Below are positions 1 through 33,792 of a DNA stretch of 33,792 nt, in pieces. The translations under genes and the position numbers were made by a program. This DNA is from an uncultured Bacteroidales bacterium (lineage in GTDB: Bacteria > Bacteroidota > Bacteroidia > Bacteroidales > Paludibacteraceae). Numbering within the stretch: position 1 is the stretch's first letter; every line of letters begins with the position of its first letter. Under the pieces are notes generated by a model. The model worked only from the letters and a program-made list of their open reading frames with translations. It had not been told where the DNA came from and did not search any database. The stretch lies in contig CADBZO010000023.1 of the NCBI GenBank assembly GCA_902799185.1, positions 1 through 33,792 of the forward strand, read 5' to 3'.

Positions 1-40
1 GGTGATTTTTGGTTGCTGTTTCATAAAAATGAGTCCGAGT

Positions 41-95
41 CAGGTCTTACTTAGGTCTTATTCAGGTCTTACTTGGGTCTTATCCGGCTCTTGGG
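41..95. repeat. 11-bp tandem repeat, five units
   Basis: Consecutive 11-bp units occupy 41-51, 52-62, 63-73, 74-84 and 85-95. The first three read CAGGTCTTACT, TAGGTCTTATT and CAGGTCTTACT; the last two are diverged. The period is close to one helical turn, as in iterons or arrays of protein-binding sites, and it is not a multiple of three. It overlaps the 3' end of the minus-strand ORF at 58-246. Function is not known. Confidence 0.7.
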
Positions 96-246
96 TCAGG
101 TTTTCTTTCACTTCCCTCCAGATGTGTTTTTTGGGTCTCTTGTCCCCTTCTCGCATTCTCCTCGCCACTGAGACACGCGAGCTGGACGGACAATCCGAGA
201 AGAGATACCAGAAACGATTAAATTCCTCCACGATAAAATAATCCAT
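58..246 (-). CDS. Small hypothetical protein, 62 aa
   Basis: A 62-residue basic, charged ORF (starts MDYFIVEEFNRFWYLF, ends DKTQVRPE). I recognise no family and no membrane segment. It lies downstream, on the same strand, of the helix-turn-helix remnant at 399-600. A TACCTTTG promoter box at 388-395 could drive it, leaving a leader of about 130 nt that contains the GTCCTGTCC-type repeats. Its last codons lie in the 11-bp tandem repeat. It could be a real accessory protein or a chance ORF. Confidence 0.35.
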   Translation of the reverse strand: MDYFIVEEFNRFWYLFSDCPSSSRVSVARRMREGDKRPKKHIWREVKENLTQEPDKTQVRPE

Positions 247-263
247 AGTTTAATTTTTTTAAC

Positions 264-320
264 TGTCCTGTCCCGTCTTGTCCTGTCCTATTATTGGTAG
301 GATGTATGGGACAGGACAGG
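264..320. repeat. GTCCTGTCC direct and inverted repeats
   Basis: TGTCCTGTCCC (264-274) has an exact inverted copy GGGACAGGACA (308-318). A further TGTCCTGTCC-type copy sits at 279-288, and a short inner stem TCCTA/TAGGA pairs 286-290 with 298-302. The transcript could form a long imperfect hairpin. No T tract follows on the minus strand, so a plain intrinsic terminator is unlikely; a protein-binding array or leader structure is possible. Confidence 0.6.
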
Positions 321-387
321 ACTTTTTCTTTTTTAATTTTCTTTGGTTACTTTCTTTTATCGGCTTTCTTTTTCTCGAAAGACGGTG

Positions 388-395
388 CAAAGGTA
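388..395 (-). promoter_or_regulatory. Candidate Bacteroidetes -7 box TACCTTTG
   Basis: The minus strand reads TACCTTTGCACCG here, matching TAnnTTTG and nearly identical to the start of the promoters at 22635 and 26048. No clear TTTG/TTG is seen 19-21 bp upstream, so this is weaker than other promoters in the window. It would serve the 62-aa ORF at 58-246. Confidence 0.4.
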
Positions 396-398
396 GTG

Positions 399-600
399 CT
401 AATTTTCGACATGAGCGACCACAAAATCGTGGGCGATCCCCTCTGCCATGAACCGGTAGGCATTCCAAACGGTGCCCTTACTGACGCCGAAAGCCAGTGA
501 CACGCGCCACTGGCTTTCTTGCGGATGCGCCAGATGGTAGGCATAGATGTCCATCCATTGGGCGTACTTGAGCGGGAGTTCGAAATTGATACTTGGTCAT
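399..600 (-). pseudogene. Frameshifted small helix-turn-helix protein
   Basis: The minus strand from 594 to the TAG at 401-399 encodes a protein-like stretch (FELPLKYAQWMDIYAYHLAH, then a helix-turn-helix-like SLAFGVSKGTVWNAYRFMAE). The only nearby ATG that could start the full length is at 600 (MTKYQ...), which is one base out of frame. A single-base frameshift near 585-588 would join them into about 66 residues. Without it, translation could begin at ATG 554 and give 51 residues. The helix-turn-helix call is by eye. It may be a decayed gene, a sequence error, or a short gene using the internal start. Confidence 0.45.
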
Positions 601-617
601 AATAATTATTTTTGAGC

Positions 618-680
618 GGTCGATAGTATCGACCTGAAATGAACGAAGAAAACATATTCATGTCCGCATCCAATGCGGAC
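618..680. repeat. Palindrome pair with a shared spacer, left copy
   Basis: GGTCGATA-G-TATCGACC (618-634) has 8-bp arms around one base. About 27 bp on lies GTCCGCAT-CCA-ATGCGGAC (662-680). Between them is AACGAAGAAAA, and after them AATAGAC. The same order (palindrome, AACGAAGAAAA, palindrome, AATAGAC) recurs at 11350-11410 on the other side of the sigma/FecR operon. A further inverted repeat, GCCCTT/AAGGGC, follows near 710-730. No ORF here is convincing. Confidence 0.7.
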
Positions 681-809
681 GCAATAGACAAAGTAAGGAA
701 CAGGCATCAAGTGGTGGAGCCCTTGCACGCACAAAAGGGCACAAAGAAAGAGGCAAAGCACCGTCAAAGTACTCCGTCTCCCGGAAGTGGCGTTCAAATT
801 ATTTAGAAA

Positions 810-1712
810 TTAATACAACAAGCACCGGCAAGGATACTTGCGTCTATGGCGATAGGTATAACGATTAGGGCTCAGTTCGAACCGGACGCCGAGCTCTATG
901 CCCACATTCAGCGGAGACGCTTTACCGGACACCAAAGAGGTATTCAACAAAGAAGTATAGGAAGTCATAAAGGGATGAAAATAAGCTCCTTCAGGCCGGT
1001 CATCACGAAAACCTAAAGGGCTCTCTCCTCCTGTTTCAAATGCAGTATTGAAGCCATATTGGGCATGTACTCCTGCCAGCAGACAGCACACTCGTGAGAG
1101 CGGTACCGCCACACCGGCGCGAACAAAAGCGGAGATCATATTCCGGACAGGAAGGGTTTGAGCCGGTTTGTAATCATCCTCCTGATAAAAACCATACTCA
1201 TCCACATCCAACCACAGATGCCATTTCTCATAATATCCGGTATGGGTCAGCGAACCGCTTGCCTTGGCATTACCATGGATTCCCAGCCCGTATTTGGCAC
1301 CTATCTCCAGACGCAACTGCACATGTCTCAGTGGTACCCGGAAATACAAGGCGAGCGGAAATTCCACATAGTAAGCGGTATATCGTTCGTGCCAATGACG
1401 GATTGCCAAATGATGGTCGTATGGCTCATGATCGGTGTCCATGACTCCTTGCCACACCTGCTCTCCCTCATAGTGTACCCCTCCTGCCGTTTGACGGAAA
1501 CCGACTCCTGTACCTATTCCTACATTCGGGTGAAAGAAATACGCATACCCTATATGCGCGCCGTACCCGAAAGCAGGAAGCCGCTTGGCATCGGCTGTTT
1601 GATACAAGAATGTGGAGAACCCACCATCAACGGTGAGTTCCACCACACTCTGCGCTTGCATCCATAGGGGAAACAGGAGCAGCACGGACAGCCATCGCAT
1701 CTTAGCAGACAT
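810..1712 (-). CDS. Outer-membrane beta-barrel protein
   Basis: A 300-residue protein with a Sec signal peptide (MRWLSVLLLFPLWMQAQS if ATG 1700 is used; the frame opens at 1712). The rest alternates aromatic and small residues as in small outer-membrane barrels. It shares the phrases TDTDHEP or DTDHEP and TGYY-KWHL, in the same order, with the barrel part of the STN/OmpA fusion at 7669-9408, so the two are paralogous. Unlike that protein it has no STN or OmpA domain. It begins 3 bp after the upstream T9SS cargo gene and is probably the last gene of the sigma/FecR operon. Its partner is unknown; scaffold or export-accessory roles are inference. Confidence 0.8.
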   Translation of the reverse strand: MSAKMRWLSVLLLFPLWMQAQSVVELTVDGGFSTFLYQTADAKRLPAFGYGAHIGYAYFFHPNVGIGTGVGFRQTAGGVHYEGEQVWQGVMDTDHEPYDHHLAIRHWHERYTAYYVEFPLALYFRVPLRHVQLRLEIGAKYGLGIHGNAKASGSLTHTGYYEKWHLWLDVDEYGFYQEDDYKPAQTLPVRNMISAFVRAGVAVPLSRVCCLLAGVHAQYGFNTAFETGGESPLGFRDDRPEGAYFHPFMTSYTSLLNTSLVSGKASPLNVGIELGVRFELSPNRYTYRHRRKYPCRCLLY

Positions 1713-1715
1713 ACG

Positions 1716-3740
1716 CTACTCGACTTTCACTTTGGTCACTTTCGATACATTCTCTCCCTTCAAATAGAGGACATAGATACCTATTGGAAGATTCATCTGT
1801 ACATGATCCGTACCGTCTATATGACGGTGCTTAACCATTTGTCCGACAGCCGAATAAACGGTTACCTCCCCGGCAGTATCAGACATCTCTATATGCAACG
1901 CTTCGCCTCTCCGGACGACCGATTGCACATGGGCATAGGTGTCTGCGCTCCTCGGAGTCTCGTCAAAACGCTTCGGGCAGGAGCGTTGTTTGTGCCCCAA
2001 GGTATCCGTTGCTTCCACGAAATACTCGCTTGTCCCCATACCGTCCGGCAGGTAGAGATATTGCCCCTGCTCGCCTGCTATGGGCGTATTATCGCGATAC
2101 CATTGGTAAGCGACAAACTCATCTTTGCCGTTATCGCAGAAGATCAGATTAGTCCATTTCTCATACACCATGTCGCTGGCGCACGTGTCCTCTACCGGCG
2201 GATCAGGAGGATCGGGAGGCAGAGGCGGATAACATGTGATCGTATCCAAGCGATAGGTGCGGTAAACGCTGTCACACCCATGGGCGGTATAGAGCGTGTC
2301 GCGATAGACGGAGTCTGAGACAAACAGCACCCCTCTCCATAAAACAGGCAGGACTGTATCGCATACCGTTGTGTCTGCTGTTTGAGCGATAGGCGTAGCG
2401 TCTATCACCGTCAGGTGCAACGTACCGATACTGTCGCAGAGCATGTAGTTTCCTCCGGCAAGCGTATCTTGGTAAGTACCGGACGCATCATACCATTTGC
2501 CGAACCAGAGAAGACTGTCGCAATAAACCGTGGTATCCAGCGTGCTGAAACTTTGTACACAATCGACCGTAGGGTTCAGAGGATGTCCTTCCTGCCACTC
2601 ATGTTCATCCGGAGGACAGTCTTTGAACTTGAGTAACAAATGGTAGATAGTATCTTCCAGCGCACCGTATATCTGTTCCGTCTGATAATGTCCCTCGGAG
2701 AAATATTCTTCTCCCCGCCAGACATAGGAAGGTCCGCATACGGTGTCGAGTTCATAGATATTCTGCACTATTTTGACCGCCATGTGGCAAACGGAATCGC
2801 AGCCATAGACGGTAGGGAGTGTGTCCGTAGCAAAGACGCCGGGTCCGAGGATCGTCTGACCATGCCAGGTCGTCCGTTCCGTCCGCGAGGTGATATAGAT
2901 TGTATCATATCGCTCATAGACGGGGCACTCCATCGCGTCTGTAATACCGTCCTCCGCAGTCGCCGTAAGTACGGTATCCAGCGCATTGATAAACACACCC
3001 GGAACAGACCAGAAACAGGCATAGGACTCTCCTTTGTCCGCCGGAACGGTAATCGAATGGCCATAACCGAGTACCGTGTTCGGCGCAGCCGTATTCGCCC
3101 AATACAGCCCGGGGTCCTCCGGATAGTCATGGGAGCGGACAGACAGGGTGACTAATGTATCGGCATTCTCGCAGTAATGCTTGGTTATCTCCAACGGAGG
3201 CAGAGAAGTACAGCCCATCGCCATCTTGCAACACATATAATGCACATCCGCGGCGCAGTCGGAAGCTTTGATGGTAAGGGTGAACTCCGTCTTTCCTTTC
3301 AGGTCGTAATAATAATGCAGCGGCTCTATAAAGGAATAAACAGCATGCATCTCATATTGAAGTGTATCCCGGTCTATAATGATTAAGAAAGAGGCTCTGA
3401 TGGAGTCTTGCTGCCCGCACCCCCCTCCTACGGGTCCGAACTGAGGAACCACATAGAGGGAAAGAATCGGGTGCTGCGGGTCAACGGTGAAGGTCTTGGT
3501 GTAAGATGCCGGGTGTCTGAAATCCGGCGCATTATCACCTATTGCCACATACTCGCCATAGGTATATACCAGACCCTCCGTTGCAGCAGAAGTGAGATCC
3601 TGATAATCATAGCACACCTCATCTCCCGGAAGCCAGTCCACCGAGTAGAGCCGCAGCCATTGCCGATAGAAATCGTCGCTCTGCGCATATGTCAGGCATG
3701 CGCAGAGGACGAATATTCCTATGAAAGAAAACCGTTTCAT
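1716..3740 (-). CDS. Secreted repeat protein with T9SS C-terminal domain
   Basis: A 674-residue protein with a Sec signal peptide (MKRFSFIGIFVLCACLTYAQ). The middle carries several Cys-containing repeats of the type Y-GCDS-V-L (for example TVYGCDSVCHMAVKIV and YTAHGCDSVYRTYRL), common in Bacteroidetes surface adhesins. A proline-rich linker (YPPLPPDPPDPP) follows, then an Ig-like segment. The last about 75 residues look like a type A T9SS sorting domain (GEVTVYSAVGQMVKH... and PIGIYVLYLKG, ending KVTKVKVE). It is probably exported by T9SS and surface-attached. It sits between the InlB-repeat protein and the terminal barrel gene. The ligand is unknown. Confidence 0.8.
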   Translation of the reverse strand: MKRFSFIGIFVLCACLTYAQSDDFYRQWLRLYSVDWLPGDEVCYDYQDLTSAATEGLVYTYGEYVAIGDNAPDFRHPASYTKTFTVDPQHPILSLYVVPQFGPVGGGCGQQDSIRASFLIIIDRDTLQYEMHAVYSFIEPLHYYYDLKGKTEFTLTIKASDCAADVHYMCCKMAMGCTSLPPLEITKHYCENADTLVTLSVRSHDYPEDPGLYWANTAAPNTVLGYGHSITVPADKGESYACFWSVPGVFINALDTVLTATAEDGITDAMECPVYERYDTIYITSRTERTTWHGQTILGPGVFATDTLPTVYGCDSVCHMAVKIVQNIYELDTVCGPSYVWRGEEYFSEGHYQTEQIYGALEDTIYHLLLKFKDCPPDEHEWQEGHPLNPTVDCVQSFSTLDTTVYCDSLLWFGKWYDASGTYQDTLAGGNYMLCDSIGTLHLTVIDATPIAQTADTTVCDTVLPVLWRGVLFVSDSVYRDTLYTAHGCDSVYRTYRLDTITCYPPLPPDPPDPPVEDTCASDMVYEKWTNLIFCDNGKDEFVAYQWYRDNTPIAGEQGQYLYLPDGMGTSEYFVEATDTLGHKQRSCPKRFDETPRSADTYAHVQSVVRRGEALHIEMSDTAGEVTVYSAVGQMVKHRHIDGTDHVQMNLPIGIYVLYLKGENVSKVTKVKVE

Positions 3741-3825
3741 ATCTGTTTAATCGGCATCTATATGCTGTCTAACCGGAGCGGGATTAAGCGGAGTACCGGA
3801 TGTCGGGAATAACAGAGGTGCTCCT

Positions 3826-3856
3826 GCCCCGAGACATACTATCGCAGTCTCGGGGC
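3826..3856. repeat. 10-bp-arm hairpin between surface-protein genes
   Basis: GCCCCGAGAC (3826-3835) is perfectly complementary to GTCTCGGGGC (3847-3856) across an 11-nt loop containing ATACTAT, the same centre as the palindromes at 618 and 11350. It lies in the 131-bp gap before the T9SS cargo gene. On the minus strand no T run follows, so it may be a processing or stability element rather than a terminator. Confidence 0.7.
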
Positions 3857-3871
3857 GGGTATAAATCTTTT

Positions 3872-6328
3872 TCATCTTACCTGCTTGCCTTGCGCATCAT
3901 AGACGCGGTTGTTCATATAAATCATCAGGTGGCCGTTTTCAAGCACCTTCGTACATTGTACTTCGCCATATGGTACTTCGTCCATGCCGGTGGGCATATA
4001 CCGCGGCGTGCCGATACGGAGGACATAGCCGTTGGTGGTACCCTTCGGCAGGGTGAGAGCATATCCGCCGTTGGCGAAATTCCATACCTGCGTGTTATTA
4101 TGCCAAAGAGTTGCTTCCGCATCAGACGAACCGAATACCAACGAATAATCCGCAGTCTGAGGCGCATACATGGATAGCGCATACTCCGCCACGCCATCAA
4201 TAACCGGCGCATCTTGCGCGCAGAGGCGATAGCCATACGCATTCACCCATAGATAGGGATTGGTATTGCCGCCGATGAGTTTGACTACATCCTTTCCGAT
4301 GACATAACTGTTCTCTGCGTTCTCGTCCGCCGACAGATAAACTACATCCGCTTGGTCCTCTCCCTGCATCAGTTGCAACTTGTAGTAATCCGGTGTCTCG
4401 CTCCGATAGCGTGCCGGAGCATAGAGTGCAGTTGCTGCAGCCAGCGGAGCAAGCGACAGTTGGTCATCATTGGCTACTTGGATAAAGAACGGACTTGCCA
4501 TTACAAAACCGGACTCGGCGAGGTTAATCACGTCATACCGCGGCGTAGCGGCGCCGTTGGCGTAGAACTGGGCAATAGCAATACCGCTATTCACAGATGC
4601 CGTAGCATAAGTCAGCGTAGAATTACCCATGGCGTTCCATCCGGCGTCCACCGGGCTGGCAGAGGGGTACTTCGCCATGTTGAGCGAAGCGTTGCCGCCT
4701 AAGGTAGCAGAAGCGCTATGCAGCCGCCATACGTTGCAGGTGCCGTTGATTCCCATCATATAGAAACGCCCCGGAGCCAATGTGCCGGAGAGCTGTTTGC
4801 TCCATCCGTTATCTTGGTTATTGGCACGCATCTGACCGTCGTATGCCCAGATGAGATAATCCACATTACTCGTGCAGGCGGTCTCCGGCTCCGTAGCACG
4901 GCGGATACCGGTAGCGATATCTACATTGAACGGCACGGCAAAAGCATACCATAACTGCTCGTCCGCTTCCGTAGCACCCGGAATAAGGGTAATGTCTATA
5001 TACGCATCGGTATAGCTGAGATAGTTCTCTCCGCGCAACTGGGACGAACTGCCGCGAGTGGCATTGAGATAGAGATTATTGACCTTCAAATCAGACGCCA
5101 GCGTCAGATCACCGCCGTTGAGGACGGTTAGATCACCGATAGTGTGTCCGTTGCCCTCTATCGTCATGGTAGAAGACACAACCAGATGGTCATCCGTGTT
5201 CTCGGCTATCACCAGCGGGTATGCTCCGGCGGACGCTTCTACCGCCGCCATGGCTTCCTCCGCCAGCATATAGTCCGTGCCATTGACGGAATAAGGCGGC
5301 ACGCCTTCCTCAAAGGTTGCTTCATAGGTCGCAGGACCGGGGATGACGGTACGGGTAACCGAAGTGGAGTTATCCTCCCATTGCTTGAAATGCCATCCGT
5401 CATTCGGCACGGCGGTCAGAACGAAACCGCAGTCGGCTTTCTCCCAATTGATCCATCCGCCTGCTGCATCCACACGTGTAGAATCCGCAGCGCGGTAGCG
5501 CGGCGCGACAAGTCCCATATCTTCGGTATAGGCGAAGACGGGATTGGTCTGACCGTTGGTCCAAGAGCTGAAAGCGGCAAAGCTGCTGCAATCGGTATGC
5601 GAGAGGGTGAAGGACGGCACAGCCGGATCATTGACCGCTACCGCCACTTCGCCGTTATTGGAGCTAACCGCTGACTCATAGACAAAAACCGCCTGGTTGG
5701 TGACCGTCCCGAGATCCGAGAGATGCACGATCCTCGGATTATCGGTATTGCCATCCAACCATTGCGAGAAGAGATAACCGGCATTGGGCATAGGGGTCAA
5801 TGCTACGTCCGAGCCGTTCACTACATACTCCACCGTACCTCCGGCGCCGTTGGTGCGCGAAGAGACCAATCCCGAGAAACGGGGATAGATATGCCCCAAT
5901 GCCTCGGTGTAGAGAAGATTATTCGCCGTCACGCCGGTGTTCCAGGAGGAGAAGCTTGTCTCCGTGGAAGAGGGCGTTACATTCAGCGCGAACGAAGGAA
6001 CAGCGGGATCCGCTATCGTCACCGCCACCGTACCTTCCGGCATGGAGACGGACGGTTGGTGTACAAAGACTGCCTGATAAGCGATTCCGGTAGTGCCGGA
6101 GGAAGCTATATCGGTTATCTCCACGAGCCGCGGATTATCGGTATTGCCGTCCAGCCATTGCAGGAACGCATATCCTGCATTTGGCTGAGGGGTGAGCGCC
6201 ACCCGTGTATCGGCTAACGCCATGCGGACCGTACCGCCGGCGCCGTCATCGGGAGTGGCTTTCACCTCCTCTGCCTGCGCCGCCAACGGCAGCGCAAGCA
6301 GTGTAAGGATATATGCTAACTTTTTCAC
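3872..6328 (-). CDS. Large secreted protein with InlB-type repeats
   Basis: An 818-residue protein with a signal peptide (MKKLAYILTLLALPLAAQAEE). The N-terminal half has three repeats of the InlB B-repeat/Listeria-Bacteroides type: VALTPQPNAGYAFLQWLDG near residue 43, VALTPMPNAGYLFSQWLDG near 175, and FVLTAVPNDGWHFKQWED near 300. The repeats alternate with VTIADPAVPSFAL-like segments. The C-terminal half is beta-rich and unrecognised. It ends KVLENGHLMIYMNNRVYDAQ-GKQVR, a tail whose pattern recurs at the end of the CE7 esterase in this window. Probably a surface or extracellular adhesin-like protein co-transcribed with the sigma/FecR unit. Confidence 0.75.
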   Translation of the reverse strand: MKKLAYILTLLALPLAAQAEEVKATPDDGAGGTVRMALADTRVALTPQPNAGYAFLQWLDGNTDNPRLVEITDIASSGTTGIAYQAVFVHQPSVSMPEGTVAVTIADPAVPSFALNVTPSSTETSFSSWNTGVTANNLLYTEALGHIYPRFSGLVSSRTNGAGGTVEYVVNGSDVALTPMPNAGYLFSQWLDGNTDNPRIVHLSDLGTVTNQAVFVYESAVSSNNGEVAVAVNDPAVPSFTLSHTDCSSFAAFSSWTNGQTNPVFAYTEDMGLVAPRYRAADSTRVDAAGGWINWEKADCGFVLTAVPNDGWHFKQWEDNSTSVTRTVIPGPATYEATFEEGVPPYSVNGTDYMLAEEAMAAVEASAGAYPLVIAENTDDHLVVSSTMTIEGNGHTIGDLTVLNGGDLTLASDLKVNNLYLNATRGSSSQLRGENYLSYTDAYIDITLIPGATEADEQLWYAFAVPFNVDIATGIRRATEPETACTSNVDYLIWAYDGQMRANNQDNGWSKQLSGTLAPGRFYMMGINGTCNVWRLHSASATLGGNASLNMAKYPSASPVDAGWNAMGNSTLTYATASVNSGIAIAQFYANGAATPRYDVINLAESGFVMASPFFIQVANDDQLSLAPLAAATALYAPARYRSETPDYYKLQLMQGEDQADVVYLSADENAENSYVIGKDVVKLIGGNTNPYLWVNAYGYRLCAQDAPVIDGVAEYALSMYAPQTADYSLVFGSSDAEATLWHNNTQVWNFANGGYALTLPKGTTNGYVLRIGTPRYMPTGMDEVPYGEVQCTKVLENGHLMIYMNNRVYDAQGKQVR

Positions 6329-6351
6329 AATGATTCGGATTTGAAGGGTTA

Positions 6352-7620
6352 TTATTCGTATAGCTTGATCAGGCGGACAAACTGTCCCATGTGTTTCTCC
6401 AACTTGTTCACATTACTATTATTCGATTCCAGCATATATGGTGCCCTATTGAATTGCGGAGCCAACGAAGTGGAGAATACGCAAGGGAATCCAGTACTCA
6501 TATACGTCATGTTAAAACCGCTATAATTGATTTCCCTGATCCAATAGCCCGCACCGGGAACGGCATTCGGGATGGTCGTGTTGTCGCCGCCAGCAATCGT
6601 CCATTGCGAAGAGAAGTTCTTGCCAACACGCGGATAGATATCGTCTGCGATGAAGAAGATCGCACCGGCATCTTCCATCAGTGCCCACTGGTCTTCCGTA
6701 TAAACATTGTTGTCCGCCCAAGCGGCGTACGTGGAGCGGCTGCCGTTATCTGTGCTGATTGCCTGTGCCACCCATGCGGGCGTTCCTTCCGGTTGCTCAA
6801 ACACCTCCGGCAGAACAATCCAACCCTTCACGCCATTGACGCTACCGCAACCCAATTTGTTCTTCTTCGCCGCATTATACAATGTAGATTGCAGCATGCC
6901 TCCGGTAGGCACAAACCATGTTCCTTTCGGATCGGTGGTGGTGCCGTTTTCTATATTATTGTATTGTCCCCAGTCATAATTCTCTTCCCAGTTCGCACCA
7001 TTGCCACAATTAGTACTGCTATAAGTGTAGTTATAGTAAGGCTCGTGCTGGTTATATCCGCTTGTACTCCAACTGAACATATCTATCCAAGTATTCGTAT
7101 AGCTGCCGATTTTCTTGTTGTCATCGCCGCACCAGATATATCCGTGTTCGGCGAAGCGGAATTTCCGGTCTGAAGTATGGTATTGCAAGTTACCGCGGGA
7201 TATCACAATATAGATATCTTCCTTGGCTTTGTACTCCTTATTAGCCCCGGTGCCGACAGACGTGCTTTGGAATTTCGATTGCCAAGACGAGGGCATGGAT
7301 AGAACCGACTGCGCATAGAGAATCTGGTCTTTCGCTACCGCCAGATATTTCGGAGAAACGATTGCTTTGAGTACCAAAGTAGCGATACTGTCGCAACCGT
7401 CTGCTGCAGTATAGAGACGCTCGTAGGTTCCCGCAGAAGCATAGTTCTGTCCGTCCCATATGTACGGGAAATTGGTTTCCGGGATAGATACCGTCTCAGT
7501 GTGGGTCTTGGTGGTACAATACCGCAAGGTGATTGATGACGTGGAAACAGTAGGCGTCACCTGTGCCGTCATGGTGATGGTAGCCAGCAGGGCTACGATA
7601 GAAAAGAAAATCTTTCTCAT
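6352..7620 (-). CDS. Secreted FISUMP-like surface protein
   Basis: A 422-residue protein with signal peptide MRKIFFSIVALLATITMTAQ. An N-terminal YERLYTAADGCDSIATLVLK repeat matches the repeats of the T9SS cargo at 1716-3740. From about residue 130 it follows a pattern frequent in Bacteroidales secreted proteins: ISRGNLQYHTSDRKFRFAEH, then GDDNKKIGSYTNTWIDMFSW, ending with the FISUMP-like close GQFVRLIKLYE. FISUMP (Fibrobacter succinogenes major paralogous) domains are surface modules of unknown ligand. It sits 48 bp after the STN/OmpA fusion and 23 bp before the InlB-repeat gene, consistent with one operon. Confidence 0.75.
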   Translation of the reverse strand: MRKIFFSIVALLATITMTAQVTPTVSTSSITLRYCTTKTHTETVSIPETNFPYIWDGQNYASAGTYERLYTAADGCDSIATLVLKAIVSPKYLAVAKDQILYAQSVLSMPSSWQSKFQSTSVGTGANKEYKAKEDIYIVISRGNLQYHTSDRKFRFAEHGYIWCGDDNKKIGSYTNTWIDMFSWSTSGYNQHEPYYNYTYSSTNCGNGANWEENYDWGQYNNIENGTTTDPKGTWFVPTGGMLQSTLYNAAKKNKLGCGSVNGVKGWIVLPEVFEQPEGTPAWVAQAISTDNGSRSTYAAWADNNVYTEDQWALMEDAGAIFFIADDIYPRVGKNFSSQWTIAGGDNTTIPNAVPGAGYWIREINYSGFNMTYMSTGFPCVFSTSLAPQFNRAPYMLESNNSNVNKLEKHMGQFVRLIKLYE

Positions 7621-7668
7621 TGTTGTGTTTGATTTAAATGTTAGTAAATAGTTTATTGGATAGTCATA

Positions 7669-9408
7669 TTATCGTATTTGTTTGATCTCCACTCTTCGGT
7701 CAAGGGCGATGTCATGCGCGCCGTCTTCCCTCGGCATACTGTATCCGCAGCCGCGAACGAGCATCTGCTCCTCTTTCACGCCCCGGCGGCGCAGCATGGC
7801 AGCGATCGTTTTCGCGCGACGGAGAGACAAGCGGTCGTTATAGGCTTTGCTGCCGAGCGTGCAGGTATGACCGGTGATCTCCACCCGCCAATCCGGATGG
7901 GCAACCAGCGACTTAGCTACGCTGTCGATACACTCCGTCGCGTCAGACTCCGGGACAGCTTTGTCCAAACCGAAGAAGATGGTAGTTACCGCTCCTTGAT
8001 AGTCATACGCGCTATCCGCAGACGTCAGGGTCACTTGCTCCGCTACGCGGAGGGTGTCATAGATGACAGTAGCGAGTGTATCTGTATGCTCCGTCACGAG
8101 CCATGTACTGTCGGTACGGGAAACAGTCTCATATTCCACCGGCTTCGGTTTGGCTTTTGCGGGCCAATGCCAAGCGTAAGTAACACGGACGCCGACCTGC
8201 CACGGGTGCGCGCCGTGTATTTGATCCGATTGATGTACTCCGGCATAGTCTTCGGGGTAAAAGAGTCCCTTATCGGTATAGAAAGACTGCTCCGCCGGCT
8301 GAATGGCATTATTGGCTACTACATTGGCATACGCGCCGATGGTAACAGAAGAAGCACGAAGGGGGATAACCACACCTGCTTCCGCTTGCACGGCGGCGGT
8401 AACCGGCTGCATACGAAGCGCACCGGAACGATATTGCGTATCGTGATAGTAATCATGAAGCCCGTCCAGGGTCAGGTGCCATTTGTCGTAGTAACCGGTA
8501 TATGCCACTTCTCCGGACACCCCTGCATAACGCAAGAACACAGGCATTGCCACCCGCATTCCTGCGGCAGCATAAACGCCTATGTTCTGCCATACATACT
8601 CGTAATGCAACATCACGGGTATGCCAAATACCAATCCTTTTTGTGTTTCCTTGAGTGCCTGCGGCTGTACCTGCCACGTGCAGGGTTCATGATCCGTATC
8701 CGTCCAGCCCTCGTATGCCCTAAAACCGTTCATTGTCACTGCTCCGCTGTAATAATCCAACCCTATTCCGAGCGAGACGCCCCAGTGCTTGTTCCAGAAA
8801 TAAGCATAGCGTACATCCGCCTGACCGGCAAAGCCGCCCGACTGGCGAAGCGAAAGATACTCCGTATTCTCCGTAGCATAACCCATCTGCCCATATCCGG
8901 CTCCTGCACCAATCATTAGACGGTGGGTGGCTTCGGTCGGCATAGGTTCTTCGGGGTCAACAGGCTGCTGCCAGGAAGTGTCACGAAGGCAAAGGGAAGA
9001 GTCCACGCGCGTGATATAAGAGGTATCTGCACGCGCGATAATGCTGTCGCGATAACGGGTATCTAAATAGGTGGGATAGTATGTGATAGGTTGATGCGTT
9101 TTAGAGGATCCCTTTTCCGGTGCAGGTGTAATAGTCACCAATGATGATTTAACGGTATAGTTATAGTCCGAACCCAGAACGGCATCCAGAATCTCATTAA
9201 TATCCGCATTCTCCAAGTTGGCGGTAACGGAGTGCTGCATATCCACCTCGGCTGCATTATAAACAAATGTATAGCCCGTATTACGTTCAATGGTGCGGAT
9301 AGCCTGCGATAGCGGAACGCGGGAGAAGCGCATAGTCCATGCTCCCGGAGCCGCCCATGTAAAGGCGGCCAACACCATCACGTAATATAACGCAAGCAGT
9401 CTCTTCAT
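7669..9408 (-). CDS. STN domain / beta-barrel / OmpA fusion, putative surface-signal transducer
   Basis: A 579-residue protein. Residues 1-20 are a signal peptide. Residues about 24-94 form an STN domain (MRFSRVPLSQAIRTIERNTG... YTVKSSLVTITP), the part of TonB-linked receptors that contacts FecR anti-sigma factors. Residues about 165-415 are a beta-barrel related to the 300-aa barrel at 810-1712. Residues about 470-579 are an OmpA-type peptidoglycan-binding domain (VEITGHTCTLGSKAYNDRLS...RRAKTIAAML, closing ALDRRVEIKQIR; Asp525 and Arg571/572 fit the usual diaminopimelate-binding residues). No TonB box or plug domain is seen. Its ATG overlaps the fecR stop (TGATG), implying translational coupling. 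Likely role, by inference: an OmpA-anchored sensor in place of a TonB-dependent transducer. Confidence 0.8.
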   Translation of the reverse strand: MKRLLALYYVMVLAAFTWAAPGAWTMRFSRVPLSQAIRTIERNTGYTFVYNAAEVDMQHSVTANLENADINEILDAVLGSDYNYTVKSSLVTITPAPEKGSSKTHQPITYYPTYLDTRYRDSIIARADTSYITRVDSSLCLRDTSWQQPVDPEEPMPTEATHRLMIGAGAGYGQMGYATENTEYLSLRQSGGFAGQADVRYAYFWNKHWGVSLGIGLDYYSGAVTMNGFRAYEGWTDTDHEPCTWQVQPQALKETQKGLVFGIPVMLHYEYVWQNIGVYAAAGMRVAMPVFLRYAGVSGEVAYTGYYDKWHLTLDGLHDYYHDTQYRSGALRMQPVTAAVQAEAGVVIPLRASSVTIGAYANVVANNAIQPAEQSFYTDKGLFYPEDYAGVHQSDQIHGAHPWQVGVRVTYAWHWPAKAKPKPVEYETVSRTDSTWLVTEHTDTLATVIYDTLRVAEQVTLTSADSAYDYQGAVTTIFFGLDKAVPESDATECIDSVAKSLVAHPDWRVEITGHTCTLGSKAYNDRLSLRRAKTIAAMLRRRGVKEEQMLVRGCGYSMPREDGAHDIALDRRVEIKQIR

Positions 9409-10376
9409 CAGTTTATACGGTATCCGTTGTCTGTCCGGCTGATATGCAGATGGTACGTAGTAGCAAAAGCATCCATGATATCGTTGAGCGGCAGGGTATC
9501 GTTCATCACAAAATGCACATCCAGCATCCGGGTGTCATAGTCGGTTATCTCAATGGATTTGCCGTAGATGCGCGAGAGACGTCCCATCAATTCACCCATG
9601 GAAATATGGTCATACTCCATTCTGCCCTGCATCCATGCGATAGAAGCTTCAGCATCGCAAGCGCTTTTGCCGGCCGCCTGCGAAGCATAGGTATAAACAA
9701 CTTGCTCTCCCGGAGCCAGATGGTATTGGAATTGCGCATTATTGACTCGCACACCGCCCTCCAGCAACGTAGCGCGGTATTGCGTATCGTCCGCATAGGC
9801 AGATATGTTAAAGCGCGTTCCGGTCACCTCCACCTGCACGCCGTTAGCCTGCACGCGGAAAGGAGAGGCGGCATTTTTACGGACATCGAAATATCCTTCG
9901 CCGGAGAGTTGCACATCACGGTACTCGCCTCCGTATGCCTCCGTATAGGTCAATTCGGAATATCTATTCAGGCACACCAATGTGCTATCCGGCAAATAGA
10001 AAGTTTGCAGGTCGCCGGTTGTACGCAGCGTATATTCGGCAGCAAGGGACTTCGTAGCCGGGCGGAAAAGGAAATAGAAAGGCACAGCCAACAGCAACAA
10101 AAGACATGCTGCAGCAGCGTAGCGTGCCCATCGGCGCAAGGGGGAGATTAGCGGTTTCACGATTGGCTCAGCAGGTTGCGTAGCACGCTCCGTAAAGCGT
10201 TGCCATGCCTCGTCTGTCAAAGCGGCAGACTTCTGCGCCCGCCATTCGTGCTCCCATTGGCGAAAGAGATTCCGATGAGCAGAATCGGTCTTCAACCAAC
10301 GGCGTAATGCTTCCGCCTCCGGGGCGGTGATAGTACCTGAGAAATAGGAAAATGTGTACTGCTTGAATTGTTCCAT
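9408..10376 (-). CDS. FecR-family anti-sigma factor
   Basis: A 322-residue single-pass inner-membrane protein of the usual Bacteroidetes FecR length. Residues 1-80 are the cytoplasmic sigma-binding part (starts MEQFKQYTFSYFSGTITAPE). A membrane segment follows at about 86-104 (YAAAACLLLLLAVPFYFLF). The periplasmic FecR core (PDSTLVCLNRYSELTY... VQLSGEGYFDVRKNAASPF... VEVTGTRFNISAY) spans about 120-215. A DUF4974-like C-terminal domain (RLSRIYGKSIEITDYD) follows at 250-320. It holds the upstream ECF sigma factor inactive until signalled by an STN-bearing outer-membrane protein, here the overlapping downstream gene. Its spacing from the sigma gene is 49 bp. Confidence 0.92.
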   Translation of the reverse strand: MEQFKQYTFSYFSGTITAPEAEALRRWLKTDSAHRNLFRQWEHEWRAQKSAALTDEAWQRFTERATQPAEPIVKPLISPLRRWARYAAAACLLLLLAVPFYFLFRPATKSLAAEYTLRTTGDLQTFYLPDSTLVCLNRYSELTYTEAYGGEYRDVQLSGEGYFDVRKNAASPFRVQANGVQVEVTGTRFNISAYADDTQYRATLLEGGVRVNNAQFQYHLAPGEQVVYTYASQAAGKSACDAEASIAWMQGRMEYDHISMGELMGRLSRIYGKSIEITDYDTRMLDVHFVMNDTLPLNDIMDAFATTYHLHISRTDNGYRIN

Positions 10377-10381
10377 AAGTA

Positions 10382-10417
10382 TATCCGTCTATCTATAAGA
10401 CAATCGAACAACGGATA
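10382..10417. repeat. Inverted repeat between sigma and fecR genes
   Basis: TATCCGT (10382-10388) and ACGGATA (10411-10417) form a 7-bp inverted repeat across 22 nt in the only gap between the sigma factor and fecR. It could be an RNA hairpin setting relative expression or an operator. There is no terminator-like T run. Confidence 0.4.
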
Positions 10418-10425
10418 ACCCTACC

Positions 10426-11070
10426 TCAAACAGCATTTATTTTTATAATTAAGTATAGAAGAGCCATCAAATGCTCCTCCTTGAGGTGTTCACGAAGATA
10501 CTTGAGCGAAGCAGTAATGTGTTTCTCTACTGCCTTGACACTCACGCCGCATTGCTGTGCAATCTCAGCATTGGACAACTGCTGTTCGCGGCTGAGGAGG
10601 AAGACTTCACGCTGGCGGGCTGGCATTTGTGCAATTAATGCCTCTATGGTGTTTTTCAGTTCCTTATAGATGGTATCCTGTGCAGCGTCTGCCTGCATAT
10701 CCAAAGCAGTCAAACTCTCTATCAGTTCCTCATCCTCGTTCATCACCATCACTTGTTGTACTACCGCCATATGTTTGGCATAATTCATACATCGGTTGCG
10801 CACCGTTTGAAAGAGATAGGCATTTACGGAACGGATATGAGGGGGACTTGTGGGGTCTTTCGGCAACTCAGCCGTTCTATGCACTATTTCCCACAGGGAT
10901 AGAAATGAATCCTGCACAATATCTTCCGCCTCTTTCTCGTCTTGGGTTACCGCCATAGCAAACGCTTTCAAGCGATTATAAAGGTTCCTGAACATCTGTT
11001 CAAAAGCTCTTTGGTCGCCCGATAATACTGCTTCCGTCAATTGGCGGTCATTATACGAGAACTCAACCAC
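10426..11070 (-). CDS. ECF (extracytoplasmic function) RNA polymerase sigma factor
   Basis: A sigma-70 region 2 (LSGDQRAFEQMFRNLYNRLK... DAEDIVQDSFLSLWE-like, here EKEAEDIVQDSFLSLWE) and a region 4 (MPARQREVFLLSREQQLSNA, then EIAQQCGVSVKAVEKHI) are clear. The open frame extends upstream to a GTG at 11142. A well-spaced promoter (TACCTTTG at 11092-11099) lies inside that extension, so I place the start at GTG 11070, about 15 nt after the predicted transcription start (214 aa). It heads the sigma/FecR/STN-OmpA/surface-protein operon. Its targets are unknown; autoregulation of this operon is plausible, though the promoter seen looks housekeeping-like. Confidence 0.9.
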   Translation of the reverse strand: MVEFSYNDRQLTEAVLSGDQRAFEQMFRNLYNRLKAFAMAVTQDEKEAEDIVQDSFLSLWEIVHRTAELPKDPTSPPHIRSVNAYLFQTVRNRCMNYAKHMAVVQQVMVMNEDEELIESLTALDMQADAAQDTIYKELKNTIEALIAQMPARQREVFLLSREQQLSNAEIAQQCGVSVKAVEKHITASLKYLREHLKEEHLMALLYLIIKINAV

Positions 11071-11091
11071 AATTGTTTCAGATTTCGGCTG

Positions 11092-11123
11092 CAAAGGTAC
11101 GATATTTTTTTGAGATATGCAAA
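11092..11123 (-). promoter_or_regulatory. Promoter of the sigma/fecR operon
   Basis: On the minus strand TTTG (11123-11120), a 20-nt spacer and TACCTTTG (11099-11092) match the Bacteroidetes consensus exactly. Transcription would begin near 11085, which rules out the GTG at 11142 as the start of the sigma gene. Confidence 0.75.
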
Positions 11124-11272
11124 TTTTCGTCCGTTTTGTCACGAAAAATCGTCATTTTTTGTCTCGGTCATCTCCCGCTCATCGCTCGGTCGGTCGGGAG
11201 AGTGGTGAATTTCGGAGGGTATCAACGGGGAAGCAAACGCGCTAACGGAAATAGCGCACAGGACAACGAAAG

Positions 11273-11410
11273 CCGACATCCGATGTCGGGGAAAAGAAGA
11301 AAAAACGCCGACTGGCACGGCCACGGGCTCACAATACAAAGAATATAATGCGGGATACTATCCCGCGTAACTAACGAAGAAAATACCGGCATTAAATGCC
11401 GGGCTAATAG
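11273..11410. repeat. Palindrome cluster, right copy, in a 373-bp gap
   Basis: The gap between manA and the sigma gene (11143-11515) holds no convincing gene. It contains three 17-bp palindromes with 8-bp arms and one central base: CCGACATC-C-GATGTCGG (11273-11289), GCGGGATA-C-TATCCCGC (11350-11366) and CCGGCATT-A-AATGCCGG (11386-11402). The last two are separated by a spacer with AACGAAGAAAA and followed by TAATAGAC, the same plan and orientation as the pair at 618-680. GC-rich, ORF-free sequence lies between. Confidence 0.7.
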
Positions 11411-11460
11411 ACGAAGACGCGATGCTGACGCATAGCGCAGCGGAGGGCGTGGAAAGGGTA

Positions 11461-11488
11461 TAAAAAGTGCGACCCTTTCGAGTCGCAC
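11461..11488 (-). terminator. Intrinsic terminator of the mannan operon
   Basis: On the minus strand GTGCGAC, an 8-nt loop and GTCGCAC are followed at once by TTTTTA. It lies 28 bp after the manA stop and closes the minus-strand mannan operon. An overlapping pair GAAAGGGT/ACCCTTTC could form an alternative hairpin. Confidence 0.75.
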
Positions 11489-11515
11489 CGGATTAAGGTA
11501 TTATGTAAAAGTTTG

Positions 11516-12489
11516 CTACATCGTAGCCGTCAGGAAGGTAGCGTTGCCGAAGATGTAGAGAACATTTTCGGATGCAGGAACGAGGAGGGTCTCGCCTTGC
11601 TTGACATGAATGCCGTTGATATGCGCTTCACCCCACAGGCAAACGACCACCACAAAGGCATCCGTGTGCAGGTCAATCTCCGCCGCCACTTGCACCACAA
11701 CACGATTGACCGTGAAATAGGGGCAATGGATAAGTTCGGAGTTGGGTTTGGTAGAATCATAGGACGTGCGGTACTCCGGCCAGACCTGATAATCGATTGC
11801 CTCTTTGGCTTCGGCGATGTGCAGTTCGCGCGGGTTGCCATGCGCATCCTTGCGTCCGAAGTCATAGACGCGGTAGGTGATATCCGAAGTCTGTTGGATC
11901 TCTACAAGAAAATTACCCGCTCCGATGGCATGCAATCGTCCGGCAGGGAGGAAATAGAGGTCTCCTTGGTGGGACTCATGCGTAGCGATGACGTCCTGTA
12001 AACCCCTCCCGACCTCCCCACCAGGGGAGGAGACCAAGCGCTCGTAGTCATCGGGGGTAATGGATTTGCTGAGGCCGGAATAGATTTTGGCTCCGACATC
12101 CGCCTTGACGACATACCACATTTCTGTTTTGCCCGGGCATTTATGTCTTTTCTGCGCCATTTTGTCATCGGGATGCCTTGTACGGACAGATCCTGACGCG
12201 AATCAATGAACTTGACGAGCAGGGGGAACTGATTGCCGAACTTCTTATAGACGCGTTCGCCTACAAGGAGTCCTTTGTATTTGTCGATGAGCTGGGCGAG
12301 GTTGAGACCGAGATCCACATCGCCGATGATGCCGCGTTCAACTGCTATGGACTCATGTCCAGGTACGGCACTGATTTCCCACGATTCGCCGATATTCGGC
12401 TGCGCGGTATAAATGCCCTTGAAGGGCGCAATCTGATAGCCACCCCAGATGGTGGTCTTCAAATAAGGGGCAAACTTATAGGGTTTCAT
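11516..12489 (-). pseudogene. manA: Mannose-6-phosphate isomerase, frameshifted
   Basis: Type I phosphomannose isomerase, interconverting mannose-6-P and fructose-6-P. The first part runs MKPYKFAPYLKTTIWGGYQI...LLVKFIDSRQDLSVQ, then continues one frame over as HPDDKMAQKRHKCPGKTEMW, with the zinc-site His of the family's QVHPxD motif and GDLYFLPAGRLHAIGAG. One base is missing at 12176-12177 (CAAGGCATCCC where CAAGTGCATCCC would be expected). Restored, the protein is about 324 residues, the normal length. Residues near DDYERLVSSPGGEVGRGLQD carry a copy of the inserted palindromic repeat. Last gene of the mannan operon, where it would route released mannose to glycolysis. The frameshift may be real or a sequencing error. 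Confidence 0.85.
12001..12033 (-). repeat. Intragenic palindromic repeat, copy 1 (manA)
   Basis: CCTCCCC-ACCA-GGGGAGG (12013-12030) in a GC-rich block. The sense strand reads SSPGGEVGRG in the manA frame, an insertion relative to the usual isomerase loop. It is the most diverged full copy of the family. Confidence 0.6.
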
Positions 12490-12491
12490 TA

Positions 12492-12551
12492 TGAATTAAA
12501 AATTACGAATTACGAATTACGGATTACGAATTACGGATTACGAATTACGAA
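12492..12551. repeat. AATTACG tandem spacer repeat
   Basis: The gap between manA and the epimerase gene is nearly all AATTACG/GGATTACG units. Related units occur at 23409-23448 (AATTCGTAATTAGT) and 16562-16576. They look like slippage-prone intergenic spacer repeats. Confidence 0.85.
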
Positions 12552-13804
12552 TTTAGTCTTTCCATTATCTCAATACACATGCGGGAGTTGTGGTAGGGGC
12601 ATTTCCAGAAGCCGGCTTTGTCGTGGGTGCGGTCGGGGGTGCCGTCAGGGAGGACGGACCAGAACCACTCGCCGTTCTCGCGGTCTATCAAGCAGTTTTG
12701 GATATAAAGGAATGCTGTTTCTGCCAACTCAAGATTGATATTACTTTCTACAGGTTTTTCCCTTTGATACAGTTTCCATTGGTCGAGATATCCCACCACC
12801 GCCTCAGCAAAACACCACCATTCTTTCTCCTCCATAATGCCCTCTTCCGCTGCTTGCGCCAATGAATGAATGACCGGCAGGGTTTGATTCAGCAGCACCT
12901 CATCACCTAACACCTCCAATGCCTCATGCAGCAGCCATGCCGCTTCTATATCATGTCCGGGAGACACCTCACCCCGACCCTCTCCCAAGGAGAGGGAGGA
13001 AGAAAGGGGATGCCAGCTCTCATCGAAGAAGAGGAGAAGGTGTCCCGTTGCGGGGTCGAAGATGCGGGTTACGAAGATGTCAATAAGTGTACGGAGCTGG
13101 CGCTCTACCCTCTCCTTTGTACCTTGTACATCGTACATCGTACATCGTACATCGTCCCTTTGGACATTCTTTAAGACGCGGTAGAGATTCGTGTATGCTT
13201 CGAGCACATGGAGATGGGTGTTCATGGTGAAGACACCGTTCTCGTCTTTTTCGGAGAGACGCATGTCAGCTATCGGCTGCCAGTCGCGGTCAAGCGCTTC
13301 GAGATAACCAACCCCCTCCGACTCCCCCTCAAGGGGAGAGACATGGAACGCATGTGTCTCCAAATCCTCGAAGAGGCGGATGGCGGCATTGAGGGCTTCA
13401 CTATCTTGGGTAGCGCGATAGTACTCCGTCAGACCATATATGGCAAAAGCGATCGCATAGGTCTGCTTCTTGGTGTCCAGCGGGGTTCCATCGGCCTTGA
13501 GCGACCAATAGACACCACCTTGTTCGCGGTCTATAAACCGCTGCACGAGGTAGTCATAAGCTCTCGCTGCCAGTATGCGGTAAGGTGTATTATGCAGCAC
13601 ACGCGCCGCCGCAGAGAAAGTCCACAAGATACGCGCATTGAGCACGGCTCCTTTCTCCGCGTCCGGATGCAGTACATTATATCCGTCTATACGTCCGTAG
13701 AAACCACCTTGTTGGTAGTCCACCATCCGTTCCTGCCAGAAACGCAGGATATTGGTTTCGAGCAGGGCTTGCGCCTCGGCTCGAAGATTTATACATTTAC
13801 TCAT
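12545..13804 (-). CDS. Cellobiose/mannobiose 2-epimerase (AGE family)
   Basis: An (alpha/alpha)6-barrel epimerase of the N-acylglucosamine 2-epimerase family. Visible motifs are GGFYGRID, GGVYWSLKADG, GHDIEAAWLLHEA and the C-terminal GFWKCPYHNSRMC with conserved histidines. In mannan loci this enzyme converts beta-1,4-mannobiose to mannosyl-glucose, the substrate of the GH130 two genes upstream. The frame opens with GTG 13810, overlapping the transporter stop; ATG 13804 is equally likely and is used here. It carries three apparent insertions: HVSPLEGESEGVG (about 156-168 from the GTG), a peptide encoded by (CATCGTA)n near 219-230, and SLSLGEGRGEV (272-282). These make it slightly longer than the usual about 390-400 residues. 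Confidence 0.88.
   Translation of the reverse strand: MSKCINLRAEAQALLETNILRFWQERMVDYQQGGFYGRIDGYNVLHPDAEKGAVLNARILWTFSAAARVLHNTPYRILAARAYDYLVQRFIDREQGGVYWSLKADGTPLDTKKQTYAIAFAIYGLTEYYRATQDSEALNAAIRLFEDLETHAFHVSPLEGESEGVGYLEALDRDWQPIADMRLSEKDENGVFTMNTHLHVLEAYTNLYRVLKNVQRDDVRCTMYDVQGTKERVERQLRTLIDIFVTRIFDPATGHLLLFFDESWHPLSSSLSLGEGRGEVSPGHDIEAAWLLHEALEVLGDEVLLNQTLPVIHSLAQAAEEGIMEEKEWWCFAEAVVGYLDQWKLYQREKPVESNINLELAETAFLYIQNCLIDRENGEWFWSVLPDGTPDRTHDKAGFWKCPYHNSRMCIEIMERLNS
12967..13002 (-). repeat. Intragenic palindromic repeat, copy 2 (epimerase)
   Basis: Core hairpin CCCTCTCC-CAA-GGAGAGGG (12978-12996). The 32-bp stretch 12967-12998 is identical to 14424-14455 in the transporter gene. In the gene frame it reads SLSLGEGRGEV, just before the GHDIEAAW motif. 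Confidence 0.85.
13125..13156. repeat. (CATCGTA)n short tandem repeat inside epimerase gene
   Basis: GTACATC-type units repeat four times within the coding region and are translated as VRCTMYDVQG. The preceding CCTTTGTACCTTGTACATC belongs to the same low-complexity block. Such units are typical of spacers, not conserved protein sequence, so this looks like a coding-region invasion. Confidence 0.75.
13309..13342 (-). repeat. Intragenic palindromic repeat, copy 3 (epimerase)
   Basis: CTCCCC-CTCAA-GGGGAG (13322-13338) within a C-rich block. The sense strand reads SPLEGESEGVG in the gene frame, the same phase as the GEGRGEV copies but more diverged. Confidence 0.65.
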
Positions 13805-13806
13805 TT

Positions 13807-15255
13807 TCACATTTTTTCATTTCTTTGGATTTTGAGTTGGGCATCGATCTCTTTCATGCGTGCCGTAGTGAGGGGATAGAACGATACCACCAGCACGGCA
13901 ATGATACTCACCGCAGCCGGTATGAAGGACATCAGGCATCGGAGGCAGAGAAGCGCAGAGTCGGGCTGGGTGAAGGCTTCGCCTGTTTGAAGGTTTGAAA
14001 TTGTTTGAGGGTTTGAGATATATCCGCAGGCGGCGAGAAGCCACAGGGCAGCCGAACCGCCGATAGCACCGCCGAACTTCTGCGCCATGGAGGACGAGGA
14101 GAAGATGAGACCGGTGGAGGCTGTTTTGTATTTCTGCTCGGCATAGTCGGACACATCGGCGTACATCGACCACACCAGAGGAGACATCACGCCCGTAAGC
14201 ATGGAGATAAGTATCTGAGCGAGGAGCATGAGCCAGAAGCCGGTCTGCGAGACAGGAATGAAGAAGAACAGGACGGAGAGGATGCAGAGGGCGATATTGA
14301 CAGCAATAAAGGTTGTTTTCTTGCCAAACCGCGCCGCCAAAGGCACACAGAGCGCCACACCGATCATGTTAGATACTTCGCCTACAGCAAGGAAAAGACC
14401 CGCATAGAAGAGGAGTTGAAAGACCTCACCCCGACCCTCTCCCAAGGAGAGGGAGAGAGTAGCTCCTTCGGGGATGATGTCGGCGAAGTAGTAGGCTACG
14501 GTAGCACCGCGGACGGTACAGAAGAGATTAAAGCAAAGGGCTGCACCAATGAGTATCCACCAGGGTTTGTTGGAAAGCAGTGCCTTGAAATCCGAACCGA
14601 TGGAGACGGTGGAGACGGTCTTCAATTCCTCTTTCGTCAGCAGGAAACAGCAGATAAAAAGGACGAAACAGGCAGCCGCAATGACTACCATCGCCCAGAA
14701 CCAGCCCTGAGGCGTATTATAGCCGCCGAGGGCGTTGCAGAGCGGTTCCCAGAGAAAGAGCGCCAGGAATGAACCACCGTAAGCAAAGAACATGCGGAAG
14801 GACGAATAGACCGTTTTCTCCTGCGAGTCGGCAGTCATCACGCCAAGCATAGCCCCATAGGGCACGTTGATGCCCGTATAGACGGTCATCATGAGGATAT
14901 AGGTGGCGTACGCCCAGACAAGTTTGGCGGTGTACCCCCAGTCCGGCGTAGTGAAAAGCAAGATACCTGCGATGGAGAAGAGCGGCGCCACAAAGAGCAG
15001 GTACGGGCGGTACTTGCCCCAACGTGTCTGCGTACGGTCTGCCAGAATACCCATCATCGGGTCTGAGACAGCGTCCCATATACGCGTGACAAGCAGGATA
15101 ATACCTGCGTCCTTGAGCGAGAGGCCGAAGATATTACTATAGAAAAACGGCAGGTAATAGGAAAAGACTTTCCAGAACATCGACGAGGACATATCGCCGA
15201 AGCCATAACCGATGTGGCGAAGCCACTTGCTATTTACGATTTGGTCATTTACCAT
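13807..15255 (-). CDS. GPH-family sodium/sugar symporter
   Basis: A 482-residue, about 12-helix major-facilitator-type transporter of the glycoside-pentoside-hexuronide group. Motifs include GYGFGDMSSSMFW at the start, RIWDAVSDPMMGILADRT (58-75) and GKYRPYLL (80-87). It probably brings mannobiose or mannosyl-glucose from periplasm to cytoplasm. It lies 8 bp after GH130 and its stop overlaps the epimerase start region. Loop residues 266-279 (LSLSLGEGRGEVF) derive from a palindromic repeat. ISNPQTISNLQTGEAF near the C-terminus and the N-terminal MVNDQIVNSK derive from short AT-rich repeats. Confidence 0.9.
   Translation of the reverse strand: MVNDQIVNSKWLRHIGYGFGDMSSSMFWKVFSYYLPFFYSNIFGLSLKDAGIILLVTRIWDAVSDPMMGILADRTQTRWGKYRPYLLFVAPLFSIAGILLFTTPDWGYTAKLVWAYATYILMMTVYTGINVPYGAMLGVMTADSQEKTVYSSFRMFFAYGGSFLALFLWEPLCNALGGYNTPQGWFWAMVVIAAACFVLFICCFLLTKEELKTVSTVSIGSDFKALLSNKPWWILIGAALCFNLFCTVRGATVAYYFADIIPEGATLSLSLGEGRGEVFQLLFYAGLFLAVGEVSNMIGVALCVPLAARFGKKTTFIAVNIALCILSVLFFFIPVSQTGFWLMLLAQILISMLTGVMSPLVWSMYADVSDYAEQKYKTASTGLIFSSSSMAQKFGGAIGGSAALWLLAACGYISNPQTISNLQTGEAFTQPDSALLCLRCLMSFIPAAVSIIAVLVVSFYPLTTARMKEIDAQLKIQRNEKM
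14424..14460 (-). repeat. Intragenic palindromic repeat, copy 4 (transporter)
   Basis: A 32-bp stretch identical to copy 2, with hairpin CCCTCTCC-CAA-GGAGAGGG. It encodes SLSLGEGRGEV in a hydrophilic loop between membrane helices, a position tolerant of insertion. Confidence 0.85.
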
Positions 15256-15263
15256 TGGGTCAT

Positions 15264-16550
15264 TTATTTAGACATTGAGGCATTTTTTGCAACGAGGGCT
15301 TTGATCTTCTCCACGGAGGCGGAGGTGGTGAGTCCGTCTTCGGGAGTATGAAGGCAGTAGTCAAGAAGCTGCTCCACGGTAGTGGTGGCTACATGGAGCC
15401 GGGTATCTGCGGAGGCGTAGTAGATAAAGACCTTGCGAGTGTCCACCTCACCCCGACCCTCTCCCTTGAGGGGAGAGTTAGAGAGAGGTTTCTCCTCCAC
15501 TATCCAGCCGTTGGAGAAGGCGACGTTCATGACATCGCCGATATACTCATATCCTTCGGGCACAAGGAACCATCCGCTGGGTCGGGCAATGACACATGTG
15601 GGGTCATCCAGGGCGGTCATATACATATAAAGCACATAACGGAGCCCGGAAGCGGTGGCACGCACGCCGTGAGCAAGGTGGAGCCAGCCTTTGGCAGTCT
15701 TGATGGGTGCGGGGCCTTCGCCGTTCTTGACCTCATAGACGGTGTGATAGGCACGGGAGAAGATGATGCGTTCGTTGCGCACCTCGGCGTGGGTGATGTC
15801 GGGGGTAAGTGTCCAGCCTATTCCTCCGCCTTTGCCGGTCTCGATAAAACCGTCTTGCGGACGGGTGTAGAGGGCATAGCATTTACCCATTTTCTCATTT
15901 TCACATTTAACGAACTCCGGATGGAGGACGACATTACGCTGCTGGCAGAGCGATTTGAGGTCGTCGAGCCGTTCCCAGTGAATAAGGTCCTTTGTGCGGG
16001 CTATGCCTGCGGCAGCCGTTGCAGCAGATGTGTCGAATGGCTTCGTCTCATCATGCCGCTCGACACAGAAGATGCCGTATATCCATCCGTCCTCGTGGCG
16101 CGTGAGGCGCATATCATAGACGTTCGTTGCGGGTGCGTTATTGCCGTCGGGCATGGTGACGGGTTCCGGCCAGAAACGCCAGTTGTCGATGCCGTTAGGC
16201 GACTGGGCTACCGCGAAGAAGGATTTGCGGTCGGCTCCTTCCACACGTGCCACGACGGTGTATTTGCCCTCAAAGAGGATCGCTCCGGCATTGAGCACCG
16301 CGTTCATCATGATGCGCTGCATGAGGAAGGGGTTGTCTTGTTCATTGAAATCATAACGCCACTCCAACGGCGTGTGCTCCGCCGTGAGAATCGGGTATTT
16401 GTATTTGGTATAGATACCCGTCGAAAGTCGAAACGGGACAGAGCCTGTCGAAAGCCCATTTTCCGCCATCGGCTCATTGGGGCGGGTAAGGAGTGCTTCG
16501 TGTGCGGCACGGAGAGCCGCTACTTTATTTGACCAGAGTTCCATTTGCAT
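15264..16550 (-). CDS. GH130 4-O-beta-D-mannosyl-D-glucose phosphorylase
   Basis: A 428-residue five-bladed propeller enzyme of GH130 subfamily 1. It would phosphorolyse Man-beta-1,4-Glc to mannose-1-phosphate and glucose in the cytoplasm. Family hallmarks are GIYTKYKYPILTAEHTPLEW, NPFLMQRIMMNAVLNAGAI, and TNVYDMRLTRHEDGWIYG with the likely catalytic Asp146, plus the C-terminal FIYYASADTRLHVATTTVEQ and LLDYCLHTPEDG. ATG 16550 lies inside the last codons of the CE7 gene (26-bp overlap); ATG 16544 is an alternative. Three insertions stand out: GLSTGSVPFRLST (32-44), KCENEKMGKC (215-224) and LSNSPLKGEGRGEVD (356-370), all encoded by repeat DNA. Confidence 0.92.
   Translation of the reverse strand: MQMELWSNKVAALRAAHEALLTRPNEPMAENGLSTGSVPFRLSTGIYTKYKYPILTAEHTPLEWRYDFNEQDNPFLMQRIMMNAVLNAGAILFEGKYTVVARVEGADRKSFFAVAQSPNGIDNWRFWPEPVTMPDGNNAPATNVYDMRLTRHEDGWIYGIFCVERHDETKPFDTSAATAAAGIARTKDLIHWERLDDLKSLCQQRNVVLHPEFVKCENEKMGKCYALYTRPQDGFIETGKGGGIGWTLTPDITHAEVRNERIIFSRAYHTVYEVKNGEGPAPIKTAKGWLHLAHGVRATASGLRYVLYMYMTALDDPTCVIARPSGWFLVPEGYEYIGDVMNVAFSNGWIVEEKPLSNSPLKGEGRGEVDTRKVFIYYASADTRLHVATTTVEQLLDYCLHTPEDGLTTSASVEKIKALVAKNASMSK
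15446..15479 (-). repeat. Intragenic palindromic repeat, copy 5 (GH130)
   Basis: Hairpin CTCTCCC-TTGA-GGGGAGAG inside the same CCTCACCCCGACCCT frame as copies 2 and 4. It reads SPLKGEGRGEV and is followed directly by the conserved RKVFIYYAS strand. Confidence 0.85.
16417..16458 (-). repeat. GTCGAAAG repeat inserted in GH130 N-terminus
   Basis: Two GTCGAAAG copies and the inverted pair CCCGT/ACGGG lie between the codons for MAEN and GIYTKYKYP. The sense strand contains TTTCGACAGGCTCTGTCCC, a type of dispersed repeat I have seen in many bacterial genomes. It adds GLSTGSVPFRLST to the enzyme. Confidence 0.6.
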
Positions 16551-18681
16551 TGTATTTATTGTTATTACGAATTATGAATAATTGTCCATCCGAGAGGATT
16601 TTCTCATTTCCACATTTGGCTATCTTCTCATTTATCGTTTGGTCAATGGCCGTAGTGGTAGTTTGAATACGGGCGGCAAAGAACGCCATGAAATCGGTGT
16701 ACCACGAAGCGGCAGCCTGATGTCCCAGTTCGGGATTAAAGAGGAGCTGCTTGTCCGCGGAAAGAAGGTTGTTGTACGGCGCTATATTGGTATGCGGTGG
16801 GCAGACGTCGTCCTGCAGACCTCTACATGCAATCACCGGGCAAGAGATAGCGGTAGCGAGGTTCTTGGTATCAAAATACGAGAGGAAGGCAAAGAGTTCG
16901 TCATCGGTCATCGTACCTTGGTTCTCCCGCGCCACGTAGGCAGGCCAGTTGACGATATTGAAATAGTCGGGATAATCGCCCATGAAAGCGATGCCCGGTG
17001 CTATAGCGCGGAAGGTGTAGCCGGAGAGAGCCGCAGCCGCGTAAGTGAACGCGCCGCCCTGACTCTGCCCCTCGGCAAAGAGGTTCGTCATGTCCGAGGT
17101 AGGACGGGTAGCCATGAAACGGACCGCCTGCACGCAGTCCATGAACGCACCGCGGTAGTAATAGCTATCCTTGTCTCCGAACCGGTAGGCGAACCAGTCA
17201 CCGTAGGTGTTGGTGAAATCGCCCTTGCCGTCCGCCTCGCGTTCGGAGGAGAGGCGGTTGTTGATGTTTTGTCCGCGGGTGGAGAGGAAGAACTCGGCGT
17301 AGTCGGGTTCGGCATCTCCGGAGGGGCAATAGGGTTTGACATCCTGTCCGCCGGGGCGGTAGCCGGAGTCGTAACCGGCATAGTGCATGATGACGGGATG
17401 TTTCTTACCATCCTGCGGCTCGGCATAGTAGCCACGAATAACAACAGGGTTACCCGTCAGACCGTCGGGAATAGAGTTCATCTCCACGAGATAGATCTTG
17501 CGTGCCGCAGTGGATTTGGAGGTTATCTCCGTGAGCGTCGCGGACATGTTGACGGCCTCCAGTTGGGTCTTGGCGGCAGCCCAATAAGTAGCGAAGTCCG
17601 CTTGCTTGTCCGGGGCAGATATGATAGCAGTCGGGTTAATACCGAAGACGAAGGCACGGGCGAGGTCATCGTTGACGATGCAGGTTGCTTTATAGAAGCC
17701 CGGCGCCAAGTCTGTTTCGGTAGTCAGGGTAATGTTCTGCACGCCGGAAGCGGCTATCTCTACGGATGCAGTAAGGGTGGTGACGGGTGCCATTTGGTCA
17801 GTGGTTATCTCCACTTCCACAGCCGCCGTAACGGCCTCGGCGTAGGGGTTCTCGGCTTGGATGGTGATCGTCGGACGGGCGCTGAAGACCCAGTTGTCGG
17901 TCACGGGCACGGAGAGATTAAGCGTCTTGAGCGAAGCGGGGTTGAGGAGCAGTACCTCGGTCATGGTAAAGCCCAGACCGGAGAGGATCGTGCCATGGGT
18001 TTTCAGTTCCGCCAGCATCTTCGCCGTAATGGTAAAATCCTGATAGCGTCCGGAGAGGGAGACTATCTCCGTGTCGTCCATTACCTCCCAGTCAGAGCGA
18101 CCTATCTTGAGTTGTGCGCCCGCGCGCAGTTCTTTGAAGCGCACGCGGAGGAGTTGCCCTTCTTCGGCAGAAGCGAACTTGGCCGCGGGAATAGTCTCCC
18201 ACTCGCCCCAAGCAGCACCAAAATCTTTCTCACCGGACCAGATGGATTGGTTGGTTCCTGCTTCAGCAGGGGTATGGGTGAGGGTGATTTTAGAGGCGGT
18301 ATATCCCGCTCCTTTGACCACCAGTTGCTGACCTGCGGCAACGAGATCGAGCATCGTTTGAGTCAGGGTGATGGAAGCGGTAAGGGGAGCCTCTTTACCT
18401 GCCAGCTGAAAGTCATGCGGGTCGGTGAAATTGAGCCACTGCCACGAGGCATCTACGTATTGCAGAAAGACCTGAGGGTAGTCGATGTCCGCAATAGCGG
18501 TGACATAGACATTGACAGCGTCTCCAGCGGTAGCTCCCGCCAGAAGGGACTTGTCAATAGTGACATAAGTGGACCAGTTGTTGGCGCAGACGAAGGTCTC
18601 GGAGTGGAGGGTTGTCTCCGTCGCCGAAGCCAGGCAAAGGGACAAGGCGACAAAGTACAAAGTACAAAGGAGCTTTCTCAT
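16525..18681 (-). CDS. CE7 acetyl esterase with two N-terminal binding modules
   Basis: A 718-residue secreted enzyme; signal peptide 1-20. Residues about 22-137 and 146-247 are two copies of a beta-sandwich module (each ends G-GFT-TEVLLL-like). An Ig-like linker spans about 250-350, and the CE7 alpha/beta hydrolase covers about 355-672. The catalytic triad fits Ser540 (EGQSQGG), Asp624 (GLQDDVCPP) and His654 (LGHQ). CE7 enzymes deacetylate xylan or small sugars; here acetylated mannan is the likely substrate. The C-terminus (KILSDGQLFIIRNNNKYNA-NGTLVK) resembles that of the 818-aa surface protein and may be a sorting tail. INEKIAKCGNEKI before it is encoded by CATTT-rich repeats. Stop overlaps the GH130 start. 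Confidence 0.88.
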   Translation of the reverse strand: MRKLLCTLYFVALSLCLASATETTLHSETFVCANNWSTYVTIDKSLLAGATAGDAVNVYVTAIADIDYPQVFLQYVDASWQWLNFTDPHDFQLAGKEAPLTASITLTQTMLDLVAAGQQLVVKGAGYTASKITLTHTPAEAGTNQSIWSGEKDFGAAWGEWETIPAAKFASAEEGQLLRVRFKELRAGAQLKIGRSDWEVMDDTEIVSLSGRYQDFTITAKMLAELKTHGTILSGLGFTMTEVLLLNPASLKTLNLSVPVTDNWVFSARPTITIQAENPYAEAVTAAVEVEITTDQMAPVTTLTASVEIAASGVQNITLTTETDLAPGFYKATCIVNDDLARAFVFGINPTAIISAPDKQADFATYWAAAKTQLEAVNMSATLTEITSKSTAARKIYLVEMNSIPDGLTGNPVVIRGYYAEPQDGKKHPVIMHYAGYDSGYRPGGQDVKPYCPSGDAEPDYAEFFLSTRGQNINNRLSSEREADGKGDFTNTYGDWFAYRFGDKDSYYYRGAFMDCVQAVRFMATRPTSDMTNLFAEGQSQGGAFTYAAAALSGYTFRAIAPGIAFMGDYPDYFNIVNWPAYVARENQGTMTDDELFAFLSYFDTKNLATAISCPVIACRGLQDDVCPPHTNIAPYNNLLSADKQLLFNPELGHQAAASWYTDFMAFFAARIQTTTTAIDQTINEKIAKCGNEKILSDGQLFIIRNNNKYNANGTLVK

Positions 18682-18696
18682 TGTGAATCAATTTTG

Positions 18697-18712
18697 CCGG
18701 CATATATGCCGG
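18697..18712. repeat. Perfect 16-bp palindrome CCGGCATATATGCCGG
   Basis: Lies in the 45-bp gap between the GH26 stop and the CE7 start. Its CCGGCAT/ATGCCGG arms match the palindrome at 11386-11402. There is no T run, so it is more likely a processing or protein-binding site than a terminator. Confidence 0.6.
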
Positions 18713-18726
18713 TGGTTAAACGGAAG

Positions 18727-19803
18727 TTATAGTTGCCTCATGAAGGATCGGTAATCTTCCGCCTCCGCGGTGTTGGGTTGCGGGAGGAAATAATGGGTGG
18801 GTATATCCCAGGCGTTGCGCCAGACGAGGACATATTCGATGGCCGGATATTCGCGCAGGAGCGGCAGGAGGACGGTAGTGTACCAGTGAGGGCAACGGAG
18901 CGCCTCACAGCCGGTCTCGGTGAAAGCGAGACGTTTGCCGTGCTCCTTTGCCAGTCTTGCCGCAGCGTCCAGCTGGCGGTGGGCACGATAGAGATAGTCC
19001 TCTGAGCCTTTGGCTCCGCCGTGGTGGTAGCAGTCGGTGCCGATGATGTCCACGTATTCGTCGCCCGGGTACCACTCTTCGGTCTCGCGGTACGCCCCTT
19101 CGGGCGTATCTTCATAGAGCGTCAGTTTATCGGGAGAATAGGCAAAAAGTAATGTACAAGGGGACAATGTACCATGTACAAGGGATAATTGTTCATCCAT
19201 GACGGTACGTGTCCAACGCCAAAGGGCGATATAGTCGTCCGCCGAGCCGGCTTCGCGTCCCCACCAGAACCAGTTGCCGGACTGCTCATGCCAGAGACGT
19301 ACGATGAGTTGGTCAGGTTGGGTCTGGAGTGCAGCTACTTGCGCCACGAAAGCCGCAGCGCGTTCTATCCACACCTGCATGGTGTCATGCACGGCAGTAG
19401 AGGAATCGACGATTTGCGCAAGGCAGGGTGTGGTGTCCCACGAGTTACCGCCCGTGAGGGGGTTGCGGGCGTGCCAAGAGAGCGTCACTTTGCCGCCGCG
19501 TTCGAACTGACGGGCACACTCCTCTATCATGCGGGAGAACGGCACCGAGTCGAGGTTACGGGAGTGGTTCAGTTCGATGCCGCCTATATCAAAACCGATG
19601 AGGTCGGGCCATTCGCCGGTCAGATCATGGATGCAGGAACGGGTGTCAGTGTAGGTACTGTCCGCGAGGCGCTGCCAGTCGGAGCCATAAACCACATCAT
19701 CCTGGTGACCAAAAAGAACGGAATTGCTCTCTTGGCACGCGCAAAGGGCGCATGCCAAGAGGAGCAATATTTGAGATTTGAGATTTGACATTTGATATTT
19801 CAT
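18727..19803 (-). CDS. GH26 endo-beta-mannanase/mannobiohydrolase, lipoprotein
   Basis: A 358-residue retaining GH26 enzyme. The acid/base is Glu173 in RLWHEQSGNWFWWG, and the nucleophile Glu296 in FTETG. EEWYPGDEYVDIIGTDCYH is the usual strand-6 signature. The N-terminus (LLLLACALCAC, lipobox at Cys23) predicts a lipoprotein, periplasmic or surface-anchored. Its ATG overlaps the alpha-galactosidase stop (TAATG). Its first residues MKYQMSNLKSQ are encoded by a TGAGATTTGACATTTGATATTT-like spacer repeat, so the real start could be later. It differs from the second GH26 at 31516, so one may make oligosaccharides outside and the other mannobiose in the periplasm; this division is inference. Confidence 0.9.
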   Translation of the reverse strand: MKYQMSNLKSQILLLLACALCACQESNSVLFGHQDDVVYGSDWQRLADSTYTDTRSCIHDLTGEWPDLIGFDIGGIELNHSRNLDSVPFSRMIEECARQFERGGKVTLSWHARNPLTGGNSWDTTPCLAQIVDSSTAVHDTMQVWIERAAAFVAQVAALQTQPDQLIVRLWHEQSGNWFWWGREAGSADDYIALWRWTRTVMDEQLSLVHGTLSPCTLLFAYSPDKLTLYEDTPEGAYRETEEWYPGDEYVDIIGTDCYHHGGAKGSEDYLYRAHRQLDAAARLAKEHGKRLAFTETGCEALRCPHWYTTVLLPLLREYPAIEYVLVWRNAWDIPTHYFLPQPNTAEAEDYRSFMRQL

Positions 19804-21959
19804 TATTTCAACTCAAAGATTCGTGAGGGGTAATCGATATTATATTCTGTAGAGAGGGGGATATCCAGTCCGACAGACATGAGGTAGGCACCGGTGAAAG
19901 ACTTGCCGTCTAGGGCAGAGACCTCTCCCCGACCCTCCCCCAAGGGGAGGGAGTAAGGGGGTTGTACACGGACATTGCGTTCATGGAGCGTATAGGTGCG
20001 GTCGGGATCGAGACCTGCCAGACGGATGCGGCGGCTCGACTGCTTCATGAAGGATGATAGTCCGTAGGCGAAGAGAACGGCGTGGTCTTTGGTATCCGAG
20101 ACGTACATGAGGGAAGCGACGCGCTGCGCGGCAACCTCTCCCCGCCCCTCCCCACAAGGGAGGGAGTAAGGAGATACCAAGCGGTACAGGTTGCCGAGCT
20201 GGATGAGGGGGCGGAGTTCCTTATAATCCGCAAACGCGACGGTACACTGGGCGCGTTCCTCATCGGTCATGTGCGCCGGCTGGAGTTCCATGCCGAGACG
20301 ACCGGACATCGCCACATCACAACGGAACTTGATCGGGGTCGTGCGTCCGGTCATGAGGTAGGGAGAACCGCCAATGTGCTGCGCCATGGCGTTGGAGGGG
20401 AAGAAATACGAGGTGCCCCATTGGATATAGACGCGCTGGAGGGCGTCGTTGTTGTCCGACACCCAGAACTCGTCGAAATACGGCATCAGTCCGTAGTTAG
20501 CGCGTCCTCCGCCGGAGGCGCAGTTCTGGATGACCACGTTCGGGTACTTGGCGCGGATACGTTCGAGCGTCTTGACGAGACCAAGATGGTAGTCCACATA
20601 GAGATTGGATAACCTCTCCCCGGCCCTCCCCCAAAGGGAGGGAGAAAGGGATGCCAAGTAAGGTGAACCGCAGTTCTGGATAGAGGCGTTGGCGTCCCAT
20701 TTGATATAGGAGATTTCGGGGTTATTGGTGAGCAGCGTGTCCACCAGATTGAAGACAAAATCCTGCACCTTGGGGTTCGTCATATCCAGCACGAGCTGGG
20801 TGCCGCCTCTGCCAAGTTTGAGTTCGCGGTTGCGCTCCTGCAATACCCAGTCGGGATGCTTCTCGTAGAACTCGGAGAGCGTGTTAGTTGCTTCGGGTTC
20901 TATCCATATACCGAACTTGATGTGGCGAGCCTTGGCGGCATCGGTGAGGGCTTTCAGTCCGTTAGGCAGTTTGCGGGTATCGACCACCCAGTCGCCGAGG
21001 GCGGCATTGTCGCTGTTACGCTGGTACTTACCACCGAACCAACCGTCGTCCATGACAAACAGTTCTCCGCCGAAAGAGGCGATGTCGTTCATCATCGCGA
21101 GGATACGCTCCTCGGTGATGTCGAAATAGATTCCTTCCCAGGAATTGAGGAGGATGTCGCGGGTGGCATTGCCGTTATGAAGCATGCCGCAGGTGCGTGC
21201 CCAACGGTGGAAAGCGCGGCTGACACCGCCCATGCCTTCGTTCGACCATGTATAAGCCAGATGGGGCGTAGAGAAGACTTTTTTCGGTTCCAATACATAC
21301 TCGGACGCCATAGGGTCTATACCGGCATAGAAATGAAAACCTTTCTCGTCGGTAGCTGCAACACGGAGTTCGAAGTTACCGGACCAGCAGAGGGCAGCAC
21401 CGAGCACGCGTCCGTAGTTCTCTTGGGGTACGCCGTCCAACGCAATCATTACTTCGGGTGCGTCAAGGTGCGCATTGCGCGCGCCGTCGGAGTTACGGAT
21501 GCTTTTCACGCCGCGCGTGAGGGGTTCGACGGTAGGCACACCTTCCGCCGCCCAGTTACCGTGGAGATGCAGCAAGTACGGGTTGTCTCCCTCGATAGGC
21601 AGATAACCGCTGTCGTACCGCTGCAAGCGCACAGGTCTCTTCTCGGTATGAGAGATGTCGTACCATGTCTCGGTCATCTCCACCGCCTTCCATTGCCGCA
21701 CATGAATGGTCACATAGAACGGCTGCACCAGGTCTTTCGTTTTGATTACCGTTTCCGTATATTGCGGATTGTTGATGTAGGTTGTGTCCTGCGGTCTCAG
21801 TTGCAGACTCTGGTCGCCGTCGGCGTGCTGCACAAGGAGCGCCGGGAGATGGATATGGTCGATGTCACCAAAGGTGGGTAACAAGTCTATAGCATGCGAC
21901 TGTACGCCCGCCAGAAGGCAGGCGCACAGCGCAAGCAGCATGGTTCCTGTTCGTTTCAT
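19803..21959 (-). CDS. GH36 alpha-galactosidase, secreted
   Basis: A 718-residue protein with a signal peptide. The N-terminal beta-sandwich (to about 265) precedes the catalytic barrel (GGELFVMDDGWFGG; LGDWVVDTRKLPNGL; FGIWIEPEATN). The nucleophile Asp422 lies in YIKWDAN, and the acid/base Asp502 in VSDNNDALQR, with CASGGGR between. It would remove alpha-1,6-galactose from galactomannan. It is the first gene of the minus-strand mannan operon, with its own promoter 43 bp upstream. Three insertions interrupt conserved runs: about 436-449 (SLSPSLWGRAGER), 598-609 (YSLPCGEGRGEV) and 669-680 (YSLPLGEGRGEV). All come from palindromic repeats; the first is in a different reading frame. Confidence 0.92.
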   Translation of the reverse strand: MKRTGTMLLALCACLLAGVQSHAIDLLPTFGDIDHIHLPALLVQHADGDQSLQLRPQDTTYINNPQYTETVIKTKDLVQPFYVTIHVRQWKAVEMTETWYDISHTEKRPVRLQRYDSGYLPIEGDNPYLLHLHGNWAAEGVPTVEPLTRGVKSIRNSDGARNAHLDAPEVMIALDGVPQENYGRVLGAALCWSGNFELRVAATDEKGFHFYAGIDPMASEYVLEPKKVFSTPHLAYTWSNEGMGGVSRAFHRWARTCGMLHNGNATRDILLNSWEGIYFDITEERILAMMNDIASFGGELFVMDDGWFGGKYQRNSDNAALGDWVVDTRKLPNGLKALTDAAKARHIKFGIWIEPEATNTLSEFYEKHPDWVLQERNRELKLGRGGTQLVLDMTNPKVQDFVFNLVDTLLTNNPEISYIKWDANASIQNCGSPYLASLSPSLWGRAGERLSNLYVDYHLGLVKTLERIRAKYPNVVIQNCASGGGRANYGLMPYFDEFWVSDNNDALQRVYIQWGTSYFFPSNAMAQHIGGSPYLMTGRTTPIKFRCDVAMSGRLGMELQPAHMTDEERAQCTVAFADYKELRPLIQLGNLYRLVSPYSLPCGEGRGEVAAQRVASLMYVSDTKDHAVLFAYGLSSFMKQSSRRIRLAGLDPDRTYTLHERNVRVQPPYSLPLGEGRGEVSALDGKSFTGAYLMSVGLDIPLSTEYNIDYPSRIFELK
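19922..19957 (-). repeat. Intragenic palindromic repeat, copy 6 (alpha-galactosidase)
   Basis: CCCTCCCC-CAA-GGGGAGGG hairpin in a CCTCTCCCCG context, encoding YSLPLGEGRGEV just before ALDGKSFTGAYLMSVGL. Confidence 0.85.
20135..20171 (-). repeat. Intragenic palindromic repeat, copy 7 (alpha-galactosidase)
   Basis: Hairpin CCCTCCC/GGGAGGG in a CCTCTCCCCG context, encoding YSLPCGEGRGEV between LYRLVSP and the strand SLMYVS. Confidence 0.85.
20613..20650 (-). repeat. Intragenic palindromic repeat, copy 8 (alpha-galactosidase)
   Basis: Hairpin CCCTCCC/GGGAGGG in a CCTCTCCCCGG context. Here the gene frame reads SLSPSLWGRAGERLSN, while GEGRGEV occurs in another, unused frame. It interrupts the conserved GSPYL...SNLYVDYHLGL run. 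Confidence 0.85.
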
Positions 21960-22001
21960 AGGAATACTTAACTTTCAATTCTCAATTCTCAAAATTTTCT
22001 G

Positions 22002-22033
22002 CAAAGATACACTTTTTTCTTGCATATATCAAA
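22002..22033 (-). promoter_or_regulatory. Promoter of the mannan enzyme operon
   Basis: On the minus strand TTTG (22033-22030), a 20-nt spacer and TATCTTTG (22009-22002) match the Bacteroidetes consensus. Transcription would start near 21995, giving a leader of about 35 nt before the alpha-galactosidase ATG. It overlaps head-to-head with the plus-strand promoter at 22019-22050. The AAAAAAGTGTA just upstream of the box is also present at the araC promoter. Confidence 0.75.
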
Positions 22034-22050
22034 AAAAAGTTGTAACTTTG
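22019..22050 (+). promoter_or_regulatory. Divergent promoter for the 31-aa peptide
   Basis: CTTG, a 20-nt spacer and TAACTTTG (22043-22050) form a plus-strand promoter whose boxes interlock with the minus-strand promoter. The whole 22000-22052 segment is an imperfect palindrome (TGCAAAGATA...TAACTTTGCA). The start codon follows the box after only four bases. Confidence 0.65.
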
Positions 22051-22054
22051 CACC

Positions 22055-22150
22055 ATGTTTGAAATCATCCTAAATATAATCATCGGAATTGGCGGTTGGA
22101 TCATAGGCTTCTGCATAATCGGATGGTTTATTTCGGAGTATTTATATTAA
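22055..22150 (+). CDS. 31-aa single-span membrane microprotein
   Basis: ATG at 22055 to TAA at 22150 encodes MFEIILNIIIGIGGWIIGFC followed by IIGWFISEYLY. This is one hydrophobic helix with a glycine-rich face and an acidic residue near each end. It has a dedicated promoter with only four bases between TAACTTTG and the ATG, so it would be nearly leaderless. Such peptides can be toxins of type I toxin-antitoxin pairs or modulators of membrane complexes; no function can be assigned here. The possible structured RNA directly downstream could be relevant. Confidence 0.5.
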   Translation: MFEIILNIIIGIGGWIIGFCIIGWFISEYLY

Positions 22151-22153
22151 CTT

Positions 22154-22305
22154 GCGTCAGCAATCCTCGAACCTAGGAAATTCGATTTATTGCTAACAAG
22201 TAGTGCATCCCTATAGGGGCGGCATCTGTCTATGTTATAGGCTTTCCTAGGGCCTGAGGAGTGGACGGATTGCCGCCTCTCTTCATCCCCAAAAGCCTTT
22301 GACGC
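22154..22305 (+). ncRNA. Candidate structured RNA with nested stems
   Basis: Four helices nest in order: GCGTCA (22154-22159)/TGACGC (22300-22305); GCAATCC (22160-22166)/GGATTGC (22267-22273); CCTAGGAAA (22172-22180)/TTTCCTAGG (22243-22251); CCTATA (22210-22215)/TATAGG (22236-22241). GGCGGCA (22218-22224) is also fully complementary to TGCCGCC (22271-22277), which would compete with the second helix. The segment lies between two small genes and has no convincing ORF. It matches no RNA family I can name. Strand is inferred from its neighbours. Confidence 0.4.
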
Positions 22306-22322
22306 GCAAAATATATTTGCGC
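22304..22322. repeat. Palindrome GCGCAAA-N5-TTTGCGC before a start codon
   Basis: Perfect 7-bp arms around ATATA, ending 1 base before the ATG at 22324. It contains TATATTTG (22312-22319), a possible -7 box followed by four bases and ATG, the same spacing as for the 31-aa gene. No matching -33 box is seen. It could be an operator, a hairpin, or both. Confidence 0.5.
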
Positions 22323-22323
22323 T

Positions 22324-22584
22324 ATGCACAAAAACCCAAGCGAGTGCTACGACATTACCGGTATTGTTGTAGAGAAAGCAGTCAAAATCTTACTTGTTAT
22401 CTGCCGAATTAAACGCGTCAAATGCGACCGGATTAGTTTCTCTTTTCGTGACTTTGAATATCAGTTTATGCGCCAATGGTATGACATGATGTATAAGGAA
22501 TTTCCGTATAACACCAACTCTAAAATGGCGAAATCTACTGACGCTTCTCCTGCTAAAATACGTTATATAGTCAACAAAAAATAG
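22324..22584 (+). CDS. Hypothetical protein, 86 aa
   Basis: A small mixed-charge protein (MHKNPSECYDITGIVVEKAV... ends RYIVNKK) that I do not recognise. A short hydrophobic stretch (AVKILLVICRI) is too brief for a sure membrane helix. The basic C-terminus may bind nucleic acid. It starts immediately after the GCGCAAA palindrome and ends before an AT-rich spacer with another palindrome. It shares the strand with the phage-like genes downstream. Confidence 0.45.
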   Translation: MHKNPSECYDITGIVVEKAVKILLVICRIKRVKCDRISFSFRDFEYQFMRQWYDMMYKEFPYNTNSKMAKSTDASPAKIRYIVNKK

Positions 22585-22598
22585 ATATTTTGCATCCT

Positions 22599-22613
22599 CG
22601 CTAAAATTTAGCG
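22599..22613. repeat. Palindrome CGCTAAA-A-TTTAGCG
   Basis: Perfect 7-bp arms with a single central base, 21 bp upstream of the TACCTTTG box at 22635. Its position suits an operator for the downstream promoter. The 102-bp gap 22585-22686 otherwise contains only that promoter and leader. Confidence 0.5.
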
Positions 22614-22634
22614 GACTTTCAATTCTAATACCTC

Positions 22635-22642
22635 TACCTTTG
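22635..22642 (+). promoter_or_regulatory. Promoter box of the HNH-like gene
   Basis: TACCTTTG, continuing CACCGGATTTC. The 19-base run TACCTTTGCACCGGATTTC is repeated exactly at 26048-26066. The -33 region lacks a clear TTTG at the usual distance, which would fit a regulated promoter. Confidence 0.55.
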
Positions 22643-22686
22643 CACCGGATTTCGGTTGTGGCAACGTCGCCGCACATAAAGATCCG

Positions 22687-23292
22687 ATGTATATGAAACA
22701 AACTATTGTGCCGCCAAATAAGTCAGTGCGGCAAACACACCTTTCGCGCCTTTATTTTCTATCCAAAGGCTGCAAACAAGTGCCCCTCGAATCAACAGGC
22801 GGCAAAGTCCTCTGGGCTAATGGTAATGAGGGTTATTTTATGAGCGCATACGGCGTTAGACAGACCCTGTTGTTTGGTCCCGCTATGCGAAAGAAAGGCA
22901 GTAAAGCCAATAACGGCAAAAGAGGGCTAACACACCCTATTATGCGGAATTTTGGCAACAGACTGGCGCACCGTCTCATGTTCGAGACCTTTGCTGACGA
23001 ACCTTGCCCGATCTACTTCGATTCCAAGGGAAACCCCTACAAGGGTATCGTTCATCACGTTATTGAGAACCCCCACGACCTCCGTATAGCCAATCTTATG
23101 GGCTGGCTGACCTACAAGCAGCATCATATCGCCGACAAACGGCGCCGGGCACTTGAGCAAATCCTGCCGGATATGTATTGTGTCGAGACCGAATACCTAA
23201 AAAGCATCCAAGACCCGAGGCGGACCGATGATACCTCTTTTGAAAAAGAACTTAACAACCTCCGTGCGACTTATGGAAAAGACAATTTATGA
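22687..23292 (+). CDS. HNH-like endonuclease family protein
   Basis: A 201-residue protein; ATG 22693 is an alternative start. Residues about 97-150 resemble the HNH/AP2-type homing endonuclease core: RLAHRLMFETFADEPC, then VHHVIENPHDLRIANLMG and a trailing YKQHH. The pair of histidines, the Asn-Pro and the I-ANL motif fit the beta-beta-alpha-metal fold. Stand-alone HNH proteins are frequent in phages and their satellites. The N-terminal 95 residues are unrecognised. The end overlaps the next small ORF by 20 bp. Nuclease activity is not certain, since the usual NHxDGNxxNN core is modified. Confidence 0.5.
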   Translation: MYMKQTIVPPNKSVRQTHLSRLYFLSKGCKQVPLESTGGKVLWANGNEGYFMSAYGVRQTLLFGPAMRKKGSKANNGKRGLTHPIMRNFGNRLAHRLMFETFADEPCPIYFDSKGNPYKGIVHHVIENPHDLRIANLMGWLTYKQHHIADKRRRALEQILPDMYCVETEYLKSIQDPRRTDDTSFEKELNNLRATYGKDNL

Positions 23293-23419
23293 GCTCTTTG
23301 ACGAACTCAGACCCCAAGAAAAAGCTTCTTTCATCGATGCCCGTCTCGATTGGGCTTCCTGCGGCGCTCTCTGTGGTGAACTCACATTAAGGTGCTGCCA
23401 TCCGATGAGTGATAATTAG
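23273..23419 (+). CDS. Small hypothetical protein, 48 aa
   Basis: Starts MEKTIYELFDELRPQEKASF and ends CCHPMSDN. The first 25 residues are predicted to be helical and acidic, and Cys residues cluster near the end. The ATG overlaps the end of the HNH-like gene, suggesting coupled translation. No family is recognised. The AATTCGTAATTAGT tandem spacer follows it. Confidence 0.4.
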   Translation: MEKTIYELFDELRPQEKASFIDARLDWASCGALCGELTLRCCHPMSDN

Positions 23420-23448
23420 TAATTCGTAATTAGTAATTCGTAATTTTA
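23409..23448. repeat. TAATTCGTAATTAG tandem spacer
   Basis: About three units of AATTAGTAATTCGT fill the gap before the next gene. They are the reverse-complement type of the AATTACG array at 12492-12551, so the same spacer repeat occurs in both the island and the mannan operon. Confidence 0.75.
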
Positions 23449-23454
23449 TTTATT

Positions 23455-23841
23455 ATGCCAAACGACATCAAAAAACTGCGCCGACTGATGCGCACCGCTC
23501 ATGTCCTGCAAAAAGGAGATGATTACCATAAATTTGGGCAATCTCTCGCCCTCAAACAAGCTTGGTGGTTCGAATCCTTCCGAGACGCCATCAGTAACGG
23601 CTTTGCGCGCTTTACCTACTTCAAGAAAGATGGTACGTTCCGCCGCACGCTTGGTACGCGGTCTCCCCTGCTCATACCCGCCGACAAAGCGCCCAAATGC
23701 CCGCAAGACAATGAAGAGTGGGAGGAGAGAGCAAAAGCCATACCATATTTTGACCTCGAAAAACAAGAATGGAGATCCTTTTCCGTCCTTAATTTCGTCA
23801 AACTTGAAAAGGTCTGGAGATTTAATAACCCTCAAAAATAA
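23455..23841 (+). CDS. DUF2693-like (SH3-fold) phage-associated protein
   Basis: A 128-residue protein. The N-terminus is helical (LRRLMRTAHVLQKGDDYHKF). It is followed by a beta-rich part (AISNGFARFTYFKKDGTFRR TLGTRSP ... IPYFDLEKQEWRSFSVLNFV) that matches, by eye, the pattern of the DUF2693/SH3-like proteins common in Bacteroides phages and mobile elements. Such proteins act in an unknown way, possibly in nucleic-acid binding. It is followed 6 bp later by the zinc-ribbon gene. Confidence 0.55.
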   Translation: MPNDIKKLRRLMRTAHVLQKGDDYHKFGQSLALKQAWWFESFRDAISNGFARFTYFKKDGTFRRTLGTRSPLLIPADKAPKCPQDNEEWEERAKAIPYFDLEKQEWRSFSVLNFVKLEKVWRFNNPQK

Positions 23842-23847
23842 CGCCTT

Positions 23848-24063
23848 ATGGAAACCGTTAAATGTGAAGTCTGCGGTAAGGAATTACCCAAAGACCAAGC
23901 TTATCAAGTAGGCGAAGATAGTGGTGTTTTTGTATGCGGAGAGTGCTACAAAAACGAGTGCGTCAAGTGCGACCGGTGTGGGGATATTATATTTAACGAT
24001 GAAGCCCACCATACACACTACGGTTGCCTCTGTGACTGTTGTTACGGTGATTTATTGGGGTAA
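23848..24063 (+). CDS. Small multi-CxxC zinc-binding protein
   Basis: A 71-residue protein with four CxxC-type pairs (CEVCG, CGECYKNECVKCDRCGD, CLCDCCYG) plus His-His, the pattern of a LIM-like or treble-clef double zinc finger. It is probably a phage-type DNA- or protein-binding adaptor. It lies between the DUF2693-like gene and the replication protein. No enzymatic motif is visible. Confidence 0.6.
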   Translation: METVKCEVCGKELPKDQAYQVGEDSGVFVCGECYKNECVKCDRCGDIIFNDEAHHTHYGCLCDCCYGDLLG

Positions 24064-24068
24064 ATAAT

Positions 24069-24102
24069 CATTATTCATTTTTCATTTTTCATTTTTCATT
24101 TT
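24069..24102. repeat. CATTTTT tandem spacer
   Basis: Four CATTTTTx units occupy the gap immediately before the replication gene. Similar CATTT runs occur between genes of the mannan operon and inside the CE7 and GH130 genes. Confidence 0.8.
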
Positions 24103-24103
24103 A

Positions 24104-24892
24104 ATGAAACTCCTTCTTGACGATAAGACAACACGCGGTTACGACCTCAATGCTAACGAGGCCTGTATCTTTGCCGCTATCCTCAAATGCACCCGTGCAG
24201 GACGTGGATGGTACGGCAATTACCGCGAACTCGCAGCAGCTATGCCTTTCGTCATTAATCGTACTACCGTTTATCGGGCTATTCAAAAATTGTTAAACTT
24301 GGGGCTGATAGAGGAACGCGAGAATAAAACATTGTTCGCTGTGCAAATTGCACAAGAGAGTGTGCAAAATGAACACGAAAGTGTGCAGAATGCACAAGAG
24401 AGTGTGCAAAATGTGCTCCCCCCTAATAACCCCCCTATAATTAATAATAATATGAACGAAAAAGAAAAAGAGCAGCAACGCGCGCTATGCGCACGCGATT
24501 GCGAAGAGCAGCAAGGCAGCAATTTTGAAGATTTTAAGAAGGCTTTTATTGAGGTCTCCGATATTACACCGCAAGGCGGTGAGAATTGGTTTAAGTACCG
24601 CGGTGAGGCTTGCGAACAAAGATGGGCTAAACTGCCCGAATTACACCGCAAAGCCATTCTCGACGACCTCAAGCGGTGCAGAGATATGCACGAAAAGCCG
24701 TTCAAGGAAAATCCTTATTTCTACCTTTGCGACTTCCCCGAACCCAAGCCCGTTTTCCTCTCGGGACAAGAGCAAGACGAATGCAAAAAGAGTCGCATCC
24801 CGCTTGTGCAGGTCAAGTACGATGGGAAATTCCTCATTTGCACAAAGGAAACGATGAACGCGTTCGGGCTTGAATTTGTCCGCCATTGGTAA
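24104..24892 (+). CDS. Phage O-like replication initiator/helix-turn-helix protein
   Basis: A 262-residue protein. Residues 1-80 form a winged-helix-like N-terminus (LNANEACIFAAILKCTRAGR, WYGNYRELAAAMPFVINRTT, VYRAIQKLLNLGLIEERENK), typical of phage replication initiators and DnaD-like proteins. A low-complexity middle contains three 7-residue repeats (AQESVQN, EHESVQN, AQESVQN). The C-terminal half has FEDFKKAFIEVSD and KPFKENPYFYLCDF, like helicase-loader regions. The repeats are encoded by iteron-like DNA (24349-24412) followed by an AT-rich stretch, as in lambda O. Identification rests on layout and by-eye similarity; it could instead be a plasmid-type Rep or a regulator. Confidence 0.6.
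   Translation: MKLLLDDKTTRGYDLNANEACIFAAILKCTRAGRGWYGNYRELAAAMPFVINRTTVYRAIQKLLNLGLIEERENKTLFAVQIAQESVQNEHESVQNAQESVQNVLPPNNPPIINNNMNEKEKEQQRALCARDCEEQQGSNFEDFKKAFIEVSDITPQGGENWFKYRGEACEQRWAKLPELHRKAILDDLKRCRDMHEKPFKENPYFYLCDFPEPKPVFLSGQEQDECKKSRIPLVQVKYDGKFLICTKETMNAFGLEFVRHW
24349..24440 (+). other. Candidate replication origin: iterons plus AT-rich tract
   Basis: Units of 21 bp repeat at 24349-24370, 24371-24390 and 24391-24412. The first and third are identical over 22 bp, and each contains the dyad TGCACA-N6-TGTGCA. Directly after them the sequence becomes AT-rich (TATAATTAATAATAATATGA at about 24436-24455). Iterons followed by an unwinding region inside the initiator gene are the arrangement of the lambda origin. 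The period equals seven codons, so a protein-level repeat is the alternative. Confidence 0.45.
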
Positions 24893-24988
24893 AAGGGCTG
24901 TTTACCTGCGGTGCTCTCCCTCCGCAAAAATCCACAAACGAATTTTTAATGTTTAATACGCGGTATACCGCATAAAATTGAGTATAAT

Positions 24989-25348
24989 ATGAAATGTACT
25001 TTAATGCCCGGAATTGAATCCATATCCGGCTCTATGAAAGGTAAGAACGGTAAAAAACTCACCTTCAAGACATACAACCGCCTACAAGCGGACGGCACGT
25101 ACAAAAAAGAGACGCGCGTCTATCTGCAACCCAAAACCCAACGCTCAACCCCTCTCTCCGAAAACGAGATAGCGGCTCGAAACCGCTTCTCCGAGGCTGC
25201 TACGTATTTCAAAAACCTCTCCGAGGAACAAAGGATGGCGTTTCATAAGCCGTGGGAAAGCGCGAATTACTGCTATAAAGGCAAGAAGTACGCTACACTC
25301 CGAGGGTACATCATTGCGCGTTTCTATGCTAATGACTTGGCCAACTAA
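24989..25348 (+). CDS. Unnamed small protein, family copy A
   Basis: A 119-residue basic protein (MKCTLMPGIESISGSMKGKN...). Its middle and end align with the 136-residue protein at 27018: TRVYLQPKTQRSTPLSENEI-AARNRFSEA here against TRLYVREAGAYKRTTALSTN-EVEIRNRFTAV there. Both end in KGKKYATLRGYI or NGKKTMKAYLW. The two are paralogues at opposite ends of the replication/lysis block. I know similar proteins only as hypothetical Bacteroidales proteins. Its stop codon is part of a TAACCCC-TAC-GGGGTTA hairpin. Confidence 0.65.
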   Translation: MKCTLMPGIESISGSMKGKNGKKLTFKTYNRLQADGTYKKETRVYLQPKTQRSTPLSENEIAARNRFSEAATYFKNLSEEQRMAFHKPWESANYCYKGKKYATLRGYIIARFYANDLAN

Positions 25349-25362
25349 CCCCTACGGGGTTA
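25346..25362 (+). terminator. Hairpin at the end of family copy A gene
   Basis: TAACCCC-TAC-GGGGTTA, 7-bp arms, beginning with the stop codon itself. No T tract follows, so it may protect the 3' end or attenuate rather than terminate. The next 70 bp hold three CTTATTACCTA-type repeats. Confidence 0.45.
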
Positions 25363-25430
25363 TATCGGACTTATTGCCTACTTATTACCTACTTATTACC
25401 TGTTCAAAAATCATTTTAATCATATCAATT

Positions 25431-25760
25431 ATGGAAATCATCTTATCAAAACAATGCGAGTCCCTTACGGGCTCACTTGGACGCGGATTCGGGTATCACA
25501 TCCAAAGACGCAAAAAAGGCTTCTTTGCTAAACGTAACTCAAAAGGATCCATCCCTCCCGACGGACACCTCCGCTTCATCTTCTCCTGTGCCGACCTCGC
25601 ACAATCGAAACTGCACGTCACAGATATACGCGTCTCTCGTGACGAGCTCGCCAAGGCGGTCGAAGAGGCTGGCTGGTGCCTCTCGCGATTTATGGAAAAC
25701 TTGCACCCGACACTTAACGCCAATGAGGTATTAACCTTCAAACAAACAGTTGGATTATGA
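25431..25760 (+). CDS. Hypothetical protein, 109 aa
   Basis: ATG 25431 is chosen over the open frame to 25314 because the extension overlaps the upstream gene and reads through the CTTATTACCTA repeat. The protein (MEIILSKQCESLTGSLGRGF, GYHIQRRKKGFFAKRN, PPDGHLRFIFSCADLAQ) is basic at the front and helical at the back. It has the look of a phage early protein, but I cannot name the family. It overlaps the next gene by four bases (ATGA), so the two are probably co-translated. Confidence 0.55.
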   Translation: MEIILSKQCESLTGSLGRGFGYHIQRRKKGFFAKRNSKGSIPPDGHLRFIFSCADLAQSKLHVTDIRVSRDELAKAVEEAGWCLSRFMENLHPTLNANEVLTFKQTVGL

Positions 25761-25990
25761 ATGATGAAAAAAAAGTATTGATTGTTAGCGTCCTGAATGC
25801 GCTTGAGGCACGAGACCCGGAGTGGAAACTTCCGGAGGTGGCAAGAAAGTTTAAGGTCCTCTATCAAGGATGGAGACAAACTGAACTGAGAGCCAAGCGA
25901 CATACCGGCTTCTTTTATACCAATTCATGGCAGCGAGGTTGGTTGCCGCAAGCCGATTTTATTCGCTTTAGAAACTACGCTTTGCAGTAA
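25757..25990 (+). CDS. Hypothetical protein, 77 aa
   Basis: Starts MNDEKKVLIVSVLNALEARD and ends DFIRFRNYALQ. Predicted two helices and a basic, aromatic C-terminal part (RHTGFFYTNSWQRGWLP). ATGA overlap with the 109-aa gene indicates a two-gene unit. An intrinsic terminator follows 20 bp after the stop. No family is recognised. Confidence 0.55.
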   Translation: MNDEKKVLIVSVLNALEARDPEWKLPEVARKFKVLYQGWRQTELRAKRHTGFFYTNSWQRGWLPQADFIRFRNYALQ

Positions 25991-26009
25991 AAAGTAGTTT
26001 TATTATCGG

Positions 26010-26043
26010 ACGGAGCCCCTAAATTTGGTGGCTTCGTTTTTTT
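26010..26043 (+). terminator. Intrinsic terminator overlapping the next promoter
   Basis: ACGGAGCC pairs with GGCTTCGT (one G-U pair) across a 12-nt loop and is followed by TTTTTT. It ends the upstream early-type operon. The -33 box of the following promoter (TTTG 26024-26027) lies in its loop. Confidence 0.75.
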
Positions 26044-26055
26044 AATGTACCTTTG
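26024..26055 (+). promoter_or_regulatory. Promoter of the lysis-like operon
   Basis: TTTG (26024-26027), a 20-nt spacer and TACCTTTG (26048-26055) fit the Bacteroidetes consensus exactly. The bases CACCGGATTTC that follow are identical to those at the 22635 promoter. The 100-bp leader to 26182 contains an inverted fragment of the intragenic palindromic repeat (26115-26128) and AAATGTC-type spacer repeats. Confidence 0.75.
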
Positions 26056-26114
26056 CACCGGATTTCAAAAAGGGTTTGGTTTTGTTCATTGCCATTTAGC
26101 ATTTAGAGGCTGCG

Positions 26115-26128
26115 TCCTTGGGAGAGGG
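26115..26128 (+). repeat. Partial, inverted copy of the palindromic repeat
   Basis: TCCTTGGGAGAGGG matches 14 bp of the copies at 12967 and 14424 in opposite orientation. This is the only sign of the family outside the mannan operon and the only copy seen in noncoding DNA. It may be chance. Confidence 0.35.
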
Positions 26129-26202
26129 CGCACCTCCCCAAAAGGGAAACGAAATCTTAAATTTCAAATCTCAAATGTAAAATGTCAAATCTCAAATGTC
26201 AT

Positions 26203-26400
26203 ATGTCAAATAACAACCGATACATACAACTACTCACTGCCGCCATCCTCTCCCTTGGCGGGTTGGTACTCCTCTTTTGCGGGGTCTTTATTGAGCCGCA
26301 CGGACAGATACACGAGTCCCTACTCATCGGCTTCGGAGAGGTTGCAACATTCGCAGGCGCGCTGTTTGGGATTGATTACGTTTACAAGTACCGGAAATGA
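26203..26400 (+). CDS. Small two-helix membrane protein, holin-like
   Basis: From ATG 26203 the protein is 65 residues (MSNNNRYIQLLTAAILSLGG...IDYVYKYRK). The frame opens at 26182, but those seven codons come from the AAATGTC spacer repeat. Two hydrophobic helices (LLTAAILSLGGLVLLFCGVF and LLIGFGEVATFAGALFGI) and a basic C-terminus fit a small holin. The location before a DUF5675 gene and a small lipoprotein supports a lysis role, but sequence alone does not prove it. Confidence 0.5.
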   Translation: MSNNNRYIQLLTAAILSLGGLVLLFCGVFIEPHGQIHESLLIGFGEVATFAGALFGIDYVYKYRK

Positions 26401-26777
26401 GAAAGATTACGCTGATAAGAAACCGCCGCGAAGGTAAAGCCGTTTACGGGCAACTCTCCTTTGAGATGAGGAACCGCGATTATGCATTGGAGAAATTCAC
26501 CATGCCGTCTCTCGAAAATGCCGACTACCTCATCCCCGCAGGGACATACCCCGTCGAGAGTACTTGGTCTCCGCGCTTCAAGAAGTTCCTACCGCTCATT
26601 GAGAACGTGCCCGACCGGGACGGCATCCGCATATACCGCGGTACCATACCCGAACACTCAAAAGGCTGCATCCTGCTTGATTTGGCGGGTATGTCGAATA
26701 TAACGATATTGTTTAACCAATTGGAAAACGAAGAAGAAAATGCGCAAATTGACATCATGGAGGAATTTACTGCTTAG
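26397..26777 (+). CDS. DUF5675-family protein
   Basis: A 126-residue protein with the DUF5675 pattern: ADYLIPAGTYPVESTWSPRF, KKFLPLIENVPDRDGIRIYR and a terminal HSKGCILLD. This family is common in phages and in bacterial islands, where it has been suggested to act on cell wall; its activity is not established. The ATG overlaps the stop of the holin-like gene (ATGA), and the C-terminus overlaps the next gene by 38 bp. The catalytic-looking residues (His and Cys in HSKGC) are intact. Confidence 0.7.
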   Translation: MRKITLIRNRREGKAVYGQLSFEMRNRDYALEKFTMPSLENADYLIPAGTYPVESTWSPRFKKFLPLIENVPDRDGIRIYRGTIPEHSKGCILLDLAGMSNITILFNQLENEEENAQIDIMEEFTA

Positions 26778-26940
26778 TGCGGTAGTCCTCGGAGCCGTAA
26801 CAATCGGCGTCTGTAGTTGCAAGGCTTGGAGAACCGTCTCCACTTCCGCAACTTACGTTCAGCAGAACGACTCGACAAAGACGACCACGACGATCTCTAC
26901 CAAAACGGTAGAGGAATATCAGGGCGTAAAGAAAAAGTAA
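26740..26940 (+). CDS. Small lipoprotein, possible outer-membrane spanin
   Basis: A 66-residue protein: MRKLTSWRNLLLSAVVLGAV TIGVCSC is a lipoprotein signal (lipobox V-C-S-C). It is followed by a Ser/Thr-rich tail (TKTTTTISTKTVEEYQGVKKK). It starts inside the DUF5675 gene in another frame, the way Rz1-type spanin genes are embedded. With the holin-like and DUF5675 genes it would complete a lysis cassette. No inner-membrane spanin partner is seen. Other small phage lipoproteins are possible. Confidence 0.5.
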   Translation: MRKLTSWRNLLLSAVVLGAVTIGVCSCKAWRTVSTSATYVQQNDSTKTTTTISTKTVEEYQGVKKK

Positions 26941-27017
26941 ATCGCAAACGGCTCGCGATTACAAAGAAAGAGCCTGTACTTACTCACTAACAATTTCCCT
27001 CCAAGCGGTGAGGAGTT

Positions 27018-27428
27018 ATGTTCACCGCAACGAATATGGGTAAAGTAAAATATGCTACCGGTATCGACTATGTACGAGGTAGCCTTGCTAAACCGAAGGT
27101 AAAAGCTGGTCACCAGTGTGGTACGTACCTGATTGGTACTCACCGCGTTGCAGCGACCGAGAATCCGGATTGTACGCGTCTGTACGTTCGTGAGGCGGGC
27201 GCTTATAAGCGCACCACGGCGCTGAGCACCAATGAGGTCGAGATCCGCAACCGCTTCACGGCGGTACAGGCGGCTGTCAAGACCCGCGCCACCAGCCTTC
27301 AGCACATGACCGCCGACCAGGAGGCCTTCGAGGCGCAGCGCTATGCCGCCAACGGCAAGAAAACCATGAAAGCCTACCTCTGGCAGATCTGCGGTGCCGA
27401 GTACGACGCCCAGCACCCGCGGGGGTAA
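27018..27428 (+). CDS. Unnamed small protein, family copy B
   Basis: A 136-residue basic protein. The start at 27018 has GAGG upstream; MGKVKYATGIDYVRGSLAKP (ATG 27036) may be the native start. CGTYLIGTHRVAATENPDCT, then TRLYVREAGAYKRTTALSTN, EVEIRNRFTAV and NGKKTMKAYLWQIC follow. I have seen close relatives of this pattern repeatedly in Bacteroidales as hypothetical proteins, but know no function. It is paralogous to the protein at 24989. GC content of this gene is visibly higher than that of its island neighbours. A strong terminator follows. Confidence 0.7.
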   Translation: MFTATNMGKVKYATGIDYVRGSLAKPKVKAGHQCGTYLIGTHRVAATENPDCTRLYVREAGAYKRTTALSTNEVEIRNRFTAVQAAVKTRATSLQHMTADQEAFEAQRYAANGKKTMKAYLWQICGAEYDAQHPRG

Positions 27429-27438
27429 TCCGCTGGCA

Positions 27439-27458
27439 TTTCTCGCGCATAATTGCGC
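27439..27458. repeat. Palindrome CTCGCGCA-TAAT-TGCGCGAG
   Basis: Perfect 8-bp arms with a 4-nt loop, between the last island gene and its terminator. No T run follows it directly. It may reinforce termination or act as a protein-binding site. Confidence 0.6.
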
Positions 27459-27486
27459 GAGCCCTCAGAAACAGGGAAAGCCGTCC

Positions 27487-27509
27487 TTCGGGACGGTTTT
27501 TTTATGCCC
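27487..27509 (+). terminator. Strong intrinsic terminator at island end
   Basis: CCGTCC-TTCG-GGACGG followed by seven T residues; the TTCG tetraloop makes the hairpin unusually stable. It ends plus-strand transcription exactly where the truncated susC, running the other way, stops. Confidence 0.9.
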
Positions 27510-30336
27510 CGTCGGGATTCTCGGCCGTCCAGCGGTGGTCGTACGCCGTCTTGGTGATATTACCGATATTGGACATGGTGATGTCCGTGAGGTTATAGTT
27601 GAAGATGTCGTTGCCGTGCGAGCCTTGCAGCATGAAATTGAGGGAGAGTCCTTTCCACGAGAGTCGCGAGGTAAGGGAGTAGGTGAAGTCGGGGTTGGTG
27701 TTTCCAATGATGGTGCGGTCCGCTTCGGTTATTTTCCCATCCCCGGTGATGTCGGCGTAGATGATCTCTCCCGTAGCGGGGTCTATCCCTTCTTCCTTAT
27801 AACCATAGAGCGTACCAATAGGGCATCCGTTACGCTGTAGGAAGACCTGGTCTGCTTTGGACCAGAGGGCTGTAGCGTACTGGTCGCCCTTGAGTCCGCC
27901 GATACGGTTGCGGTTGAGAGAGAAGTTGGCATCCAGCTGCCATCTCCAGTCACGCATGTCGATAGCCAATGCTCCTATGGTCAGTTCGAAACCCTGGTTG
28001 ATGACCCATCCGGAGTTGACCATCATCTGGCTGAAACCGGAGGAAGAGGGGATCGTCACGTTCTGTAGCAGGTCGCGGGTCTTCTTCCGGTAATAATCGA
28101 GGGTGAGGTTAATGCGGTTGTTGAGAAATCCGATATCCAGTCCTGCATCTGCCTGGTCGGTTGTCTCCCAGCGCAGGTCGGGGTTGGTCGGTCCGCGCCA
28201 GTCTATCATCGCCTGTCCGGACTCCAACATGCCGTCATAAGGATAGTTAGCGGCATCGAAGACGGTGAGCGTACGGTAGGCACCGATAGCCTGGTTACCC
28301 GTCTCGCCGAAGGAGACACGCCATTTCCAGTTGGAGAGGATATCCTGCGACTGCATCCAATCCTCATCTATCATGCGCCAGGCGAACGCACCGGAGAAGA
28401 ACGGCGCCCATTTATGGTTCTTGGCAAACGAGGACGAGCCGTCCACTCGCGCCGAGGCGGTGAAGAGATACCGTCCCATGAGGGTGTAGTTGACGCGGGC
28501 GAGGTAAGATTCCAGCGACTGGACAGTACGGCTGCTCTTGAGCACGGCTTTATCCAGCGCCAGGGACATGTCTGCATCCTTGGTGAGGTCATTGGGGAAA
28601 TTGGTAGCCGTCATGGACTCGCTGCTCCCCTCGCCGCGCTCGAAGGTGACACCGAGCACCGCATTGATGCTGTGGTTCTCATTGAACTTATGATCGAAGG
28701 TGAGCAAGGTCTCCGCCGTAAGCGATTTCCAGATGTTCGACGCTTTTCCCGCCTTGCCGTTAGCCGGCGACTTCCCCTCCTGGGTATGGCGGTCGTAGTA
28801 GGTCTCCCGGTGGCCGTCGTTATAGCCCAAACCGAGGTTCTGGCGGAGCTTGAGCCATGGGAGTATCGTGAACTCCACGAAGGAGGACGAGAACCACGAT
28901 ATCTGCCTCAGCCGGTCTTTCGCTCCGTTGACATAATTGACGGGGTTCGCCGCCAGCCAGTTCAGTTCGTCCAGTTGCTCGGTCTGCTGGTGCGGGCCGT
29001 AGGTAGCCGGGAAGATGAGCGAGGAGCGGATGATACCCGTGTTCTCGGAGTTGGTGCGCTGGAAATCGGTGGTGGCATGGGTGAAATGCTGCGAGGTACC
29101 TATCTCCAGCCACTTGGTGATATGCCAGGCGGTGTTGACGGAGAGGCCGTAGCGCTGATAACCGGTGTTCTTGATGATACCCGTCTGGCCGGTGTAGTTG
29201 CCGGAGAAGGCGTAATAGCCTTTGTCCGTACCGCCGGAAACGGAGGCGTTGTACTCATGCGACCAGCCGGTGCGGTATATCTCGTCCTGCCAGTCGGCAC
29301 CCGCTACCTCATCCACGTTGCCGTACCGGTCAGTGCGGAGACCGGGGTTGAGGAAGTCCTCCGGCGAGGGGTTGTACTTGCCCTGCGTATAGACATAGCC
29401 GGAACCGATATACGGATAATCCCACTCTCCGCGATAGGGGTCGCGCTGCGTACCGCCTTCGTAAGTGCGGCTGTTGGCAGCCGCTTCGTTCTGATAGAGG
29501 GCATAATGGTAGGGATCGAGCATCTGCACCTTCCGTGCTATCTGACTGACCGAACCGCGGACGGAGAGTTCCACCTTCGGCTTGCCCTGCTGTCCCTTGC
29601 GGGTGGTGATGATGACGACGCCGTTGGCACCACGCGAACCGTAGATAGCCGTTGCCGAGGCATCCTTGAGCACTTCTATCTTCTCTATGTCGTTGGGGTT
29701 GATCATCGAGAGGGGGTTCTGCGAGGTATTCTGTCCGTCATTGGCTCCCGAGGCAGGCACGCCGTTCGGGTCCGTGCCAAAGGGAACGCCATCCACGATA
29801 TAGAGCGGCTGCGAGGAGGTAGTGAATGAGTTGGCGCCCCGGACGGTGATACTCACCCCTGAGCCGGGAGCACCGTCCGACTCCTTGACATCCACACCGG
29901 CTATCTTACCCGTCAGGCTCTGCGCCGTACCTATCTGCGCCCCGGAAAGGAGGTCTTCGCTTTTGATCTGGCTGACCGAACCGGAGAGGTCCCGTTTCTT
30001 CATCACGCCATATCCGACCACCACCACTTCGTCCATCTCCTGCACGTCCTGTTGCAGAGTGACCTCCACACGCTCCTTGCCTTTGATATTCACCACCTGG
30101 GTCTTATACCCCACCATGGATACTTGGAGGATGAACTTACCCTCCGGCACGTCGATGGCGAAGTTTCCGTCAAAATCCGTGACGGTACCAACCTGCGTGC
30201 CCGCCACGATGACTGTAGCACCGATAGCCGTCTCGTTGTTCGCGCCGTCCATCACCCGGCCGGTGACGGTGGTCTGGGCAAATGCGAGGTGAAAGGTGAA
30301 AAATGAAAGGATGAAGGAGAATAATAATCGTTTCAT
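27502..30336 (-). CDS. susC: SusC-family TonB-dependent receptor, C-terminally truncated
   Basis: A 944-residue outer-membrane oligosaccharide importer. Signal peptide 1-20; CarboxypepD_reg-like domain 22-95; TonB box DEVVVVGYG 102-110; plug domain (SLTGKIAGVDV, PLYIVDGVPFG, IEVLKDASATAIYGSRGANG); barrel after about 240. It ends HRWTAENPDGA-stop. In the family, RWTxENPDG is followed by about 100 more residues (a Ser/Asn-rich run, the FIEDGSFLRLKNI-type motif and the last barrel strands), all missing here. The final codon and stop (GCATAA) abut the island terminator. It starts one base after the putative glycan-binding gene. Without its last strands the barrel is probably non-functional. Confidence 0.88.
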   Translation of the reverse strand: MKRLLFSFILSFFTFHLAFAQTTVTGRVMDGANNETAIGATVIVAGTQVGTVTDFDGNFAIDVPEGKFILQVSMVGYKTQVVNIKGKERVEVTLQQDVQEMDEVVVVGYGVMKKRDLSGSVSQIKSEDLLSGAQIGTAQSLTGKIAGVDVKESDGAPGSGVSITVRGANSFTTSSQPLYIVDGVPFGTDPNGVPASGANDGQNTSQNPLSMINPNDIEKIEVLKDASATAIYGSRGANGVVIITTRKGQQGKPKVELSVRGSVSQIARKVQMLDPYHYALYQNEAAANSRTYEGGTQRDPYRGEWDYPYIGSGYVYTQGKYNPSPEDFLNPGLRTDRYGNVDEVAGADWQDEIYRTGWSHEYNASVSGGTDKGYYAFSGNYTGQTGIIKNTGYQRYGLSVNTAWHITKWLEIGTSQHFTHATTDFQRTNSENTGIIRSSLIFPATYGPHQQTEQLDELNWLAANPVNYVNGAKDRLRQISWFSSSFVEFTILPWLKLRQNLGLGYNDGHRETYYDRHTQEGKSPANGKAGKASNIWKSLTAETLLTFDHKFNENHSINAVLGVTFERGEGSSESMTATNFPNDLTKDADMSLALDKAVLKSSRTVQSLESYLARVNYTLMGRYLFTASARVDGSSSFAKNHKWAPFFSGAFAWRMIDEDWMQSQDILSNWKWRVSFGETGNQAIGAYRTLTVFDAANYPYDGMLESGQAMIDWRGPTNPDLRWETTDQADAGLDIGFLNNRINLTLDYYRKKTRDLLQNVTIPSSSGFSQMMVNSGWVINQGFELTIGALAIDMRDWRWQLDANFSLNRNRIGGLKGDQYATALWSKADQVFLQRNGCPIGTLYGYKEEGIDPATGEIIYADITGDGKITEADRTIIGNTNPDFTYSLTSRLSWKGLSLNFMLQGSHGNDIFNYNLTDITMSNIGNITKTAYDHRWTAENPDGA

Positions 30337-30337
30337 G

Positions 30338-31486
30338 TTATTGTGCGGATATTAGTTCTATTTTGGTCAAGGTAAATCCCACTCCGGTGACGATGAGTCC
30401 GCGTGTCTTGACACGGTCGAGCGCCACGGGGTCGAAGATATAGATGAGGTCATTGCCGTCAAGGGGATACCATACGGGTTCGCCGGCTCCCGTTATCTCC
30501 TGCCAGCGTGAGTCGCGGATGGAGAGCTGCGGTTTGACGCCTGCGGCTTGCGCCTCTTTGTCCAGGCGGTAAGAGACAAGAAGTACGTCGTTCTCCGTAC
30601 TCTCCTGGAAAGGCGCGGCGGTCAGGGACAGGTTTCCGCTCCAGTCGGCAGGGAAGGCTTTCTCTCCGCGGAAGAGTTCGCCGGGCTGCAGTTGGTATTC
30701 GCGCGGGGCACGCTGTACGCCGGTGAGGTCTTCCGACACCTCTCCCGTCTGGCGGACAATACCGATACTATCCAGCCGGTATCCCTTACCTCCGATACGC
30801 ATAGCCGTCTGTGCGCCATAGCCCGCCAGTTGCAGTTTCAAGAGCGGCGCACGGTCATATACAAACCACGTGACTCCGTTCTCCCCTACCGGCATGCCGT
30901 CTACAGACGGAGCGAGGGCATTCCATGTAAAATCCATCAGTTTGGCTGCCGCTCCCTCTTGAACCTTGCTCACATGCAGGCGCAAGCCGTCGCCCTCTTG
31001 CAGCTTCTCAAAGCACCGTCCGGGGATCTCCACAGAGGCAGACCAATCGGTTTTCATCGTCACCGCCGGACCGGACCAGACGATTGTCTCTTCATAGTCC
31101 GAAGCCTCGGAGAGCGTGACGCGCAGGATGCGGTAGTCGTGACCGCCGAGGATGATTCCATGCGTGCGCGCGATATTTAATATGGAGTCCGAGAGCGTCA
31201 TGCGGAAAGGTCCGGCAAAGCCGAAACAGCCGTATTCGGGTGCTACTCCCTGCCAAGTCTTGGGGTGCTGGAACGCCGCTTGGGACATGCCCTTTGCGTT
31301 ATCGTTATAGACAGTGAGCACGTCGCCGGGCTTGGCGTCCGTGAAATGGCGCGGCTCAATGAGGATATTATCTTTCCACGCCTTGCCGATGGTCTTCGGG
31401 CCGAGCAGGATGGTGCGCTCAAGTGACAAAGCCACCAAGGACCAAGTACCAAGGAGAACGGTAAATATGTATTTATACGCGCGCAT
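30338..31486 (-). CDS. Three-module putative surface glycan-binding protein
   Basis: ATG 31486 (MRAYKYIFTVLLGTWSLVAL, signal peptide) is preferred to the open frame at 31594, which overlaps GH26. The 382-residue protein has three tandem beta-sandwich modules, about 20-135, 136-255 and 270-382. Each has a Trp-containing core and a closing G--LDS-GI or G-GFTLTKIEL strand. They resemble the two modules at the front of the CE7 esterase (ILSGLGFTMTEVLLL). No catalytic domain is present and no lipobox is seen. Placed between GH26 and susC, it probably captures mannan, taking a SusE/SGBP-like role; the missing lipidation is odd. Confidence 0.65.
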   Translation of the reverse strand: MRAYKYIFTVLLGTWSLVALSLERTILLGPKTIGKAWKDNILIEPRHFTDAKPGDVLTVYNDNAKGMSQAAFQHPKTWQGVAPEYGCFGFAGPFRMTLSDSILNIARTHGIILGGHDYRILRVTLSEASDYEETIVWSGPAVTMKTDWSASVEIPGRCFEKLQEGDGLRLHVSKVQEGAAAKLMDFTWNALAPSVDGMPVGENGVTWFVYDRAPLLKLQLAGYGAQTAMRIGGKGYRLDSIGIVRQTGEVSEDLTGVQRAPREYQLQPGELFRGEKAFPADWSGNLSLTAAPFQESTENDVLLVSYRLDKEAQAAGVKPQLSIRDSRWQEITGAGEPVWYPLDGNDLIYIFDPVALDRVKTRGLIVTGVGFTLTKIELISAQ

Positions 31487-31515
31487 GTTTCTATAAATTT
31501 GTACGTTGTACTTTG

Positions 31516-32622
31516 TCACTTTGTCACTTCTAACAGTCTTTTCATTTCCTCGCGGTCGATGACGAGACCGGTGTTGAACGCATCGCGCCACCATTTCTCT
31601 CCGGCAAACTGATGTTCGTCGCTTGTGCCGGCGTTATAGTTGTAGTCATACCATGTCATGAACCAGCTCCAGCGGCTTCCTTCACCCCATATCTTGGACC
31701 AGAGGGACATCTCCACCTCGTCTCCGTTGCCACACTCGGCAAGGGTGATCAATTTGTTCGGGTACTCTGCTTGCAGCTGCTTGAACTCCTTGGCAAGCGG
31801 GTATTGAAGCGCGTAGTAGTTATCGCGACCGACCACGTCCACGTATTCGTCTCCCGGATACCAATCCCGGTCGTTCATCTGCGAGTTCCAGACCCAGATG
31901 AGGTTGTTGAGTTTATGATAATTGACCATTCGGTCATATAGAAAACGCCAGAGGGCTTTGTATGCTTCCGGTCCTTTGGCACCCCACCAGAACCATGCGC
32001 CGCCACCGCTGAACTCCGTGGCGTTGCCCGCCGCCTCGTGAAGCGGACGCCATATAACCGGGATACCGCGTTTCTGCATCTTCTTCAGATACCCCGCCAC
32101 CTGGTCAATGTCGTGAATCATACGCTTGTATTCGGCGGAAGAGGGGTCGTTCACTTTCCCGGGGTCAAAACTCGTCTCTCCGGGTTGGGTACCGGGCGAG
32201 CAGGTGTAGTTGGTGCCGTTATTAGCCGGTACCTGCCAGTGCCACATACAGCCGACTACTCCGCCTGCTTCGTACCATTCAGTGACCGGCGTGAGGTCAC
32301 TATAGTCGAGCCACCCTTGCTTGTTGACATCTCTGGAAGCATGGATATTGATGAAATCGAAGACGTTCAACGCCGGATATTTGCCTGTCCATTGATAGAC
32401 ATTCTCCGTCTCGCGTGTGTTCCAGTCCACATTCGCCACCACGCCGCTCATGGCGCGTTTGCCGTACTCGGAGCACAAGACAGACCAAAGCCGCTTCACC
32501 TCCGGCGTAGCGTTCTTGTTACATAAGACGTATGATGAAACCGGCTGTATTTCAGGCTCCTGCGCCTGGGTACAACCGGCTAATAAAAGCAAAAAAAATA
32601 AAAGAAGATGTCCGTGTCTCAT
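31516..32622 (-). CDS. GH26 endo-beta-mannanase, surface lipoprotein
   Basis: A retaining GH26 enzyme. The open frame begins at 32646, but this lies at the promoter box, so ATG 32622 (MRHGHLLLFFLLLLAGCTQA, lipobox LAGC) is the start, giving 368 residues. Counting from this start, acid/base Glu196 sits in WRPLHEAAGN and nucleophile Glu296 in TLAECGNGDE. RDWYPGDEYVDVVGRDNYY and the aromatic WFWWG complete the active-site signature. An NATEFSGG insertion lies between HEAAG and WFWWG, a variation in a substrate loop. It probably cuts mannan at the cell surface to feed the SusC system. Controlled by the adjacent AraC-type regulator. Confidence 0.92.
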   Translation of the reverse strand: MRHGHLLLFFLLLLAGCTQAQEPEIQPVSSYVLCNKNATPEVKRLWSVLCSEYGKRAMSGVVANVDWNTRETENVYQWTGKYPALNVFDFINIHASRDVNKQGWLDYSDLTPVTEWYEAGGVVGCMWHWQVPANNGTNYTCSPGTQPGETSFDPGKVNDPSSAEYKRMIHDIDQVAGYLKKMQKRGIPVIWRPLHEAAGNATEFSGGGAWFWWGAKGPEAYKALWRFLYDRMVNYHKLNNLIWVWNSQMNDRDWYPGDEYVDVVGRDNYYALQYPLAKEFKQLQAEYPNKLITLAECGNGDEVEMSLWSKIWGEGSRWSWFMTWYDYNYNAGTSDEHQFAGEKWWRDAFNTGLVIDREEMKRLLEVTK

Positions 32623-32643
32623 AGCAATTAGTGTTTTCGGCTG

Positions 32644-32651
32644 CAAAATTA
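32644..32651 (-). promoter_or_regulatory. GH26/susC operon promoter, -7 box only
   Basis: The minus strand reads TAATTTTG, matching TAnnTTTG, followed by CAGCCG. No TTTG/TTG occurs at the -33 position, which instead falls next to the direct repeats at 32670-32700. This is the form expected of an activator-dependent promoter. Confidence 0.65.
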
Positions 32652-32669
32652 CTACATTTCCAGCAATCC

Positions 32670-32700
32670 GACTGACACTATTTTTGCAGGGACTGACACT
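32670..32700. promoter_or_regulatory. Direct-repeat operator for the AraC-type regulator
   Basis: GACTGACACT occurs at 32670-32679 and again, identically, at 32691-32700. The start-to-start distance is 21 bp, two helical turns. Two tandem half-sites one face of the helix apart, just upstream of a -33-less promoter and between the regulator and its likely target, fit an AraC-family activator site. Confidence 0.7.
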
Positions 32701-32703
32701 TTG

Positions 32704-33603
32704 TTATACAATCACCTTTTTTTTGACATACCGCTCGCGGAACTCCGATGGCGAACAGCCTTTGCGATTTCGGAAAAGCCTGTTAAAATTACTGAGCGTA
32801 TTAAACCCGCATACATACGCCACTTCGCTCACCGGCGAGATTGTGTCAATGAGCATCCGCGCCGCGTGTCCCAAACGGATATCCACAATAAACTCCGCCA
32901 GCGTCTTGCCTGTCCGCTGTTTGAAGAAACGCGAGAAAGCAGACGGAGACATCGCCACCATCTCGCTCAGTTGCTCCAGCCTCAGTTCTTCCGCATAATG
33001 CGCTCGGATATAGGTCTCTACTTTGCGCACGCGCCTGCTCTCGCTGGTCTCCGATACTTTTGCAAAGGAAGAGGACGCCAGCGTGCGCGCAGCGGTACAT
33101 ACGGATAATTCATACAGGATTGTAAACAGCTCATTCACAGCCCAGAACCCCTTCAAACTACTCAATTTGGTCAGACGCGGATAAACCTGCATGATAGCCG
33201 ATTTGGGGAATGCCAAACCCATCTGCGCCCGTTCAAACATGGTCTTGATAGAGGCAAAGGGATTCGTCTCAAACATACCTACCTGGAAATCCAGATAAAA
33301 CTGCACCGTAATCTCATGGATATCCATACTCTTGCACTCTCCTTGCGCCCATTGGTGTTCCAATTGCGGCGAGGTAATCAGCACAAGGTCTATGTCATCC
33401 GTCAGTTCGTCGCTATCCCCTACTATGCGCCGGCATCCGCGCGCGTTCTCTATAAAATTCAGTTCGAACAAGTCGTGCTTGTGCAACGGAAAATCATAGC
33501 CGGTCTTATGCCTGTCCGCTACGTACATGAAATCATGTTCGCCTAACGGAGTAATCTCCTGCAGGATGCCGTTATCAGTAATGGAGTTCGAGCGGTTCGT
33601 CAT
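32704..33603 (-). CDS. AraC-family transcriptional regulator with cupin sensor domain
   Basis: A 299-residue regulator. Residues about 20-110 form a cupin-like sugar-sensing domain (DFPLHKHDLFELNFIEN; LVLITSPQLEHQW). Residues about 195-299 form the double helix-turn-helix: EELRLEQLSEMVAMSPSAFS-RFFKQRTGKTLAEF and ISPVSEVAYVCGFNTLSNFN-RLFRNRKGCSPSEFR. It likely activates the GH26/SGBP/susC operon in response to a manno-oligosaccharide; the direct-repeat operator lies in the 57 bp after its stop. It has its own promoter with an inverted repeat, suggesting autoregulation. Use of an AraC rather than a hybrid two-component system is a minority choice for PULs. Confidence 0.9.
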   Translation of the reverse strand: MTNRSNSITDNGILQEITPLGEHDFMYVADRHKTGYDFPLHKHDLFELNFIENARGCRRIVGDSDELTDDIDLVLITSPQLEHQWAQGECKSMDIHEITVQFYLDFQVGMFETNPFASIKTMFERAQMGLAFPKSAIMQVYPRLTKLSSLKGFWAVNELFTILYELSVCTAARTLASSSFAKVSETSESRRVRKVETYIRAHYAEELRLEQLSEMVAMSPSAFSRFFKQRTGKTLAEFIVDIRLGHAARMLIDTISPVSEVAYVCGFNTLSNFNRLFRNRKGCSPSEFRERYVKKKVIV

Positions 33604-33616
33604 GTATCAGGATGTT

Positions 33617-33666
33617 AAAAAAGTGTAATTCGGCGCAAAGGTACACTTTTTTTATCAAATAAACAA
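33617..33666 (-). promoter_or_regulatory. araC promoter with overlapping inverted repeat
   Basis: On the minus strand TTG (33666-33664), a 20-nt spacer and TACCTTTG (33643-33636). AAAAAAGTGTA (33617-33627) and TACACTTTTTT (33642-33652) are exact 11-bp inverted repeats flanking the transcription start. They could be an operator or an RNA stem near the ribosome site. The remaining 33667-33792 is AT-rich and I see no gene in it. Confidence 0.65.
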
Positions 33667-33792
33667 GAGAATTGTCATAATTTTTGTAATTTTTTTAGTA
33701 GTGTTGCGATAATTTTAAGAACATAAACAGAGATAAACCCTTTTGAATGCTTTTGAGCTTCGCTCTCGCGTACTTTGCTGCTAAAAACTCCC

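Follow-up and report, generated by a model that had tools for sequence, protein, structure and literature searches.

The window analysed here, positions 1-33,792 of contig CADBZO010000023.1 (assembly GCA_902799185.1), comes from an uncultured Bacteroidales bacterium (Paludibacteraceae) and contains five reverse-strand genes that host copies of a short palindromic repeat. These genes are predicted to encode a mannose-6-phosphate isomerase (PMI; 11516..12489), a member of the N-acylglucosamine 2-epimerase family (12545..13810), an MFS sugar transporter (MFS_2; 13807..15255), a GH130 phosphorylase (15264..16550) and a GH36 enzyme (melibiase; 19803..21959). Matches to a repeat model starting at 12000, 12965, 13309, 14422, 15444, 19920, 20133 and 20611 confirmed the eight copies reported in a first-pass annotation of this DNA. 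As stated there, all eight lie within coding sequence in a single orientation, and the copies it placed at 12967 and 14424 share an identical stretch of 32 bp. The copies are on the strand opposite to the genes (one each in the PMI, MFS and GH130 genes, two in the epimerase and three in the GH36 gene). Its assignment of seven copies to one frame and one to another was not reproduced; with phase counted from the model start, the copies divide 5/2/1 over three frames, owing in part to register shifts between subfamilies. The rest of the window contained no further match to the model, except that the 15446 copy was echoed on the reverse strand.

A 1-bp frameshift divides the PMI gene into two ORFs. 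It lies upstream of the repeat (12000..12038, forward strand as for all eight copies; interruption at position 3), which shares the reading frame of the C-terminal half and encodes SSPGGEVGRG; this copy is also present in L119 and missing in L118. The first epimerase copy (12965..13003; 4,6) encodes SSSLSLGEGRGEV immediately ahead of GHDIEAAW and is common to L118, being missing in L119, L200, L202 and others, while the second (13309..13347; 2) encodes VSPLEGESEGVG in a loop that has a different sequence or is empty in other species. A 7-bp tandem repeat, in frame and without strand assignment, also occurs within the epimerase gene (13126..13155); it is shorter in L118 and L119 and missing in nine other aligned relatives. 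The MFS copy (14422..14460; 4,6) encodes TLSLSLGEGRGEV in a loop where L118, L121 and L132 carry a 7-bp AT-rich repeat instead, as judged by eye. The GH130 copy (15444..15482) encodes SPLKGEGRGEV, and the corresponding loop is empty in L119 and L121 and holds 7-bp repeats (by eye) in L118 and L132. In the GH36 gene the copies at 19920..19958 (4), 20133..20171 (4) and 20611..20649 (4, other frame) encode YSLPLGEGRGEV (residues 669-680), YSLPCGEGRGEV (residues 598-609) and ASLSPSLWGRAGERL (residues 436-450), respectively; genome G022 has a repeat at the same place as the first.

In its build the repeat corresponds to the G/C-rich intrastrand triplex motif published for E. coli (TM or TMECO, earlier PIT; Holder et al., 2015, PMC4666352). 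Within its unit of about 32-34 bp, a 3-nt spacer separates the third strand, a mirror repeat, from a hairpin with pyrimidine and purine arms and a short loop. The third-strand pattern was identical to the stem in 86 of 125 copies, across nine registers, and not identical in the other 39, against a mean of 24.1 and a maximum of 39 in 2000 shuffles, which leave shared ancestry within subfamilies uncorrected. As in E. coli, the hairpin is of the CCCTCNCCC/GGGNGAGGG type, the spacer measures 3 nt, the third block repeats the purine arm, and the many copies are dispersed with no linked mobile element found. The Bacteroidales copies differ in that the stem is mostly one base shorter and several register-shifted subfamilies exist, the third block shifting in step. 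The TMECO consensus was matched by 82 of 124 copies with up to five substitutions and by 22 of 124 with up to three (shuffled copies, none), whereas no copy fitted it exactly or even with two; once the arms were shortened by one base and the loop was allowed 2-6 nt, 33 of 124 fitted exactly. A hairpin fold was found for all eight window copies. Their single-strand hairpin energies were only modestly better than those of shuffles (z -0.7 to -2.2), and hairpin strength alone is therefore no argument. The sole Rfam match, whalefall-1 on the 14422 copy, was below threshold (18.6 bits; gathering score 37) and was taken as chance. Triplex formation has been reported for E. coli TM oligonucleotides in vitro only (Holder et al., 2015, PMC4666352), and by analogy with these the Bacteroidales copies may fold likewise.

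The first-pass annotation regarded the repeat as concentrated in one catabolic operon; the family proved to be genome-wide, with 149 matches at E values up to 1 in 2.43 Mb (genome 86.7% complete). This number is a lower bound, as scoring covered 150 of 870 candidates and the list misses a TM at residue 75 of LigA. Copies exceed chance expectation, since CCTCNCCCCGNCCCT occurs with at most one mismatch at 63 places genome-wide, window included, compared with 17 for the pattern read backwards. The window operon is nevertheless the densest cluster: of 2000 trials that placed copies at random along a single 2.43-Mb line, 1 reached its eight copies in 8.65 kb. Contig C17 has seven TMs in an equal span. 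Between species, copy number ranges from 0 to 125.

Predicted genes, called with a home-made codon-usage finder, contained 84 of 124 copies in frame, with an ORF score of at least 25 for 71 of these and below 25 for 13. The same gene calls placed none of 23 copies of a second palindrome family within genes. E. coli TMs, by contrast, are reported to be always intergenic (23 copies in MG1655; PMC4666352), a placement that is a habit and lies outside the build of the motif. The opposite strand, said by the first-pass annotation to be unused in the operon, is used elsewhere in the genome: the C-rich strand is read in 49 of the 84 intragenic copies and the other strand in 35, and the phases (34/4/11 and 22/3/10) are strongly biased. 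Phase 0 peptides are of the LTPTLSQGEG type on the C-rich strand and of the SLSLGEGRGEV type on the other. Hosts identified by Pfam include GyrB, LigA, RelA/SpoT, four tRNA synthetases, DXS and Mur ligases. The intragenic share was weaker in same-genus relatives (28/51), and in one genome of another family none of six TMs was intragenic. In a sample picked for TM matches, linkers before a KILRDGQ-type C-terminal domain contained a TM in 7 of 17 rows and a TGTACAA-type repeat instead in four.

Comparison with relatives bore out the earlier proposal that the peptides are insertions. At each of the eight window sites the TM is missing in at least one relative, orthologues of all five genes are TM-free at one or more sites, and at six further sites the TM was missing in G045 in 6/6 comparable cases. 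In an alignment of 33 GH36 rows, a TM-type peptide occurred at each of the three sites in one row, the window's own; SLPFRGVGGVR, encoded by a related hairpin at the first GH36 site of the congeneric L120, was left out of this count. The first-pass annotation had named the same peptides at the same places in distant genera as the observation that would mark ordinary loops, and GH36 rows from other genera had no TM-type peptide at the three sites (33 rows). Its placement of the inserts in loops agrees, for GH36, with a predicted model in which the three inserts coincide with three of six low-confidence segments, these three being coil (pLDDT below 50 at 668-676 for the 19920 copy, 602-609 for the 20133 copy and 440-450 for the 20611 copy). 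Low pLDDT is also expected at these inserts because the alignment columns there are mostly gaps.

The most surprising result is that, judging from the sequences, the same loops in other species hold unrelated 7-bp repeats or nothing, which the earlier note missed. Insertions have been gained and lost repeatedly at the same codons: three LigA/HisRS loops require at least eight, at least ten and at least six changes on the tree. At LigA residue 75, G000 has a net insert of 39 bp, its sister G050 has none and others carry 7-bp repeats; counting filled versus empty alone still gives at least seven changes, on a tree with several weak inner branches. At C5:70890 and C16:23473, a TM in G000 corresponds to a 7-bp repeat in G050, and at C20:1807, an example among some such sites, G050 has a TM of a different subfamily. 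Period-7 arrays in the sample lay within predicted genes in 77 of 217 cases, at a low threshold that included short arrays. Of 23 sites that could be compared with G050, the 8 inspected showed no consistent target duplication, and the native bases around the insert differ. Gains often seem to swap out a few native codons.

Several known repeat systems invite comparison. Rickettsia palindromic elements (RPEs) are likewise in-frame palindromic repeats in unrelated genes and missing in orthologues; they differ, compared by description only, in phylum and in the third-strand block and the loops shared with unrelated repeats seen here (PMC10969869, PMC3733652). The review literature describes RPEs of about 150 bp, RPE-4 and RPE-6 being short CGTC-type REPs (PMC10969869, PMC3733652). 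The likeness to RPEs drawn in the first-pass annotation is fair for the way of working, but the implied kinship is unsupported, the build being that of the TM. GTAG and CGTC REPs are also 20-40 bp palindromes, some of them intragenic, including in DNA-repair genes, but most are intergenic and the third-strand block is a feature of the present repeat (Di Nocera et al., 2013, PMC3733652). CGTC REPs are likewise without a linked transposase. REPs of these types bear a GTAG or CGTC tag at one end, with TGTC and CCTC as variants, and CGTC stems almost always start with A/T pairs (PMC3733652); inspection by eye suggested a CCTC end in part of the TM copies, with stems that start with C/G. Beggiatoaceae heptanucleotide repeats (TAACTGA) are similarly 7-bp direct repeats in many copies, yet are titled intergenic, while part of the period-7 arrays here are intragenic (PMC4679880). 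Among the matches listed in literature searches, whose scope lay outside preprints and most subscription papers, none concerned TMs inside genes or loop sharing in Bacteroidales; for heptamer repeats the matches listed included nothing relevant.

We consider it probable that TMs spread within one Bacteroidales genus by copying that includes genes, subject to a filter on frame and loop, with loops being refilled. The motif would have multiplied in some species, the copying process also placing TMs within genes. Those that land in a surface loop or linker without disturbing the frame would survive, and the rest would be purged. The same filter would let in unrelated 7-bp tandem repeats, and a permissive loop may be emptied and refilled over time by whichever repeat family is active. 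That such a filter causes TM placement is what we infer, and the sequence data would fit a DNA-level hot spot equally well. Entry may occur by templated insertion while a stalled or broken fork is being repaired, a route we tentatively favour because native codons often seem to be replaced, no linked transposase was found and structurally unrelated repeats share the sites.

Neither a target duplication nor a source copy was found, which counts against this explanation and leaves some probability to transposition in trans, whereby TMs would be miniature transposons moved by a single-strand (HUH) or other transposase and landing in genes at random. The genome-wide dispersal of TMs, their very unequal numbers between species and the similar behaviour of RPEs and GTAG REPs are in keeping with transposition, as is G026, which has 24 TMs and the most Y1 matches, six. 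We nevertheless regard it as rather unlikely: no transposase linked to TMs was found, the single Y1 match of the genome (86.7% complete) has a different palindrome both at its flanks and within it, TMs were present at none of eight Y1 loci examined among 28 matches listed from other genomes, and G002, with 13 TMs, lacks a Y1 match. The Y1 search left out the TM-rich G018 and G021 and so provides weak evidence against transposition; within this weak test, a RAYT as the mover of TMs was not supported, the genome's own Y1 gene and the eight other loci lacking TM flanks.

If each loop had received a single insertion long ago and one repeat family had then been converted into another in place, this would account for codon positions that hold a TM or 7-bp repeats according to species, and for the other TM subfamily in G050 at C20:1807. 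This we judge improbable, as native loops stand between filled ones on the tree at LigA 75 and the unrelated repeats share no common sequence through which conversion could act. Retention of the peptides as useful, for instance as flexible linkers or secretion-signal spacers, agrees with the phase bias and with repeated use before the KILRDGQ-type domain, but seems most unlikely given that the peptides are read from either strand and in several frames, that four of the 17 linkers have the TGTACAA-type repeat instead and that close relatives manage without. That the peptides are ordinary conserved loops of their enzyme families is virtually ruled out by their presence in 1/33 GH36 rows per site and the TM-free state of 6/6 further sites in G045.

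Within this genus, surface loops of housekeeping proteins and the linkers between their domains may possibly act as a standing landing pad for structurally unrelated short repeats, with TMs, several 7-bp tandem repeats and other hairpins entering, replacing one another at and leaving the same codons through a common DNA process that would need no dedicated transposase. These loops, empty, TM-filled or filled with 7-bp repeats in related species, constitute a natural insertion series in housekeeping enzymes. How triplex motifs spread, whether repeat DNA fills protein loops neutrally and whether unrelated repeats enter by one process are now testable, and loop indels, for example in LigA or HisRS, are poor markers of descent.

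The eight palindromic copies that the first-pass annotation had placed in five genes of one operon, where they add a GEGRGEV-type peptide, were all present (at 12001, 12967, 13309, 14424, 15446, 19922, 20135 and 20613), in genes for PMI, 2-epimerase, MFS_2, GH130 and GH36, gene families that suggest a sugar-catabolic operon. The PMI gene (11516-12489) is split upstream of its copy by a 1-bp frameshift, either an assembly error or a real lesion, and is intact in relatives. A covariance model built from 17 copies, eight of them from the window, gave at least 149 matches in the window genome, G000 (2.43 Mb assembly, 86.7% complete; E up to 1; best 150 of 870 candidates scored). Among the matches listed, 125 had E below 1e-3 and formed the working set; one, a reverse-strand echo of the 15446 copy, was counted in the register and shuffle test and dropped elsewhere, leaving 124 for gene placement, density, ORF-score and E. 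coli consensus counts. The proposed concentration in one operon is not supported, the family being genome-wide. Its highest density is nevertheless in this operon, with 8 copies in 8.65 kb, a count that one in 2000 random placements on one line attains; contig C17, with seven copies, comes next.

On its G-rich strand the element comprises a stem arm, a short loop, a second stem arm, three bases and a third block (CCCTCTCC-TTG-GGAGAGGG-TCG-GGGTGAGG). The same layout characterises the already known G/C-rich intrastrand triplex motif (TM); the accessible part of its E. coli description (PMC4666352) gives the consensus CCCTCNCCCN3-6GGGNGAGGGN3GGGNGAGGG[GTC], occurrence in more than 260 genomes, and triplex formation in vitro, with none shown in vivo. 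Relative to that account the element fits by build, not by letter: the consensus was matched by 0/124 G000 copies with up to two substitutions, by 22/124 with three and by 82/124 with five, shuffled copies gave no matches, and making the arms one base shorter produced exact matches in 33/124. Several subfamilies in G000 are told apart by the position of the interruption in the C run. With the stem set by hairpin pairing and a 3-nt spacer, the interruption patterns of third block and stem were identical in 86/125 copies, a count inflated by the shared ancestry of copies; 2000 shuffles averaged 24.1 and reached 39 at most. The matches span nine registers, (4,6), (4), (3), (2,4), (4,6,9), (2), (5,7), (2,4,6) and (6,8), a spread difficult to account for if the third block were unconstrained.

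Genes were predicted with a codon-usage finder trained for this analysis, which called a fraction of 0.76 of 402 kb as coding. By these calls, 84 of the 124 TMs were located inside predicted genes, eight over gene ends and 32 between genes, whereas the 23 copies of E. coli MG1655 are described in the accessible text as always intergenic (PMC4666352). ORFs scoring 25 or more hold 71 of the 84, and phase was uneven for both same-strand (34/4/11; chi-square p 3e-7) and opposite-strand copies (22/3/10; p 4e-4). A second palindrome, CTCGGCATATATGCCGAG, present at 28 places in the genome, served as internal control. The same gene finder called 0/23 of its places intragenic; counting three copies at a Y1-transposase ORF that it missed (two inside, one over the start), the comparison is 3/23 versus 84/124 (Fisher p 1e-6). 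Of the 67 host ORFs that lie elsewhere in the genome, 30, mostly higher-scoring ones, were scanned against Pfam, and 29 of these had a family match. Among the hosts are GyrB, RelA/SpoT, LigA, a Glu/Gln-tRNA synthetase, SerRS, CysRS, HisRS, three Mur ligases, one Mur ligase-alanine racemase fusion, DXS, methylmalonyl-CoA mutase, FBPase, an alpha-amylase/branching-enzyme type protein, a signal peptidase and a UPF0004 radical-SAM protein. In the accessible parts of the sources, in-frame insertion of palindromes is known for Rickettsia and some REPs (PMC3733652; PMC10969869), and a 2025 survey has REPs by definition seldom overlapping protein-coding regions (PMC12306157). Our literature searches found no published account of TMs inside genes on the scale of G000, nor of TMs sharing loops with unrelated repeats.

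The copies are insertions, as first proposed, not conserved loops: at each GH36 site a TM-type peptide occurs in one of 33 rows, the window's own (the count omits the first-site SLPFRGVGGVR of locus L120, which derives from a related hairpin). Same-genus orthologues of the window genes are TM-free at one site or more; the 12967 copy is common to the window and locus L118, and the 19922 copy to the window and genome G022, which lies outside the 33-row alignment. When the hosts of 76 intragenic TMs outside the window were searched against 26 relative loci, matches of at least 45% identity spanned six sites, all in genome G045, and the TM was absent from 6/6. The G045 Mur ligase-racemase gene has KVESQKSKVES at the TM site, whose sequence looks like a 7-bp repeat product. 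In a GH36 structure model (mean pLDDT 78.7) the inserts coincide, as predicted coil, with three of six low-confidence segments (residues 440-450, 602-609 and 668-676), where low confidence is expected anyway because few alignment rows fill those columns. GH36 (19803-21959) is 91% identical between G045 and G000, against 74% for LigA and 78% for HisRS; the operon may have been transferred between species. At least 70% GH36 identity was seen in six named relatives, one a Paludibacteraceae MAG and the others MAGs of uncultured Bacteroidales.

Matches with E up to 1e-3 occurred in 15/41 genomes: 125 in G000, 51 in G021, 48 in G018, 0-13 in the other 22 same-genus genomes and 24 in G026, of another family; the 209 kb of G045 had one model match. 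An even sample of the order gave a match in at least 11/198 genomes, G000 included (E 1e-5; best 33 candidates scored per genome). High-scoring copies were intragenic in 28/51 cases in same-genus relatives versus 0/6 in G026 (Fisher p 0.02). In 796 kb of the sister genome G050, both flanks were located for 23/124 TM sites, judged by eye to hold a TM or decayed TM (~10), no repeat (~8) or another repeat (~5), for example a 7-bp repeat at C5:70890.

By eye, the content of one and the same loop in the window genes varies between species: some have a TM there, others 7-bp AT-rich repeats, and others again leave it empty. LigA (present in 39/41 genomes) and HisRS (37/41) were each aligned with 29 relatives. 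At LigA residue 75, G000 has a TM (net 39 bp), G050 nothing and other species GGACAAA, TGTACAA, GGTTACG or AAAGTCG repeats; LigA 405 and HisRS 207 gave a similar picture. On a tree of 24 species, 9 of whose 21 inner branches are open (weak), states assigned by eye for 22, 22 and 24 species required at least 8 (LigA 75), 10 (LigA 405) and 6 (HisRS 207) changes, with plain loops in most of the more distant species. Among 17 C-terminal rows listed from a sample selected for TM matches, 7 had a TM ahead of a KILRDGQ-type domain, putatively type IX secretion-like, and in 4 a TGTACAA-type repeat occupied that position. The G000 sample held 217 period-7 arrays at a low threshold that included short arrays, 77 of them inside predicted genes. 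Several gene junctions of the window operon carry 7- and 8-bp tandem repeats (12488-12553, 13794-13822, 18650-18669 and 19769-19800). Pairs of 7-bp arrays with complementary units ~100 bp apart recur between genes (loci L060, L061, L067, L068 and L048) and may mark a small heptad-ended element. In the HisRS loop of G002, L299, apparent TM remnants lie on either side of a different palindrome, suggestive of one repeat inserted into another.

Movement by RAYT transposition is not supported: the single Y1 match in G000 is linked to CTCGGCATATATGCCGAG instead, and a TM was found at 0/8 Y1 loci examined in other genomes. The evidence against it is weak, since G018 and G021 lay outside the Y1 search and TMs occur together with six Y1 matches in G026. 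The G000 Y1 ORF (L009:1075-2328; contig C8, about 82577-83830) is preceded by CTCGGCATATATGCCGAG, which also overlaps its start and occurs at two places within it, and the two are likely a RAYT/REP pair. For the TM our preferred account has two steps. TMs would enter by repair-templated insertion, a step that we infer, and selection would then keep those at in-frame loop positions, a filter that fits the data well.
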